Below the pieces are notes generated by a model that saw nothing but the letters and a program-made list of their open reading frames with translations, was not told where the DNA came from and ran no database searches. Made by a program: the position numbers and the translations under genes. Below, one piece after another: positions 1-64,000 of a DNA stretch of 64,000 bases (position 1 is its first letter; each line of letters opens with the position of its first letter). The stretch lies in NCBI RefSeq assembly GCF_007748195.1, contig NZ_CP037920.1, positions 1,407,536 through 1,471,535 of the forward strand, in the 5' to 3' direction. Source of the DNA: Gimesia aquarii (lineage in GTDB: Bacteria > Planctomycetota > Planctomycetia > Planctomycetales > Planctomycetaceae).

Positions 1-1
1 T

Positions 2-355
2 GCCGTCAGTGATTTTCTTGTAGATCGTATTGATGAGTATCTTGAATTTCCCGAGACCGATCCACACGGTGATCCGATTCCATCCATTGATGGGCAGATG
101 CGGCGTGCTTATCCCAACCTGACGAATTTATCTGATTGCCAAATCGGAATCCCGATCAAAATCGTTCAGGTGACTGATCAAGAAACAGAATTTTTGCGGT
201 TTCTATCCCGATCAGGCTTAACCATTGGTTCTCAAGGCAGCGTCACTGAAAAAAATGTGGAAGCTGGAATTGTTGTCTCGGAATGGAATGGTCAAGTCAT
301 TTCAATGGGTGTGCATGTTGCCGAGAATGTTCGAGTCGTGCCTGTGAATAACTAA
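2..355 (+). CDS. DtxR/MntR-family metal-dependent transcriptional regulator, C-terminal part
   Basis: The reading frame is open from the left edge of the window, so only the last 117 or so codons are present and the true start lies outside. The visible part begins in the dimerisation/metal-binding region: a VDRIDEYL helix followed by DPHGDPIPS, the conserved DPHGxPIP signature of DtxR, IdeR and MntR proteins. It then has a C-terminal FeoA/SH3-like domain from about base 140 to the stop. Family members bind Fe2+ or Mn2+ and repress metal-uptake genes. The N-terminal winged helix is not in the window, so the metal cannot be assigned. purB follows 60 bases downstream on the same strand. Confidence 0.85.
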   Translation, partial: AVSDFLVDRIDEYLEFPETDPHGDPIPSIDGQMRRAYPNLTNLSDCQIGIPIKIVQVTDQETEFLRFLSRSGLTIGSQGSVTEKNVEAGIVVSEWNGQVISMGVHVAENVRVVPVNN

Positions 356-415
356 TTATGCCTCATATAAGAGGGATTTTTGATTTACCATAACGGAGTT
401 TGAGGAAACTCCTCC

Positions 416-1867
416 GTGTTGAAGAAAGAGAAGAAATTGAGTCATTTAATTTATGAGAATCCGTTGATTACTCGGTATGCGTCCCAGGAAATGAGCCAGA
501 TTTGGTCGGCTCAAAAAAAACATTCCACCTGGCGCAGATTATGGGTCGCACTTGCCGAGTCACAGCACGAAATGGGGCTCGGGATTTCAGCGGAACAGGT
601 TCAATCGTTAAAAGAAGCTGTCGACGATATTGATTTCAAGCTGGCCGCTAAGTACGAAAAAGAACTGCGACACGATGTGATGGCTCATGTGCACACTTAC
701 GGTGACCGTTGTCCTGATTCGATGGCCATCATTCATCTCGGTGCCACCAGTTGTTTTGTAACTGACAACAGCGAACTAGTTATGATTCGCGAAAGTCTTG
801 AGTGTGTGCGAGCCAGGCTTATTTCTGTGATCGATCATCTGGCTAGTTTTGCTAAAGAGAATCGTGATTTACCCTGTCTGGGATTCACTCATTTACAACC
901 GGCTCAACCGACGACGATCGGAAAAAGAGCGACTCTCTGGTGTTATGATCTGATCCTCGACCTGGAAGAAATCGAATATCGTCTGGAAAAACTACGATTT
1001 CGAGGTGTGAAGGGAACCACGGGAACACAGGCGACCTTCCTCCAGCTTTTTAAAGGCGATCATGCAAAAGTAGATGAGCTGGATCGACGCGTGACGGAAA
1101 AAATGGGTTTCAGTGATCGCTATGCAGTGACCGGTCAAACCTATTCTCGCAAAGTGGATGCTCAGGTTTTGTCTACGTTGAGTGGCATTGGTCAGTCAGC
1201 ACATAAAGCAGGTAACGACATTCGAATTCTGCAGAACCGGAAAGAACTGGAAGAGCCATTTGAGAAAAAACAAATCGGTTCCTCAGCTATGGCTTATAAG
1301 CGAAATCCGATGCGGTCCGAACGCATGTGTTCGCTGGCACGGTTTGCAATCAGCTTGACCGCGAACGCAGAAGATACGGCTGCGACTCAATGGATGGAAC
1401 GAACGTTGGATGACAGTGCCAATCGGCGACTGTCTCTACCTCAGTCGTTTCTAGCCATCGATGCTGTATTAATTTTGTATCGGAATATTGTCGATGGGAT
1501 GGTTGTTTATCCCAAAGTGATTGAGAAACATCTCAATGAAGAGCTCCCATTCATGGCGACGGAAGAATTTCTGATGGCCGGTGTTGCGGCAGGCGGTGAT
1601 CGTCAGGAATTGCATGAACTCATTCGGGTTCATAGCCAGGCTGCTGGTGCAGAAGTGAAAGTGAATGGTGGACAGAATGATTTGATCGAACGCCTGCAAA
1701 AAGATCCCGCTTTCAAAGACTGTGATTTGAATAGTGCGCTCGACGCTCGAAAGTATATCGGGCGTGCACCGGAACAAGTGGATGCATTCATTGCCGAAAT
1801 CATCGAACCAGTCAGGCAGCGCTATCAAAGCAATCTGAATCAGAGTACAGAAGATCTAAAAGTATAG
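416..1867 (+). CDS. purB: Adenylosuccinate lyase
   Basis: Predicted cytoplasmic enzyme that eliminates fumarate from SAICAR and from adenylosuccinate in purine synthesis. At 483 residues it is of the long type. The fumarase/aspartase superfamily signature [11 protein letters not shown] is at about residues 289-299, and the region around [12 protein letters not shown] (about residue 105-115) and HLQPAQPTT (about 160) carries the usual catalytic histidines. The wording of the signature ([17 protein letters not shown]) resembles the eukaryotic-type ADSL branch more than the short Bacillus PurB. The start is GTG at 416, with GAGGA about ten bases upstream; a TTG one codon later is the only close alternative. 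A strong hairpin follows the gene. Confidence 0.95.
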
Positions 1868-1907
1868 CATCGCATCGATTTGACTTTGGTGGCTGACTCA
1901 AAATGAA

Positions 1908-1939
1908 GATGCCCCGATGATCAAGACCATCGGGGCATC
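1908..1939. terminator. Bidirectional hairpin between convergent genes
   Basis: A perfect 12-bp stem (GATGCCCCGATG / CATCGGGGCATC) with an 8-base loop lies between the ends of purB and the leftward DUF1501 gene. There is no clear T-run on either side, so it may be a terminator of the stem-only type or an RNA 3'-end stabiliser. Its position between converging genes supports that role for both. Confidence 0.7.
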
Positions 1940-1968
1940 CACTTCAGGGACTGTATAGTGCCATGCTA

Positions 1969-3420
1969 CTACGTCAGAATATTTTTAATGACATGTGCCT
2001 CTTCAACACCTGTGAGTTTAGTATCCAATCCTTGAAATTCCACACTGAATTGTTGATGATTAATTCCGAGCAGGTGTAGCATAGTTGCATGTAGATCACG
2101 AACGTTGACAATGTTTTCTACGGAATTATACCCAAGTTCATCGGTTGCACCATAAGTAATTCCACCTTTTATCCCTCCTCCGGCCATCCACATGGAAAAA
2201 CCTTTAATGTGGTGATCGCGACCTGCACCTCCTTTTCCCTGGAACATGGGAGTTCTGCCAAATTCCCCTCCCCAAATCACCAGTGTTTCCTCTAGCATCC
2301 CTCGTTGCTTCAGATCATTGATTAAAGCCCAGGTTGGTTGATCAGTTAAACCGCAGCAGGTATTCATGTATTTCACTAGGTCACCGTGATGGTCCCAACC
2401 GCGATGGTAAAGATGAATAAATCGAGATCCTCGTTCTGCCAGACGTCTCGCCAGCAGGCAATTAGTGGCATAGCTTCCAGATCCTGGTTCGGCACCATAC
2501 ATTTCCAATGTCTGTTTCGATTCTCCTGAAAGGTCCATGAGTTCGGGAACAGAGGTTTGCATTTTGAATGCCATTTCATAGGCGGCGATACGTGTTTCTA
2601 TTTCCGGATTAGCGACACGCTGATTGCGGAATCGGTCCAGCTTTTGAACTGTTTCAATCAGTTCTTTTTGTTGCCGTGCATTCACACCTGCAGGGTTGTT
2701 TAAATAATTCACCGGATCACCGGTTGAATTGAATTGAACTCCCTGATAACGGCTGGGAAGAAACCCCGTGCCCCATTGCCGTGACGCGATTGGTTGAGGG
2801 TTTCGCCCACCTACACTGGTGAGTACGACAAAACCAGGCAGCTCTTCCGTTTCGCTACCTAATCCATATGTGATCCAAGATCCCATTGAAGGCCGCCCAC
2901 TGATGGCAGTGCCTGTATTCATAAAAGTATGCGCGGGATCATGATTGATCTGCTCGGTGACCATCGAACGGATGATGCAGATGTCGTCGGCGATTTTTGC
3001 AGTCCAAGGCAGAAAATCGCTGATTTCCTGTCCGTTCTGACCGTACTTATGGAACTTAGTCAATGGCCCCTGGCATTTCAGGGCTTTGCCCTGCAACTGC
3101 GCAATCGGTTGACCTTTGGTGTAACTTTCAGGGAATGGTTTTCCATCCATTTCAGCCAATTTTGGTTTATAGTCAAACGTTTCAAGATGAGTAGGCCCAC
3201 CTGCCATGCAGAGAAATATGACTCGTTTTGCTTTGGGAGCAAAATGTGGTAAGCCCGGTAACCCTCTCACTATAGATGGTTTTGCTACTGATTGCGCAAC
3301 AGCACTTTTTTCGTTCGTTAGCAAAGAGCCCAGTGCGGCCGCTCCCAGTCCTACTCCCGAATTGGTAAGAAACGTTCGACGATTCAAGCCAGTTTGAATT
3401 TGATTCCAATTAATCATCAC
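1969..3420 (-). CDS. DUF1501 domain-containing protein, Tat-exported
   Basis: This 483-residue protein belongs to DUF1501, a family with a sulfatase/alkaline-phosphatase-like fold that is greatly expanded in planctomycetes; its substrate is unknown. It begins with a twin-arginine signal (NRRTFL at residues 13-18, then a glycine/alanine-rich hydrophobic stretch), so it is probably exported folded. Conserved blocks include FLCMAGGPTHLETFDYKP (about residues 69-86), INHDPAHTFMNTG, GWDHHGD (about 343), and WGGEFGRTPM (about 385), the usual metal-site-like motifs. It follows the PSCyt1/DUF1553 gene by one base and is surely co-transcribed with it. Start is GTG at 3420 or ATG at 3417; GAGGA just upstream could serve either. 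Confidence 0.9.
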   Translation of the reverse strand: MMINWNQIQTGLNRRTFLTNSGVGLGAAALGSLLTNEKSAVAQSVAKPSIVRGLPGLPHFAPKAKRVIFLCMAGGPTHLETFDYKPKLAEMDGKPFPESYTKGQPIAQLQGKALKCQGPLTKFHKYGQNGQEISDFLPWTAKIADDICIIRSMVTEQINHDPAHTFMNTGTAISGRPSMGSWITYGLGSETEELPGFVVLTSVGGRNPQPIASRQWGTGFLPSRYQGVQFNSTGDPVNYLNNPAGVNARQQKELIETVQKLDRFRNQRVANPEIETRIAAYEMAFKMQTSVPELMDLSGESKQTLEMYGAEPGSGSYATNCLLARRLAERGSRFIHLYHRGWDHHGDLVKYMNTCCGLTDQPTWALINDLKQRGMLEETLVIWGGEFGRTPMFQGKGGAGRDHHIKGFSMWMAGGGIKGGITYGATDELGYNSVENIVNVRDLHATMLHLLGINHQQFSVEFQGLDTKLTGVEEAHVIKNILT

Positions 3421-3421
3421 T

Positions 3422-5815
3422 TTAATTCCTCGTCACCACTTCATTCAGATTTAATAACGCACGAGTGACCTCCGTCCATGATGCCAACTCAATGTTATCA
3501 AGACCTTGTTTTGTTTTTGCTAAACCAGATTGTGTCAGTGATACCGCATCTTCGGGTTTTGATAGATATGTCTTGCGATTTAAATTCAACAGCGCCAAAA
3601 GAGCTTTAGATTCTATTTCTTCCGGGGAACGAGATGTCGCTTTCGAGAACGCATATTTGACTTTTTCTGTGTCGGATGTTCCTCCGTTTTGTAGAACCTC
3701 TTCTGCGAATTTTCGTGCGGCTTCGATGAAAGTCGGGTCGTTCAGAAGCGTGATTGCTGCAATAGGGGTATTCGATCGGGGACGCTGAGCCGTACATTCT
3801 TCACGGCTTGGGGCATCAAAGGCCTTTAACATAGGGTGGAGGAACTGTCGTTGCCAGTGCACATATAAGCCACGACGCCATTGTCGTTCATCAGAATGTG
3901 ATACATACTTTCGTTTCGGAAAATTCAAGTGACGATAATAGCCGGCAGGCTGGTACGGTTTCACACTTGGGCCACCAATTTTGGTAATCAACAGGCCGCT
4001 GACAGCTAAAGCATTATCTCGCACCATTTCTGCAGGCAACCGGAAACGTGCCTGACGATTAACCAGTTGATTGTATGGGTCAAGCTTTCGTTGCTCTGGT
4101 GACTCAAGTGAAGATTGGCGATACGCTTTACTCATCACAATAAACTTGACCATTTGTTTGACGTTCCAGTTGTCATTGAAAAATTTCAGTGCCAATTGAT
4201 CAAGGAGTTCCGGATAATGCGGTGGTCCTCCCTGCCCCCCAAAATCATCGAGAACGGGTGCAATACCATTCCCAAAGAAGAGATACCAAAAGCGATTCGC
4301 AAACACACGTGCCATCAATAATCCATAACCATTCTTGTCTGATAACCAGTTGGCGAGATCCAGGCGAGTCAGACGTTTCTCTCCATTACCCAAGGCACCT
4401 AGAAACTCGGGAATGGCTGGCTGAACAACAGGGCCCGAATCGTCCAGCCAATTACCTCGCGGGAGAATTCGAATGTCCCTTGGCTTAATCGAAACTGTAA
4501 TCATGGTTTTCAATGCTTTTTTATCAATTGCCGTTCGCATTTTTTGTAATGCGTCTAATCTTTGCTTGAGCTGCGTCTGTTCTTTTGCCTGCTTTGTTGA
4601 TTTCAAAGTTTTTTTCAGCGTTTTTATTTTCGATTCGAGTTCAGAAATTTGTTTTTGTTCTTCCTCAGAATAGAGGAAAAGTTCTGGTTCTCTTGCTGTT
4701 GGAAGAGCATTTGTCGCTTTTGTGAAATGTTGTGCTTCATCAATGTCAGCAAAAAAAGCGACTTGTGAGTAAAAATCTTTGATGGTGTAAGGATCGTACT
4801 TATGATCGTGGCATTGGCAACACCCCATGGTTGCTCCCATCCAGACGCCTGAAAAATTTCGGATGCGGTCGGCTGCATAGATAGCCAGGTATTCCTTGGG
4901 TTGTACACCCCCTTCATGTGAGGTTTGTAGCACGCGATTATATCCGGTAGCAATTTTTTGCTGCAGTGTCGGATTCGGCAATAAGTCCCCCGCTAATTGC
5001 TCTCGCGTAAATTGATCGAAGGGCATATTGTCATTAAACGCGTTGATGACATAATCACGGTAAGGCGAAATGTGATGGTCTTGATCGCCGTGATATCCCA
5101 CTGTGTCTGCAAAGCGAACCAGGTCTAACCAATATATGGCCATCCGCTCGCCGTAATGTGGTGATGCCAGTAGTCGATCGACAAGTTTTTCATAGGCCTT
5201 AGCACTACGGTCATTTACAAACTCTTTGACTTCTTGTGGAGTGGGAGGCAGCCCAGTCAGATCGAAGCTGAGACGGCGGATCAGAGTAATCTTATCTGCT
5301 TCAACCGCTGGTTTCAGGTTCTGTTTTTCTAATCGAGACAGAATAAAATGGTCGATCCTATTCACGGGCCATTTCTGATTTTTTACTTTTGGAGTCGCAA
5401 TGGGTTGTGGATTAACATAGGCCCAGTGCTTCGACCAGGGAGCTCCTTCTTCGATCCATCGTTTGAGCAATTGAATTTCGGCTGGCTTCAACGACTTTCC
5501 TGAATCAGCGGGAGGCATAACAAGATCAGGATCATTACTTGAGATGCGTTCGAAGAGCAAACTTTTCTCGGGTTGGCCTGACTCAATGATAAAAGCAGTT
5601 CCCGATTTCGCATTGATGCCACTTTCAATATCCAGACGTAAGTCTGCTTCTCGATGCGTAGCATCAGGTCCATGACAATGAAAGCAGTTTCGTGAAAGTA
5701 TGGGCCGAATGTCACGGTTGAAGCTGATGTCTTTCGCTTCAGAGTAAACTTGAACGGGAAGCAAAAAAAATACAGTCAGTCCGATCCAGAAAGACCTTAT
5801 GATTACCCGATGCAT
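3422..5815 (-). CDS. PSCyt1/DUF1549/DUF1553 secreted cytochrome-like protein
   Basis: A large planctomycete-type protein of about 797 residues. From the chosen start (ATG at 5815) it has a signal peptide ending near VYSEA, then a PSCyt1 module with a haem-type CFHCH motif in RNCFHCHGPDATHR, then DUF1549 (including CCQCHDHKYDP, a second CxxCH), a charged coiled-coil-like insert (EEEQKQISELESKIKTL), and DUF1553 towards the C-terminus. The frame stays open 28 codons further upstream, but those residues lack signal character, and GAGG precedes the ATG at 5815. The role of the family is unproven; pairing with DUF1501 is usual, suggesting a joint periplasmic redox or degradation function. Confidence 0.88.
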   Translation of the reverse strand: MHRVIIRSFWIGLTVFFLLPVQVYSEAKDISFNRDIRPILSRNCFHCHGPDATHREADLRLDIESGINAKSGTAFIIESGQPEKSLLFERISSNDPDLVMPPADSGKSLKPAEIQLLKRWIEEGAPWSKHWAYVNPQPIATPKVKNQKWPVNRIDHFILSRLEKQNLKPAVEADKITLIRRLSFDLTGLPPTPQEVKEFVNDRSAKAYEKLVDRLLASPHYGERMAIYWLDLVRFADTVGYHGDQDHHISPYRDYVINAFNDNMPFDQFTREQLAGDLLPNPTLQQKIATGYNRVLQTSHEGGVQPKEYLAIYAADRIRNFSGVWMGATMGCCQCHDHKYDPYTIKDFYSQVAFFADIDEAQHFTKATNALPTAREPELFLYSEEEQKQISELESKIKTLKKTLKSTKQAKEQTQLKQRLDALQKMRTAIDKKALKTMITVSIKPRDIRILPRGNWLDDSGPVVQPAIPEFLGALGNGEKRLTRLDLANWLSDKNGYGLLMARVFANRFWYLFFGNGIAPVLDDFGGQGGPPHYPELLDQLALKFFNDNWNVKQMVKFIVMSKAYRQSSLESPEQRKLDPYNQLVNRQARFRLPAEMVRDNALAVSGLLITKIGGPSVKPYQPAGYYRHLNFPKRKYVSHSDERQWRRGLYVHWQRQFLHPMLKAFDAPSREECTAQRPRSNTPIAAITLLNDPTFIEAARKFAEEVLQNGGTSDTEKVKYAFSKATSRSPEEIESKALLALLNLNRKTYLSKPEDAVSLTQSGLAKTKQGLDNIELASWTEVTRALLNLNEVVTRN

Positions 5816-6195
5816 GGTAATTCGCCTCAGCCAAAGACGTGGAAGATACACCGAGAGTGGTAAGCGATCACAGCTTGGAAATCCAGGTACATCAAACACG
5901 TGGAAAACTGGTTTGGTGATACCGATCCGTAATCAAACGAGCTTACGGTAGCCAGACTCCCAAAGCCCGGCAGGTAGAATCATAATAGTTGACTTTTGAG
6001 TATGATCATTGCCAATCTATAATTTAATAATACCAGTCAATTTGGGATGACGCAATAATGAGTTCCCATGTTTGGTTCCGAATTTCAGCGTTTCATAACT
6101 TGACAATTGGCATTTTTCTAACGAACTTCATAAATCGGAATGTGTCATTGAAAATGAGTTGATTTCTAAAATTTAATTTATATAAGCAGGCGTTT
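5816..6195. promoter_or_regulatory. Divergent intergenic region with a candidate sigma-70 promoter
   Basis: No gene is visible between the leftward PSCyt1 gene and the rightward dehydratase. On the plus strand TTGAGT (5996-6001) and a perfect TATAAT (6018-6023) are 16 bases apart, giving a candidate start near 6030 and a leader of about 165 bases before the dehydratase. A lone TTGACA at 6100-6105 has no good -10 partner. Confidence 0.35.
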
Positions 6196-7170
6196 ATGAT
6201 GCAGCCACCAACTTTTCAGGATATTCAAGAAGCAGTTCCCCGCGTCCGCCAAGTGTTGTCCCCTACTCCACTTTATGAGTGGCCAGGCTTAAGTCAGTTA
6301 ACCGAGACCCAACTTTATTTAAAACATGAAAACCATCAGCCTGTGGGTGCGTTTAAAATCAGAGGAGGGATTAATTTAGTAAGTACTCTTTCTGATACGG
6401 AGCGTGAAGCAGGAATCATGGGATGTTCGACTGGCAATCATGGTCAGTCGTTAGCATACGCGGCTCGTATCTTTGGAATTAAATGTACGATTGTGGTTCC
6501 GAAAAATAATAACCCGGATAAAGTCCGTGCGATCAAATTACTGGGAGCGGACATCATTGAACATGGCGAAGACTTTGATGAAGCAAAACAATATCTGGAA
6601 CACGTATTAGTTGATGGAAAACGTCGTTACGTGCATTCAGCGAATGAGCCGAAGCTGATTGCAGGGGTAGGAACTCAGGCGATTGAGATTTTTGAAAAAC
6701 TGAACGCGCCTGATGTCATTATAGTTCCTGTGGGTATGGGCAGTGGTGTTTGTGGTACTGGGATCGTAGCCAAACACTTGAACCCAAAAACGGAAGTCAT
6801 TGGTGTAGGAGCTGAGAACGCACCTGCAAATCAATTATCCTTTATAGCCGGTTCATTACAAACAACTGAAACCGCTCAAACCTGGGCAGAAGGAGTCGCC
6901 ACCCGATCTTCGGCTGAGTTGACTCAGGAAATCATGAAGTCGGTCGTAGATGACTTTCTGCTGGTGAGTGAAGACGAGATGCGAATCGCCGCCTATCATA
7001 CACTCAAAGAGACACACAATCTGGTAGAAGGGGCGGGAGCAGCAGCTTTAGCCGCGATTCTCAAAAACAAAGAACGATTTCAAGGTAAGAAAGTCGTTGC
7101 AATACTAAGCGGCGGTAATCTAAATCTGGCTGAACTTCCCGAGATTTTACGTTTGGGATCTCTCCAATAA
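6196..7170 (+). CDS. PLP-dependent threonine/serine dehydratase family enzyme
   Basis: A 324-residue fold-type II PLP enzyme of the threonine ammonia-lyase/serine racemase group. The PLP lysine is K54 in GAFKIRGG; the phosphate-binding glycine loop is GMGSGVCGTG at about residues 180-189; SGGNLN near residue 304 matches the cofactor-ring contact seen in the family. It lacks the C-terminal ACT regulatory domain of biosynthetic IlvA, so it resembles the catabolic, short form. Threonine or serine deamination to a 2-oxo acid is the likely reaction, but serine racemase or hydroxyaspartate ammonia-lyase cannot be excluded. An ATG at 6199 is an equally possible start. Confidence 0.88.
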   Translation: MMQPPTFQDIQEAVPRVRQVLSPTPLYEWPGLSQLTETQLYLKHENHQPVGAFKIRGGINLVSTLSDTEREAGIMGCSTGNHGQSLAYAARIFGIKCTIVVPKNNNPDKVRAIKLLGADIIEHGEDFDEAKQYLEHVLVDGKRRYVHSANEPKLIAGVGTQAIEIFEKLNAPDVIIVPVGMGSGVCGTGIVAKHLNPKTEVIGVGAENAPANQLSFIAGSLQTTETAQTWAEGVATRSSAELTQEIMKSVVDDFLLVSEDEMRIAAYHTLKETHNLVEGAGAAALAAILKNKERFQGKKVVAILSGGNLNLAELPEILRLGSLQ

Positions 7171-7371
7171 TCTATGATTTATTCGAACTTCGCCTCAGTC
7201 TGGCAAAATTAAACTCACTTAATTAATCCTTGTCTCTGAATTCAGTTCAACGTTTGATTGGAATTCCCTCTCCGTAATTGTTACCGTAAATGCCAAATTG
7301 GAATTAGTAAAAATAACAGGTTACTGTTAATTCCCAATTTGAACCCGCGAAACATATCGATTGAGGGAAGT

Positions 7372-8139
7372 ATGAGATTCAAAGATCGTGTTGTGATTGT
7401 CACTGGCGGCAGTAAAGGTATTGGTGAAGGCTGCTCACGCGTGTTTTGTGAAGAGGGTGGTCTGGTCGCGATTCTGGCCCGAGGTATCGGTGCGGGGCAA
7501 GATTTAGCGCGCGAATTGAATGAAAAAGGCCCTGGGAAGGCGATCTTCGTTCAATGCGATGTCGGCGAGCATCAACAAATTTTATCTGCCATCGAAATGG
7601 TTGTGGAACAATTTGGCCGACTGGATTGTATTATCAATAATGCAGGGTTCCATCCACCAGCGATGTCTCTTGAAGAAACCAGTATCGAGGAAATGGAAGA
7701 GTTGATGCGTGTCAACTTTCTCAGTACGTTTGCTGGGGCTAAGTATGCCTTGCCATATTTACGTAAAACAAAAGGGACTATCATCAATATGTCGTCGATG
7801 ACGGCCGTGTTAGGACAACACCATTCAACCGCCTATTGTTCAACTAAAGGTGCTCAAGTCAGCTTTACCAAATCATTGGCGATTGAACTGGGCGAAGCTG
7901 GGGTAAGAGTGAATGCAATTCTCCCCAGTAATATCGATACTCCTCTAATGCGTGATTGGGCTGCGACACTTCCTGATTCAGAAAATGCGTTGAAGCGGGT
8001 TGCCGATCTTCAGGTTTTCAAAAGGATGGGAACGATCGAAGAAATGGGCCGCCTGGCTCTGTTCCTAGCGACAGAGGATTCGAGCTTTCTCACAGGCCAG
8101 GCAATCGAAGCCGAGGGAGGCGCCAGTCTCGATTATTGA
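7372..8139 (+). CDS. SDR-family NAD(P)-dependent oxidoreductase
   Basis: A classical short-chain dehydrogenase of 255 residues. The start is ATG at 7372, preceded by GAGGGAAG; the frame runs on upstream to a TTG at 7258 but those 38 codons do not resemble the family. It shows the TGGSKGIGEG dinucleotide-binding motif (residues 11-20), NNAG, a catalytic serine in INMSSMT, and the YxxxK pair in AYCSTKG (about residue 154-158). The C-terminal block FLTGQAIEAEGG is typical of glucose-1-dehydrogenase/3-oxoacyl reductase-like members. The substrate is unknown; the neighbouring DUF1080 and xylulokinase genes make a sugar or polyol plausible. Confidence 0.88.
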   Translation: MRFKDRVVIVTGGSKGIGEGCSRVFCEEGGLVAILARGIGAGQDLARELNEKGPGKAIFVQCDVGEHQQILSAIEMVVEQFGRLDCIINNAGFHPPAMSLEETSIEEMEELMRVNFLSTFAGAKYALPYLRKTKGTIINMSSMTAVLGQHHSTAYCSTKGAQVSFTKSLAIELGEAGVRVNAILPSNIDTPLMRDWAATLPDSENALKRVADLQVFKRMGTIEEMGRLALFLATEDSSFLTGQAIEAEGGASLDY

Positions 8140-8252
8140 AAGCTTAGACAACACGATGTCAAAGTAGATCTCTTTACAAGTAGATCACTTGAAATTCTAA
8201 TTCTTAGTTTAATGCAAAACTGAACAGAAAATAGAGAGAGAAGGAACAAGAT

Positions 8253-9017
8253 ATGACAGGTATGCGCAGAGTATTTCGTTTTTTGGCTGTTGCTGTTTTC
8301 CTTGGGATGGCGTATCAAACTTACGGAAATCTGGTGGAAGAATATAAGAACGGTTTAGTTTGGAAAGAGCCAGCTATTGTGACGACAAGTCCCAATAAGC
8401 CACCCTCTGACGCGATCGTCTTGTTCGATGGAAAAAACCTGAATCAGTGGAAAAACGGCGATCAATGGATCATCAAGGACGGTTATGCAATTACCACAAA
8501 TACAGATATTGAAACCAAGCAATCATTTGGTGACTGTCAACTTCATATAGAATGGGCGACCCCAGAAAAAATCGAAGGAAAAGGTCAGGGGCGTGGCAAT
8601 AGTGGTGTGTTCCTGATGGGTAAATATGAAGTTCAAGTCCTCGATTCCTATCAGAACAAAACCTACTTTGATGGTCAGGCGGGAGCCATTTATAAACAGT
8701 GGCCTCCGATGGTCAATGCCTGCCGCAAACCAGGGGAATGGCAAACATACGATATCATCTTTACCGCACCCCGGTTTGATGTATATGGACAACTGGTAAA
8801 GCCCGCATATATTACAGTCATTCAAAATGGCGTCGTTGTGCAAAATCATTCTGAACTGCAAGGTGGTACTTTTTACCATCAACCTCCTTTTTATACTGCT
8901 CATGAAGAGAAACTGCCCATCCGACTTCAGTTTCACAAAAATAAGACAAAATTTCGTAATATCTGGATACGTGAAATTTCCGAAGTTCACCCCATCGGTT
9001 GTGTTTGTCCCGAGTGA
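8253..9017 (+). CDS. DUF1080 (3-keto-disaccharide hydrolase-like) secreted protein
   Basis: A 254-residue protein with an N-terminal signal or anchor (about residues 4-25, after two arginines) followed by one DUF1080 domain from IVLFDGKNLNQWKN (about residue 51) to the end. The domain has the concanavalin/laminarinase-like beta-sandwich seen in planctomycete carbohydrate-binding or glycoside-cleaving proteins; GRGNSGVFLMGKYEVQVLDS is the most conserved block. Members of the family include 3-keto-glycoside hydrolases, but function here is inferred only. The start has AAGGAA at good distance. It lies 76 bases before xylulokinase and could share its transcript. Confidence 0.85.
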   Translation: MTGMRRVFRFLAVAVFLGMAYQTYGNLVEEYKNGLVWKEPAIVTTSPNKPPSDAIVLFDGKNLNQWKNGDQWIIKDGYAITTNTDIETKQSFGDCQLHIEWATPEKIEGKGQGRGNSGVFLMGKYEVQVLDSYQNKTYFDGQAGAIYKQWPPMVNACRKPGEWQTYDIIFTAPRFDVYGQLVKPAYITVIQNGVVVQNHSELQGGTFYHQPPFYTAHEEKLPIRLQFHKNKTKFRNIWIREISEVHPIGCVCPE

Positions 9018-9093
9018 GTTCTATCTTATTCAAGACAACATATATTGCTGATCTGAGTAATTGATTGACTAACCGAGGGATGAGGATAATCGC

Positions 9094-10626
9094 ATGGCTG
9101 TTTTTTTGGGCGTGGATATTGGAACGAGTGGAACAAAAACACTGGCAATGCAGGAAGATGGTACAATTCTTTCTTCTGCGACCGTAGAGTATCCACTCTA
9201 TAGTCCTCGCCCCGGTTGGTCGGAACAGAATCCGGAAGATTGGTGGCAGGCCACGATCAAAAGTGTTCGCAAAGTTTTGAAAACAGGTAAAATCAAGCCT
9301 GTCGATGTCAAAGGCATTGGACTAAGCGGACAGATGCATGGAAGTGTTTTTCTCAATAAAAAACATGAAGTGATTAGACCAGCTCTGCTTTGGAACGATC
9401 AGAGGACCGCTGCGGAATGTGCTGAAATCGAACAGCGTGCCGGTGGACGGAAAAAACTGATCAACATGGTGGCAAATCCGGCTCTGACAGGTTTTACAGC
9501 CCCCAAAATTCTTTGGCTTCGCAATCACGAAAAGAAAAACTTTGATAAAACTGTCCAGGTTTTATTACCAAAAGACTATGTCCGATTTCGATTGACAGGA
9601 GAATTCGCGACCGAGGTCAGCGACGCCTCGGGAACGTTACTGTTGAATGTCAAACAGCGGAAATGGAGCCGTCCATTGCTGAGAAAATTGGAATTGGATG
9701 AATCGCTGTTGCCCGAAGTTTATGAATCAGAAGATGTCAGTGGACGTCTAACTGAGCAGGCTGCTCGATTGTTGGGCCTTTCTAAAGGTGTCGCAGTTGT
9801 GGGAGGAGGCGGAGATCAGGCCGCCGGTGCTGTCGGTAATGGAATTGTGAAAAAAGGTGTGATCTCAGCGACCATGGGAACAAGCGGCGTTGTGTTTGCA
9901 CATAGTGATGAGGTACAGATTGATCCTGAGGGGCGGGTGCATACTTTCTGTCATGCTGTGCGTAATAAGTGGCATGTGATGGGGGTGGTTCTCTCTGCGG
10001 GAGGCAGTTTGCAATGGTATCGAAATCAACTCTGTGAACAACAAGTGGCTAGCGCCAAACGAAAAAAGATCGATCCCTATCAACTCATTACCGAGCAGGC
10101 AGCTGAAGCTCCCGCCGGAAGTGAAGGCTTGTTTTTCTTACCTTATCTGACGGGTGAACGAACTCCTCATGCAGATCCTGATGCTCGTGCTGCCTGGATT
10201 GGATTAAGCTTGCGGCATGGGCGTCCCCATTTGAGCCGTGCCGTGATTGAGGGAGCGACTTATGCCATGCGAGACTCCCTGGAAATTATCAGAGAGCTGA
10301 ATATCCCTGTGAAAGAGATTCGGCTCTCAGGTGGTGGGGCCAGGAGCAAATTCTGGCGTCAAATACAGGCAGATATTTATGGTCGAAAAGTAGTGACAAT
10401 TAATGCGGAAGAAGGTCCAGCCTATGGTGTCGCGTTATTAGCGGCTGCAGGGACTGGTGCTTTTAAGGATGTAGTTGAAGCCTGCTCAGCCAGCATTCGT
10501 GTCGTTGAGAGCACGAACGTAAATTCTAAAGGGAAAAAAGTATACAACAAAGCTTATCCTGTATTTCGTAAGCTCTACACATCGCTCAAAGCTGATTTTC
10601 AGGACATCAAAGAACTGTTGGACTAA
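9094..10626 (+). CDS. xylB: Xylulokinase (FGGY family)
   Basis: Phosphorylates D-xylulose with ATP to give xylulose 5-phosphate in the cytoplasm. The 510-residue protein has the FGGY two-lobe layout: the N-terminal phosphate loop [14 protein letters not shown] (residues 5-18), the substrate-side block [13 protein letters not shown] (about residue 74) and [10 protein letters not shown] typical of xylulokinases, and the second-lobe ATP site around [12 protein letters not shown] and [17 protein letters not shown] (about residue 410). The length and the QMHG motif match XylB rather than glycerol or gluconate kinase. No xylA is visible nearby, so the sugar source is unclear. Confidence 0.92.
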
Positions 10627-11101
10627 AAGAGTGTTCACTTGCTCCTGTTTCTCTGATGTAAAAGGTACAATGTTGTTTGGTCTTGTATTTCATGACTGAA
10701 AGAATGCGTTTCAAAACAATTTTTGGACATGTTAATTGTACAAGAGAGAATAAACAGTTAATTTAGGGGGAGTTTAGACACACTTTATAACGTGTCTCGT
10801 CTGTTGTATTTGGTCATTCCCGTTGATGGTGATAGAGTTCTTCGAAGTCTCACACACAGGATGCCGAAATAAACTCATTATGGATCCAATGAACCTGATC
10901 AGTTCAAATTTGGATAGAGTGGTGAAAAATAGCAGTTTAGTCCTGAATCTCTTCGATTTGCCTGAAGACAGTCTAAGAAGAATATAGTATAGTCTCTCCA
11001 TTTCAGCCGATTTGCATTGACTATCAAAATCTGAAGACAGGCAAGATTTTGATTAGCTGGGCTTTGACTTGTGTTGATAAAGAGTAGGACAGTCTCATCA
11101 G
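10627..11101. other. Intergenic region without a gene
   Basis: About 475 bases between xylulokinase and the sulfotransferase, AT-rich, with no open frame of coding character on either strand. The only distinct structure is the inverted repeat at 11023-11053. Confidence 0.6.
11023..11053 (+). repeat. 10-bp inverted repeat upstream of the sulfotransferase gene
   Basis: Perfect arms ATCAAAATCT and AGATTTTGAT enclose 11 bases and end 48 bases before the sulfotransferase start. It may be an operator or a leader hairpin; it is AT-rich and has no T-run, so a terminator is unlikely. Confidence 0.5.
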
Positions 11102-12262
11102 ATGACTAAACCCAAGCAAAATAATAGTGGATCCACTCAAGGCCCTTTTTGTGTCTGGTCGGGGATTGGAATCACTAATTTCATCAAGCTAATGAGGCTG
11201 CGTCCCACAATTCGTCCATCGGGCTTGTTTCGTTTGATTTCTTCCGGGTTGTTTAGTATTTCCAACTCCTGTCTGGGCTTATTGGAAAATCTGGTCTTCA
11301 GTCGCAAAGTCAATCGGACGGAATTAGAACCCCCCGTATTTATCATCGGTCATTGGCGAAGTGGTACAACGCTACTCCATAATCTTATGTCGATGGATCA
11401 ACAGTTCATTTATCCTAATATGGGAGCAATGCTGTTTCCTTCACATTTTCTGTTAACAGAACCTGTATTTAAACATGTTTTGAAGTATTTGTTACCAAAA
11501 CAGCGCCCCATGGATAATATGCCGGTGAATTGGGATTTACCTCAGGAAGATGAAACTTCCATCATGCTACTCCACCTGATGTCACCCTATCTGGCGATTG
11601 GTTTTAGTGATCAACCTGAGGTTTATGATCGCTATTATGAGTTGGATCAACTGACGCCGAAAGAAGAAGCAATTTGGAAAAAAACATTTTTATACTTTAT
11701 GAAGAAACTGACCTACAAGGAAGGTATAAAAAAACACATTCTCTTGAAGTCACCTACTCACACATTCCGAATACCATTTCTGCTCAAAATGTTTCCCGAT
11801 GCTCGTTTCATTTATATTTATCGGGATCCTTACAAAGTTTATAACTCAACTTTACATTTACGCCGTACCATGTTTGGCGATAATGGCTTTGCTCCTCTCA
11901 ACATGCAAAAGTTAGAAGAGGATATGGCCAATATTTATCTAAATCACTTGGATGTTTATGATCGCGATCGGAAAACAGTACCAGAAGGTCAATTACACGA
12001 AGTTCGCTTTGAAGAACTCGAAGCCGACCCTGTGGGAGAATTGAGAAAAGTTTACGAGCATCTGAATCTTTCCGGCTTTGATGATCTAGAAACAAATATG
12101 CAGCCTTATCTGAAAGATCAAAAGTCGTATAAGAAAAATAAATACGAAATGGATGCAGCTCAGGAAAAGAAAATTTACGAGCGTTGGCAAAAAGCATTTG
12201 AGATGTTCGGTTATGATCGCCTGCCTTCTGAACAATTAGTGAAAGCACGCGTTGCTTCCTAA
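11102..12262 (+). CDS. Sulfotransferase family protein
   Basis: A 386-residue PAPS-dependent sulfotransferase-fold protein. The 5'-phosphosulfate loop is GHWRSGTTLLHN at about residues 82-93, and the 3'-phosphate-binding segment is RFIYIYRDPYKVYNSTLHL at about residues 234-252, with the conserved Arg-Asp-Pro. LLKSPTH (about 217) adds the usual catalytic-side lysine. Such proteins are numerous in planctomycetes and related to the Sulfotransfer_3 group; the acceptor (polysaccharide, lipid or small molecule) cannot be told. No signal peptide is clear, though a moderately hydrophobic stretch lies near residues 40-60. Confidence 0.88.
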   Translation: MTKPKQNNSGSTQGPFCVWSGIGITNFIKLMRLRPTIRPSGLFRLISSGLFSISNSCLGLLENLVFSRKVNRTELEPPVFIIGHWRSGTTLLHNLMSMDQQFIYPNMGAMLFPSHFLLTEPVFKHVLKYLLPKQRPMDNMPVNWDLPQEDETSIMLLHLMSPYLAIGFSDQPEVYDRYYELDQLTPKEEAIWKKTFLYFMKKLTYKEGIKKHILLKSPTHTFRIPFLLKMFPDARFIYIYRDPYKVYNSTLHLRRTMFGDNGFAPLNMQKLEEDMANIYLNHLDVYDRDRKTVPEGQLHEVRFEELEADPVGELRKVYEHLNLSGFDDLETNMQPYLKDQKSYKKNKYEMDAAQEKKIYERWQKAFEMFGYDRLPSEQLVKARVAS

Positions 12263-12298
12263 CACGTGTTGCATCACAAACAGCAATCTTGAGTCAGC

Positions 12299-12817
12299 TT
12301 ATTGCTCTGATTCTGGATGAGACTTCTTATCAGTCGTTTGCTGCTTTTTTTCTCTCAGTTCCAGAATCTGTTTTTCCAGTAAGCGCTGTTGGTCCTGAAT
12401 TCGAGAAATCATTGTGGAAGACCGGATCCGGGATGCGCTCATATCTCCAATAGCAGACAGAATGACCCAGAACGCAATCAAGAGAATGCCTCCCCAGTAC
12501 GCTGCAAACAAGCCCGGGTAAGATTTCCAGGGCATGTAAGGTGCATCCCCCACTACGATCAGGAAACCAATCAGAATCAGCAGACCTGAAGTTTGCATGC
12601 GTCTGCGGTATTGTTTTGAGAAAAAACTGAGATCGTCATCACTGAGGTCTGCATCGAGTTGACGGTGAAACCAGGACGTACGGTGTAGTTGAATTAACCC
12701 TGCTCCAAAGAGAACCAAAAGCGTTCCGACGATGATGCCCGGGATCGTATCTGTCACAATATCTGCATCCTTGATTGGTGGTGGAGGAAATCCCTTTGAA
12801 TGTTGAAATGTCACCAA
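12299..12817 (-). CDS. Small membrane protein with C-terminal coiled coil, unknown function
   Basis: A 172-residue protein I do not recognise. It has three likely membrane segments: about residues 27-45 (IIVGTLLVLFGAGLI), 76-90 (LLILIGFLIVV) and 103-122 (FAAYWGGILLIAFWVILSA). A charged, glutamine-rich C-terminus (about 135-172) with heptad character looks like a cytoplasmic coiled coil. The start is TTG at 12817 or GTG at 12814, the latter with GGAAG upstream. It converges on the sulfotransferase gene. Confidence 0.65.
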   Translation of the reverse strand: MVTFQHSKGFPPPPIKDADIVTDTIPGIIVGTLLVLFGAGLIQLHRTSWFHRQLDADLSDDDLSFFSKQYRRRMQTSGLLILIGFLIVVGDAPYMPWKSYPGLFAAYWGGILLIAFWVILSAIGDMSASRIRSSTMISRIQDQQRLLEKQILELREKKQQTTDKKSHPESEQ

Positions 12818-13101
12818 GTCAATCTTCCAATCTTCTCAATTTAAGTCTAACAAAATCAGGTTGAGATGAAACGTGTCTGATGGGATTATTTTGTAGACAG
12901 CTCGAGAGTGGAAACACGGCGAAAGGCCGCTGATTGATCATTTCTTCATAATTACAGCCAGTTTAGAGGGATAAATGGAGATGTTGCATTTTTTGAACAT
13001 TTTCGACTTCGGTTTTATAGCCGGTTGTTCACGTCAGCAAGTGACAAATTGAGAATCCTCAAAATGTTAAGTGACGTAGATTCGACTATAGACAATCTCC
13101 G

Positions 13102-14145
13102 TTAATGGTGCTCCTGATTCGATATCACAGAAATGACTTTCGGTAGAGAACGGAACATAATCGTAAAATAAATGCCAACTAATATGACACCGGGAATCCA
13201 CCAATAAAGTGTTGTCTGTAATTCTTCTGGTGGAGGAGATGTATTGAAGATAGTCAAACTGTATTCAGGGTTTAAGCCAGGAAGGATATAAGGATAAAGG
13301 GCGGCCGCGCCACTAAATAAAAGCAGATACATGAAAAAGGAAGAACATAAAAACGCGGCCATGTTCCAGTTATTGATTCGAAAGAAAAGTGAACCCGCCA
13401 AGAAAAAAAGAGCTCCCAGGGGGAGAAAGATGAGCCATGAGTGAGTAGCAAAATTTTCTTTGGTGTGCGGTTGAACGACATAACTGGCAATGAGAGTCAC
13501 TATGGTCAATCCGACAGTCGTCAGCCAAAAGCTGGTTGCACATTTCCGAGCGCGCTGTTGAACGAGACCATCAGTTTTAGCAACGAGCCAAAGTGAACCA
13601 TGGTGCAAAAAAATCGAAGCAGAAGTGACACCGCTGAGAACTGTGTACCAGTCAAGAATTCCTGTCTGTTTGCTAATTCGAAAATCCGTCCAGAGAGGCT
13701 CAAAGAAAGTCCCTTCTGCATTTAACGGAACTCCTCGAAAGATATTGGCCAATGCCGCTCCCAGAATCACAATGAGCAAGCCACTGGAAACAAACAACAT
13801 GATGTTCCAAAAATGGACCCAGAGGGAATCAGAAAAATAGTGAGGTAACTCGATACTGATTGCTCGAAAGAGTAACAGCCAGACAACCATGGTCAAAGGG
13901 AGATAAAACCCACTAAACATGGAACTCAAAAATGCGGGAAAGGCCAACATCATTGTTCCGCCAGCGGCAATCAACCAGACTTCATTTCCATCCCAGACAG
14001 GTGCAATCGACTGGATAACCTGTTTTTGTTCCTGTCGATTCTTAGCGATAAATAGATGTAACACACCAACACCCAGATCAAAACCATCCAACACAAGATA
14101 GGTCGAGATCATCAATAACAACAGGATATACCAGAGGGTTTCCAT
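13102..14145 (-). CDS. cydB: Cytochrome bd ubiquinol oxidase subunit II
   Basis: Membrane subunit of the high-affinity quinol oxidase that reduces oxygen to water. The 347-residue protein has about eight membrane segments, and the N-terminal signature DGFDLGVGVLHLF (residues 21-33) followed by WDGNEVWLIAAGG (about 51-63) is diagnostic for CydB. It begins four bases after cydA ends and is clearly translated from the same message. No cydX-like small gene or cydDC exporter is visible beside it. Confidence 0.95.
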   Translation of the reverse strand: METLWYILLLLMISTYLVLDGFDLGVGVLHLFIAKNRQEQKQVIQSIAPVWDGNEVWLIAAGGTMMLAFPAFLSSMFSGFYLPLTMVVWLLLFRAISIELPHYFSDSLWVHFWNIMLFVSSGLLIVILGAALANIFRGVPLNAEGTFFEPLWTDFRISKQTGILDWYTVLSGVTSASIFLHHGSLWLVAKTDGLVQQRARKCATSFWLTTVGLTIVTLIASYVVQPHTKENFATHSWLIFLPLGALFFLAGSLFFRINNWNMAAFLCSSFFMYLLLFSGAAALYPYILPGLNPEYSLTIFNTSPPPEELQTTLYWWIPGVILVGIYFTIMFRSLPKVISVISNQEHH

Positions 14146-14149
14146 ACTT

Positions 14150-15508
14150 CTAAGTTCCTCCCTCAGTTGCTAAATCAGGTTGATCAGTATCAATTGGTTC
14201 TGGTCCCTGATTAATGATACGTGTTGCGAGAAAAAAGTAGAGTACTGATAAAAACAGGTAAAGGCCCATAAAACCCAATAATGTGAAGAGAACATTACCT
14301 TGCGAAACATTTTGGGATGCTCCATCAGCCGTTTTCATCAAACCGTAGATCACCCAGGGCTGGCGACCGATTTCTGTGGTGAACCAACCAGCCGTATTCG
14401 CAATAAAAGGAAATGGGAGTGACAGCATTAAGAGCCAGAGTATTACGCGATTGGTATATAACCTTCGTTGCCAAAGCAGGAACGCGCTTATTCCCATTAA
14501 GGCAATAAACAATGTTCCGAGCCCCGCCATGATATGATACGAAAAATACAAGAGTTCTACATTGTCTGGCCAGAGCTCTCGATCGTATTCTGTGAGGCCT
14601 TTCACTTTTGCATTCCAGCTGGCGTGCGTCAAAAAAGAAAGTGCTTTGGGAATGATAACGGGATTGTCAATTTTGAGTTCGTCCATATTTGGCTGGCCTA
14701 TGAGAATTAAGCCAGCGCCATCTTCAGTATGAAAGTGGCCTTCCATCGCTGCGAACTTGATGGGCTGATGTTTCTGTACCTGTTTTGCTTCCCAGTCGCC
14801 AGTCGGGACTGCAGCAATAATGCTGGAGAAAAGTCCGACGATAACTGAGACCTTAAGGTACCGCCGAGTCAATTCAACATGTTGCCCCTTTAATAAATAA
14901 TAGGCGGCAATCGCTGACATCGTAAAGCTACCTGTGATCACAGAGCCAGTCATCGTATGCAGATATTGTTTGATTGCCCAGGGATTACTGAGCAGTGCTC
15001 CAATACTTGTGAGGTGATAAACTCCATCTTCGGAAATTCGATATCCAACAGGGTGTTGCATGAAGGCATTGGTGCAGACAATGAAATAACCGCTTAACCA
15101 TGTACCGAAAAGTAATAAAAATGAAACACCCCAATGAGCCATTTTTCCGAGTTTTTTCTCTCCAAAAATTAACAGATAAAGAAACGTCGACTCGAGAAAA
15201 AAGGCAAACATTCCCTCCATCGCCAAAGTCTGTCCCAAAATGGATCCTGTCGATTTGACGAGCTGTGACCAGTTTGTACCAAATTGAAATTCAAGGGGGA
15301 TTCCCGTGACAACTCCCATGAGAAATGTGAGACCGAAGATTTTTAACCAGAAGCGAGCTGCGGTATCTGCCCACGGGTGGCCACACAGCCCGATGCTCTT
15401 GAGAATAAAGATCAACAGCGCTAAACCCATCGTTAATTGCGGGAACAAATAGTGATACGAAACGGTAAAAGCAAATTGGACGCGATGCAGAAGAAGTGAA
15501 TCAATCAT
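14150..15508 (-). CDS. cydA: Cytochrome bd ubiquinol oxidase subunit I
   Basis: Haem-bearing subunit of cytochrome bd. The start is put at ATG 15508: it yields MIDSLLLHRVQFAFTVSYH, placing the haem b595 ligand at His19 as in the Escherichia coli protein, and GGGA precedes it; the open frame runs to a GTG at 15574 without family similarity. Other family marks are QYLHTMTGSVITGSF with the haem b558 histidine (about residue 185) and GRQPWVIYGLMKT (about 390). The Q-loop between these is short, so this is a short-Q-loop (CIO/bd-S) type. Length from this start is 452 residues. Upstream is the M28 peptidase gene, 74 bases away. Confidence 0.94.
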   Translation of the reverse strand: MIDSLLLHRVQFAFTVSYHYLFPQLTMGLALLIFILKSIGLCGHPWADTAARFWLKIFGLTFLMGVVTGIPLEFQFGTNWSQLVKSTGSILGQTLAMEGMFAFFLESTFLYLLIFGEKKLGKMAHWGVSFLLLFGTWLSGYFIVCTNAFMQHPVGYRISEDGVYHLTSIGALLSNPWAIKQYLHTMTGSVITGSFTMSAIAAYYLLKGQHVELTRRYLKVSVIVGLFSSIIAAVPTGDWEAKQVQKHQPIKFAAMEGHFHTEDGAGLILIGQPNMDELKIDNPVIIPKALSFLTHASWNAKVKGLTEYDRELWPDNVELLYFSYHIMAGLGTLFIALMGISAFLLWQRRLYTNRVILWLLMLSLPFPFIANTAGWFTTEIGRQPWVIYGLMKTADGASQNVSQGNVLFTLLGFMGLYLFLSVLYFFLATRIINQGPEPIDTDQPDLATEGGT

Positions 15509-15582
15509 CGATTTGATCCCATTTCGTCGATGGTGTGTTGGCTTTCGGAAATCGTGGTGCAGAACATTGTTCACAGTCTAAA

Positions 15583-16542
15583 TTAGGGAATATTCTGCAG
15601 CCAGTAAATGATGACTTTCCCGACTTTTGCCATGCTTGTACCAGAGCAATACCGGGGAATGTCTCGCGTTGTGTGCCAGACCGGATAGTCAAAATCGATA
15701 ATGTCACAGGTTGGTATGTGGGCGATTTCATTTAAAGGTAAATGATCATCCCGAATTTCAAATTTGACTTTCGGAATAAATTGTCTGACACCTGTTTTTT
15801 GAGCGGCTTGCCAGATGCTGCGCGTCAGCTTGGGAGCGTATTTAATACTGTTCTTCTCCATATAGATCATGAGATTTTTATCAGCAATCATGTCAAACAG
15901 GATACCATAGACGTATTCAAAATCTCGTGCCTGAGTTTTGTATTGATTGGCAAAATACTTGGAGCCAAGAAAATAAGGATCATTTTCGCGGTACACAAGC
16001 TCTTCACCATCAAAAAAAACAAAATCTATCCCATAACCGTGACTGATTTTGAGGTCGCGTATCACGTTTCCCAACTCCATCAAGAACGCAACTCCACTGG
16101 CCCCATCGTTAGCACCAATGAACAGGCCACGTGGTTGTGTTCGATCGCGATCGGGATAAGGCCTGGTATCATAATGGCAGGCGAAAAGTATCCTTTTTTT
16201 GGCTTCTGGGTACCAGCTGATAATCATATTATTCATCCGCACCGGATTTCCAGTTAAGGGATGCGGGGCATCAAATGTCTGAAAATGAACTTTCGCTTTG
16301 AGTTTCCTGAAATGCTCCGAAATCATTTTTTGTTGTTCAGCCATCCCCGGAGAACCACTCATACGAGATCTGAGACGGCAAATTTTTTTCAAATATCCAT
16401 AAGAGCGTTCTGCATTAAAAACCGGTGTTACTTTTGGCTCTGCGGTAGTACCGCAGGCAAGTGAAGTTACCGAGATCAGCATCATTAGAATCAGACATCG
16501 GATCATTTGCCTCCAAGGCTTCGACGTATTCATTCGCTTCAT
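15583..16542 (-). CDS. Secreted M28-family zinc peptidase / glutaminyl-cyclase-like protein
   Basis: About 319 residues from ATG 16542, preceded by GGGGA; the next ATG at 16533 is also possible, and the frame extends upstream to 16635 where it would overlap the TauE gene. A hydrophobic signal ends near LACGTTAEP; SLAC is close to but not a perfect lipobox. The metal-site pattern is that of M28/glutaminyl cyclases: CHYDTRPYPD, GANDGASGVAFLMEL, VFFDGEEL, and a late histidine in YPVWHTTRD. The order and spacing resemble bacterial glutaminyl-peptide cyclotransferases, which form N-terminal pyroglutamate, as much as aminopeptidases; sequence alone cannot choose between them. Confidence 0.82.
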   Translation of the reverse strand: MKRMNTSKPWRQMIRCLILMMLISVTSLACGTTAEPKVTPVFNAERSYGYLKKICRLRSRMSGSPGMAEQQKMISEHFRKLKAKVHFQTFDAPHPLTGNPVRMNNMIISWYPEAKKRILFACHYDTRPYPDRDRTQPRGLFIGANDGASGVAFLMELGNVIRDLKISHGYGIDFVFFDGEELVYRENDPYFLGSKYFANQYKTQARDFEYVYGILFDMIADKNLMIYMEKNSIKYAPKLTRSIWQAAQKTGVRQFIPKVKFEIRDDHLPLNEIAHIPTCDIIDFDYPVWHTTRDIPRYCSGTSMAKVGKVIIYWLQNIP

Positions 16543-16604
16543 TAATCCCCTGCTAATTGAAGTGATCCGAGTAAAACGACAATTCTTAACTTGTATTATG
16601 AATT

Positions 16605-17408
16605 TTACATCAATAATAGTCTGATCGACATACAAACAATTGCCGTGTACAACACAGCGCGTATGAATGAGTCTCCTTTACTGACAGCAAGATGAGATCC
16701 AATCCAGCCACCAAGGGACATACCAGCCATGAGGAACAAACCGGTAATCCAGTCAATCTTGCCTTCCCAGGCAAAGATCCCGATCGCAAACACAGTATAG
16801 ATCGCCACAATAAACACTTTATGCATATTGGTTCGTAATAAGTCCAATTTCATGACATTATTAATGATGGCAATGATAATGAATCCAACACCCGCCTGGA
16901 TAAATCCACCATAAAAACCTACCAGTACCATCAGAAAATGACCTGTTGTTAGCCTGCGTCTCTGATCAATCGAATCTTTCGCTTCGAGATCATTTTGATC
17001 AAGACTTTTTACATCATTTTCTGGATTCCGTTTCGATTTTTTCTTTTTGCGTTCTCCCAGAATCATCGTGACTAGTACACCCAGCATGACCACCGCTAAT
17101 ACGCGATTAAACCAGACACCACTGAGTTTTGTTCCCAGAAAAGCGCCTAGGAAAGTGCCGGGAATGGCGCACAACGCGAGGGAAAAACTGAGCCGAAAGT
17201 CTGAGAACCCTTTTTGTCGAAATCCGGCAATTGCGGTCACATTCTGCCCCAGTATGGCAACACGAGCTGTTCCGTTTGTAGTTGCCCCTGGCATTCCTAA
17301 GAAAATCATTGTGGGCATTAATATCAATGAGCCTCCGCCGGCCAATACATTCAGAATGCCAGCGATAATACCTACACCTGCTAATAATAGATTTTGCCAG
17401 AGGTCCAA
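16605..17408 (-). CDS. Sulfite exporter TauE/SafE family membrane protein
   Basis: A 267-residue integral membrane protein with the duplicated TauE/SafE layout: the N-terminal repeat LLAGVGIIAGILNVLAGGGS with GGGSLILMP, a charged cytoplasmic loop (about residues 115-150, KKKKSKRNPEND), and the second repeat VGFYGGFIQAGVGFIII. Members export sulfite, sulfoacetate or related anions; the substrate here is unknown. The start is TTG at 17408 with AGAGAAAG upstream; no better ATG exists near the first membrane segment. It is followed on the same strand by the M28 gene. Confidence 0.85.
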   Translation of the reverse strand: MDLWQNLLLAGVGIIAGILNVLAGGGSLILMPTMIFLGMPGATTNGTARVAILGQNVTAIAGFRQKGFSDFRLSFSLALCAIPGTFLGAFLGTKLSGVWFNRVLAVVMLGVLVTMILGERKKKKSKRNPENDVKSLDQNDLEAKDSIDQRRRLTTGHFLMVLVGFYGGFIQAGVGFIIIAIINNVMKLDLLRTNMHKVFIVAIYTVFAIGIFAWEGKIDWITGLFLMAGMSLGGWIGSHLAVSKGDSFIRAVLYTAIVCMSIRLLLM

Positions 17409-17502
17409 GTCTGTTGCTTTCTCTCAAGTGATTTGAAATCCAGGGGCAGATTTCGTACCAGTATTCTTTTGGATCATCATTTTTATTTTCGATTTTACTT
17501 GA

Positions 17503-18261
17503 TTAAACAATCAGTGAGGCAATCATTCCGGACAACACGATTCCGTCCCAAGTCCCTGCCCCACCAATGCTAACACACGGTGCTTTCAGTTTTTTGAATT
17601 CGTTCCAGTGTAGTAGGTCCGCACCAATCAGTGGGCCAGAGATTCCTATCACGAACGCAATGGGAGAATATAATGACCCAAAGTCAGCTCCGACTGTTCC
17701 CATCATTGGTCCGATGATGGCAAATCCAAACCAGGTTGCCAAGACAGCCACAAGCGGAGGGATGAACACAGGCATCGCGATTCCCATACCTGGGACCAGG
17801 CGAGACGTGTTATAGCATACGACTGTGTTGAATATGATTCCTGCCAAGGTGACGTATATGGGAGTCGAACCACCTGAAATAATAAATTGTGATAGCCAGA
17901 TTGCCAGGAAAATAGGAATGACACAACCACCCAGGTTGACCGCAATTATGGCCTCCTGTCTTAATCGTTTCATTTGAGGCATGAAATTCAAGCCTGCCAC
18001 CGATTCAAAAACGGGAACGTTTACTTCCTGGTCAAGCGGAAACCGGGAGATGGGAATATTGATCAAAGATCCGAAAATCATCCCGATTAAAACCAAAATG
18101 GCAGTGGGAGGTGAGAGGTGCAGGTTTGTTAAGGCTGTTTCCGCCAGATCAACAAAGATCAATGGCATCAAACAGCCAAAAAAGACGATTAATGTCAGGA
18201 TCATGCAGCCGGATAACTGGGTGGCTTGTACATTATTCGGTTGCGGATTAGACACGGTCAA
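17503..18261 (-). CDS. DUF1614 family membrane protein
   Basis: A 252-residue protein with about seven membrane segments and the features of DUF1614: SLINIPISRFP near residue 66, NLGGCVIPIFLAIWL near 110, PVFIPPLVA near 170 and GADLLHW near 215, ending in GGAGTWDGIVLSG. The function of the family is unknown. The start is TTG at 18261 or GTG at 18255. It lies 94 bases upstream of the TauE/SafE gene on the same strand, so the two may act together in transport, which is inference. Confidence 0.8.
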   Translation of the reverse strand: MTVSNPQPNNVQATQLSGCMILTLIVFFGCLMPLIFVDLAETALTNLHLSPPTAILVLIGMIFGSLINIPISRFPLDQEVNVPVFESVAGLNFMPQMKRLRQEAIIAVNLGGCVIPIFLAIWLSQFIISGGSTPIYVTLAGIIFNTVVCYNTSRLVPGMGIAMPVFIPPLVAVLATWFGFAIIGPMMGTVGADFGSLYSPIAFVIGISGPLIGADLLHWNEFKKLKAPCVSIGGAGTWDGIVLSGMIASLIV

Positions 18262-18484
18262 TTTTCTTTCTGTGATGCTGGATCAGAGATATCTGGGGTA
18301 GTGGTATTAAGTTAAGGCCAAGGTAGAATTTTGTCACTCCTGGGAGTCATTTTAGTCACTTCACGGCGATTCCTGCAGGCTATCAGAGGGAATATTCGGA
18401 ACAATTCCTACCTTCTCGATGAATTCATCTATGGGATCAGCTTGCGAAGGATGAAATTCCTTCAAGGCTGGTTACAATCATAGT

Positions 18485-19633
18485 ATGGCAGGAAATTCTT
18501 TTGGACAAGCGTTTCGGATTACGACGGCAGGCGAAAGCCACGGTCCGGGCAATGTGGTGATTATAGATGGTGTTCCTCCGGGAATCCCGATCAGCGTGGA
18601 AGATTTACTCGTAGATCTCAACCGTCGGAAACCGGGACAAAGTAAAATTGTGACGCAACGCAAAGAAGCCGACCATCCCGAAATTCTCGCTGGTGTTTTT
18701 GAGGGGATTACGACAGGAACCAGCCTCGCGATTCTGATTCGTAACGAAGATCAGCGAAGTAAAGATTACAGCGATATCAAAGACAAATACCGTCCCGGGC
18801 ATGCCGATTATACTTACGATGCGAAATATGGATTTCGAGATTATCGGGGTGGTGGGCGATCGAGTGCCAGAGAAACGAATGTCCGTGTTGCCGCAGGAGT
18901 GGTTGCCAAAAAAATTCTCGAAGCGGCCTTCGGTGGACATGTTGTCGGGTATGTGACGCAGGTAGGCGATCTTCGGGCACGAATTGAAGATCCTGCCACA
19001 GTGACCATCGATCAAGTTGAGAAAATGTCTGATGGTGAATTGAATCCGGTTCGCTGTCCCGATCATGAAGTCGCCAGCCAAATGATCGAGCTGATCGATC
19101 AAGTGCGTAAGGAAGGCGATTCAATCGGTGGAGTTGCTGAAGTGGTGGCCACCAATGTTCCTGCGGGGTTGGGAGAACCGGTCTTCGATAAATTAAAAGC
19201 AGATATTGCTAAAGCGTTATTCAGCATTCCTGCTGTTTTGGGAGTGGAATATGGCTCAGGCTTTGCATGTGCCACAATGCGAGGAAGTGAGAATAATGAC
19301 CATTTTATCGCTGGTGAAAATTCGAATGTAGATACTCCTGTGATTACGACTGATTCCAATCGACATGGTGGAAGTCTCGGTGGTATTTCAACAGGGCAAC
19401 CACTGGTCTTTCGGGCTGCAGTTAAACCCACAAGTAGTTTGTTGATCGAACAACCCACGGTCACAAAACAGGGTGAGCCTACTTCGATCAAAACGAAGGG
19501 GCGTCATGATCCGTGTCTGTTGCCTCGATTTGTACCTATTGCGGAAGCCATGATTGCGATCACTCTGGCCGATCATTGGCTCCGTTGGCGTGCTCAGTGT
19601 GCGGCAGCCCCTGATCGAACTCAGGACAACTGA
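18485..19633 (+). CDS. aroC: Chorismate synthase
   Basis: Last step of the shikimate pathway: converts 5-enolpyruvylshikimate 3-phosphate to chorismate using reduced FMN. The 382-residue protein shows signature 1 ([20 protein letters not shown], residues 11-30), signature 2 around [12 protein letters not shown] (about 120-131), and signature 3 around [17 protein letters not shown] (about 340-356). Full length. yjbQ begins 15 bases after its stop with its own Shine-Dalgarno, so the two probably share a transcript although their functions are unrelated. Confidence 0.97.
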
Positions 19634-19648
19634 AGAGAGTAAATCATC

Positions 19649-20068
19649 ATGGCCTGGATACAAAAACAGATTCGATTGCCTGCCTTAAGACGTGGTTTTC
19701 ATATTATTACGCATGAAGTCCTCAGCGAAATCCCGGAACTTTCGCAAATTGAGGTGGGATTGATGCATGTATTTATTATGCACACATCGGCTTCTTTATC
19801 GATCAATGAAAATGCCGATCCTGATGTTCCGCGTGATCTGGAGATGGCATTCAATAGTATTGCGCCGGAATCACTGCCTTATGTGCATACATGCGAAGGC
19901 CCTGACGACATGCCCGCTCATGTCAAAGCATCAATGATTGGTAATTCCCTTACAATTCCTATCAGCGGTGGCCGACTCTGCCTGGGTACCTGGCAGGGAA
20001 TTTACCTTTGTGAACACCGCAATCACGCCAGCGGGCGTCAGCTTGTCGTCACGATTCAAGGTGAGTAG
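19649..20068 (+). CDS. yjbQ: YjbQ family protein (secondary thiamine-phosphate synthase-like)
   Basis: A 139-residue single-domain protein of the UPF0047/YjbQ family. It has the conserved blocks HTSASLSINENADPDV (about residues 46-61), HVKASMIG (about 91) and GTWQGIYLCEHR (about 112-123), whose histidines line the putative active site. Escherichia coli YjbQ shows weak thiamine-phosphate synthase activity, but the physiological role is not settled. Full length. Confidence 0.9.
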   Translation: MAWIQKQIRLPALRRGFHIITHEVLSEIPELSQIEVGLMHVFIMHTSASLSINENADPDVPRDLEMAFNSIAPESLPYVHTCEGPDDMPAHVKASMIGNSLTIPISGGRLCLGTWQGIYLCEHRNHASGRQLVVTIQGE

Positions 20069-20086
20069 TTAACTCTTCAAGTTAAA

Positions 20087-21436
20087 CTAAGCATCCTCAT
20101 TACCTACACAATACAGGTGCTTGTCTGAGCGGATAAAGATTTGCCCATCGCTTATCGCAGGAGTTGCACTGAAGTCTTCATTTTCATCAGTCAGTCGATT
20201 GACTGAAAGCTGTTCCAGTTTATCGCCAGCTTTGATGACATAGGTTTCTCCAGAGCGAGAGACGAAATAGACCTTGCCATCGGCAATCACCGGTGAGGAA
20301 TAGTCACTTCCTCGAAAACCGCCTCGGCCTCTGCCAGAGCGACTTTCAGATTGTTCCTCTCGATTGTTAGTTACATCAGAGTCACCCTTGTCTAGACGGC
20401 CTCGAAAGATACGTTCGCCTGTCTTGGCATCAATACAGTTCGCAATACCCCGAGAGAAGAAATAAATCCGACCCTGGTAAATGATCGGGGTTTCAATCCG
20501 ATTGGAATCGCGTCCAGACCAGAGAACATGTGTTTTCGTCACGTCTCCTTTACCATCGGCTCGTACCGCGATTGATCCACCACCACGTCCTTCAATTCCA
20601 TAAACGATACCATCATGGGCGATGACACTTGAGCAATACGTTTCAGTCGGCATCGCCTCACAGTACCAGCGGAGCTTTCCGGTATCGGGATTGAGACTCC
20701 AGATTTCGTAGGGAACACCAATTACCAGATCGGTTCTGTCCTCATCAATTGGAACCAGTATGGGAGTTCCCCAGGTCGCATTAAACCCCGTTGATTCCTG
20801 CCGCCAGACCTCTTTGCCGGTTTTTTTATTCAGAGCGACAAGTGCCTCGCTTTCGGCGGTTGCGGTCACAATCAAAAGGTTCTTATATAGAATAGGACTT
20901 GAGGAAGAACCCCACCTGCGTGGATCCAGTTCATCACCTGTAATCGTTTGCCAAAGCTGATTTCCATCGAGATCAAAGGCGACTGCACCTGATTTTCCAA
21001 AATAGGCATACACCCGCTTGCCATCAGAAACGGGTGTATGTGAAGCATAGCCATGTTCGGCGAACATGCCTGTGTATACGTCTTCTGGCAGAACGGGTTC
21101 TACAGTCTTGTCCCATAGGATCTTGCCGGACTGACGGTTCAGGCAAATCAAATGCCGTCTGAGATCTTTTTGGTCCCCAGGATTATTACGATTTAATCCA
21201 TAACCTGACCAGCAAGTGACAAATACTTTGTCACCGACGATGATCGGGCTGGATGAACCAGGACCTGGTAACGCCGCTTTCCACATCAGGTTTTTCTGAT
21301 CGCTCCATTTGGTAGGAGTTGCCTGCTTTTCGTCAGAAACTCCTGAACCGTTGGGTCCCCGAAACCGCATCCAGTCTGCCTGGACGTTTGATGAGATCAG
21401 TATCAGCAAAGCGAACACAGCAATCTTGAATGTCAT
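20087..21436 (-). CDS. Secreted PQQ-like beta-propeller protein
   Basis: About 449 residues from ATG 21436, preceded by GAGG; the frame extends five codons further to a TTG. A signal peptide (MTFKIAVFALLILISSNVQA) is followed by the planctomycete-typical DWMRFRGPNGSGVS and then beta-propeller blades with repeats such as ICLNRQSGKILWDK, VALNKKTGKEVWR and NCIDAKTGERIFRG. The fold resembles PQQ dehydrogenases and BamB, but no catalytic calcium/PQQ residues are evident, so a binding or scaffold role is more likely. The EF-hand gene lies 55 bases upstream on the same strand, a common partnership in these bacteria. Confidence 0.87.
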   Translation of the reverse strand: MTFKIAVFALLILISSNVQADWMRFRGPNGSGVSDEKQATPTKWSDQKNLMWKAALPGPGSSSPIIVGDKVFVTCWSGYGLNRNNPGDQKDLRRHLICLNRQSGKILWDKTVEPVLPEDVYTGMFAEHGYASHTPVSDGKRVYAYFGKSGAVAFDLDGNQLWQTITGDELDPRRWGSSSSPILYKNLLIVTATAESEALVALNKKTGKEVWRQESTGFNATWGTPILVPIDEDRTDLVIGVPYEIWSLNPDTGKLRWYCEAMPTETYCSSVIAHDGIVYGIEGRGGGSIAVRADGKGDVTKTHVLWSGRDSNRIETPIIYQGRIYFFSRGIANCIDAKTGERIFRGRLDKGDSDVTNNREEQSESRSGRGRGGFRGSDYSSPVIADGKVYFVSRSGETYVIKAGDKLEQLSVNRLTDENEDFSATPAISDGQIFIRSDKHLYCVGNEDA

Positions 21437-21491
21437 AACGACGTACCTCAAGACGAAATGAAGTAAGAAACGACATGTACGTTACTATGAG

Positions 21492-22280
21492 TTAATCTTC
21501 TAACTCGGGACGTTTAGGGCGTTCTTTACCAGAATCTCGCTTTCCACGTTCTCTACCACCTGATCGGCCACGTGATTGAAACCGCTCCATCATTTTCTTT
21601 AACTCGTCTTTATCAATGACCTTGTCTTGATTGGTATCAATCCGATCAAATATAGGTTGCATCCGTTCTGGAAGCTCATCTTTCGTTAGTTTTCCATCTT
21701 CATTTTTATCATTCTTCATAATCCGTTCTATGAAGTCTCCGCCACGATTTCTATTTCGATCTCCGTCGCCTCCATCATTTCTGCCACGATCCCCGTCGCG
21801 TGGTCCTCTACCTTCTGGACCTCCAGGGCCACGACGATCTCCATCACGTGGTCCTCTTCCCTCTGGACCGCCAGGACCACGTCGATCACCGTCTCGTCTA
21901 CCAAAATTAGGACGCAGTTCCTCTTCGGTCAACTTTCCGTTTTTATCTTTGTCCAGCTTTTGAAGAGCGGCAGTAGCGTTTTCCATTTCCTCTTTGGAAA
22001 TTTCTCCATCTTTATTGGCGTCTAAAACAATAATGATGGGCATGATCGTCATGATATTAGGACGCCCTCCTGGACCTCTTCGACCAGGGCCACGGTCTCC
22101 TCTTTCAGGCCGATCTCCCTGATCTCTTCTTTCTGGCCGATCACCGCGTTCTCTACGCTCTGGTCGGTCTCCCCGATCTGCGTCACGTTTTTCCCCTTCA
22201 GGAGGTTGGGCAAATACAAGTGTGGTGGCACAGACTGCGAGTAGAGCTGTGTAGACAGAAAAACGATTTGCGATACGCAT
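21492..22280 (-). CDS. Secreted EF-hand protein with Arg/Gly/Asp-rich repeats
   Basis: A 262-residue exported protein: signal peptide to about residue 24 (ending VFAQ), a low-complexity RGDRPER-rich stretch (about 36-73), two EF-hand loops (D87-E98 and D110-E121), a repeated linker (about 127-180), and two more loops (D191-E202 and D215-E226), then a basic tail. The loops keep the oxygen-ligand pattern DxNxDGxIxxxE, so calcium binding is likely, though the fourth (DTNQDKVIDKDE) lacks the central glycine. The EF-hand pairs split by a charged linker suggest a calcium-responsive linker or adhesion role, which is inference. Confidence 0.87.
   Translation of the reverse strand: MRIANRFSVYTALLAVCATTLVFAQPPEGEKRDADRGDRPERRERGDRPERRDQGDRPERGDRGPGRRGPGGRPNIMTIMPIIIVLDANKDGEISKEEMENATAALQKLDKDKNGKLTEEELRPNFGRRDGDRRGPGGPEGRGPRDGDRRGPGGPEGRGPRDGDRGRNDGGDGDRNRNRGGDFIERIMKNDKNEDGKLTKDELPERMQPIFDRIDTNQDKVIDKDELKKMMERFQSRGRSGGRERGKRDSGKERPKRPELED
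21787..21890 (-). repeat. 48-bp tandem repeat inside the EF-hand gene
   Basis: Two full 48-base units (21787-21834 and 21835-21882) and the start of a third encode the 16-residue unit RRGPGGPEGRGPRDGD. The units differ at several bases while keeping the protein sequence, so the repeat is under coding selection and is not a CRISPR array. Confidence 0.85.
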
Positions 22281-22611
22281 CAGAGTGTCTCCGGATAGAG
22301 GGTTAGAAGTGATAAGTGTCTATCTTTGAATACTTTACAGTCTTTTAGTAATAAACGAGGTGTATTATGAAAGACTCACTGAAATCAAAAAGTCCTGATG
22401 AATTGGCAAAAATATGACTGAGGGCATACCTCTAACGTATTTTCTACTCAGATCTAACACAGTGGACGCGAAAATGTTTCGAAAAACTCATTAATATGGA
22501 ATAATTTCTGGCAGATGAGTTTTAACACAATAGCTAATGGTTTCCCGATTTTGGTTTGGTTGTCATTTCATCTGACATTTTAAGAGGGCCTGGATTCAAA
22601 ACAATTGACAC
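22281..22611. other. Intergenic region upstream of the EF-hand gene
   Basis: About 330 bases, AT-rich, with no supported gene on either strand. It should carry the promoter of the leftward EF-hand/PQQ unit, but I see no confident -35/-10 pair. Confidence 0.5.
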
Positions 22612-22642
22612 AAAAAAACGCTCGCAGAAAATACTGCGAGCG
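22612..22642 (-). terminator. Rho-independent terminator of the Gfo/Idh/MocA gene
   Basis: Read on the minus strand, a perfect 9-bp GC-rich stem (CGCTCGCAG / CTGCGAGCG, six-base loop) is followed directly by a run of seven T. It ends 37 bases after the stop of the leftward oxidoreductase gene. Confidence 0.92.
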
Positions 22643-22679
22643 AGTTCAATATAGATGATAGGAGTTTCAAGAGCTCCCC

Positions 22680-24008
22680 TTATTTAAAGGCAGTCACTCC
22701 AGGCATGGCCACGGGAGGCACGGGCAATGATCCCCATTCATAGCTGGCTGGAGTTAAATCTTCTGTGGAGTTCATCGCCATTTCCCAGGTAATGGTCTTA
22801 CCGGTATAAGCGGCCATTCGCCCCATAATGGCAAGCATCGTACTCTTCGTCATGTACTCACCATTATTAATTGGTTTTCCTGAGCGAATGCTTTCGAAGA
22901 ACTCATCATGTTCAACCTGATACATGTTTTTGCTTTTTCCTCGGAATTGCCAGGTTTTTTCACCTTTGGGGTTATAGATACGATGTTTAAACACATCGAC
23001 GCGACCTTTGGTTCCAAAAACATGATCAGAAACATCAACGGCACAACCATCTTGTTGCCGGCAACGGCTAAATCCTTTTACTCCATTAGGATATTCATAA
23101 GCGATGGCAAAGTGATCGTAGATGTGGCCATAATCTTTTCCAGTTCGAGTCTGACGGCCACCAGTTCCACTACAGGAAATCGGGGTTTGATCTTTCATTG
23201 TCCAGGCCATTTTATCCAGACTATGAACGTGCTGTTCGTTATTAAAATCTCCTGAGAGCCACGTGAAATATAGCCAGTTTCTCAACTGCCATTCCATGTC
23301 ACTCCATTCCGGTTCTCGCTTGAACATCCACAAGCCACGCGTGTTGTAACTACATTGGATGGCCATTACATCGCCAGCGGCACCATCATGGATTTGTTTA
23401 AATGTTTCACGCATTCCCTGGTGGTAGCGCCAGCAGAGACCAGACACGATAGAGAGATTTTTCTCCTTAGCCAATTTGCAGGTTTCCAAAATGGAACGAA
23501 CACCAGGTGCGTCCACGGCAACCGGTTTTTCTGCAAAAACATGTTTGCCCGCTTCAATTGCCGCACGCATTTGCATTGGACGGAAATGAGGGGGCGTTGT
23601 TAACAGAACAACATCGACACAGTCAATCACTTTTTGATAGGCATCGAAACCAACAAATTTGTGATCTGCGTCGACTTGCACCTGTTTCGCCACAGGGTTC
23701 TTTTTTAAGTTTTTATGACTCTTATCAAGGTGATCATAAAACGCGTCGCCCATTGCCACTAGTTTTGCATTGGGGTCGGCTGAAAGTGCTTGTGCTGCTG
23801 CACCGGTTCCACGTCCTCCACATCCAATCAGGCCCACACGAATGACGTCTGTGCCTCCCGCAAACAAACCAGATTGCAGTGCGGTCGTTTGAGGTGTTCT
23901 GGCGAGAGCAGCGCTCGATAATGTGGACACAGCGGCAACTGCGGCTGAACCAGTTTTAATAAACTCACGTCGTGTTGTGTTTGAAGTCTGTGATCGATTG
24001 GGATTCAT
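22680..24008 (-). CDS. Gfo/Idh/MocA family oxidoreductase, Tat-exported
   Basis: A 442-residue NAD(P)-dependent sugar oxidoreductase-like protein. The N-terminus carries a twin-arginine signal (TRREFIKTGSAAVAAVSTL, residues 12-30), so it is probably exported folded with cofactor. The Rossmann motif GLIGCGGRGTGAAAQAL starts near residue 59, and AEKPVAVD (about 159) is the conserved EKP block of the family. LCWRYHQGMRETFKQIHDG and the substrate-domain motifs fit the planctomycete Tat subgroup. Natural substrates are not known; sugars or inositols are usual. It stands alone with its own terminator. Confidence 0.9.
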   Translation of the reverse strand: MNPNRSQTSNTTRREFIKTGSAAVAAVSTLSSAALARTPQTTALQSGLFAGGTDVIRVGLIGCGGRGTGAAAQALSADPNAKLVAMGDAFYDHLDKSHKNLKKNPVAKQVQVDADHKFVGFDAYQKVIDCVDVVLLTTPPHFRPMQMRAAIEAGKHVFAEKPVAVDAPGVRSILETCKLAKEKNLSIVSGLCWRYHQGMRETFKQIHDGAAGDVMAIQCSYNTRGLWMFKREPEWSDMEWQLRNWLYFTWLSGDFNNEQHVHSLDKMAWTMKDQTPISCSGTGGRQTRTGKDYGHIYDHFAIAYEYPNGVKGFSRCRQQDGCAVDVSDHVFGTKGRVDVFKHRIYNPKGEKTWQFRGKSKNMYQVEHDEFFESIRSGKPINNGEYMTKSTMLAIMGRMAAYTGKTITWEMAMNSTEDLTPASYEWGSLPVPPVAMPGVTAFK

Positions 24009-24135
24009 AAGGTAGTCCTGAGTAAATTAGCTTTGTTAGAAAACTTAGCCTTTCAAGATACCATAGGATCCCTACTATTTTCGAGGCAAAAAGGCGATTC
24101 AATTCAGGATTTTCAATGGAGATTTGAACATGTTC

Positions 24136-24777
24136 TCATCGGGATTCGTCGGGTTGGATGAGGGCATCGATATGCTGACGGCCAAAACGTTTTAGACTGG
24201 CGGCAGCCAGATTCACGTAATGCTGCCAGGTTGCCTTCAAGCGTTCTTGTTGTTGTTCTGTGAGCACTTTAATTTGTCGTGCGGGGTAGCCAGCCCAAAG
24301 TGTATTGGGGGGGACGTGGATTCCTTCACGTACCAGGGAGCCTGCCGCAATGAGAGCTCCTTTGCCAATGACACACCGGCTGAGGATGGTGGCGCCGATG
24401 GCAATCATGGCATCATCTTCAACGATTGAACCATGTACAATCGCTGAATGTCCTAATGTGACACGATTTCCCAGAATGCAGGGGTGTTCGTAATCTGTGT
24501 GCAATATAGAGCCATCTTGCACATTGGTCTCTTCCCCCACTTCAATGTATTCTAAATCGCCTCTTAGTACACATTGGTGCCAGACAGAACTGTGTGCTTT
24601 CAAACGAACTCTACCTGTCACTATGGCATCAGGGGCCACCCAGGCTGTCGAATCAACAATAGGCGTGCAATGTAAGGCACTCCAATCACAGTCTACTTCT
24701 GGGTATGGTACTTCAGGAGGGGCGGGTATTGAAGAAGCGATTTGAGGCCATTCAGGATCAGAATGCGAGTTATCCAT
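24136..24777 (-). CDS. Gamma-carbonic anhydrase family protein
   Basis: About 213 residues from ATG 24777, which has GAGGG upstream and overlaps the end of the EamA gene by eight bases; the frame extends 15 codons further upstream. The middle is a left-handed parallel beta-helix with hexapeptide repeats (AWVAPDAIVTGRVRLKAHSSVWHQCVLRGD in part), and the zinc-ligand histidines are seen in TDYEHPCILGNRVTLGHSAIVHG. Homologues are active gamma-carbonic anhydrases or inactive YrdA/PaaY-like proteins; activity here is unproven. It is the last gene of the leftward chaperone cluster. Confidence 0.87.
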   Translation of the reverse strand: MDNSHSDPEWPQIASSIPAPPEVPYPEVDCDWSALHCTPIVDSTAWVAPDAIVTGRVRLKAHSSVWHQCVLRGDLEYIEVGEETNVQDGSILHTDYEHPCILGNRVTLGHSAIVHGSIVEDDAMIAIGATILSRCVIGKGALIAAGSLVREGIHVPPNTLWAGYPARQIKVLTEQQQERLKATWQHYVNLAAASLKRFGRQHIDALIQPDESR

Positions 24778-25861
24778 TTGAATTACCCTCTTGCAAATTT
24801 TCATTCGATTGGGATGTTTCACCCATGGGGCTATTGGGAATAGACGGCCTCTTTTTTTCCATTAAAAAGAGACCACCAATAGTGAGTGCAGTACCACTTA
24901 ATAGCCAGACGGTTAATTCTTCACCAAAGAAAATAACACCTGCAAAAGCAGCCATTGCTGTTTGAGAGGCATTCAATAAATTGACGCGCGTCACACTCAG
25001 GTATTTCATTGATGCACCGATTGCGAAGAAGGCAATCGCATTCATAATGCCTGCGATTAACATGACAAAATATTGCCAGGGTGTCGTCTCCCATAAAATT
25101 GAAAAACCGAGTCTATAAATGGCAACAGTCGTTAAACAAACTAAGCCGGTCGTGCTGATTAAAACCAGTGTTGCCGAAATGGAAAGTTCGCCTCTGACGG
25201 AACCACGAATGACAGTGCCACCAGCTCCATAAGCACAGCCTGAGAAACAGGCAACAAAGATGGTCAGCGCTACGGTGCTCATTGAATTCGTATGGTGTTC
25301 CATATGCTCGTAAACAGAAAGTTCTGCTTGATGGGCTCCCAGGCTGAGTAGCACGATGGCTGCAGTTAGTACCAACATAGATACAAGCATGCGGCGTGTA
25401 ATTGCTTCTTCCAGAAAAATACGTCCTAATAAAGCACCTGTTGTGAGTAGCGTAGCAAAACACAGAGGTACAGAAAGTGCCAACCCACCCAGACTTAGCG
25501 ACCACTGGAACATAACGTTGCCACCAAATTGCATTACCAGGCCAGTCAGGATTAGTGGGATGACGAGCCGACGAGGGGGTAGTGAGGGTAATCCTTGAAA
25601 ATCACGATAAGCAACTATGACCCAACCTGCGATCGCCGCGGGAATGGATTTTAGTGCAGAGATCCAAATTGCCCAATCGGCATTGTTATCGACTGCAGCC
25701 TCTCGTAGAGCAATATTGGCTGCTGTGTAAGCAAGTGCTGATATCAGTCCGAACAGGGTCCCACGAACTCCAGGAGAGAGACCGCTCTCATGCTGGCTTT
25801 CAGAGTTGTGAGTCGGAGAGAGAACGCGCGTATTCGATGAAGTCCCTTTAATAGTCTTCAT
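24770..25861 (-). CDS. EamA/DMT-family transporter
   Basis: About 363 residues with ten predicted membrane helices in two EamA repeats, preceded by a polar N-terminal tail of about 35 residues. The first repeat contains FGLISALAYTAANIALREA, the second the late helices ending SGTALTIGGLFLMEKKR. DMT carriers export amino acids, nucleosides or other metabolites; the substrate here is unknown. The start is taken as ATG 25861, which overlaps the last codons of yacG (translational coupling); a TTG at 25888 is the upstream alternative. The end overlaps the carbonic-anhydrase-like gene. Confidence 0.83.
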   Translation of the reverse strand: MKTIKGTSSNTRVLSPTHNSESQHESGLSPGVRGTLFGLISALAYTAANIALREAAVDNNADWAIWISALKSIPAAIAGWVIVAYRDFQGLPSLPPRRLVIPLILTGLVMQFGGNVMFQWSLSLGGLALSVPLCFATLLTTGALLGRIFLEEAITRRMLVSMLVLTAAIVLLSLGAHQAELSVYEHMEHHTNSMSTVALTIFVACFSGCAYGAGGTVIRGSVRGELSISATLVLISTTGLVCLTTVAIYRLGFSILWETTPWQYFVMLIAGIMNAIAFFAIGASMKYLSVTRVNLLNASQTAMAAFAGVIFFGEELTVWLLSGTALTIGGLFLMEKKRPSIPNSPMGETSQSNENLQEGNSNG

Positions 25862-26054
25862 CCTCTTGTTCCAGCCGTTGTAACTCAATCAAACGAGGAT
25901 CCAGGTCTTCTACGATTGCATACTTTCCTTCAGACCAACGGAACAGATCGACATCGCGGCATTTTTTGCTACAAAAAGGGAACGGAGACTGTTCATCACT
26001 GGCTTTAACTGTGACGACTTTTCGACATATGGGGCATGTTTGAGGTTGAATCAT
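25848..26054 (-). CDS. yacG: DNA gyrase inhibitor/zinc protein YacG
   Basis: A 68-residue zinc-ribbon protein. Four cysteines (CPIC at residues 7-10, then C and C in PFCSKKC) form the site, and DVDLFRWSEGKYAI matches the DL(x)xW(x)xxxY block of YacG. In Escherichia coli YacG binds GyrB and blocks DNA binding by gyrase. The start is ATG 26054, with GAGG five bases upstream; nine further codons upstream do not look native. The acidic end overlaps the next gene. Confidence 0.87.
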   Translation of the reverse strand: MIQPQTCPICRKVVTVKASDEQSPFPFCSKKCRDVDLFRWSEGKYAIVEDLDPRLIELQRLEQEDEDY

Positions 26055-26133
26055 CGAAGCCTCAGACTGAAAGAGAAGCAATAGCAGGGTCTCATTCTCT
26101 TATAGATGAATCCGGGCAAAATTTCAAAGGTAA

Positions 26134-26430
26134 TCAGGATTCAGATGAGGAACTCTTTTTAGTTGAGCCTGAATCTTTGCTGGTTTTGGATTCAGAACTC
26201 GCTGATTGAGCCTTACTGTCTGCCTCCGCTGCTTTTTTATAAGAACTGCTGCGGTAATCAGTTTGGTAAAATCCTGATCCCTTGAAAATGATACCGGCAC
26301 CAGCACCAATGACTCGCTTTGCACGAAGTTTGCCGCACGCGGGGCATTTTCTCAGTGGTTTTGCAGTAATGGACTGAAACTCTTCCCATTTATGTTCACA
26401 CTGGGAGCATTCATAGTCGTAGGTTGGCAT
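26134..26430 (-). CDS. FmdB-type zinc-ribbon protein
   Basis: A 98-residue protein. The N-terminal 45 residues form the FmdB/CxxC_CxxC_SSSS putative regulatory domain: MPTYDYECSQCEHKWEEFQ with CSQC, then KCPACGK. The rest is a serine/lysine-rich low-complexity tail ending KKSSSSES, as in many bacterial homologues. Members are linked to amide-inducible or porin gene regulation in a few bacteria; most are uncharacterised. It lies 38 bases after grpE and in the same transcript direction. Confidence 0.87.
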   Translation of the reverse strand: MPTYDYECSQCEHKWEEFQSITAKPLRKCPACGKLRAKRVIGAGAGIIFKGSGFYQTDYRSSSYKKAAEADSKAQSASSESKTSKDSGSTKKSSSSES

Positions 26431-26468
26431 CGATAAAATACCCTCGAAGTAAGATAATGAAAACGGAT

Positions 26469-27032
26469 TTAACTTTCGGTAGGACCAGAGGAAACGATGA
26501 CTTTGGTAGGGCGAACCACACGGTCGTTCAGAATGAAGCCCTGTTCAAGTTCCTGCATGACGGTCATCGGAGGATGTTCATCCGAGGGGAGTTGTTGTAG
26601 TGCTTCATGCAGATTGGGATCGAATGGTTTTCCTAATGCATCAATGGCTTTGACGTCATGTTGTGAAAAGATATCCACAATTTGTTTTGCCACCATTTCC
26701 ACACCCTGTTTTAGTTCATCAACGTGGTCCGCGCTTTCTGCTGCGTCGATGGCTCGTTTGAGATTGTCCAATGCTGGCAATAAGCTCTGAATAAAAGGTG
26801 CGGCTGCATATTGGCGTGTTTGTGCTAATTCTTTCTGATAGCGTTTGCGGGTATTGTCCAACTCCGCTTGCGAACGTAAAAAGCGATCTTGTGCTTCATC
26901 TCGTTCCGCTAGTGCTGTTTGTAGTTGTTCTTCTATAGTCGGCGTTTCATCAACCGTTTCTTTTTCTGCCTCTTCTATGGGATTATCTTCGGGTTGATTC
27001 TGAATTCCTTCAGGCTGTTCCATTTCTGACAT
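26469..27032 (-). CDS. grpE: Nucleotide exchange factor GrpE
   Basis: Exchanges ADP for ATP on DnaK. The 187-residue protein has an acidic, glutamate-rich N-terminus (about 1-35), the long coiled-coil helix with RFLRSQAELDNTRKRYQKE (about 48-66), the four-helix region LLPALDNLKRAIDAA, and the C-terminal beta-wing ending in the signature GFILNDRVVRPTKVIVSSG. Full length. It follows dnaJ by 80 bases. No dnaK is seen in the window, so the exchange partner is encoded elsewhere. Confidence 0.95.
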   Translation of the reverse strand: MSEMEQPEGIQNQPEDNPIEEAEKETVDETPTIEEQLQTALAERDEAQDRFLRSQAELDNTRKRYQKELAQTRQYAAAPFIQSLLPALDNLKRAIDAAESADHVDELKQGVEMVAKQIVDIFSQHDVKAIDALGKPFDPNLHEALQQLPSDEHPPMTVMQELEQGFILNDRVVRPTKVIVSSGPTES

Positions 27033-27112
27033 TCTTCCGACCTATTAACGCTCTTTAAATTAGATTTGTAACTGATTAAAAAGGATGATCCTGACACAAC
27101 ATTCGATCTTGT

Positions 27113-28243
27113 TTAATCTGAGTGTGTAAAGTATTCCTTTAGTTTATCAAAAAACGAATTTCGATTGGGACTACGATGCTGTGAAACTTCTGTATGTTCA
27201 ATTTCAGCTAAATCACGCAGCAGTTCTTCTTCGCGTTCTGAAATTTTCTTGGGTACATCAATCTGGACTACGACATGCAAATCTCCTCGCCGACCACCAT
27301 GAGGATTAGGCATGCCGAGACCTTTCAAACGAAAGACTTCACCCGGCTGAGTTCCCGATGGAATTTTTAAATCGTGTCGTCCTTCCAAAGTGGGAATTTC
27401 AATATTTGCACCGAGAACCGCTTGAGTATATGTTATGGGAACGTGACAACTCAGTTCTTGTTCTTGTCGTCGGAACAGAGGGTGTTCGTCAACGCCCACA
27501 ACAACATAAAGATCACCGCGTGGTCCGCCATTGGCTCCCGGATTCCCTTCACCTCTCAGGCAAAGTTGCATTCCATTATCAATGCCTGCTGGTACTTTTA
27601 CATCTAACGTCGTGTCACGAGCGACCCGGCCTTGCCCATGACAATCGGTGCACTTATCTGAAATGACGGTACCTACACCACGGCAGCGAGGACACGTTGT
27701 TTGTACTCGGAAAAAACCCTGTGATTGGACGACCTGCCCTGCTCCACCGCAGTAATCACAATCGTCTGGTTGTGTGCCTGGTTTGGCGCCAGAGCCATGA
27801 CATGTTTCACACGTTTCCTGACGGGTGATGTTAATTTCCCGCTCACAGCCCGATGCAGCATCAAGTAAATCAATTTGGATGCTCGTTCGCAGGCTTTCGC
27901 CTTGTCGCGGACGATTTCCACCTCTTTGTGACGAACTTTTGAATCCGAACCCTTCAAAGAGGTCTCCAAACGCACTGAAGATATCTGAGACGTCATGAAA
28001 CTGACTCCCTCCAGATCCAAAATCAGCATGGCCATAGCGGTCGTAGTGAGCGCGTTTTTTCTCATCCCCAAGGACCTCGAATGCTTCTGATGCTTCTTTA
28101 AAACGTTTTACTGCTTCTTCATCACCAGGGTTTCGGTCAGGATGGTTCTCTAACGCCAGCTTTTTGTACGCTTTTTTGATCTCAACGGTGGTCACTTCGC
28201 GCGATACATTGAGAACTTCATAATAATCGCGTTTCGATGCCAT
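27113..28243 (-). CDS. dnaJ: Chaperone protein DnaJ
   Basis: Co-chaperone that delivers substrates to DnaK and stimulates its ATPase. The 376-residue protein is complete: J domain (residues 4-70, HPD at about 36), Gly/Phe-rich linker (about 75-110), four CxxCxGxG zinc motifs ([32 protein letters not shown] at about 145-210), then the two C-terminal peptide-binding domains. It is separated from the upstream groEL by a terminator-like hairpin, so it probably has its own promoter in the short gap before 28329 or is reached by read-through. Confidence 0.96.
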
Positions 28244-28328
28244 TTCTTACAACTCGTCGTTAAATGTTTTGAAATTTACCTGATCTCGAGAGGTTAAATT
28301 TCTGAAGCCAATGATTCTTCTAAAACTG

Positions 28329-28360
28329 AAAAAACGGGCCACCATTCTACGGCGGCCCGT
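28329..28360 (-). terminator. Rho-independent terminator after the downstream groEL
   Basis: On the minus strand a 10-bp stem (ACGGGCCGCC / GGTGGCCCGT, one G-U pair, seven-base loop) runs into six T residues. It lies 59 bases beyond the groEL stop and 86 bases before dnaJ. Confidence 0.88.
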
Positions 28361-28418
28361 CTGATATCACAAAGTCAATACTGAAATCAGTGAGATGATT
28401 TTCAGCAAAACATCGAAA

Positions 28419-30038
28419 TTACCGAACACTTCCTTCGACATCAGCCAGTTTGTCGCCTTCAGTACTATCACTTCGAGTCACAAGTACTTGTGTGGTTAAC
28501 ATCAGGCCAGCGATCGAAGCAGCGTTTTTCAAGGCGTTTTTCACAACCTTAGCTGGATCAATAATTCCTGCTTTAAACATGTCAACATATTCGCCACTGT
28601 TAGCATTGTAACCTTTGGATCCGGTGAGCTGTTTCACTTCGTCAGCGACAACAGCACCATCAGTTCCACAGTTTTCAGCGATTTGACGAATCGGCCCTTC
28701 TAAAGCACGGGCCACAATGGCGATACCAATCTTTTCATCACCATTTTTGCCTTTGACATTTTCAATGGCTTCGATGGATCGTAGAAGTGCCACCCCACCA
28801 CCGGGAAGAATTCCTTCTTCGACAGCAGCGCGAGTTGCGTGTAATGCATCTTCCATGCGGGCTTTGGTTTGCTTCATTTCAGTTTCGGTGGCAGCACCGA
28901 CAGAAATAATAGCCACGCCACCGGTTAGTTTAGCAAGCCGTTCCTGGAACTTTTCACGATCATATTCGCTATCGGTTTTTTGCAGTTGTCCACGAATTTG
29001 GGCAACACGTGCCTGCAGTGTCTCATTCTCTCCCGCCCCTTCAATCAGGGTACATGAGTCTTTCGTGATTTCGATCTGCTTAGCTTGACCCAGCTGACTT
29101 AATTCGACTGATTCCAGTTTAATTCCGAGATCTTCCGAAATAACAGTACCGCCGGTGAGTACAGCAATATCTGCCAACATTGCTTTACGACGATCGCCAA
29201 AGCCGGGGGCTTTAACAGCAGCAACATTGAGGACACCCCGCAACTTATTGACAACTAATGCCGTCAGTGGCTCACCTTCAACATCTTCAGCAATAATCAG
29301 TAGAGGTTTGCCGGTTTGAGATACTTTTTCCAGAAGAGGAACTAAATCTCGCAATGCGGAGATTTTTGATTCATGAATCAAAATATAGCAATCTTCAAGA
29401 ATCGTTTTCATGCCTTCTGTGTCAGTGACGAAGTAAGGAGAAATGTAACCCTTATCGAATTGCATCCCATCAGCAAAGTTCAGAGCGGTTTCATTTCCTT
29501 TACCTTCTTCTACGGTGATCACACCGTCACGGCCCACTTTCTCTACCGCGTCAGCGATGAGGTCTCCAATGACAGAATCATTATTCGCCGAGATCGCACC
29601 GACCTGAGCAATTTCTGACTTTTCCGTTACAGGTTTAGCGAGCTCTTCAATTGCCTCTACGGCAGCTTCAACTGCTTTGTCGATTCCACGGCGAACGATC
29701 ATAGGATTCGCTCCCAGGGAGATACCTCGCAGACCTTCCTGATAGATGGAACGAGCTAAAACAGTCGCGGTTGTTGTGCCGTCTCCAGCGATATCACTGG
29801 TTTTAGAGGCGACTTCGTTGACCAGTTTAGCTCCCATATTTTCGAAAGGATCTTCGAGTTCGACTTCCTTACTGACTGTAACACCGTCTTTGGTCACCAA
29901 AGGGTTCCCAAAGCTTTTATCGATGATCACATTGCGTCCCGTCGGACCCATTGTGATTGCTACAGCGTCGCTAATGGTTTGCACGCCTTTTTTAAGCTTA
30001 GTACGTGCGCGATCTTCAAACAATAGTTGCTTTGCCAC
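28419..30038 (-). CDS. groL: Chaperonin GroEL, copy lacking the GGM tail
   Basis: A 539-residue 60-kDa chaperonin. ATP-site blocks are intact: [13 protein letters not shown] (about residues 29-41) and [15 protein letters not shown] (about 84-98), as are the apical [10 protein letters not shown] and the GGGVALL block near residue 412. The C-terminus ends [19 protein letters not shown], without the Gly-Gly-Met repeats that line the ring cavity in the classical type. The start is GTG with GAGGAG upstream. It sits 151 bases after groES. A specialised substrate range compared with the second groEL is likely, by analogy with other bacteria holding two copies. Confidence 0.95.
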
Positions 30039-30189
30039 GCTTATAAACTCCTCTGTTTAACAGGAACGAACATGTGATCGGATTGCTCCGTTCTCCCCTG
30101 CGTAATTATGTGATTTGAATTAGATTTCCAGGATAGACAGCAATCGTTGTAGTGAATATCTGCCTGAGATTCCGAGAAATGTACGTTCC

Positions 30190-30480
30190 TTATTTCATGA
30201 TTTTGGCAAGAATATCGCTTTCACGTAAAATCTTGACTTCTTTTCCGCTCACTTCGATATCAGTTCCACCATACTTGCCGTAGAGTACCTCGTCTCCTAT
30301 TTCAACGGCAACGGGGCAACGTTCACCGCTTTCAAGAAGTCGTCCTGGACCAACGGCGACAACAGTACCGCTTTGTGGTTTTTCCTGAGCGGTATCAGGC
30401 AGAACAATTCCACCGGCAGTGGTTTCTTCCGCAACATTTGGTTCAATGACGAGACGGTCATCAAGGGGATTCAGTTCCAT
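30190..30480 (-). CDS. groS: Co-chaperonin GroES
   Basis: A 96-residue co-chaperonin that caps the GroEL ring. It has the N-terminal LDDRLVIEP block, the mobile-loop region EETTAGGIVLPDTAQEKP (about residues 18-35) and the C-terminal DVYL-equivalent LRESDILAKI. It is the only groES in the window and lies between two groEL genes, so it may serve both. It is 141 bases downstream of the first groEL. Confidence 0.96.
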   Translation of the reverse strand: MELNPLDDRLVIEPNVAEETTAGGIVLPDTAQEKPQSGTVVAVGPGRLLESGERCPVAVEIGDEVLYGKYGGTDIEVSGKEVKILRESDILAKIMK

Positions 30481-30621
30481 TGTGTTAACTCCCGATTATT
30501 CCAATTGATCTAGTTGTATTTATGAATCCAGGATCAGTTCCCGGATAAAAGTCACTTTGAGTTTTACAAAGAAAATTGAGCATAGGCCCAATGGTTATTT
30601 CGTAACAGATTACGAACGGTA

Positions 30622-32349
<1,728 letters not shown>

Positions 32350-32421
32350 TCAACCAGCAATAAATGGCCAATAAATTTGCCCATGATCACGATATCTCAC
32401 ACAAGAATTCTAAACCTATGT

Positions 32422-32442
32422 GCTAATCCCATGCAGATTAGC
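32422..32442 (-). promoter_or_regulatory. 7-7-7 inverted repeat upstream of groEL
   Basis: Perfect arms GCTAATC and GATTAGC are separated by seven bases and lie 82 bases before the groEL start. The position suits a heat-shock operator. It is not the CIRCE element (TTAGCACTC, nine bases, GAGTGCTAA): only half-site resemblance is present and the arms face the other way. Confidence 0.45.
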
Positions 32443-32508
32443 GTGTGAGTACGTTAGGTGTTACATAACAAAGTTGGCAGGATCATTCCTGGACCCCGAC
32501 CATGCGAA

Positions 32509-32546
32509 CCCCTAAATGCAATCATCATGCCAATTGAATTTAGGGG
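32509..32546. repeat. Long interrupted hairpin between groEL and amt
   Basis: Outer arms CCCCTAAAT and ATTTAGGGG (9 bp, perfect), a G/A mismatch, then inner arms CAAT/ATTG around a ten-base loop. No T-run follows on either strand, so this is not a simple terminator; it may be a protein-binding site or part of a structured leader or small RNA. Confidence 0.6.
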
Positions 32547-32899
32547 GCGTAAGAGTCTGTAATATAAGGGATTGCAAAGAGTAGATGATTCAAGAAGGAG
32601 CAATTGACTGCCAAGTTGGCAGCATTTCATTATCAGTTCCATTCAGATTGCAGCTTCGATGAGACTGTCGCCTTTTTGTCAAAAAGCGGGTATCAAAAAT
32701 CGATCTTTCTGGAGCCATTCCTATCTATCAGATTGGCCTGCTCAATAAGCGGGCACTTAAGAGGCTCGGTGCCTGATCAGAATGCATGGCAAGTCCCCGA
32801 AAAATCAAGTTTCAGGAAATATTAATTTATTATGTAACGCTTTAAGTCTTTTTAGAAAAGGATGATATAGCGAGTAGCGCCTTCCGGAATATGCAATGA

Positions 32900-32913
32900 G
32901 GCACACTGTTTGC
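32900..32913 (+). promoter_or_regulatory. Sigma-54 (RpoN) promoter of amt
   Basis: The sequence GGCACACTGTTTGC has the invariant GG (32900-32901) and GC (32912-32913) exactly ten bases apart, and both flanks match the consensus GGCAC and TTGC elements; a T-rich stretch follows. Transcription would start near 32925, giving a leader of about 120 bases before the ammonium transporter, a classic RpoN/NtrC target. No exact NtrC site is evident upstream. Confidence 0.75.
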
Positions 32914-33045
32914 TTTTTAGCTTAAAAACCAAAAAGTGCTCAAATCAGTGATTGGTAATTAGGGGCCTAGATCAAATTTATTAATTCTTAAGACAGCAAG
33001 CGAAACAGCGATTGATTTAGACTCCGGGAAAGGTTTGCAACAAAA

Positions 33046-34404
33046 ATGAATTGGAAAAATGCGCTCACGGGCTTATTGTCTAGCCTTGTCGTAGTGTTAG
33101 CATTCACACAACCGACGATGGCGTTTGATGAAGCTGAGTCGACTGAAACACCAGCAGTCGAAGTTACTGAGGAATCAGTAGAGGAAACGGAAGAAGCCCC
33201 CGCCCTGTCATTATCTGAGATCTATTACGCTCTCGACAACAGTATGTTGTTCTTGTGTGCGGTTCTGGTGCTCTTCATGCAGTCTGGCTTCGCGATGGTC
33301 GAATCCGGATTTAACTCTTCTAAAAATACAATCAATATTCTCTTTAAGAATCTCATGGATGTGTGTGCCGGTGTTCTTATTTATTACGCCATCGGATATG
33401 GATTAATGTATCCGGGTGACAATGGGAATGGATACTTCGGCTTTGGGCAATTTGGTATCGGTGAGGCAGGAGATGCTGGACCTGGCGTCTTGCATCCTCA
33501 AGTCGATTTCCTATTCCAGGTAGCCTTTGCGGCAACTGCAGCTACGATCGTCTCGGGGGCTGTCGCTGGTCGTATGAAATTCAGCTCATACCTCATCTAT
33601 AGTATCGTGCTCACAGGGATTATTTATCCGATTAGTGGATACTGGAAATGGGGCGGTGGATGGTTAGATGCGAAAGGCTTTTATGATTTCGCCGGTTCAA
33701 TTGTAGTACATGCAGTCGGTGGATTTGCCGGTTTAGCTGGAGCACTTGTATTAGGACCAAGAATTGGTCGTTTCAAGGATGGGAAATCCTCTCCTATTCC
33801 CGGTCATAACATTGCTCAAGCCACGTTGGGTGTATTTATTCTCTGGGTCGGTTGGTACGGATTTAACCCTGGTAGCCAATTGGCATTTGCGGGTACTGAT
33901 AACACCAACGCTGTAATGTTGATCGCAACAAATACAACGCTCGCTGCAGCCACAGGTGGTGTCGCGGCGATGATCCTTGGCTGGCTCATGTATGGCAAAC
34001 CCGATATTTCCATGGCTTTGAATGGAGTCTTAGCAGGATTAGTTGGAATTACAGCCAACTGTGATAGTGTGACCAATGTAGAGGCGATTGCCATAGGCGG
34101 CATTGCAGGAGTGTTAGTGGTTGGTGGTATTCTTGCTTTGGAAAAATTGAGAATTGACGACCCCGTCGGTGCGTTTCCCGTGCATGGTCTGTGTGGCATC
34201 TGGGGGGGAGTCGCCACAGGTATCTTTGGTGATTACGATCTGGGTGTGCAAATCCTGGGATCAATTGTAATTCCCGTCTATGCATTTTTCACAATGCTCG
34301 TTCTCTTCTTAATCTTGAAAGTCATCGGACAATTACGTGTATCCGAAGAAGACGAATTGAAGGGTCTGGACTTATCAGAGCACGGAATGCAGGCTTACCA
34401 CTAA
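33046..34404 (+). CDS. amt: Ammonium transporter (Amt family)
   Basis: Conducts ammonium/ammonia across the cytoplasmic membrane. The 452-residue protein begins with a cleavable signal (to about PTMA, residue 27) and an acidic extracytoplasmic segment rich in Glu and Thr (about 28-58), then eleven membrane helices. The pore histidines appear in IVVHAVGG (about residue 226) and FPVHGLCG (about 379), and GFAMVESG (about 84) is the family block. The acidic N-terminal extension is longer than in Escherichia coli AmtB. No glnK follows. It is under a sigma-54 promoter and ends in a strong terminator. Confidence 0.94.
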   Translation: MNWKNALTGLLSSLVVVLAFTQPTMAFDEAESTETPAVEVTEESVEETEEAPALSLSEIYYALDNSMLFLCAVLVLFMQSGFAMVESGFNSSKNTINILFKNLMDVCAGVLIYYAIGYGLMYPGDNGNGYFGFGQFGIGEAGDAGPGVLHPQVDFLFQVAFAATAATIVSGAVAGRMKFSSYLIYSIVLTGIIYPISGYWKWGGGWLDAKGFYDFAGSIVVHAVGGFAGLAGALVLGPRIGRFKDGKSSPIPGHNIAQATLGVFILWVGWYGFNPGSQLAFAGTDNTNAVMLIATNTTLAAATGGVAAMILGWLMYGKPDISMALNGVLAGLVGITANCDSVTNVEAIAIGGIAGVLVVGGILALEKLRIDDPVGAFPVHGLCGIWGGVATGIFGDYDLGVQILGSIVIPVYAFFTMLVLFLILKVIGQLRVSEEDELKGLDLSEHGMQAYH

Positions 34405-34470
34405 GCTATAAATCTGAAAGGACGGCAGAAACACTGGTGCTTTGCAGGAGGTACCATTAAGTGTGACTGA

Positions 34471-34512
34471 CTGATGGCTTGAGAAATGACTTCTCTCGCC
34501 ATCAGTTTTTTT
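34471..34512 (+). terminator. Rho-independent terminator of amt
   Basis: Outer stem CTGATGGC / GCCATCAG with an inner GAGAA / TTCTC stem, followed by seven T. It lies 66 bases after the amt stop. Confidence 0.92.
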
Positions 34513-34648
34513 ATGCGCTTTGAGAAGCGCTTCGACAAAGAAATCGGAAGAATTCCTTGAGAACTTTGCTCCGCTTACTTACTGTGAGTAGTAACTCTTG
34601 TAGTAACGATCATTCAATGAGCCTGCATTCAGCCCAAGGAGCAATCAG

Positions 34649-36136
34649 ATGGCAAAGTACGTTTTGGCCCTCGATCAGGGAACGACATCAAGCCGATCCA
34701 TATTATTTAACCATCAAGGGCAAATCGAAGCGACTGCACAGCAAGAGTTTGAGCAGATTTTCCCCTCTCCCGGATTGGTAGAGCATAATCCGGAAGCGAT
34801 TTGGGATTCACAATTGGCAACTGCTCAAAAAGTCATTCGACAATCTGGTGCTGATTTGTCTGAAATCGCTGCGATAGGTATTACGAATCAGCGAGAAACA
34901 ATAGTGCTTTGGGACCGTGACACGGGCAAGCCTGTCTCAAACGCCATTGTCTGGCAGAGCCGTCTGACAGCAGGACGATGCGATCAACTCAAAGCAGAAG
35001 GTTACGAAAAATTATTTCGTGAGAAAACGGGACTTGTTCTCGATGCCTACTTTTCCGGAAGTAAAATCGAATATCTATTGAATGAAATCAGTGGACTGAG
35101 AGATCAAGCCAGAGCCGGTAAAATTCTCATGGGTACAATCGATACATTTCTGATATGGCGACTGACCGGGGGAAAGGTGCATGTTACCGATCCAAGCAAT
35201 GCCAGCCGGACACTGTTATACAATATTCACACTCATGAATGGGATAATGAATTGCTGGATGTCTTTGATATCCCCCGTTGTATGTTGCCTGAAGTGAAAA
35301 GCTCCAGCGAAGTTTATGGAGAGACTGCTTCCGAGCTGTTTGGGGCACCGATCAAAATTGCCGGGATCGCCGGTGATCAACAGGCGGCGACGTTTGGTCA
35401 GGGCTGCTTTGAATCGGGCTCAGCGAAGAACACTTATGGGACAGGCTGTTTCATGCTGATGAATACCGGCGAACAGCCTGTGCTCTCTGATGCAGGTTTA
35501 TTAACCACCATTGGTTGGAGCATCAATGGAAAAGTCACTTATTGTCTGGAAGGCTCTGTTTTTATTGCCGGAGCGGCCATTCAGTGGTTACGAGATGGGT
35601 TACAGATAATTAAGACAGCGCCTGAAGTAGAAGCGTTAGCGTCACAAGTCGAAGATTCCGGCGATGTCTTTTTTGTCCCGGCTTTTGTTGGCTTAGGCGC
35701 CCCGTATTGGAATCAAGATGCACGTGGGACTCTTATAGGTTTAACACGCGGATCGACGAAAGAACATGTTGCCCGCGCTGTTTTGGAATCTTTAGCATAT
35801 CAAAGCTGTGATGTCTTACACGCGATGGAACAAGACTCAAACATTAAACTGAAAAGTCTTAAGGTCGATGGAGGAGCAGCCGCTAACAGTTTATTAATGC
35901 AGTTTCAGGCAGACATGCTGGACGTACCCGTTCAACGTCCGGTTGTACATGAAACAACGGCTTTAGGTGCCGCCTACCTGTCTGGACTCGCAGTTGGATT
36001 TTGGCAGGATCAGGCAGAAGTCACTAACAACTGGGCACTTGATGCAGAATATCAGCCATCCATGGAAGCAAGCAGGCGAGACCATCTGTATCAGCGGTGG
36101 CAAAAAGCGATTGAACGCTCGAAGGATTGGGTGTAA
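34649..36136 (+). CDS. glpK: Glycerol kinase
   Basis: Phosphorylates glycerol to glycerol 3-phosphate with ATP in the cytoplasm. The 495-residue FGGY kinase has the phosphate loop [13 protein letters not shown] (about residues 6-18), the glycerol-binding blocks [17 protein letters not shown] and IVWQSRLT (about 76-106), and [13 protein letters not shown] (about 240-252) and KNTYGTGCF. The second-lobe [15 protein letters not shown] is a glycerol kinase signature. AAGGAG precedes the ATG. No glpF or glpD is seen beside it. Confidence 0.96.
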
Positions 36137-36225
36137 ATTCTGCTCTCGATGTTACTTTTTTGAGACTGGAATACGATCTCGTTTTTTCCCGCTAGTTAGA
36201 TAAAACAGAAATCGCCAGATCTAAC

Positions 36226-36915
36226 TTAGGTATTGCTCGTAGGGAGTCTTGCCAGATTTTGGTCGGTACCAATAATTAATAAAATATCAGATTCCTGTAT
36301 TTGATAGTCGGGGTGAGGCACACAGTCGGTTGTATACATTTTGCCTATTTTTTGTTCGACTTCTTCAGAATTACGTTTCCGGATTGCAACTACATTGACC
36401 GAGTATTTAGATCGCATCGAAAGTTCGACCAGGTTTTTACCCACAAATTCATTCGGAGTTAAAAGCTCAATCATGGTATACCCATCACCGACCTGGAGAT
36501 AATCTTCCAGGTGAGGATTGGCTAATAACCGAGCGAGGTGAGTTCCCGCTTGCACTTCGGGTTGAATGACTTCTGTCGCGCCGATTTGAGAAAAAATTTC
36601 AGCATGAAATTTAGACTGTGCACGGCAAATGATCTTGGGAACTCCCATTTTTTTGACGATCACTGTGATGAGTAATGCAGCCTCAAAGTTTTCACCAATC
36701 GAAATCACGCAGGCATCGACTTTGTCAATCTCCTGGCTCTTTAAAGCTAATTCATCTGTTGCATTGAGACGGACTGCGATGGCGACATCGTCTTTTACTT
36801 CATTGACCAGTTTATCAGAATGATCTATGGCGATGACTTCCACACCACTGTTTCCCAGTCGTTTGGCCAGTTCTATTCCGAATCGTCCTAATCCAATTAC
36901 TGCTACTTTTATCAC
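36226..36915 (-). CDS. Trk/Ktr potassium uptake regulatory subunit (RCK)
   Basis: A 229-residue cytoplasmic gating subunit. It has one NAD(P)/ATP-binding RCK_N domain (GLGRFGIELAKRL at residues 8-20, acidic DHSD end of strand two) and one RCK_C domain from about residue 140. This single-RCK size matches KtrA rather than the double-domain Escherichia coli TrkA. The start is GTG with GGGAGAA upstream. It is followed on the same strand, after 71 bases in reverse order, by its channel gene: transcription runs from the channel gene into this one. Confidence 0.9.
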   Translation of the reverse strand: MIKVAVIGLGRFGIELAKRLGNSGVEVIAIDHSDKLVNEVKDDVAIAVRLNATDELALKSQEIDKVDACVISIGENFEAALLITVIVKKMGVPKIICRAQSKFHAEIFSQIGATEVIQPEVQAGTHLARLLANPHLEDYLQVGDGYTMIELLTPNEFVGKNLVELSMRSKYSVNVVAIRKRNSEEVEQKIGKMYTTDCVPHPDYQIQESDILLIIGTDQNLARLPTSNT

Positions 36916-36986
36916 AAGATCATTTCTCCCACCGAGTATTAGTGTGTGATTGCTTCAATATATACGGATCTTTGTCTAAGGGTGGA

Positions 36987-38798
36987 TTAACCTAAATTCA
37001 CACTTTCTTCAGGATAGCTATATCGATATGAGGGACCACGATTTGTCAGGGCTATCAACGCTGTCAGAGGACCAACTCTTCCAATAAACATCGTAAAGAT
37101 GATGACCCAATGTGAGGGCGTCGTCAAATCAGCGGTAATCCCCGTGGAAACACCAACAGTAGCGAAGGCGCTGGTCGTTTCAAACAGGTGGTTCAGAAAA
37201 ATGTCTTGTCTGTTTTCAAATAAAACGACTAACAGTGTTGACGACATCAGAACCAGAATGCCCAGTGAGATGATCGTTAAAGATCGGTTAATTAAAGCGC
37301 TGGGTATTGTTCGGCCCATGATTTCTACACGATCCCTACCCTTGAGAAGAGACCAGACTGAGAGTAGGGCCAGTGCAAAGACAACGGTTTTGACTCCTCC
37401 ACCAGTTGATCCGGGAGAGGCACCAATAAACATGAGTAATACTGCAAACAGTTTAGACTGCGGCTGTAATTCTCCTAAGTCTACTGTGTTAAAACCAGCC
37501 GTTCTGAAAGAAACAGACTGGAACCATGCTGAGTTGAGCAATTCTCCAGAAGAAACTTCTTTTTGCATATGGATTGATTCAAGCAGGTAGATTCCGATAG
37601 TCCCACCTGCCAGTAAGAAGATGGTTGTTATGAAAACGAGTCGTGAAGAAATTGTAAGCCTTACTTTTTGAGTGGGGTGATTAAACAGTGGTTTTCGTAC
37701 TGAAAAGTTTGAGAAATGAGTGATTCCATAAAGCATAAAGTTATAGTTAACAGCAAAGCCTAAACCACCAATGATGATTAATATTGGCATTACCCCCCAA
37801 ACTTGCCAGTGGTGTCCCATGTTGAGTAGATTGTCATCCATCAAACTGAAACCAGCATTACAATAGCCACTGATCGAATGAAAAAGACTATGGTAAATAC
37901 GATCTCCCCAGGGAAGTTCAGGCCAAAGACCTGACAGGAAAAATGCGCCTGTCAGTTCCGTAAAAATCGTAATTCCCAAAATTGCCAATACTAATCGTCT
38001 GACATCTCCTCTTTGATGCGATTCCAGCATCTCGCTGAATGTGACACTCTCACGAATTTGCATCGTGCGTCCAAAAGCGGCTGCAAAAAAGGCACCGAAT
38101 GTTAAGATACCTAAACCACCAATTTGAAAGAGAAACATGATAATGGTATGTCCGGTTCTGCTCCAGTAGGAGCCCGTGGGAACAATAGTGAGTCCTGTGA
38201 CACAACTGGCACTGGTGGATGTAAATAAGGCAACCAGAAAAGGGGCCGTTTCCGAATCTTTGTCAGTAAGGTCCTGAACTCGGGCTGAAGGAAACATCAG
38301 GAGGGTGGTTCCAATGGCAATCAGGATGAGAAACGAAGCGGCAACGATTAACGCTGGATTCCAACCTCGGGATGAAACACGACGAATTAATATGATCGTT
38401 TCATAGAGGCTCCTGAGGATAATGCAAAATTCTGAAACATCTAAAATCAATTCCAGTTGGTTAGGGATCAAATTGTGAAAAATGAGAATCGCCAGACTAG
38501 TGAGTAACCAAAAGCCGGAAATCAACAGGTAGATCAGATTTCGCTTAATAAACTCTTTTTTTGAGATATACCAAAAATAGCGTAGTGAGAGGCTGAATCC
38601 AAAATACAGCATTGCGAGAACAATAGTGCCACCTAGTTCCCAATGTACTATAGTGGTAATCTTCAGTAAGCCATGTAGAATAACAAGGGCGATCACCGCG
38701 ATGATTAGCGCAAAGATTTCTATTCGTCGCAATACACGGCAGCGCCGCGGATGATGGGTTTGATATTGAAAGCGACTTGGAAGATGTGACAATGCCAT
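36987..38798 (-). CDS. TrkH/KtrB-type potassium channel subunit
   Basis: A 603-residue potassium-translocating membrane protein. Four pore-loop segments with the filter glycine are visible: SASCVTGLT (about residue 197), GYCNAGFSL (about 310), SFRTAGFNTV (about 432) and TVGVSTGIT (about 547). An N-terminal addition of about 140 residues holds several extra membrane segments before the core, longer than in KtrB. Together with the RCK gene directly downstream it should form a Trk/Ktr uptake system coupled to Na+ or H+. Confidence 0.92.
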   Translation of the reverse strand: MALSHLPSRFQYQTHHPRRCRVLRRIEIFALIIAVIALVILHGLLKITTIVHWELGGTIVLAMLYFGFSLSLRYFWYISKKEFIKRNLIYLLISGFWLLTSLAILIFHNLIPNQLELILDVSEFCIILRSLYETIILIRRVSSRGWNPALIVAASFLILIAIGTTLLMFPSARVQDLTDKDSETAPFLVALFTSTSASCVTGLTIVPTGSYWSRTGHTIIMFLFQIGGLGILTFGAFFAAAFGRTMQIRESVTFSEMLESHQRGDVRRLVLAILGITIFTELTGAFFLSGLWPELPWGDRIYHSLFHSISGYCNAGFSLMDDNLLNMGHHWQVWGVMPILIIIGGLGFAVNYNFMLYGITHFSNFSVRKPLFNHPTQKVRLTISSRLVFITTIFLLAGGTIGIYLLESIHMQKEVSSGELLNSAWFQSVSFRTAGFNTVDLGELQPQSKLFAVLLMFIGASPGSTGGGVKTVVFALALLSVWSLLKGRDRVEIMGRTIPSALINRSLTIISLGILVLMSSTLLVVLFENRQDIFLNHLFETTSAFATVGVSTGITADLTTPSHWVIIFTMFIGRVGPLTALIALTNRGPSYRYSYPEESVNLG

Positions 38799-38888
38799 TA
38801 GGATTTTTTAATCTGCAACAAAATTCAAAATTATGAAAACATGTTCAGAGCACTTGTAGCACTATAATGCAATTGAAACTGTGAGAAA

Positions 38889-40295
38889 ATGGTACGCGAT
38901 TTTATTTCCGAAAGTTTGACTCATGATCCGATTCATGGATATATTCCCTTTACTTCTAAAACAGGAATTCCTGATGATGAAGTCTCAGAACAGGAAATTA
39001 TAGATCATCCCTGGGTTCAAAGGCTCAGGCACATTCATCAACTACAAACGGCGTGGTGGGTCTTCCCGTCTGCAGAGCATATGCGGTTTCAGCATGTATT
39101 GGGAGCGATGCATCTGGCTTCTGTTACAATAAATGCCTGGTATGATTCTCTGAATAGCGCATGCAGGAATGTTCCTTCGTTGCCCTATGTCGAAAGTCTG
39201 GTTCGACTGGCTGCTTTATTACATGATGTCGGTCATGGCCCCTTCGGACATTTTTTTGACGATCATTACCTGGATCAGTTTGAGCTGACCCATGAAGACA
39301 TCGGTGCCTATATCATTGAAAACGAATTGGGTGATTTGATTCGAGGAATTCGTAGAAATCCCAATGGGCGCTTAAATCCTCTTGAAGAATTGGATCCTAA
39401 ACAGATCGGTTGGCTCATTCGGCGACCCGCTGGAGATTCTGAAAGCGAAGATGGAAATCCAGATTGGCTTTGCAAACTGCGGGCAATGTTCAGCGGAATT
39501 TATACTGTCGATAATATGGACTTCGTTTTACGCGATGCTTATATGTCGGGGTATAACACGCGGGCAGTCGATGTATCACGATTGGTACACTATAGTTTTT
39601 TTACGTCAGAGGGTTTAACTATTCATGGTCGTGGGTTACCTGCGTTAGTCAATTTTATTGAAACCCGAGCCAACCTTTTCAGGACGATTTATTATCATCG
39701 CACTGTTCGCGCAGTCGACATCGCTTTGGAAGAGATTTTCCCTGAAACAATGGAGCACCTGTTCCATGGAAATCCTCTTGAAAAGTTGGATGAGTACTTG
39801 GGATTTACAGAATCATCTTTTCTTGTCGACGTTGGCAGGTTTCAGAAAAGTTCTGATCCGGATGTTCAAAGTTTAGGTAAACGTTGGCAGGGGATTCTTT
39901 CACGAAATGTCGAGTGGAAGATGGCCTGTGAACGATCGATCAATTTTCATTCCGGAACGGCCGTCCATACCTCAATTTATTCTGAGCCTGATCTGGTCGA
40001 AAAGCGGGTACGTGCCAAACTGCCTGCGGAGTTAAATCAGATTCCACTAAGAATTGATGTCGCCAAGCATTATCATCGTCCTAGTGGGAGATTACCTGCA
40101 GGAGGCCAAAATTTCCTCCTTGATCCGGGCACCGAGGAAACACAGGAGCTTAACGATGATGAATTATTTAGGGCGTTGCCGGTGAGCTTTCTGATATTCA
40201 GAGTTTATACTCAGGACCATCAACACGATTTTGAGATTACCAACGCCATGAATGCTGCATTAGGTGAGGTCTCTGATTCCAAGACTAACATGTAA
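38889..40295 (+). CDS. HD-domain phosphohydrolase
   Basis: A 468-residue protein with an N-terminal HD domain. The metal ligands are seen in FQHVLGAMHLA (about residues 65-75) and LLHDVGHGPFGHFFDD (about 114-129), and a later DNMDFVLRDAYMSGY (about 212-226) is typical of the SAMHD1/dGTPase-like and YpgQ-type branch. It may therefore hydrolyse deoxynucleoside triphosphates or other nucleotides; substrate is unproven. No regulatory SAM domain is present. The leader region with TrkH is a short divergent promoter interval. Confidence 0.87.
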   Translation: MVRDFISESLTHDPIHGYIPFTSKTGIPDDEVSEQEIIDHPWVQRLRHIHQLQTAWWVFPSAEHMRFQHVLGAMHLASVTINAWYDSLNSACRNVPSLPYVESLVRLAALLHDVGHGPFGHFFDDHYLDQFELTHEDIGAYIIENELGDLIRGIRRNPNGRLNPLEELDPKQIGWLIRRPAGDSESEDGNPDWLCKLRAMFSGIYTVDNMDFVLRDAYMSGYNTRAVDVSRLVHYSFFTSEGLTIHGRGLPALVNFIETRANLFRTIYYHRTVRAVDIALEEIFPETMEHLFHGNPLEKLDEYLGFTESSFLVDVGRFQKSSDPDVQSLGKRWQGILSRNVEWKMACERSINFHSGTAVHTSIYSEPDLVEKRVRAKLPAELNQIPLRIDVAKHYHRPSGRLPAGGQNFLLDPGTEETQELNDDELFRALPVSFLIFRVYTQDHQHDFEITNAMNAALGEVSDSKTNM

Positions 40296-40576
40296 TGCCC
40301 GTTTTAAATAATCGCTTCATCCGCTACAAATTCACCGACCTGCACAAGACTTTTGCCTCCGTGAGTTGTCCTCCAATGAAAACATTGTGAGCCTTGATAG
40401 AGCTGAACAAGAATCGAGCTGAGTTCACGAAATGACATTTCGTTGGAATTGAGAATCTTGAGGGGTTTTTGCTGTTTTTCTCCCTAAGTGGGCCAGACTA
40501 AAGTCCTGTTATGTCGGTCGTGTCGACAGAGGAAAATCAACGCGACTGATTTTAAGCCAAAGTCGATAGAACAAAT

Positions 40577-40927
40577 ATGATCGACTTAGAATTAGAACAG
40601 ATGATGGAAAATCCCGAGTGGTGTCTTGTACTGAACCATTACAGCCAGTTACAACGTCAGGCTAAGGAACAAAACCCTGAGTTTGATGGTTGGATTGGTC
40701 GCCAGAATAAAGTAGAAGGAGTTGTTTTGGAGCGACTCCCCCGTATTCATGGTAAGCTGATTGCCTTCGATTTACTAAAATTCCAGCTTTCCGGGCGAGA
40801 TTCGGGAGTGTATTATCAAGTGACTCGTTTGGGAGAAAAAATGCTTCCCAGGCTGGAGAAACTGATTACTAGTGCAAGTAATCCTGAGAGCCCCGATTCA
40901 GATCTTACCTATGCAAAGTCGGCATAA
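40577..40927 (+). CDS. Conserved-looking small protein, unknown function
   Basis: A 116-residue soluble, charged protein. I do not recognise a family. The stretch RIHGKLIAFDLLKFQLSGRDSGVYYQVTRLGEKMLPRLEKL in part (about residues 55-95) has the strand-turn-strand look of a winged-helix wing, so a DNA-binding role is possible but weak. It starts with ATG; a clear terminator hairpin follows, which supports a real transcript. The 280 bases before it hold no other gene. Confidence 0.6.
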   Translation: MIDLELEQMMENPEWCLVLNHYSQLQRQAKEQNPEFDGWIGRQNKVEGVVLERLPRIHGKLIAFDLLKFQLSGRDSGVYYQVTRLGEKMLPRLEKLITSASNPESPDSDLTYAKSA

Positions 40928-40965
40928 CTACTCTATTGAGTCTGTTGGCGTCCCTTGGAAAAATA

Positions 40966-41002
40966 AAACAGCCTCTATTGCTCGAGTCAATAGAGGCTGT
41001 TT
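40966..41002. terminator. 15-bp perfect hairpin between convergent genes
   Basis: Arms AAACAGCCTCTATTG and CAATAGAGGCTGTTT with a seven-base loop, in the gap between the small rightward gene and the leftward cysteine-rich gene. The A-rich and T-rich ends allow it to work in both directions. Confidence 0.88.
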
Positions 41003-41065
41003 AAGTTTGTTATAGCTCCTGACGGCTGTCACACAAAAAGCGTTACCCGTCAGAATCAGCTGAGC

Positions 41066-41524
41066 TTACGCTTTTTTAGGAGCGGGAGCTGGAGCTTTCT
41101 TTGGAGGAGCTGGTGCGTTTTCTGCTTTTGGAGCAGGGCTAGCAGGTGCAGCTGAACCTTCGCAGCTTGAGCAAGGTGAAGCGTTGCAGCACTTTGGTGC
41201 TGGAGCTGGGCAACACTTTGGTGCTGGTGCACAGCATGTTGGTGCTGGAGCTGGGCAGCATACTGGAGCTGGCTTGCAGCAACGAACGCGTTGTGGACGA
41301 CAGCAACGAACGCGTTCTGGCTTACAGCAACGAACGCGCTGTGGTCGACAGCAACGAACGCGTTCTGGCTTACAGCAGCGTTCACGTCGTGGTTTACAGC
41401 AACGAACGCGTTCTGGCTTACAGCAGCGGTTTAGTAACCCAGCTTCTGTGTTTGATGTGCTGAAAGATGCAGCGAACAAAGTCAATGCAGCAATCATTGA
41501 GAGTGTGACAGCTTTTCGAATCAT
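41066..41524 (-). CDS. Secreted cysteine-rich tandem-repeat protein
   Basis: A 152-residue exported protein with no family I can name. The start is ATG 41524, with AGGAG seven bases upstream; the frame extends 19 codons more but those lack signal features. A signal peptide ends near NTEA (residue 28). Residues 33-88 are seven 8-residue repeats of the type RCCKPERV, RCCRPQRV and RCCKPRRE. Next comes a CCPAPAPT/CCAPAPK segment, then NASPCSSCEG, and a tail of Ala/Pro/Lys (KKAPAPAPKK). It has 24 cysteines, all but two in CC pairs, plus many arginines: a likely disulfide-cross-linked wall or matrix protein, or a metal binder. Both ideas are inference. Confidence 0.85.
   Translation of the reverse strand: MIRKAVTLSMIAALTLFAASFSTSNTEAGLLNRCCKPERVRCCKPRRERCCKPERVRCCRPQRVRCCKPERVRCCRPQRVRCCKPAPVCCPAPAPTCCAPAPKCCPAPAPKCCNASPCSSCEGSAAPASPAPKAENAPAPPKKAPAPAPKKA
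41261..41428 (-). repeat. 24-bp tandem repeat encoding the CC-K/R-P repeats
   Basis: Seven contiguous 24-base units inside the cysteine-rich gene. Three-fold similarity is high at the DNA level (CAGCAACGAACGCG recurs on the plus strand), with alternating variants, suggesting growth by duplication of a two-unit block. No spacers, so not CRISPR. Confidence 0.9.
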
Positions 41525-41601
41525 GGTGTACTCCTGAGATTCTTTAATTAAAAGTGGTTCCACTTCGCTGAAAAAAGCCACTTGCTCATTCTTCAGCGAT
41601 G

Positions 41602-41640
41602 TCTCTAAGCCTACGTACTTAGAGAAAACAGGTCTGTTTT
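41602..41640 (-). promoter_or_regulatory. Adjacent hairpins in the leader of the cysteine-rich gene
   Basis: Arms TCTCTAAG / CTTAGAGA (8 bp, eight-base loop, 41602-41625) adjoin a 16-base palindrome AAAACAG-GT-CTGTTTT (41625-41640). Both fall inside the about 150-base leader between the promoter at 41684-41711 and the start codon, so they could be an RNA control element or, for the palindrome, a protein operator. Confidence 0.5.
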
Positions 41641-41683
41641 TCTAGTTTGGTAAGATTTGCCGGTTACAGCAAATACGCTGATT

Positions 41684-41711
41684 ACAATACCAGAACGAAT
41701 TACGTTGTCAA
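41684..41711 (-). promoter_or_regulatory. Strong sigma-70-type promoter of the cysteine-rich gene
   Basis: On the minus strand TTGACA (perfect, 41711-41706) and TATTGT (41689-41684) are 16 bases apart. Transcription would begin near 41677, leaving a leader of about 150 bases. The 320 bases from here to folP hold no gene. Confidence 0.6.
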
Positions 41712-42031
41712 AGTAAAGACAATACAAAAAGTTAAGTTTCTCTAAAAATCCTCAATTTCCTGAAGTAACTCTTTTTGGCTGTTTAATACCGAATATAGTG
41801 ATGATTGAGCGTTTTCCTCCAAACAGAATCTGAGCGAGACCTGACGTTTTCAAGCAGAATCATAAAACAATAGACTGGTTTTGATTGCTCAAAAAATTAT
41901 GATGTCGGATTCAACCTGATAAGTGCGGTCTCGTTTGCTTCCGGCTTGCAAGAGTGATGAATGGGCAGTAAAAGTAGGTATAATGAAGCTTAAACCTTAT
42001 CAACACTGCTATTGATTTGATGGATTATTGA

Positions 42032-42919
42032 GTGAATTCACCACCTCTCGAAAGCTCAACCGAAAAAACAGGTTCTCTGCCAGTCTGGAAGTGTGGTTCA
42101 AAATCGATACCTTTCAGTCGGTTACCACTACTCATGGGAATTCTGAATGTCACTCCAGATAGTTTTTCAGATGGAGGAGAGGCGATTGAACTTGACTCTG
42201 CTGTCAAAAAAGGGTTGCAGCTTGTTCAAGAGGGGGCTGATATTTTAGATGTTGGTGGAGAGTCCACTCGTCCTGGGGCGGAGTCAGTTTCTTTAGATGA
42301 AGAATTAAGAAGAGTGATTCCAGCCATTAAAGCGTTATCAGCACAAACTCAGGTTCCCATTTCCATAGATACAACAAAAGCAGAGGTAGCCAGGCAGGCA
42401 ATCCAGGCGGGAGCCACCATCATAAATGATATTTCGGGTTTTACTTTTGATCAGGATATGATCCCTCTCGCTTTAGAAACCCGGGCTGGCTTGATTTGTA
42501 TGCATATTCAAGGAACTCCACAAACCATGCAAAAAAATCCTGAATATCAGAATGTAGTAACTGATATCAAAGCATGGTTTGGTGAACGTCTGCAAATATT
42601 GCTTGAGGCTGGAATTGAACAGGATCGGATTGTACTTGATCCTGGTCTGGGGTTTGGGAAGAATGCTGAGCATAATTTAGACATTTTGTCGAACATTCGA
42701 GATTTTAAAGAACTGGGTTTTCCTGTCCTTATTGGCCATTCTCGTAAACGCTTTTTGTCGAAATTACTTAATCGATCGGTTGAAGAACGTCTAGCAGGTA
42801 CGATTGGAGTTTCACTCGCTTTAGCAGAACAATCTGTTGATATCCTACGTATTCACGATGTGGCCGCTAATCGTGATGCTTTGTCGGCCTGGGATGCAAT
42901 TTCTCAGCGAGTTCCATGA
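42032..42919 (+). CDS. folP: Dihydropteroate synthase
   Basis: Joins p-aminobenzoate to 6-hydroxymethyl-dihydropterin pyrophosphate in folate synthesis. The 295-residue TIM barrel shows GILNVTPDSFSDGG (about residues 36-49), GGESTRPGAESV (about 75-86), SIDTTKAEVARQA (about 111-123), INDISGF, DPGLGFGKNAEHN (about 205-217) and LIGHSRKRFLSK (about 234-245). The start is GTG at 42032; the first 30 residues are poorly conserved. The stop overlaps an ATG of the next frame by the sequence ATGA. Confidence 0.95.
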   Translation: MNSPPLESSTEKTGSLPVWKCGSKSIPFSRLPLLMGILNVTPDSFSDGGEAIELDSAVKKGLQLVQEGADILDVGGESTRPGAESVSLDEELRRVIPAIKALSAQTQVPISIDTTKAEVARQAIQAGATIINDISGFTFDQDMIPLALETRAGLICMHIQGTPQTMQKNPEYQNVVTDIKAWFGERLQILLEAGIEQDRIVLDPGLGFGKNAEHNLDILSNIRDFKELGFPVLIGHSRKRFLSKLLNRSVEERLAGTIGVSLALAEQSVDILRIHDVAANRDALSAWDAISQRVP

Positions 42920-42987
42920 TTTCATTATTTAATTTCAGGAATTCAGAAAACAAAAATCTTTCTGGCATTTTAGTGATGAGGAACGCA

Positions 42988-43671
42988 ATGAAAACAAGAG
43001 TCATTATTCCGCGTATGATCATAATGGTTTTGTTCTTTCACTTTTCAATAGATAGTTGGGCCGATGAGAAATCCGAACATGATTTTAAGAGGTGGGAACG
43101 ATCAATTTCAGAGTTTGAATTGAAGGATCAAAAGCAGGGAGTTCAAAAGCAGGGGGTCTTGTTTGTCGGCAGTTCAAGTATTCGGCTTTGGGACTTAGAA
43201 AAATACTTTCCCAGTCAAAAAGCCATTAATCGAGGATTTGGTGGATCCGAAATCGTCGATTCAACTCATTTTGCCGATCGCATCATTTTGAATCACGAAC
43301 CGCGGTTGATTTTTTTATATGCAGGTGACAACGATCTTTCACGTGATCGGACGGCGGAGGAAGTGGCTGGCGATTTCCAGAAATTTACAGAAGTAATCCA
43401 TAAACGGCTTCCCAAAACGCGAATCGTTTTTATTGCTATCAAACCAAGTCTTCGACGTTGGGAACTGGCTGATACGATTATGAAAGCGAATCAACTGATT
43501 TGCCAGCGATGTGCAAATCATAATTTTCTGGATTATGCCGATGTCTGGAACCCGATGTTAGGAGCTGATTGTAAACCGCGTCCTGAATTGTTCAAATCAG
43601 ATGGTTTGCACTTAAATCACGAAGGATACCTGGTCTGGACGAAAGTCGTTAAGCCTTATTTATGTCAATAA
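42988..43671 (+). CDS. Secreted SGNH/GDSL-family hydrolase
   Basis: A 227-residue esterase-like protein. I place the start at ATG 42988, with GAGGA six bases upstream and a following signal peptide (MKTRVIIPRMIIMVLFFHFS... to about WADE); the frame also runs back to an ATG at 42916 overlapping folP. SGNH blocks are present: VLFVGSSSIRLW (nucleophile serine near residue 61), NRGFGGSEI (glycine block), YAGDNDL (asparagine block) and SDGLHLNHEGY (Asp-x-x-His dyad). Likely substrates are acetylated or acylated carbohydrates. Confidence 0.87.
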   Translation: MKTRVIIPRMIIMVLFFHFSIDSWADEKSEHDFKRWERSISEFELKDQKQGVQKQGVLFVGSSSIRLWDLEKYFPSQKAINRGFGGSEIVDSTHFADRIILNHEPRLIFLYAGDNDLSRDRTAEEVAGDFQKFTEVIHKRLPKTRIVFIAIKPSLRRWELADTIMKANQLICQRCANHNFLDYADVWNPMLGADCKPRPELFKSDGLHLNHEGYLVWTKVVKPYLCQ

Positions 43672-43695
43672 AAATCGATAGGAATTTGTCGAAAA

Positions 43696-44658
43696 TCAGA
43701 CGGTCTCAATTGGTAACTCATGAGAACTGACAAACTGATTCAATTCATTTCGGGTAAAAATACCGGCAGTGGCGCCAGTCGCACGAACACAACTATGTCC
43801 TAATGCAGAGCCAAACTGGAGACATTCTTCCGGACTTCCTTCTTCCAGTAAGCCGTGGATGAACCCTGCGACAAACGCGTCGCCGCTCCCAGTGCCATCT
43901 ACCAGATTCACAGGATAAATTTCAGATTGAATCGTCTTGTTCTCACTCATCAAGATGCTGCCTTCACTCCCACAGGTAATGATGACCGTGTTAGCTCCTG
44001 CCGCCTTAAATTCGCGCGCTTGTTCAATCGGGTCTGATTTTCCTGTTATCAACTCTCCTTCATCATTGTTGGGCAGAAAATAGTCACTGAGAGGCAGAAC
44101 CGGTTTCAGCATTTTCCAGTAGTCGTCTTGTTTGGGAGTGACAACATCCAGCACGGTCGTCACGCCGGCTTCTTTGGCGATATGGAACATATTTGACACA
44201 TTTTCAGGGGATAATTCCTCTGAAAGGCAATATCCACCCAAATAGAGAATCCGACTCGATTGTATTTGATCTGGTGTGACCGTTGTTCCTGTAAACAAGG
44301 AATTGGCGGCAACCGAATGAATGAATCGACGATCCTCCCCCTGAACATTGATAACAAAAGAACCACTGGTGGGGAGCTGATCTGATTTCAAGAGGTAATC
44401 ACAGTGGACGCCAGATTGGATCAAGCTTTCTTCGACATAACGCCCAAAAACGTCCTGACCGACAATTCCGGCGATAGCGACTTGTCTTTCAAGTCTGGCC
44501 AAATCAGCTGCCACATTTGAGGCACAGCCGCCGATAGCCAGCTCCATCTCACCTGTAAGCACTAACTCTCCCGGTTTCGGCATATGATCAATGGCTTTAC
44601 AGATATGGTCTGCAACAATGATCCCCGCGCATAAGCAGTCATACTTTGTAGATGACAT
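43696..44658 (-). CDS. PfkB-family carbohydrate kinase
   Basis: A 320-residue ribokinase/PfkB sugar kinase. The N-terminal GGCASNVAADLARL block (about residues 43-56) and the C-terminal ATP-site and catalytic base motif DGTGSGDAFVAGFIHG (about 255-270) are both intact. AGGGA precedes the ATG. The substrate (ribose, fructose, a nucleoside or another sugar) cannot be told from sequence. It converges with the SGNH gene, 24 bases apart. Confidence 0.88.
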   Translation of the reverse strand: MSSTKYDCLCAGIIVADHICKAIDHMPKPGELVLTGEMELAIGGCASNVAADLARLERQVAIAGIVGQDVFGRYVEESLIQSGVHCDYLLKSDQLPTSGSFVINVQGEDRRFIHSVAANSLFTGTTVTPDQIQSSRILYLGGYCLSEELSPENVSNMFHIAKEAGVTTVLDVVTPKQDDYWKMLKPVLPLSDYFLPNNDEGELITGKSDPIEQAREFKAAGANTVIITCGSEGSILMSENKTIQSEIYPVNLVDGTGSGDAFVAGFIHGLLEEGSPEECLQFGSALGHSCVRATGATAGIFTRNELNQFVSSHELPIETV

Positions 44659-44738
44659 TTGCTGTCCCTTAAAATCTCAATAAAATCAGATGAATCATCG
44701 ATTGACTATTATGAGAGAGTTAAGATTGAGTTCAACGC

Positions 44739-45329
44739 TTAACTGGAATGGATGTGGACAGATTTTGTAGTCTGGTCTGAATCGACAGGCTTATGTGGTA
44801 TTACAGTTTGAGTCTCAGATTCATCCTGTGTGGCTGTGGGTCTCATTTTTTGAAAGTGCATGACTAACCTGAGCATAATGGGATAGGTCACCAAAGCACA
44901 AAACGTGGCTACGATTAATGATCCAATGATGAGTGGAGAGCCAACTTCCAGAATGAGCTGTTTGACCGTCTCCCACCATCCGCTGAAGCCTTCGAATTCG
45001 AAAATTTTGGCGAACTCTTTCTGATTCATCGACCCACCGACGTAGTACGTGCCTACTTTATAATCAAACCAATAGATTGGTATCATTGTTAGCGGATTGG
45101 AAATATACACTGTGATCAACGAGGCAATTTGATTAAATCGAAATAAAGGTCGTGTCACAAAAGCAAAGCAAATCACCATCAACATCTGAATGCCAACAGT
45201 AGGCGTGAGCGCGATAAACATGCCTATAGCTGTGCCTAGGGCAATGGAATGCGCAGTATCGTCCAACATTAAAATTGAACGTAATAGTCTTCGTGGACTA
45301 CTTTTCCAGGATAAATTTGAAGCTGACAT
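44739..45329 (-). CDS. DUF2062 membrane protein
   Basis: A 196-residue protein with the DUF2062 pattern: GTAIGMFIALTPTVGIQMLMVICFAF in part (about residues 32-57), then ASLITVYISNPLTMIPIYWFDYKVG with its conserved SNPLT and PIYW. It has three to four membrane segments and a polar C-terminal tail. The family is uncharacterised, sometimes joined to glycosyltransferases. The start is ATG 45329; a TTG four codons upstream is possible. Confidence 0.85.
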   Translation of the reverse strand: MSASNLSWKSSPRRLLRSILMLDDTAHSIALGTAIGMFIALTPTVGIQMLMVICFAFVTRPLFRFNQIASLITVYISNPLTMIPIYWFDYKVGTYYVGGSMNQKEFAKIFEFEGFSGWWETVKQLILEVGSPLIIGSLIVATFCALVTYPIMLRLVMHFQKMRPTATQDESETQTVIPHKPVDSDQTTKSVHIHSS

Positions 45330-45834
45330 ACGGCTTTTCAACGGGCTGATTCAGGTAAGTTTAGCTAGAGGCTGTCCATATGAGTTTATCGATGGTTTCG
45401 ATAAATTTATCGGCTGGTTCCTAGTAAAATTCTTCAGATTTATGGAATTATCGGTTTGAAGCGATAATTCGAAATCAGAAAACTCTTTGAATACGCCTGA
45501 TTATAGGTATTACAACCAGATTCAATGGAACAAAATCTAATTTTCTCCAGCAAACTCCCATTCTAGTTAAGATATTTCACATTAGGCAACTGAAATAACA
45601 CATTTGAAGATGGGGATTGAGAAAGTGTTTGCTGCCTTATATAGCCGTAATAAGGTACAGACTGTACATTTTAGAATAATCGTTTCGATTTTTTTGAGAG
45701 TTTCGAATCCAAGACTGAAATTTGAATAAAGGTTAGTTATGCTCTGTAAAACATTTCGTTTATTCTTCATAGTAAATTAATACATTGGTAACTTCTTGGA
45801 GATCCTTGAATTCGTTTCATACTGGGATTGATCG
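45330..45834. other. Divergent intergenic region with several palindromes
   Basis: About 500 AT-rich bases, no supported gene. Three inverted repeats stand out: TTTATCGA / TCGATAAA with a five-base loop (45385-45405), CCTTAT / ATAAGG with a nine-base loop (45635-45655), and GTACA-GAC-TGTAC (45655-45667), the last two directly abutting. They may be operators for the divergent DUF2062 and STAS genes. Confidence 0.5.
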
Positions 45835-46206
45835 ATGATAGAAAAATTGGATATTTTTGAGGTGGAACAGGTTGAACAAAATCTGATCGTAGTCCCTCAA
45901 GGTTCGACTCTACAATTTCAATACAGTAACGTTCAGATTGAATCGAATAAGGTTCTACGCATGCTAGATGCTCCTGAAGTGAGAAATGTCATCATTGATC
46001 TGACTTATGTTGAGTATCTGGATTCCATTATTATTGGGGCTATTATTCGTCTATTGCAGCGCGCGAAGCAAAGCGGGGGACAAGCCGTTTTCTGTAATGC
46101 ATGTGAAAATATGCAAAATATCTTGAAGTGTATTAAAATTGGAACACTCTGGCCTTTGTATGATTCAAGAGAAGCAGCCATCACTGCTTTGACTGAAAAT
46201 TCATAA
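45835..46206 (+). CDS. STAS-domain protein (anti-sigma factor antagonist-like)
   Basis: A 123-residue single-domain STAS protein. The central block VRNVIIDLTYVEYLDSIIIGAIIRLLQRAKQSGGQAVFCN in part (about residues 47-90) fits SpoIIAA/RsbV relatives; the serine after Asp in YLDS is the usual phosphorylation site of the antagonists. No partner kinase or sigma factor is adjacent, so its partner lies elsewhere. birA begins 32 bases after the stop. Confidence 0.85.
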   Translation: MIEKLDIFEVEQVEQNLIVVPQGSTLQFQYSNVQIESNKVLRMLDAPEVRNVIIDLTYVEYLDSIIIGAIIRLLQRAKQSGGQAVFCNACENMQNILKCIKIGTLWPLYDSREAAITALTENS

Positions 46207-46238
46207 TCTTTGATCTCTTCGCTTGAATTGAGCTTGGA

Positions 46239-47045
46239 ATGTTGCCGTTTACTGCTGATGATTTAAAAGCAATCCAGACGGAAACGTTCATTGAGCATCT
46301 AGACTATTTTGAAAGTCTATCATCGACTAATACGTGGGCGCTAAATACACTCTGCTCTCCTGAAAAGTCAAATTCATCAAGTAAAATGACTTTACCAAGT
46401 TTGGTTTTGACTGGTAAGCAAACTGCAGGCCGCGGCCGAGGTAGTAATTCCTGGTGGTCACCTGAAGGGGCATTGGCCTTTTCTCTGGTTGTCGATGTTG
46501 GGCAAATTCAGATTTCAATCGAGCGGCAACCACTGATTGCATTAGCAACAGGCTTAGCGGTTTGCGAAACACTTAAAAAATATCTTTCTGAATTTAAACT
46601 GGCTTTGAAATGGCCAAATGATGTTTATTTGCAGCAGCAAAAAGTATGTGGAATTCTGGTAGAAACCGTAGCCGATCAACCAGGGCTGGTTGTCATAGGG
46701 GTGGGACTGAATCTGAATAACTCATTTCATTCAGCTACTGAAGACTTACAATCAATGGGAACATCCCTGTACGAGGTGACCCATCAGCGATACTCAATGG
46801 CGACTACTCTGATTGATCTGATCAATGGAATTGAGAATCGGTTGTATGATGTCGCAAATAGAAATAAGGAATTTATGAGTGAATGGCGTCGTTATTGTTT
46901 ATTAAACGGCAGGAAAATTCGTGTGACAACAGGTTCAATTACCAAAGACGGGGTGTGCCTTGAAATCGATAACGAGGGTTTTTTGATTCTGAAAACTACT
47001 GAAGGAATCGAAAGAATTATCAGCGGCACCATAGAACATTTTTGA
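46239..47045 (+). CDS. birA: Biotin-[acetyl-CoA-carboxylase] ligase
   Basis: Activates biotin to biotinyl-AMP and attaches it to carrier proteins. The 268-residue protein shows the LSSTNTWA start block, the biotin/AMP loop QTAGRGRGSNSW (about residues 66-77), and LKWPNDVYLQQQKVCGILVE (about 121-140) with the conserved KWPND. It lacks the N-terminal helix-turn-helix of Escherichia coli BirA, so it is a ligase only (class I). The C-terminal SH3-like domain is present. Full length. Confidence 0.94.
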   Translation: MLPFTADDLKAIQTETFIEHLDYFESLSSTNTWALNTLCSPEKSNSSSKMTLPSLVLTGKQTAGRGRGSNSWWSPEGALAFSLVVDVGQIQISIERQPLIALATGLAVCETLKKYLSEFKLALKWPNDVYLQQQKVCGILVETVADQPGLVVIGVGLNLNNSFHSATEDLQSMGTSLYEVTHQRYSMATTLIDLINGIENRLYDVANRNKEFMSEWRRYCLLNGRKIRVTTGSITKDGVCLEIDNEGFLILKTTEGIERIISGTIEHF

Positions 47046-47066
47046 AGCTAATACTCATTGATTGAT

Positions 47067-48071
47067 ATGACAAAGTTATTAATTTATCCCGAAATCGATT
47101 CTGAAAGAATCTCAAGAATACAAAAAATTTCTGATGAGTTATCTATTTGTAATGCAAAAGAGATTTCCGAAGCATTACAAGAAATAAAAACGGCAGAGGC
47201 ATTCTTTGGAAAAATAACTCCACAATTGCTGGCAGTGGCAGAGAATTTAAAGTGGGTGCAGACCCCGACGGCAAGCTTAGAGCATTATGTCTTTCCAGAA
47301 CTGGTAGAACATCCATGCCAGCTTACCAACATGCGCGGTCTATTTTACGATGTCATTGCCGATCATGTACTCGGGTTTGTAATTTGCTTTGCTCGGAATT
47401 TGCATCTCTATATCAGGCAACAGACAAAATCTCATTGGCAGCCTATTGGCGGCCAAGCGGGTAAACCCGATTTTGTGACGGGGCCAGGTCAGGAGAGTGA
47501 AGTCGACCGAAGTCATTTACATTTGTCAGATTGTTCGATGGGAGTCGTTGGAGCAGGTAGTATCGGCAGTGAAATTTGCAGGCGTGCTGCTGCATTCGGT
47601 ATGACAGTGTACGCCGTCGATCCTTGTACAAAAGAAGTTCCTGGAGTAATCGATGAAGTTTGGGAGGTTAATCGCTTAGAGGATTTATTAGCCGTCAGTG
47701 ATTTTGTCGTGATCGCTGCCCCGCATACTCCTCAGACCGAAAAAATGTTTCGAACAAAACAGTTCCAACAAATGAAATCGACAGGATACCTGATCAATAT
47801 TGGTCGTGGAGCCATCGTCGATCTGCAGGATTTAACAACTGCATTACAAAACAGCGAAATTGCTGGTGCTGGTTTGGACGTATTTGAAATCGAACCTTTA
47901 CCGAAAGAGCACCCTTTGTGGAGCATGGAAAATGTGATGATTACACCCCACATCGCGGCTGCTTCAACTCGCGTACCAGAACGACACCTGGAAACATTGT
48001 TAGAAAATCTGCGTTGCTTTCTTGTTGGAAAGCCTTTCATTACACCAGCTGATAAACGTCAATGGTTCTAA
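47067..48071 (+). CDS. D-2-hydroxyacid dehydrogenase
   Basis: A 334-residue NAD-dependent dehydrogenase of the D-isomer 2-hydroxyacid family. The start is ATG 47067 (a TTG lies three codons upstream). The nucleotide-binding loop GVVGAGSIGSEICRRAAAFG is at about residues 158-177; the substrate and catalytic motifs are in IGRGAIVDLQDL (about 249-260, conserved Arg) and PLWSMENVMITPHIAAAS (about 288, His). It may reduce glyoxylate, hydroxypyruvate or another 2-oxo acid. It follows birA by 21 bases. Confidence 0.9.
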   Translation: MTKLLIYPEIDSERISRIQKISDELSICNAKEISEALQEIKTAEAFFGKITPQLLAVAENLKWVQTPTASLEHYVFPELVEHPCQLTNMRGLFYDVIADHVLGFVICFARNLHLYIRQQTKSHWQPIGGQAGKPDFVTGPGQESEVDRSHLHLSDCSMGVVGAGSIGSEICRRAAAFGMTVYAVDPCTKEVPGVIDEVWEVNRLEDLLAVSDFVVIAAPHTPQTEKMFRTKQFQQMKSTGYLINIGRGAIVDLQDLTTALQNSEIAGAGLDVFEIEPLPKEHPLWSMENVMITPHIAAASTRVPERHLETLLENLRCFLVGKPFITPADKRQWF

Positions 48072-48227
48072 CATTTATGTCCGCTTTCAAAGATTCGTTC
48101 TCCAGGATCAACTCAGACTTCAATCCTGTCTGTGATGGAACTCCTGCAAAGGAAGCGGGGAGTGAAGTTGAAGCAAGATGTCGATATCCGAATAATATTC
48201 TATCTGATCTCCTGTCAGCCGATCGTT

Positions 48228-48428
48228 TCAGTTACATTCATTGAAAAACATGTCAAGAACTTCATTGAGAGGGGTAAGTACATATTTATCCTCGAGATTT
48301 TCACTCTCATCTGCCAATTTGGTCTGTATTTGATGAGCCAGATCAATGTCATATATAGGCCCATACGAGCCAATCACCTCGAAGCAGTCTGATGATCTAT
48401 CTTTTCGCAAATGAGTAACAACCCACAT
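48228..48428 (-). CDS. Small hypothetical protein
   Basis: A 66-residue acidic, soluble open frame with AAGGA upstream of its ATG at about nine bases. The composition looks coding (WVVTHLRKDRSSDCFEVIGSYG, then LADESENLEDKYVLT), not like a shadow frame. I recognise no family. It stands alone between the dehydrogenase and a long AT-rich gap. Confidence 0.45.
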   Translation of the reverse strand: MWVVTHLRKDRSSDCFEVIGSYGPIYDIDLAHQIQTKLADESENLEDKYVLTPLNEVLDMFFNECN

Positions 48429-49273
48429 TATTTTATTCCTTTTTAATCTACAGTCGTATCTTGAAGCAAACTGTTAATGTAGTGCCGTTTTTCAGTTGTC
48501 TTTCAATACTTAAAAATCAATTAAAATTGATTACGCTTTCTTATTTCAAAATGGATTTTCGACAAGCTAAGCTCAACCAGTTTCAACTTCGGTTGGGCAT
48601 ATGCAAAATTCATCACAAATAAACTTGTCGAATAAGTTGGTAGAACAGTTTAGTGCCTAAAGAAAACACTTAGGTTTTCTCTTTATTTCGGTGAGAAGCT
48701 GATTTTCTTTAGATTTGTATGAACTTTCCTTTTCAAAAATACGTCTTACTCGGAGAGTTTGTTGAGCTCAAAACGAGGTCTGTTTTTGGGATTGAGAAGT
48801 AGCCCACAGTCTTAAATAGGTAAGATGTATTTTTAGACGTATATTCAGCGAATTAAGTTCAATGAAAAACAAATAAATGAGTATCTTTTTGAATACTTAT
48901 AGGTACTTCTGCTTTGATATGTAGGTGAAATTAATACAATAGTTCATTAATATACATTCGATTAATTACAGTCTACAGAGCTGCACAAATATGTCAATAT
49001 ATTTATGGTCAATTGTAGGAAAAGTAATTTATCACGTTGATACGATGAATCTAGAATTGACTTAAGTGATTATTGAATTGTTACTTAACGTCAGGGTTCA
49101 CTGAAAGCATATACCAATCTTTTTGAGGCGGGGGCATTTTCAGGGAAGTATTGAAATCTTAAATCTTGAGCTTCGGAAAATAATTCGAATTGACTAATCC
49201 TTGTCATTGGATCAATTCAAGCCAAACAAATCACTTGGATCTGATCTGTTTTTTCACATAATGAATGACTGTC
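48429..49273. other. 845-base AT-rich gap without a gene
   Basis: No open frame on either strand has coding character. A weak hairpin (AGAAAAC / GTTTTCT with a six-base loop, 48661-48680) is followed by a T-rich stretch. The rest shows no repeat or promoter I would stand by. It is the longest gene-free stretch in the window and could hold an RNA gene or eroded sequence. Confidence 0.6.
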
Positions 49274-49756
49274 TCAGCTCTTAATTCCCTCTGCAGTAAA
49301 TTCTTTTAATCGTTCGTGTCTGTAACGAAAAATACGTTCTAGGTCTCGTCTGACGAACAGCCAGTTTATTAATGGGCCACCATAAACCGAGTAGTCTACT
49401 TTATCGATCACGAGCGTCCCCTTCTCTTGCTCTTGAAACGTGTGTTCATGACGCCATAAGCGATATGGCCCTTTAATTTGATTGTCAACAAATCGATGAG
49501 GTGGTTCCCAGTCTGTAATTTCCGTTTTCCAACTCAGGGGAATTCGATGAAGGCTGATCTCGTAATCTATTAGCGTCCCCTGATGCATCTCGATCGGCTT
49601 GGGTGTCAGAATTTGAAAGTTTAAAAATGGAGGTGTAATGACCTCCAAATTTTCCGCTTTCGCAAAAAAATCAAAAACGACTGAGAGTGGGAAAGGAATT
49701 AATATTTCCGATTGCAGTCTATAGATTCGTGAATCTGATTTGCTGATTGTGAGCAT
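49274..49756 (-). CDS. SRPBCC (START/Bet v1-like) ligand-binding protein
   Basis: A 160-residue protein of the polyketide-cyclase/coenzyme Q-binding type. Characteristic parts are the N-terminal strand followed by FPLSVVFDFFAKAENLEVITPP (in part, about residues 20-40), WEPPHRFVDNQIKGPY and WRHEHTF (about 82-105), and the C-terminal helix RRDLERIFRYRHERLKEF. Such proteins bind hydrophobic ligands and are often next to NAD(P)-dependent epimerases; here a divergent SDR lies 193 bases away. Confidence 0.85.
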   Translation of the reverse strand: MLTISKSDSRIYRLQSEILIPFPLSVVFDFFAKAENLEVITPPFLNFQILTPKPIEMHQGTLIDYEISLHRIPLSWKTEITDWEPPHRFVDNQIKGPYRLWRHEHTFQEQEKGTLVIDKVDYSVYGGPLINWLFVRRDLERIFRYRHERLKEFTAEGIKS

Positions 49757-49949
49757 ATGAATTCTCAGCTTAATTATTGAACAAATATTTGGATTAAGAG
49801 CCGAAGTTCTACAAATAATGAGAGAAGAACTAGTAAATCGAAAATTCTCTTATTGACAATTCTACGTCTCTAACTATGGAGATTTATAGAAGGCTTTTCT
49901 TGTTTAAGAAGGTCTAATCTCCATTTTTAAATTAAGATAAAGTGAGAAC

Positions 49950-50729
49950 ATGAACAGATCTGGTTCAAAGTTAGAACAACAAAAATTCGTGGTTCTGGGG
50001 GCAACTGGTTCCGTTGGTTCCGAGTTGAGTCGTGGTCTGATTAGTGCTGGCCATCATGTATTACTCGGCGGTCGTGACAAAAATAAACTTCAGGAATTGG
50101 GGGCGGAGTTAGACTCACCTTTCTGTAATATAGATGCATCTGAATTAAGCTCCATCGAGGAATGCCTGCAGACAGCACATACTGAATACGGTCGAGTTGA
50201 CGGGGTTGCGAATTGTATCGGGTCCGTGCTTTTAAAACCTGCGCATCTGACTTCGGATGAAGAATGGCAGGAGACTTTGATGACAAATCTTAGTTCCGCG
50301 TTCGTGACAGTACGCAGTGCTTCAAAAGTCATGCGGCAGACGGGAGGTGCTATTGTATTAGTCTCTTCCGCAGCAGCGCGGATCGGTTTTGCAAACCATG
50401 AAGCCATAGCGGCTGCCAAAGCAGGGGTCATCGGCTTAACGCTTTCGTCTGCTGCAACGTATGCAAATCGTGGAATACGAGTCAATGCGGTTGCTCCGGG
50501 ATTAATTAAATCTAATATGACAAAAAAGCTATGGGAAACTCCCACTGCTCAGTCTACTTCGGCCGCAATGCATGCACTGGACCGAATCGGTGAACCCGCT
50601 GACGTTGCTTCGATGATCGCATGGTTATTGCAACCCGCAAATAGTTGGATCACAGGTCAAGTGCTGGGTGTTGACGGTGGTTTGGCTACCATCGCGCCAA
50701 GGCACAAACAAAAAGCAACTCATCAATAA
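49950..50729 (+). CDS. SDR-family oxidoreductase
   Basis: A 259-residue short-chain dehydrogenase. It has VVLGATGSVGSELSRGL (about residues 14-30; the glycine motif is GATGSVG rather than the usual TGxxxGIG), NCIGS replacing the usual NNAG, catalytic serine in VLVSSAAAR (about 132-140), and a YxxxK region in which the conserved tyrosine is not obvious: HEAIAAAKAG. The loss of Tyr before AAAK suggests changed chemistry or a non-catalytic role. The C-terminus WITGQVLGVDGGL is standard. Confidence 0.82.
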   Translation: MNRSGSKLEQQKFVVLGATGSVGSELSRGLISAGHHVLLGGRDKNKLQELGAELDSPFCNIDASELSSIEECLQTAHTEYGRVDGVANCIGSVLLKPAHLTSDEEWQETLMTNLSSAFVTVRSASKVMRQTGGAIVLVSSAAARIGFANHEAIAAAKAGVIGLTLSSAATYANRGIRVNAVAPGLIKSNMTKKLWETPTAQSTSAAMHALDRIGEPADVASMIAWLLQPANSWITGQVLGVDGGLATIAPRHKQKATHQ

Positions 50730-50804
50730 ATTACAGTGTGTTTCAAGTCTTTGTTCTCCTTTATATTGTTTAAATAAAAACACTCATCGACCTGAATGAT
50801 GTAG

Positions 50805-51917
50805 TTACTTTTTGAGTTCTTTAGCTCGCTGTTCGAACACACTCCAACTTTCTCGGGGTGTCCCATCCACTTGATGCAGACCGAGAGTGGTCAGGAATCT
50901 AACCAATGGCTTAGTGTCGTCGTCAACGCCATAATAAGTGAGTTGATCATTAATAATACTTTCCGGGAAGTCGTACATCATGAAATAGTTCAGGAATGGC
51001 ACGCGAGAATTGAGTTCGTCCCAGGCATCGAAAACTCCATTCACAAATTCAGCCTGTTTCTCTGCAGAGCTGATCTGGTCATGGGCAGGAAAACCAATCT
51101 CTTGAAAAACAATCGGACGCTCATCGAGTTTTGTAGATAATTTAAGGATCTCTTCTTTTACTTTCGTTGTATCTTTAAATGTTCCCTCCACACCAACTTG
51201 ACCATGGTAGTAGGTAAGAAAATGGGCATCTGCGTTTTTAACTAACTGCTGAAATTCAGGCTGTAATGCACCAGCATCAGTCAAAGTAGTTCCTACGATT
51301 AAATCGGGAGCAATTTTTTTAGCATGTTTGTAAGCAGAATTTAAAAATGTTGCATAAGCATTGATTTCGTCAGGATGGGCTGTCAGATAAATATCGCTTT
51401 CGTTTCCGATTGAAAGATAGCGAACGCGATTTTGCAATAAGGGAGCTAAAGCATCGAGGAAGGATTGAAAGCGTTCGATAACCTGAGGATCGTCAAAACG
51501 TTTTGTCTGCAGGTCAGTGGGGAGATCCTTCACAGTTGTATTGAGTACCTGGATCCCCAGGAAAAGGACACGTCCCTTGTTAATAACGATACCGTTTTTT
51601 AACTCTTCCAAAGTCAGGTCACCTGGTCGGGGTTCCAATGAAGGCCATGAATAGGTCAACACAGCACCATCACAGCCCACTTCCTTACTTTTTTGAATGG
51701 CGGCAAGCAGAATATCGGGAGTCGGTGCCGGTTCGAGTGGGGGTAGATCTGTTAGAGCCAGCACGCGCGATGGTATTGTTTCGGGCAATGTCGAATCTTT
51801 TTGCATCCAGGATTCTGCTTGCCAGAAACTCGCTGAATGCGAGGGGACTACTGGTAATGAAAAAATGAACCACAGGCTTAAGACGATGACAAGTATCGCA
51901 CCTAGAAGTTTCCACAT
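50805..51917 (-). CDS. Membrane-anchored glycoside hydrolase-like TIM-barrel protein
   Basis: About 370 residues. The start is ATG 51917, giving an N-terminal hydrophobic anchor (MWKLLGAILVIVLSLWFIFSL in part); the frame runs eight codons further to a TTG. The fold looks like clan GH-A: strand-end SIGNESD (about residue 180, Asn-Glu acid/base pair) and VFQEIGFPA (about 275, nucleophile Glu), with TYSWPSLEPRPGD (about 92) resembling family-10/42 entry loops. No specific GH family can be named. Substrate unknown. Confidence 0.7.
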   Translation of the reverse strand: MWKLLGAILVIVLSLWFIFSLPVVPSHSASFWQAESWMQKDSTLPETIPSRVLALTDLPPLEPAPTPDILLAAIQKSKEVGCDGAVLTYSWPSLEPRPGDLTLEELKNGIVINKGRVLFLGIQVLNTTVKDLPTDLQTKRFDDPQVIERFQSFLDALAPLLQNRVRYLSIGNESDIYLTAHPDEINAYATFLNSAYKHAKKIAPDLIVGTTLTDAGALQPEFQQLVKNADAHFLTYYHGQVGVEGTFKDTTKVKEEILKLSTKLDERPIVFQEIGFPAHDQISSAEKQAEFVNGVFDAWDELNSRVPFLNYFMMYDFPESIINDQLTYYGVDDDTKPLVRFLTTLGLHQVDGTPRESWSVFEQRAKELKK

Positions 51918-52119
51918 ACTGCTGTCTTTCAGGTCTATCAATGATTCATTGGTATTTTAGATTGAATAGAGAGTAACTTTAATGTTAACTCGTCATCGTT
52001 AATACCAATCGGTTGAGGATTTGGTTTCAATTCCTTTTGCGACTTCCAGACAAATACGCAAAAGCTGATAATTTAGATCAAAAAAAGCAACAATTCTCTG
52101 GCATCGCTCCCATCCATGA

Positions 52120-53334
52120 TTATTTTTGTGGCTGTGAGTGCTCATCAGTCTCATGATGATGATGGTGCTTCAGATAATGCTGTCGCAAGAGATCTTTGCC
52201 GTAGTCATTTCCGTTCGGAGTGCGTACCACAGTGTGAATGTGATTGCGCGTCGGCGTCCCTGAACGACCCAGGGCAATTGGTCGTTGGTGATCGAATTCA
52301 ATCAGGATCACCGGGCTCTGAATACGATAATAGTAAACACTCTCAGAATTCGTACCACCCATCCAGGCAAAGTAGGTTTCGTCCAGGTGTTGTTTGACCT
52401 CACTCATCTTAACCCGAGCATGTCCTGCGTCCATGTTACCAACAAATTCGGAGATTAATTCAAGTAGTAGCTCCCGTTGTTGGGCATCCAACTGCGAGGC
52501 CTTGATGCCGGCGTACTCAAGCACAACATTATCACGAAATGCTTCAGTGAGATTATTGGTCGGTCCCTTCGAACTACGGACGATTGCATCAGCCTGCTGT
52601 GTTGCATTTAAGGATTTGATCAACGTAAGCCCTTTGTTCTGCTCCTCCTGCATGACCACTGTGCCTTTGAACTTGCCCGATTCTGCTTTGACCGGCTCGG
52701 AACCCATGAAGACCGGAGTCATCACCACCTGATCGCCCAAAACGAAATAGTTGATGACGACATGATGACCATCTAACTGCCAACCCCAGGGCTTAATTGC
52801 CGACGGTTCTCCCATAATCGTGATCCAGTACAGCCACTCGCCATACTCGTCAAATCGTTTAGTCAACTCTGCCAGTGTGCCGTTGAGTTTCATGATATCC
52901 TGAGTTTTCTTGAGCCCCTTCGCACTCAAACTGGCGCGGAGCATGGCGAATGCCAGTTTTCGTTGTTCTTGCGACATCTCATTGAACCCGATTCCCTGAC
53001 GTGGATACCGATGACGATTATCCCATTTCCGCCATTCCAGATCGTCTACCGGGAACTTCGTGCGGCTGGCTTGCTCTTTCGAGAGGCTATCCAGGAAAGC
53101 CTGTGCCGCGACCCGCACCGGCTTCGTTGAGACACCCGTGGATTTGATTTTGAAGAGCCCTGTTTTCGTTTTGCCAGTAGTCGTCACTCCCAGGAACGGT
53201 TCAGCAAGAGACTGTTCGCGTTGTTGCTGTTGTTGTCGCCCACGATGGGGGCGTTGTGAAAACAGTGAGCCAGTGATTCCGACAGCCAAAGCGGATATGC
53301 CAACACAAAGTCCAATAACAAGCAGTCTTTTCAT
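52120..53334 (-). CDS. DUF3500 domain-containing secreted protein
   Basis: A 404-residue protein with an N-terminal signal ([19 protein letters not shown]) and a DUF3500 domain to near the end. Typical blocks are [20 protein letters not shown] (about residues 98-117), [14 protein letters not shown] and [20 protein letters not shown] (about 181-200). It ends in a His-rich run ([13 protein letters not shown]). The family is of unknown function. Codon and base composition are more GC-rich than the flanks. Confidence 0.87.
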
Positions 53335-53514
53335 TCTGATTTCCCATCTAACGACAAAACACGAGTCAGACGAACTCGTTGCGACATGACATGTTGAAAT
53401 TCTCTTCTGCCGACGGCATGAACTCTACATTAAACACGGAGTCGTGCCCAAAGTATCGAAGTAGAATGTTGAGGGCGATTTGTTCTGTACTCACTAAGTT
53501 AGAATTAGGTCAAA

Positions 53515-53551
53515 ATTTACTGAACGCGTTCATTGAACGTGTTCAGTAAAT
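53515..53551. promoter_or_regulatory. 37-base near-perfect palindromic operator of tetR
   Basis: Arms ATTTACTGAACGCGTTCA and TGAACGTGTTCAGTAAAT flank a single T and differ by one base in 18. Each arm contains the 12-base element TGAACGNGTTCA, so there are two tandem half-operators. It overlaps the candidate promoter of the TetR gene and ends 16 bases before its start codon, as expected for an autoregulated TetR repressor. Confidence 0.85.
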
Positions 53552-53561
53552 GTGATAGTAT
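53533..53561 (+). promoter_or_regulatory. Promoter of the TetR gene, overlapping the operator
   Basis: TTGAAC (53533-53538) and TAGTAT (53556-53561) are 17 bases apart. Transcription would begin very close to the ATG at 53568, so the message may be leaderless; no Shine-Dalgarno is visible. The -35 lies inside the palindrome, so repressor binding would block it. Confidence 0.5.
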
Positions 53562-53567
53562 TATTGT

Positions 53568-54185
53568 ATGACTGATTTGCGACCAGAGTCAAAACGTGAA
53601 AAACAAAGGCAGGCAACACACTCTGCGATCCTTTCTGCTGCGCGATCCACCATGCGAAACCGAGGTTTCAAGAATACAACGATTCGCGAAATCGCTTCGA
53701 TATCCAAAGTTGCTGTCGGAACGGTCATGGCTCATTTTGGATCGAAAGAAGATTTGTTGTATGAAGTTTTCCATGGCGACATTCAACAGTTTGCTTACGA
53801 AGTTTTTACGACGTTAAAACCGACTAAGCCATTGGATGAACAGCTAGTTCACATTGGAGAGTCATTTTTGAATCATTATGCGTCCGAGCCAGAGTTGTAT
53901 ACCGATTTTCTTGAGCATTCGTTGTTTGCGCGAGGCGACTGGGGTGAACAATTCACAAACCAGGTGAAAGAAGCAGGCACTCGAATCGCCGCGATTTACG
54001 TTGCATCAATCCAACGTAAGGAAATTCGCGAAGACGTCAATATCGAAGCAGCCGTGTTGGAGTTTTTTGCTCACTACTATTTTGTGTTGATGATCCAAAT
54101 CAAATCAAAATTCTCAGACGTCGAGTCTGGTGCAGCACAACATAAGCTGCTGATTGATCAGCATTATCGGGGAATCAAATTATGA
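53568..54185 (+). CDS. TetR/AcrR-family transcriptional regulator
   Basis: A 205-residue repressor. The N-terminal helix-turn-helix is clear: ILSAARSTMRNRGFKNTTIREIA (in part, about residues 21-43) followed by ISKVAVGTVMAHFGSKEDLLYEVF (in part, 44-67). The remaining residues form the ligand-binding domain, with no match to a known ligand class. It is probably autoregulated through the palindrome just upstream. It overlaps the following alpha/beta hydrolase start by ATGA, so the two are translationally coupled. Confidence 0.93.
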   Translation: MTDLRPESKREKQRQATHSAILSAARSTMRNRGFKNTTIREIASISKVAVGTVMAHFGSKEDLLYEVFHGDIQQFAYEVFTTLKPTKPLDEQLVHIGESFLNHYASEPELYTDFLEHSLFARGDWGEQFTNQVKEAGTRIAAIYVASIQRKEIREDVNIEAAVLEFFAHYYFVLMIQIKSKFSDVESGAAQHKLLIDQHYRGIKL

Positions 54186-55120
54186 AGCAAGTAAAACTTG
54201 CTAAGAGTGACGATGGATTCCGGATCTTAAACGAATGGCATGATCGATTCGAATCGAGACTATCATTCGAAACACGTACCGAAAGAGTCAATACTTCATT
54301 TGGATTCACAGATGTAATGATCACGGGGCCTGAAGAGTCTCAAGATTCGAGTCCTATAGTAATCCTTCATGGTGCGACAGCGGGAGCCCCGTTCGCCCTT
54401 GGTGAACTCCAAGATTTACCGGGACGACAACGGTTTTATACCGTCAACATACCCGGTCAATCAACACGTGCCGAGCAAGTTCGTCTGGATTTTGGAACGG
54501 ACGAATATAGCCGCTGGCTTTGTGAAGTTTTCGATCAACTTTCAATTGAACGCGCGACTGTCTGTGGTGTCAGTTGGGGTGGAAGTGTGGCTTTGCAATT
54601 AGCAAAATACAATCCTGATCGGATCAGTGGATTAATTTTAGTCGTACCTGGTTCGATTGTTCGCGGACCTGTCCTGAAAGGGATCTGGGAAATCGGTTTA
54701 CCCATGCTGCGATTTAAATTGTTTCCCACGCAGAAAAACTGCGATCGCGCGGTTCACAAAATATTTACGACGTCCGATGAATATTGGTCTCCTTACATCA
54801 CGGATGCCATGCGGTACTGGAATGTCGATTTCTCAGTTCCACCGCTTGTTTCGAAGAACGATATGTCATCTCTTAACGCTCCCGTTTTTGTAATCGCTGC
54901 CGACAAAGATCTCTCATTCCCCGGAGAACCTCTGATTGCACGCTCTTATTCTCTATTCCCCAATTTAGTCGGCGCTCATTTATTAAAAAACAGTCACCAC
55001 TGCCCTTCATTTGACTCTGATGACCGCCGGCGATTTACTCAAATTTTCGAGTCAGCCTTAGAGTCAATTCGAGCAGCATCGCCCTCAGCGTTTTGCGTTC
55101 AGTCTGAAACAAAACACTAA
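54182..55120 (+). CDS. Alpha/beta hydrolase, coupled to TetR
   Basis: A 312-residue cytoplasmic alpha/beta-fold hydrolase. Motifs: oxyanion block ILHGATAG (about residues 61-68), nucleophile elbow GVSWGGS (Ser about 131), acid AADKDLSFPG (about 240) and histidine NSHHCPSFD (about 277). It is likely an ester, lactone or C-C hydrolase. Overlap with the regulator suggests the regulator responds to its substrate, giving a degradation or resistance module, which is inference. It converges with the catalase gene. Confidence 0.88.
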   Translation: MKQVKLAKSDDGFRILNEWHDRFESRLSFETRTERVNTSFGFTDVMITGPEESQDSSPIVILHGATAGAPFALGELQDLPGRQRFYTVNIPGQSTRAEQVRLDFGTDEYSRWLCEVFDQLSIERATVCGVSWGGSVALQLAKYNPDRISGLILVVPGSIVRGPVLKGIWEIGLPMLRFKLFPTQKNCDRAVHKIFTTSDEYWSPYITDAMRYWNVDFSVPPLVSKNDMSSLNAPVFVIAADKDLSFPGEPLIARSYSLFPNLVGAHLLKNSHHCPSFDSDDRRRFTQIFESALESIRAASPSAFCVQSETKH

Positions 55121-55146
55121 AGGCGGCCGCTACTCTACGACTTTGA

Positions 55147-56586
55147 CTAAGAACGCCCCAGTGCCTCTCGCACACCGGCTCCATAAGCAGGATCAACCAG
55201 TTCGAAATGCTTGAGCTGTCGTTCCACAATCTCTTCGGGAACACCCTGCATAGCTGCGGCGATGTTCGAGAATAAGCGAGCTTTCTGTCCGTCATCAAAC
55301 AGATTAAACAATGCGCGAGGTTGTGCATAATCGTCGTTACCTTCACGGTGATTATAGCGGTCGGCATCACCTGAGATTTTGAGTGGCGGCTCTGCCACAT
55401 CTGGTTGCTCCACAGGTCCGTTGAAGGAATTCGGTTCGTAGTATGCATCCGAATTTGTGCCGTTCGACTTAAAGCACATCGCGCCGTCTTTATGGTAATG
55501 ATGCACGGGACACTTCGGTGCGTTGACCGGTAGCGATTCATAATGCGTGCCCAAACGATGACGGTGTGCGTCCGCGTAGGAGAAGATGCGGGCCTGCAAC
55601 ATTTTATCAGGAGAAAATCCGATGCCCGGCACGATATTGGACGGAGAAAACGAGGCCTGTTCAATCTCCGCGAAGTAATTATCCGGATTGCGATTCAATT
55701 CCATGGTACCAACATCGATACAGGGATAATCACTGTGCGGCCAGACTTTGGTCAGGTCGAACGGATTATAAGGCGTCAGGTCGGCATCGGTTTCCGGCAT
55801 GATCTGTACCTGAAACTTCCATTTAGGAAAGTCACCGTTTTCGATGGCATAGAACAGGTCTTCCTGAGTACTTTCGCGCGTCTTGCCGACAACCTGCTCG
55901 GCTTCTTCGTTCGTCCAGTGCTTGTGCCCCTGCTCTGTTTTGAAATGAAATTTGACCCAGAAGCGTTCGTTCTGATCGTTGATCAAACTAAAAGTGTGGC
56001 TGCCATAGCCGTTGATGTGACGCACACTGATAGGCAACCCACGATCTGAAAACAGGATCGTAACCTGATGCAATGATTCTGGTGAGAGAGACCAGAAATC
56101 CCACATTGCGGTGGGGGAGCGTAAATTAGTGCGCGGGTGCCGCTTCTGTGTATGGATAAAATCGGGAAACTTATAAGCGTCTCGCACAAAGAATACCGGG
56201 GTGTTATTGCCGACCAGATCCCAGTTTCCTTCTTCCGTATAGAACTTCAAGGCGAATCCACGCACATCCCGCTCTGCATCGGCGGCACCCGCTTCGCCGG
56301 CCACTGTCGAGAAGCGCGCGATCATTTCGGTTTGCGTTCCCGGCTGCAGCACTTTCGCTTTGGTATATTTGCTGATGTCATGTTCGATTGTCAGTGTTCC
56401 AAACGCCCCCCAGCCTTTGGCATGCACAACCCGTTCCGCGATCCGCTCGCGATTTTGATGAGCCAGTTTTTCGATCAGCTGGTAATCCTGTAACAGAACC
56501 GGACCACGGGGGCCTGCTGTGATTGAATTTTGATTATCGGCGATCGGCGCGCCGCCTGTTGTGGTCAGTTTTGGCTTCTTATTCAT
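55147..56586 (-). CDS. katA: Monofunctional haem catalase
   Basis: Decomposes hydrogen peroxide. The 479-residue protein is of the small-subunit size. The distal histidine is H55 in [13 protein letters not shown], the distal asparagine N128 in [13 protein letters not shown], and the proximal tyrosine lies in [14 protein letters not shown] (about residue 336). The AKGWG and ADAHRHRLG wording differs from the commoner AKGAG and DTQRHRLG. The gene is visibly more GC-rich than its neighbours. No regulator of peroxide stress is adjacent; an imperfect inverted repeat lies just upstream of its start. Confidence 0.95.
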
Positions 56587-57263
56587 TCTCTTTGCTCCTC
56601 GAAAGATCCTTAGAATTTGATTCTTAGTGAACTATATTGGCCAGGAGTCAAGATGTCTAATGAATTATCCGGATAGTTGTCATGCACCAAACACATCATA
56701 AACAGAGGCTGCTTTGAGCATAGCTCAGTTTGATCACCTGAATGTAAATCTCAAGACACATTCCCCATTTTCAGTACTCATTTTCAACTTGACACCGCCG
56801 CGCCCTTCGCGAAAGTTCCCACTTGTGCGTCGCGCGCGCGAGCGAATTTTATTTTGTAGATGAACAGGAAAACGCGTGAGGTTTTTAGCACTATGAAAAA
56901 CACTGGTATTGTAGGGTTAACGAAATATGTCACGAAAACCAGTGCAACATGAGCACTACGTTTCGAATCGCTCTGAGTACAATTCATGCAAAATATCGTT
57001 CCGATTAAACCACTTCTCAGACAATGTTGCGCAAATCTGAAACTCATCAGCTTACCGCCCTTCTCCATCATGACACTCTCATGCCAGAACCTTATCCAAA
57101 CGAGTTTCAATACAATCTAAATTTGATTACTTGCATGACGCACGAGGTCATGAAGATTGAAGTAGCAAGCCAATTTTAACCTCTATTCTACTCGATATAC
57201 CTTCTGCCGACGAAGTGAAAATCATGAACTCGTTGAACAAGTTGCTGAGACATAGTGGGCTGA
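56587..57263. other. Gap upstream of catalase, with an imperfect inverted repeat
   Basis: About 680 bases without a supported gene. TTAGAAT-TTG-ATTCTTA (56610-56626, one mismatch) stands 24 bases before the catalase start and might be a peroxide-regulator site, though the spacing is not that of PerR (7-1-7). A short GC-rich patch with CGCGCGCG follows near 56835-56850; the rest is AT-rich and probably eroded. Confidence 0.45.
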
Positions 57264-57599
57264 AAAACGAAGGGCTCAATCCAAAGATATCAGTTAAGTG
57301 CACTCTCCATCTTGCGAGCCATTGCCATCGCTTATGCCAAGTTCTATGAACTCAACCCTGAAGCGATGGAAATCATGATCCAGGAACGAGCCGAGTTTCG
57401 AGACTCCGTTTTCCCATCGCACCTCATATACCGTCAAGAACAACGCAAACGCATGGATAATTTTCTGCGGGCTGCCATTAATTTGAGTGAAATTCGTGAT
57501 TTTGACGTCGATAACGCAACATATCCATTTGCCGATCTGTTGTTCGGCAGCGTCATAAATGGCTGTGTCGAGGGCAGAACATCGAATCCCGTTGCTTGA
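57264..57599 (+). pseudogene. Remnant of a TetR-family regulator (C-terminal half)
   Basis: The open frame begins after a stop at 57261 and encodes about 111 residues; the first possible start codon is a TTG at 57312. From AYAKFYELNPEAMEIMIQ (about base 57330) to the end it matches the C-terminal ligand domain of TetR regulators: ELNPE, QERAEFRD, and the late DLLFGSVINGCVEGRTSN. No helix-turn-helix is present in this or the other two frames upstream, so the DNA-binding half is lost. It is most likely a decayed regulator. Confidence 0.7.
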
Positions 57600-57936
57600 G
57601 TTAAGCCTGCTATCTACCTCTATTTGAACGGTCTTGCACCCTATTCAAATTAGGGAGTTTTCTGAATGGGGATGGAGAAGACGAATGAATTTTGCTATTC
57701 CCTCTTTTTGGGTATTCTGGTAACAAAGTATCTCCAATATACAGTCATATCATTACAGAACTTGCTTGCTTATCTTTCGATTTTCATCTCAGCTGACTTC
57801 CACATCGCAGTGATTTGCTTCTTGAGTTTCTCAAAAGAAGTCTACACACAGAGTAAAAAATGTTATCTCAATTTTTTGAGACAGAGATTTCAAGATTCTG
57901 ACTTCTGGAACGATATCACATAAAGCATAAAGCGGC
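57600..57936. other. Gap between the TetR remnant and its neighbour
   Basis: About 340 bases, AT-rich. An 85-codon open frame (57666-57923) has no family likeness, no Shine-Dalgarno and odd composition, so I do not call it. Confidence 0.5.
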
Positions 57937-57954
57937 ACGGACGGACTGGTCCGT
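57937..57954. promoter_or_regulatory. TetR-type operator upstream of the membrane protein gene
   Basis: Arms ACGGAC and GTCCGT are separated by six bases, ending 38 bases before the next start codon. ACGGAC-type palindromes are frequent among TetR-family operators, and the TetR remnant is upstream; the two may be relics of one regulatory unit. Confidence 0.55.
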
Positions 57955-57992
57955 TTGTTTGGTTGAACCTTAATTTTACCAGGTAAAATGGT

Positions 57993-58607
57993 ATGGATTT
58001 ACAAGAAACCACTTTCACAAACACTTTTGGAGAGGCTCTTGGCCCATTGCTTGTCTTCGTGCGATCAACCTATTTTTTTGAGGCTTATGTGTTCATGCCC
58101 GTGATGACGGCAATCTCGATTCCAATCTTCTTGAGTCTTATCCGTTGCGAAGAATTCAAAACATCTGCCAGAAAGTCAAAGCTCTGGTTTGTGATGTATT
58201 ACAGTCTTTGTTTTCTAGCAACAAACGTGACAGCAGTCGCGTTCAAAACACTCATTGTTGAAGAACTCGACTACACGACACATGTCTGGTATGAGGCATT
58301 TGTCGGACCTATGCATTTCTACATTTTGAGTGTGATTCTATCTTACCTTTGGCTGATTTCACAAAACTGTGGCTCATCACTCCGTCTGTATCTGATTGTG
58401 TATATTCAAATTGGCTTACTGGGTGGATATGCAACTGGTCTTTATCGTTTGTTAAATGAACCACTCAACATATTGGATCCAACCAGTGGTGTTAGTGGAA
58501 TACTTTTCTTAATTTGGTTCGGAATTTTTAATTGGGACATACTACGGCGTGTTGAAACTTCTCACTTTAAGTTAATGGAAATTGCAAACCACAAATCAAG
58601 TTATTGA
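57993..58607 (+). CDS. Multi-pass membrane protein, unknown function
   Basis: A 204-residue protein I do not recognise. About five or six membrane segments are visible, for example FMPVMTAISIPIFLSLI (about residues 34-50), WFVMYYSLCFLATNVTAVAF (in part, 66-85), FYILSVILSYLWLI (about 108-121), LYLIVYIQIGLLGGYATGLY (in part, 131-150) and ILFLIWFGIF (about 170-179). AGGT lies nine bases before the ATG. It sits under the TetR-type palindrome and may have been the target of the decayed regulator. Confidence 0.65.
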   Translation: MDLQETTFTNTFGEALGPLLVFVRSTYFFEAYVFMPVMTAISIPIFLSLIRCEEFKTSARKSKLWFVMYYSLCFLATNVTAVAFKTLIVEELDYTTHVWYEAFVGPMHFYILSVILSYLWLISQNCGSSLRLYLIVYIQIGLLGGYATGLYRLLNEPLNILDPTSGVSGILFLIWFGIFNWDILRRVETSHFKLMEIANHKSSY

Positions 58608-58687
58608 ACTCAACAAAACTGGTGCTCAAAATACAAAATCTTTAGAGAAGTGTAATAGAACTTGTTCCTTTTATTCATTTTCCAATT

Positions 58688-59632
58688 TCACTCATCAAAG
58701 GCGTTACGCAGCATCGCCAGTGATTTGGGAATCGCGGTTTCGTAATCTTCTTTACCTTCGAATTCCAGCGTGATGTAACCTTGGTATTTGTTTTTCTTCA
58801 AGATTTGGGCAATGAGACTATAATCCAGATCTAACGTGTACCATTTCCCGCCGCCGTAGTAGGTTTTGGCTTGCACATAAACAGTTTTCGGTGCAATTTG
58901 TTCCAGTTTCTCGTACGGGTCTTCCAGGAAGTTGCCGGTGTCCATGGTAACTTGCAGCCAAGGCGAATCGATGGCATTCACAATGCGCATTAAACCTTCA
59001 GGTGTGCGCGCCATTCCCCAGTGATTTTCCAATCCTAACAGAACGCCACACTCTTCTGCTTTTTTCAAACATTGTTCCAGACTGCCAATCACCCAGCCAT
59101 AAGCGTCGTCATCGGTGTACCCTTTCAGTCGCGGCTCGATACCACGATTGCGCATCAACTCATCAAAATTGGCAGAGGTCCCCCACCCGCCTGTATTGAC
59201 CCGCATCGTGGGAATTCCCATTTGATATGCCAATTCAATCTGATGTAAGGTCTTCTCTACATTTTTCTGGCGTCTGGCTTTATCGGGAGAGACAAAGCCC
59301 TGGTGTGTTGAAAAGCCACACAAATCAATCCCATGCAGAAACGCACGACGCTTAATGTTTTGCAGTTTCTTGTTCGACTCGCCTTTCATCTGCACGTGCA
59401 ACACATCCACGCCATCAAAGCCGGACTCTGCCGCCAGATCGATACATTTTTCAATCGACAGCTTGGTACGCGCATTGTACCGCCAATACGAATACGTAGA
59501 GATCCCAATCCTGGCCCGACGTGGTTGGGTTTGAACTGATTCTTTTTCTCCCGCGGTACCAGACGAGGTCGCACCCAATACTGTTGCGGCGGCTGTGGAA
59601 CTGGTGAGAAATTCTCGACGGCTGATAGGCAT
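58688..59632 (-). CDS. Sugar phosphate isomerase/epimerase family protein, Tat-exported
   Basis: A 314-residue xylose-isomerase-like TIM-barrel protein with an N-terminal twin-arginine signal (SRREFLTSSTAAATVLG, residues 4-20). Metal-site residues typical of the family appear in GLENHWGMA (about residue 198), TMDTGNF (about 229) and TLEFEGKEDY (about 290). It probably isomerises or epimerises a sugar or inositol derivative in the periplasm; the substrate is unknown. Confidence 0.87.
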   Translation of the reverse strand: MPISRREFLTSSTAAATVLGATSSGTAGEKESVQTQPRRARIGISTYSYWRYNARTKLSIEKCIDLAAESGFDGVDVLHVQMKGESNKKLQNIKRRAFLHGIDLCGFSTHQGFVSPDKARRQKNVEKTLHQIELAYQMGIPTMRVNTGGWGTSANFDELMRNRGIEPRLKGYTDDDAYGWVIGSLEQCLKKAEECGVLLGLENHWGMARTPEGLMRIVNAIDSPWLQVTMDTGNFLEDPYEKLEQIAPKTVYVQAKTYYGGGKWYTLDLDYSLIAQILKKNKYQGYITLEFEGKEDYETAIPKSLAMLRNAFDE

Positions 59633-59919
59633 ATCCGTTGATCCTTAAATACATGATGATCGATTCATCAAAGAGCTGATGAGAATGGCGAAGTGATTCG
59701 ATCTCTAGTGTATGCTTCAGCTTGCCTGTTCGCAACGATTATCAGTCGATCGGGTTTGGTGGGAGGAATCCTGACAGGAGATGCTATTAGTTACTGTGTC
59801 AGAACATACTGCACGTTGAGAGAGTTACGGTAGATTGAGAGCCGATTCATCTTGATATAGTGAGAGACGAGAATGTCAATCTATATCTGTTGTGCATCAT
59901 GAAACGATCAATACGACAT

Positions 59920-60234
59920 CTACTTCTCTGTAATTAGTTCCGAACTCAAGACTTCGTCTTTTTCGGGATCGTAAGTGACCACATACTTGATGCCATCACA
60001 GTCGACATAATATCGAAAGCCGGTTTTGTCTTCTTCGTCTCGTTTAATGCCACATCTTTCGCATTTCAGCTTTGTTTTGATGGTAGCTAATGCGGCAGCG
60101 GCGATTTTATCGTCTTCGGGAACGGGAATGTTTCGTTCGCCAAGATTTTCGGAAGTGGCATTTGAAGCTGTTCCTGGATCAGTTGTCTCAGAGCAGCCAA
60201 CAACAAAGATGGTGAGTAATAGTAAATATTTCAT
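59920..60234 (-). CDS. Small lipoprotein
   Basis: A 104-residue protein with a lipoprotein signal: LLLLTIFVVGC (residues 4-14), cleavage before Cys14. The mature part is acidic and holds a CERCG motif (about residue 58-62), then YYVDCDGIKYVVTYDPEKDE. I know no family; the cysteines may bind metal or form a disulfide. Function unknown. Confidence 0.7.
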   Translation of the reverse strand: MKYLLLLTIFVVGCSETTDPGTASNATSENLGERNIPVPEDDKIAAAALATIKTKLKCERCGIKRDEEDKTGFRYYVDCDGIKYVVTYDPEKDEVLSSELITEK

Positions 60235-60361
60235 TCGCTAAGAGTACATAAAGTTGTGCTTTTGAATCAAGTCTAAACCCATGAAATCTATGAAAGGAAT
60301 TTTGGGACTTCTACTTGTTATATTCGTAATGTGATTTGGTATCTCACATGCATCACTCTTG

Positions 60362-61543
60362 TCAGTCGCTTGCTTTCTTATTTTTATCGACGGTATTTAA
60401 GATATGTTTTGCAGCAATATTGTCTGCACGATCTTTCGGTAGTAACCCTTTATTCTTCAAGAAGTCATAAAAGTACTCATGAGTGCAATGTTTTTGATTG
60501 TCTGGTTTTACACTTGTAAAATGGTCGCTATTGGGAATGAGCTTGGGGGCTCCAAAATAGCGTCCCGCTGATTCCTCGGTGACCACAACGTGACGTGTTC
60601 TTAGCGGAATCCACTTCCATTTGAGAAAGCGTAAAATTCCCGGGGCAATAAAATGATTTTCGTAGAATTCTACACCACTTAATCCAGGTATACTTTTTTT
60701 ATCAATCAGCTTCTTGAATTTAAAATCGAGGTCTTTATTCAATTCCCCGCCCCACTTTAACTGTTTGCCTTGAGAATGACCATAAAATCGAATAATTGGT
60801 GACAGACGGTTGGCAAGTTTTGAGCCGTATGATGGAGAGGCAATTAATACGAGCCCAATTTCCTTATTTTCGAATTCTTTTTGATTCGATTCCAGTAAAT
60901 ATCTGGCTACGATGCCACCCATACTGTGGCAAACAAACACAATTCGCTGCCAATTCAACACAGGAGCATGTCCATTTACATCTGGCCTGCCTAATGCAGA
61001 AAAAACTTGTTCTGCACAATCTCTGATTGTTGTCGAACCACTGTTGATTTCGGTGTAGTATCCTGCAAGAAAGATCGCAGGATCATTGAATCGAGAATCG
61101 GCGCCAATCAAATCGGGCCAAAAGACATGCTTGTCTCTTTCCTGATTAAGCCAGCAACTTCGGCTGTCCGAAAGGACTCCATGAATAAATACAAGAACGG
61201 TATCGCTATTGTTATAGGTATACCACTTATTGTTATCACTGGGATTTGAATTTTGCAAGTCGTTTTGATATTGCAAGGATGTCTGTTTTTTTCTTCGTAT
61301 CCAGAGAATGAACCAGGGAAGTGTAGCCAGAATTGCAGAGAAAGGTAAAACGAATTCCCAGCGGACTGCATTGAAATGGAAATTCCCATCGATAATACGA
61401 GTCTGCCAAAGAGCGTATCCAAAAGAGGCGAGTATTAAAATCAGAGAAAATAGAAAATTTAAAAGAATGCTATGGCCCATTTTTTTTGGGGGCCCATGGT
61501 TGACTTCCTCTTTGTTGTGTTCACGATGATTGGTATCAGTCAT
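60362..61543 (-). CDS. Membrane-anchored alpha/beta hydrolase, SERAC1/PGAP1-like
   Basis: A 393-residue protein with two membrane segments near the N-terminus (about residues 25-47, and 67-83), then a hydrolase domain. The oxyanion block is VFIHGVLSDSRSCW (about 117-130), and the nucleophile is in VFVCHSMGGIVARYLLE (about 203-219), a C-H-S-M-G elbow as in SERAC1, not the common G-x-S-x-G. A late SDHFTSVKP supplies the histidine. A lipid or ester substrate is probable. It overlaps the upstream gene by eight bases. Confidence 0.82.
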   Translation of the reverse strand: MTDTNHREHNKEEVNHGPPKKMGHSILLNFLFSLILILASFGYALWQTRIIDGNFHFNAVRWEFVLPFSAILATLPWFILWIRRKKQTSLQYQNDLQNSNPSDNNKWYTYNNSDTVLVFIHGVLSDSRSCWLNQERDKHVFWPDLIGADSRFNDPAIFLAGYYTEINSGSTTIRDCAEQVFSALGRPDVNGHAPVLNWQRIVFVCHSMGGIVARYLLESNQKEFENKEIGLVLIASPSYGSKLANRLSPIIRFYGHSQGKQLKWGGELNKDLDFKFKKLIDKKSIPGLSGVEFYENHFIAPGILRFLKWKWIPLRTRHVVVTEESAGRYFGAPKLIPNSDHFTSVKPDNQKHCTHEYFYDFLKNKGLLPKDRADNIAAKHILNTVDKNKKASD

Positions 61544-62711
61544 TTTTCACTTCCGGACTAATTGCAATCCGTCGTACTACAGGTTTAGGCGTTCCGATTG
61601 TTTGTTCTCGGATCCATAAAGATCCCACCGTGCGTCCTACCATAGACTGAGAGATATTTATGGATTGTATTTTTGAGGGTACACGAATCTTTGCAGTAAA
61701 AGCGTAAGACCCTTTTTCAATCGCATCACCACTCATCGACCAGAATACTTGATTTTCTCGTAGACCTCCGGGAATAATTTTAGGTTTAAGGTTTTTGTAT
61801 TGATCCCCCGATTTACGAAGTTCAGGAACAAGCTCTAAAGAGATCACAGTGGGAGGTGATATTTCGACGCAGAAAGACAGGTTTTTAATTTTTTTCGGAT
61901 TCAGATTGCGAATTGTGAAGAAAAATTCTACTGATAATACTTGACCCTCTTCACCGACTGGCAGTGGTTTACTTTGAGCTACATTATGGATGAGCGGTTC
62001 TCCGAACGTAATTGAGCCATGTTTCAACGTGATTGAATTATAGGTTGATGGCTTTGCGGTAAGACTGCCTGCTATACCAACGACTTCATTTGACCAATTG
62101 TGAACGTCGTTTGACTTCCATTTCGATGGGTCTCCGGGAGGTCCTTTTGGAATTTTATCATACGCCTGTTTAAACATTGTGGTTGTTCGAACATCCGTGC
62201 GAATCAAGTTAACTTCTTTTCCCTTATAGTAAAAATCTTTGTTTTGAAGCTTATTGTTTTGCCATGTTGGAAATAATTCAGAAGCAGAAAGATCAACAAA
62301 AAGATTTCCATCTAGCTTATCATTTTTTCCAGAAAATGGTGATTTTGCTATAACCTGCATTTTTCCTGAGGGAGTTCGTTGTCCTGTATTCCAAGCCATT
62401 GATGAAGCCACGGTTTGTGCTGCAGAAAACCAGTCCTCGACGCGTGCTTGCTCTTCGTTTATCCCTTTTGCACGGAGCGCTTTGCGCACTTCATCTGAAG
62501 ACTTGACTCCAGCAATAAAGATATCTGAAGGTATACCTGCGACTTCTTTTCCATCGGAGATAATCAGATTCGGGTTCAGTTCTCGAAATCCAATGAGTGG
62601 TAAGGTCTCGAGTGCCTCTGGTTCTTCACTTAAAGAAGTGTTAGTGAAAAAACTGATATGAAAGATCAAAATTAAAATAGAGCGATCAATGTATTGACAA
62701 CATTGGAACAT
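61536..62711 (-). CDS. Secreted protein of unknown function, paired with the hydrolase
   Basis: A 391-residue protein with an N-terminal signal (SILILIFHISFFTNTSLS, about residues 11-28). I recognise no catalytic motif. The second half, from about residue 235, has the beta-sandwich look of a DUF11-type repeat domain (EVFFTIRNLNPKKIKNLSF-like segments). Overlap of its last codons with the hydrolase start (ATGACTGA) implies coupled translation, so the two products probably work together at the envelope. Confidence 0.7.
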   Translation of the reverse strand: MFQCCQYIDRSILILIFHISFFTNTSLSEEPEALETLPLIGFRELNPNLIISDGKEVAGIPSDIFIAGVKSSDEVRKALRAKGINEEQARVEDWFSAAQTVASSMAWNTGQRTPSGKMQVIAKSPFSGKNDKLDGNLFVDLSASELFPTWQNNKLQNKDFYYKGKEVNLIRTDVRTTTMFKQAYDKIPKGPPGDPSKWKSNDVHNWSNEVVGIAGSLTAKPSTYNSITLKHGSITFGEPLIHNVAQSKPLPVGEEGQVLSVEFFFTIRNLNPKKIKNLSFCVEISPPTVISLELVPELRKSGDQYKNLKPKIIPGGLRENQVFWSMSGDAIEKGSYAFTAKIRVPSKIQSINISQSMVGRTVGSLWIREQTIGTPKPVVRRIAISPEVKND

Positions 62712-62933
62712 GTTCGGCGCCTTTCAGTCTGGATGACCATTGAGGTACTGTACAAGGTAGTATCACAACTTTGCTCTTATTTGGCAAGTTTTTAAGAAAA
62801 ATCTGACTTAACCAAACCGTGATGCTTACTGTCACCTATCGCATCCAGGGATAATCTTCAGTCATCTTTGAGTCTGACCCTTAATCGAATGAGCATTTAT
62901 TTTTTGCCGATCAGATTAAAAAATACAAGCAAT

Positions 62934-63707
62934 CTACGGCAGCATACCTCGTCCGCCGCTGAGGACGAGGGTTTGTCCTGTTGTGAAATTACTCTCCTCG
63001 GACAGCAGGAACGCTACCATTGCCGCAACCTCTTCCGGGGTTCCCATTCGTGGGATCGGGGTTGCCTCGATGATTTTATCAAGATCAGTTTTGTCGACAT
63101 TCGAGAGAATTTCGGTTTCGATCAATCCCGGTGCGACCGCATTCACGCGGACATTCTCGCCTGCCCAGGCAGTCGCCGTACTTTGCGTGAACGAGATCAT
63201 GCCTGCTTTACTGACGGCATAAGCGATCGCCATCGGACGTGGCTGCAGACCGGAAAGTGAGCTTAAGTTGACAATGCGACCAAACTGGCGTTTCAGCATT
63301 CCTTCTTTCACCCGCCATGTGACAAGAAACGTGCCCGTCAGATTCACGTCCAGCATTTGACGCCACGAGTCTTCCGTCAATTCGGTATGTGACTCATAAT
63401 GGAAGATTCCCGAGTTATTGACCAACAGCTCGACTTCTCCCAGTTGAGCTTCGACTTCGCCTATCATTTGATCGACTTGCTCACTGTCGGAAACATCGCC
63501 TTGCACAACAATGCCAGTGCCTCCGATTGTTTGAATCTGTCGTAAGGTTTCTTCAGCATCCTTTTGACCACTGCGATAACTTACGGCAACACGCGCTCCT
63601 TCTTTCGCCAGTCGTAAGCAACAGGCCCGCCCAATTCCACGAGATCCTCCGGTGACTAAGGCAACTCGGTTTTGAAATCTCTGTGGATGAATATTTGCTT
63701 CTGACAT
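62934..63707 (-). CDS. SDR-family oxidoreductase (FabG-like)
   Basis: A 257-residue short-chain dehydrogenase. Motifs are canonical: TGGSRGIGRACCLRLA (about residues 19-34), NNSG, catalytic Ser in VNLSSLSG (about 147-154), Tyr and Lys in AIAYAVSKAGM (about 161-171), and FTTGQTLVLSGGRGM at the end. It resembles 3-oxoacyl-[acyl-carrier-protein] reductases, but isolated copies of this type often act on other substrates. It is clearly more GC-rich than its neighbours. Confidence 0.88.
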   Translation of the reverse strand: MSEANIHPQRFQNRVALVTGGSRGIGRACCLRLAKEGARVAVSYRSGQKDAEETLRQIQTIGGTGIVVQGDVSDSEQVDQMIGEVEAQLGEVELLVNNSGIFHYESHTELTEDSWRQMLDVNLTGTFLVTWRVKEGMLKRQFGRIVNLSSLSGLQPRPMAIAYAVSKAGMISFTQSTATAWAGENVRVNAVAPGLIETEILSNVDKTDLDKIIEATPIPRMGTPEEVAAMVAFLLSEESNFTTGQTLVLSGGRGMLP

Positions 63708-64000
63708 GATCGTTCTTCGTCCCGATGTTTCTTGAATGGAATCGACTCTGATCGTCCGTGCGACCAGTGGATTCGATAATATCTCCAGATGGTTTCCTGT
63801 TCTACCATACTCAGAGGAAAGAGATAGGATCGACTATCCATAACAGTCATTCCATATCGATCAACACAGAAAAATCAGAGTTCAATTTATGCGGAATCAA
63901 AACCGCTAAAACGAGAGAAAAAGTAAGTTATCCGGGGAAATTATTGATTTCATCACTGGATTCCGATACAATAATGAACGCTGATATATGATTGATTCTA
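63708..64000. other. Right edge of the window, no gene seen
   Basis: About 290 bases without a supported gene. A 77-codon frame on the plus strand (63758-63991) has no coding look. The promoter of the leftward SDR should lie here. Confidence 0.5.

What the first reader, a model, noticed from the sequence alone, without database searches (positions are those of the whole stretch)
41066..41711. Cysteine-rich octapeptide-repeat exported protein with its own promoter and structured leader
Directly seen: seven 8-residue repeats (RCCKPERV type), 24 Cys in 152 residues, an Ala/Pro/Lys tail, a signal peptide, a TTGACA promoter, and two adjoining inverted repeats in a leader of about 150 bases. I know of no family matching this. 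The pattern suggests a disulfide-cross-linked cell-wall, sheath or spore-coat-like material or a metal-binding protein, and the leader may control it post-transcriptionally.
Basis: partly seen in the sequence, partly recalled or inferred. Interest (0 to 1): 0.7.

Follow-up and report, generated by a model that had tools for sequence, protein, structure and literature searches.

The report
Abundant cysteine-rich exported planctomycete protein
This gene encodes a small exported protein made largely of cysteine and proline, with marks of very high expression and a folded RNA leader; it belongs to an unnamed planctomycete protein family that may help build these bacteria's disulfide-linked protein cell wall.

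Summary
Window 41066-41524 (-) encodes a 152-aa exported protein with seven octapeptides and 24 Cys. It has its own TTGACA-N16-TATTGT promoter and a leader of about 153 nt. The genome is a Gimesia species. Orthologues occur in 15 of 15 near-complete Gimesia genomes, with 5-8 repeats and an invariant 16-residue tail. The leader is single-copy and folds into five helices supported by compensatory changes.

New here:
(1) In 18 further genera a Cys/Pro-rich exported protein, mostly with an A/P tail, lies at the same place, divergent from folP. The octapeptide is a Gimesia version of a wider, unnamed family.
(2) In most of these genera the same promoter type sits 160-280 nt upstream: the long leader looks ancestral, though its sequence is not.
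(3) Codon bias exceeds ribosomal genes and YTV wall proteins. Two other CC-rich genes share it, and relatives show part of it, suggesting extreme expression.

Best reading: an abundant, disulfide-cross-linked building block of the Cys/Pro-rich, SDS-resistant envelope (or stalk) reported for Planctomyces. The leader probably stabilises or tunes the mRNA; the ribosome site is not masked. Localisation, cross-linking and the leader's role are untested. No Pfam, NCBIfam or Rfam family matches.

The parts
41066..41524 (-). CDS, 152 aa, exported Cys/Pro-rich octapeptide-repeat protein
   Evidence: orthologues in 15/15 near-complete Gimesia genomes
41441..41524 (-). predicted Sec signal peptide, residues 1-28 (by eye; no predictor was run)
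   Evidence: sequence shows MIRK + hydrophobic core + ..EA; conserved in alignment A3
41261..41428 (-). seven RCC[KR]Pxxx octapeptide repeats (residues 33-88)
   Evidence: 5-8 copies in orthologues
41069..41260 (-). CC-x-A-P region and A/P/K tail; last 16 residues APAPPKKAPAPAPKKA invariant in the genus
41706..41711 (-). -35 TTGACA
   Evidence: same type at matching place in 15 of 19 genera
41684..41689 (-). -10 TATTGT, preceded by TG
41734..41751 (-). conserved element upstream of -35 (GGATTTTTAGAGAAACTT), UP element or activator site
   Evidence: nearly invariant in 15 genomes; related pattern unique in the genome
41525..41678 (-). structured 5' leader, about 153 nt (transcription start inferred)
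41655..41674 (-). leader helix P1 (loop GUAACC side), compensatory G-C/A-U
41626..41639 (-). leader helix P2, invariant
41602..41625 (-). leader helix P3, compensatory changes at 2 pairs
41565..41599 (-). leader helix P4, compensatory changes at 2 pairs
41554..41563 (-). leader helix P5 GUGGAACCAC, invariant
41531..41535 (-). Shine-Dalgarno AGGAG, mean unpaired probability 0.53-0.74
40966..41002 (.). bidirectional intrinsic terminator shared with the convergent ORF 40577-40927
   Evidence: inverted repeat kept in the genus
42032..42919 (+). folP (dihydropteroate synthase), divergent neighbour that marks the position in other genera

Best explanation
The gene makes one of the cell's most highly expressed exported proteins. 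After Sec export the signal peptide is removed, leaving a flexible, basic chain of about 124 residues that is 19% Cys and 21% Pro. Paired cysteines at a fixed 8-residue (then 6- to 8-residue) pitch are held apart by proline and oxidised into disulfides between chains, giving an insoluble, cross-linked layer or fibre in the cell envelope (or stalk), on the same principle as cysteine-rich keratin-associated proteins or chlamydial outer-membrane cysteine-rich proteins. The invariant basic A/P/K tail would anchor it to an anionic partner. A strong dedicated promoter, a five-helix leader with an open ribosome site and a terminator form a single-gene unit; the leader most likely stabilises the mRNA or tunes its translation. 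Shown: gene, conservation, leader structure, promoter, position, codon bias. Inferred: export, abundance, cross-linking, location, leader function.
For: Orthologue in 15/15 near-complete Gimesia genomes. Positional relatives divergent from folP in 37 of 100 other family genomes, 18 genera, median 16% Cys and 17% Pro; 33 of 37 carry a P-rich tail by a loose pattern. Codon bias: G = 148 against null maximum 72, other window chunks at most 84, ribosomal at most 69; avoided codons 2% against 8.7% or more in every window gene over 200 aa; shared by two other CC-rich genes. GCT share for Ala raised over neighbours in 18 of 19 genera. Leader covariation. Promoter type in 32 of 38 loci against 0.3 in shuffles. 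Published: the SDS-resistant Planctomyces envelope is protein rich in proline and cysteine, stabilised by disulfides (PMC3035269).
Against: No proteomic, microscopic or transcript data for this protein. It is not a YTV wall protein. No structure is predicted (pLDDT 42). P. brasiliensis wall analysis lists proline but not Cys among major residues (PMC4334474). The gene is missing beside folP in 63 of 100 sampled family genomes. Repeated codons inflate the codon statistic in part. Ribosomal genes in this genome show little bias, so the bias cannot be calibrated on them.
Confidence: 0.55

Rival explanations
1. Metal-binding exported protein (metallothionein-like): paired thiols chelate Cu(I), Zn or similar outside the cytoplasm, and the leader responds to metal.
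For: 24 Cys in CC pairs, CCK motifs; small size.
Against: Mature protein is strongly basic (pI 9.5); no metal transporter or regulator next to it (neighbours TrkA/TrkH-like, HD protein, folP); extracytoplasmic thiols in an aerobe tend to oxidise; copy number of repeats drifts freely between species; no Rfam metal riboswitch.
Confidence: 0.12
2. Secreted stalk, holdfast or adhesin component rather than a general wall component; the Gimesia octapeptides build the twisted fibrils of the stalk.
For: Planctomyces relatives make excreted stalks of twisted fibrils (PMC3035269, PMC4334474); the octapeptide version is restricted to Gimesia in the sample.
Against: The positional family is present in many other genera whose morphology was not checked; no direct evidence.
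Confidence: 0.18
3. Cationic Cys-rich toxin or antimicrobial peptide precursor, secreted against competitors.
For: Small, cationic, Cys-rich, exported; weak chance matches to knottin toxins in the PDB.
Against: Present in all near-complete members of the genus with extreme codon optimisation, no immunity gene, no protease or modification genes nearby; the toxin matches have E of 0.6 or worse.
Confidence: 0.05
4. The leader is a ligand- or temperature-sensing switch that turns the gene on and off, rather than a passive stabiliser.
For: About 153 nt, invariant unpaired stretches and loops (GUAACC, CUUACC, AGACC), covarying helices; a second genus has its own structured leader.
Against: Shine-Dalgarno equally open with and without the leader; no internal terminator in the leader; no covarying pseudoknot or alternative pairing found; sequence not kept between genera, unlike typical metabolite riboswitches; single copy per genome.
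Confidence: 0.25

Closest known systems
YTV-domain cysteine-rich cell-wall proteins of Planctomycetes (Pfam PF07639)
   Same: Planctomycete-specific, exported, Cys-rich; YTV proteins were found in wall preparations (PMC8567305). This genome has three.
   Different: No YTV domain here; YTV proteins are about 440-450 aa with weaker codon bias; here 152 aa, CC-x-P octapeptides and an A/P/K tail.
Keratin-associated proteins (high-sulfur KAPs) of mammalian hair (from own knowledge)
   Same: CC-x-P short tandem repeats, low complexity, disulfide cross-linking of a fibre: works-like comparison only.
   Different: No homology (no Pfam KAP family matched); bacterial, exported, basic.
Chlamydial outer-membrane cysteine-rich proteins OmcA/OmcB (from own knowledge)
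   Same: Exported Cys-rich proteins giving a disulfide-linked envelope in the same superphylum.
   Different: No sequence match; no repeats of this type in those proteins.
CutF-like exported Cys/Pro-rich sensor proteins (PMC9973294)
   Same: Small exported protein with Cys motif, proline-rich C-terminus and an mRNA stem-loop.
   Different: CutF controls a downstream gene in its operon; this gene is monocistronic with its own terminator and the structure is upstream.

Membership tests
YTV cell-wall proteins (PF07639) | match to the YTV profile | tested here: not met
   no Pfam family for P0001 at E up to 1; the own-genome YTV search lists other loci only
YTV cell-wall proteins (PF07639) | found in cell-wall preparations | not testable with these tools
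   needs proteomics
folP-divergent Cys/Pro-rich exported protein family (proposed here) | divergent position next to folP | tested here: met
   15/15 Gimesia loci that could be read and 37 loci in 18 other genera
folP-divergent Cys/Pro-rich exported protein family (proposed here) | hydrophobic N-terminus, at least 11% Cys, at least 12% Pro, P-rich C-terminal tail | tested here: met
   33 of 37 have the tail pattern. The Cys content was part of the search filter
folP-divergent Cys/Pro-rich exported protein family (proposed here) | TTGACn-N16-TATnnT promoter about 160-280 nt upstream of ATG | tested here: met
   32 of 38 loci, 15 of 19 genera; shuffled mean 0.3
Metallothioneins | match to a metallothionein profile | tested here: not met
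   no Pfam or NCBIfam match
Metallothioneins | metal bound by reduced thiols | not testable with these tools
   needs assay
Known riboswitch/cis-regulatory RNA (Rfam 15) | score above a family's gathering threshold | tested here: not met
   all hits far below the gathering score
CutF-like translational sensors | stem-loop masking the RBS of a co-transcribed downstream gene | tested here: not met
   terminator at 40966-41002 and a convergent next gene

The most novel reading that the evidence does not exclude
A major, previously unnamed building block of the disulfide-linked protein envelope (or stalk) of Planctomycetaceae: a rapidly diverging family of exported Cys/Pro proteins, fixed next to folP, extremely highly expressed from a conserved promoter through lineage-specific structured leaders, with Gimesia having evolved hair-keratin-associated-like CC-x-P octapeptides.
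Probability: 0.4. Interest if true: 0.8.

Novelty: new variant of a known kind. Interest (0 to 1): 0.6.

Why it matters
[quoted passage not shown] Here is a compositionally matching, apparently extremely highly expressed candidate with a defined gene, promoter, leader and relatives in 19 genera. It makes the question of what the planctomycete protein wall is made of directly testable by one deletion or one proteomics run, and offers a structured mRNA leader for study in a phylum with few known RNA regulators.

Tried and rejected
Pfam and NCBIfam: nothing at E up to 1 for the protein. PDB sequence search: the best match, HeliScrew4 (E 6e-5), only shares an 8-residue periodicity with Pro-Glu, without cysteines, so it was rejected as homology; knottin toxins and ferredoxin are chance. 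AlphaFold2 with 15 orthologues: pLDDT 42, pTM 0.13, so no fold search was made. Rfam: hits below gathering scores. Leader as an RBS-masking switch: accessibility unchanged by the leader. Pseudoknot scan: only 4-pair candidates with no convincing support. Leader copies elsewhere: none in the genus, none in the other 57 genera sampled. Upstream element elsewhere in the genome: none. Three automatic hits (L157, L192, L202) were dropped by eye as false ORFs. Ribosomal-reference CAI gave only a weak signal (0.775 against 0.730 expected), because ribosomal genes are hardly biased here; the bias was then measured directly. Class-level search: weak hits outside the family, some with in-frame stops, not counted as relatives. 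Literature searches found no description of this protein.

Full report
What is there. On the minus strand, 41066-41524 encodes 152 residues: a signal-peptide-like N-terminus (MIRKAVTLSMIAALTLFAASFSTSNTEA), seven RCC[KR]Pxxx octapeptides, a CC-x-A-P stretch and an A/P/K tail, with 24 Cys. The mature chain is 19% Cys and 21% Pro with pI about 9.5. TTGACA-16-TATTGT, with TG before the -10, lies 187 nt from the ATG, so the leader is about 153 nt. The gene is bounded downstream by an intrinsic terminator at 40966-41002, shared with a convergent ORF.

Where it is. The window lies in a closed 7.4-Mb genome (G000). Orthologues fetched from named records are Gimesia, and the same contigs fall in the window's own genus, so the genome is taken to be Gimesia. 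All 15 near-complete genomes of the genus have the gene, between the HD-protein/116-aa ORF pair and folP. Lengths run from 133 to 162 aa, octapeptide number from 5 to 8, and the last 16 residues are invariant.

The leader. From the -35 to the start codon the DNA is more strongly conserved than the flanking intergenic DNA, and a further element just upstream of the -35 is nearly invariant. RNA folding of the window leader gives z = -2.6. A five-helix structure was counted on 12 distinct sequences: 98% of cells pair; three helices (P1, P3, P4) have pairs changed on both sides; 12 such cells against 4.3 in shuffles, none of 500 as high; sliding the partners by 1-3 columns drops pairing to 36-53%. 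The structure was derived from these sequences, so the slide control favours it, and related sequences can beat the shuffles; the compensatory changes in three separate helices are the stronger argument. A covariance model finds one copy per Gimesia genome, always here, and none in the other 57 genera sampled. The Shine-Dalgarno is as open with the leader as without it (0.53-0.74 against 0.34-0.74), and no terminator lies inside the leader. This argues against an RBS-masking or attenuation switch and leaves mRNA stabilisation, translation enhancement or protein binding. Stabilising 5' stem-loops are known from ompA (own knowledge).

Beyond the genus. Low-complexity hits in other genera could be chance, but many of them lie beside folP. 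Anchoring on folP in 160 family genomes and reading upstream of it in 100 non-Gimesia genomes showed a divergent, exported Cys-rich ORF in 37 of them, from 18 genera, after three false ORFs were removed. Median composition is 16% Cys and 17% Pro, and 33 of 37 end in a P-rich tail by a loose pattern, such as VEDAPPPPAAA or VKEVPPPPKEEAAPAPKA. The high Cys content is partly a result of the search filter; position, N-terminus, tail and promoter are not. TTGACn-N15-18-TATnn[TA] occurs within 300 nt of the ATG in 32 of 38 loci (15 of 19 genera, Gimesia included) against 0.3 expected in base-shuffled sequence, nearly always with a spacer of 16, at 158-282 nt from the ATG. A long leader therefore appears to be an old feature. 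In a second genus (g56, nine genomes) the leader is again conserved, with a hairpin kept by compensatory changes, but it differs in sequence and structure.

Expression. Codon usage is far from the genome's norm: G = 148 against a null of 43 with maximum 72, against at most 84 for 89 same-length pieces of window genes and at most 69 for ribosomal/fusA pieces. G-ending codons of four- and six-fold boxes plus AGR make up 2%, against 8.7-28% in window genes over 200 aa. Two other CC-rich genes in this genome, which do not align with this one outside the CC-x-P motifs, show the same bias (3-4%), while the three YTV wall proteins show little (15-19%). In 15 orthologues AAC is 97% of Asn codons and GAA 94% of Glu codons. 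In 18 of 19 genera the GCT share for Ala is higher than in neighbouring genes. Tandem duplication inflates the statistic for one gene, but not the agreement between unrelated CC-rich genes and genera. The usual cause is selection for very high expression.

Mechanism. A highly expressed, exported, flexible Cys/Pro polymer most plausibly forms an inter-chain disulfide network. [quoted passage not shown] This protein fits that composition. For P. brasiliensis the wall analysis lists proline but not cysteine among major residues (PMC4334474), so the role may differ between genera. Stalk fibrils are an alternative site. Trypsin would cut the Gimesia octapeptides into very short pieces, which could have hidden the protein from standard proteomics (inference).

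Membership and novelty. It is not a YTV protein and matches no Pfam, NCBIfam or Rfam family. It works like known disulfide-linked structural proteins (keratin-associated proteins, chlamydial Cys-rich outer-membrane proteins; own knowledge) without being related to them on this evidence. The positional family, its promoter and its leaders appear undescribed in the literature searched, which covers open-access papers only.

Limits. No transcript, protein or phenotype data were available. Signal peptide and cleavage site are by eye. Homology between genera rests on position and architecture more than on alignable sequence. Where the gene is absent beside folP it may be lost, moved or too diverged for the filter.

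Noticed in passing
G000:C1:1398.3-1398.8 kb (9 kb before the window; locus L219): A second CC-rich exported protein, 155 aa, 33 Cys, CCAPAPK repeats around a KDRCGKMFNRCKDRC core, conserved in the genus about 50 kb from the first, with the same extreme codon bias.
   Followed up: partly
G000:C1:4368 kb (locus L004): A third CC-rich exported protein, 409 aa, with CCAPAPK repeats followed by a region resembling HEAT repeats, and the same codon bias; possibly a partner.
   Followed up: partly
window 40577-40927 (+): 116-aa ORF of unknown function, convergent with the gene, conserved in all Gimesia loci read, sharing the bidirectional terminator.
   Followed up: no
L119, L123, L124, L126, L130, L135, L138, L140, L154 (genus g56): A different, well conserved leader of about 180 nt before the folP-divergent gene, with its own covarying hairpin.
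   Followed up: partly
L051 and L062 (genus g4): CCAPEAA-repeat exported proteins next to a homologue of the window ORF 404-1864, in addition to the folP-divergent gene in the same genus.
   Followed up: no
window 41525-41678 (-): Five ACC trinucleotides (GUAACC, CUUACC, AGACC, GGAACC, ACACC) lie mostly in loops or unpaired stretches and are invariant in the genus; possible protein-binding sites, not tested for significance.
   Followed up: no
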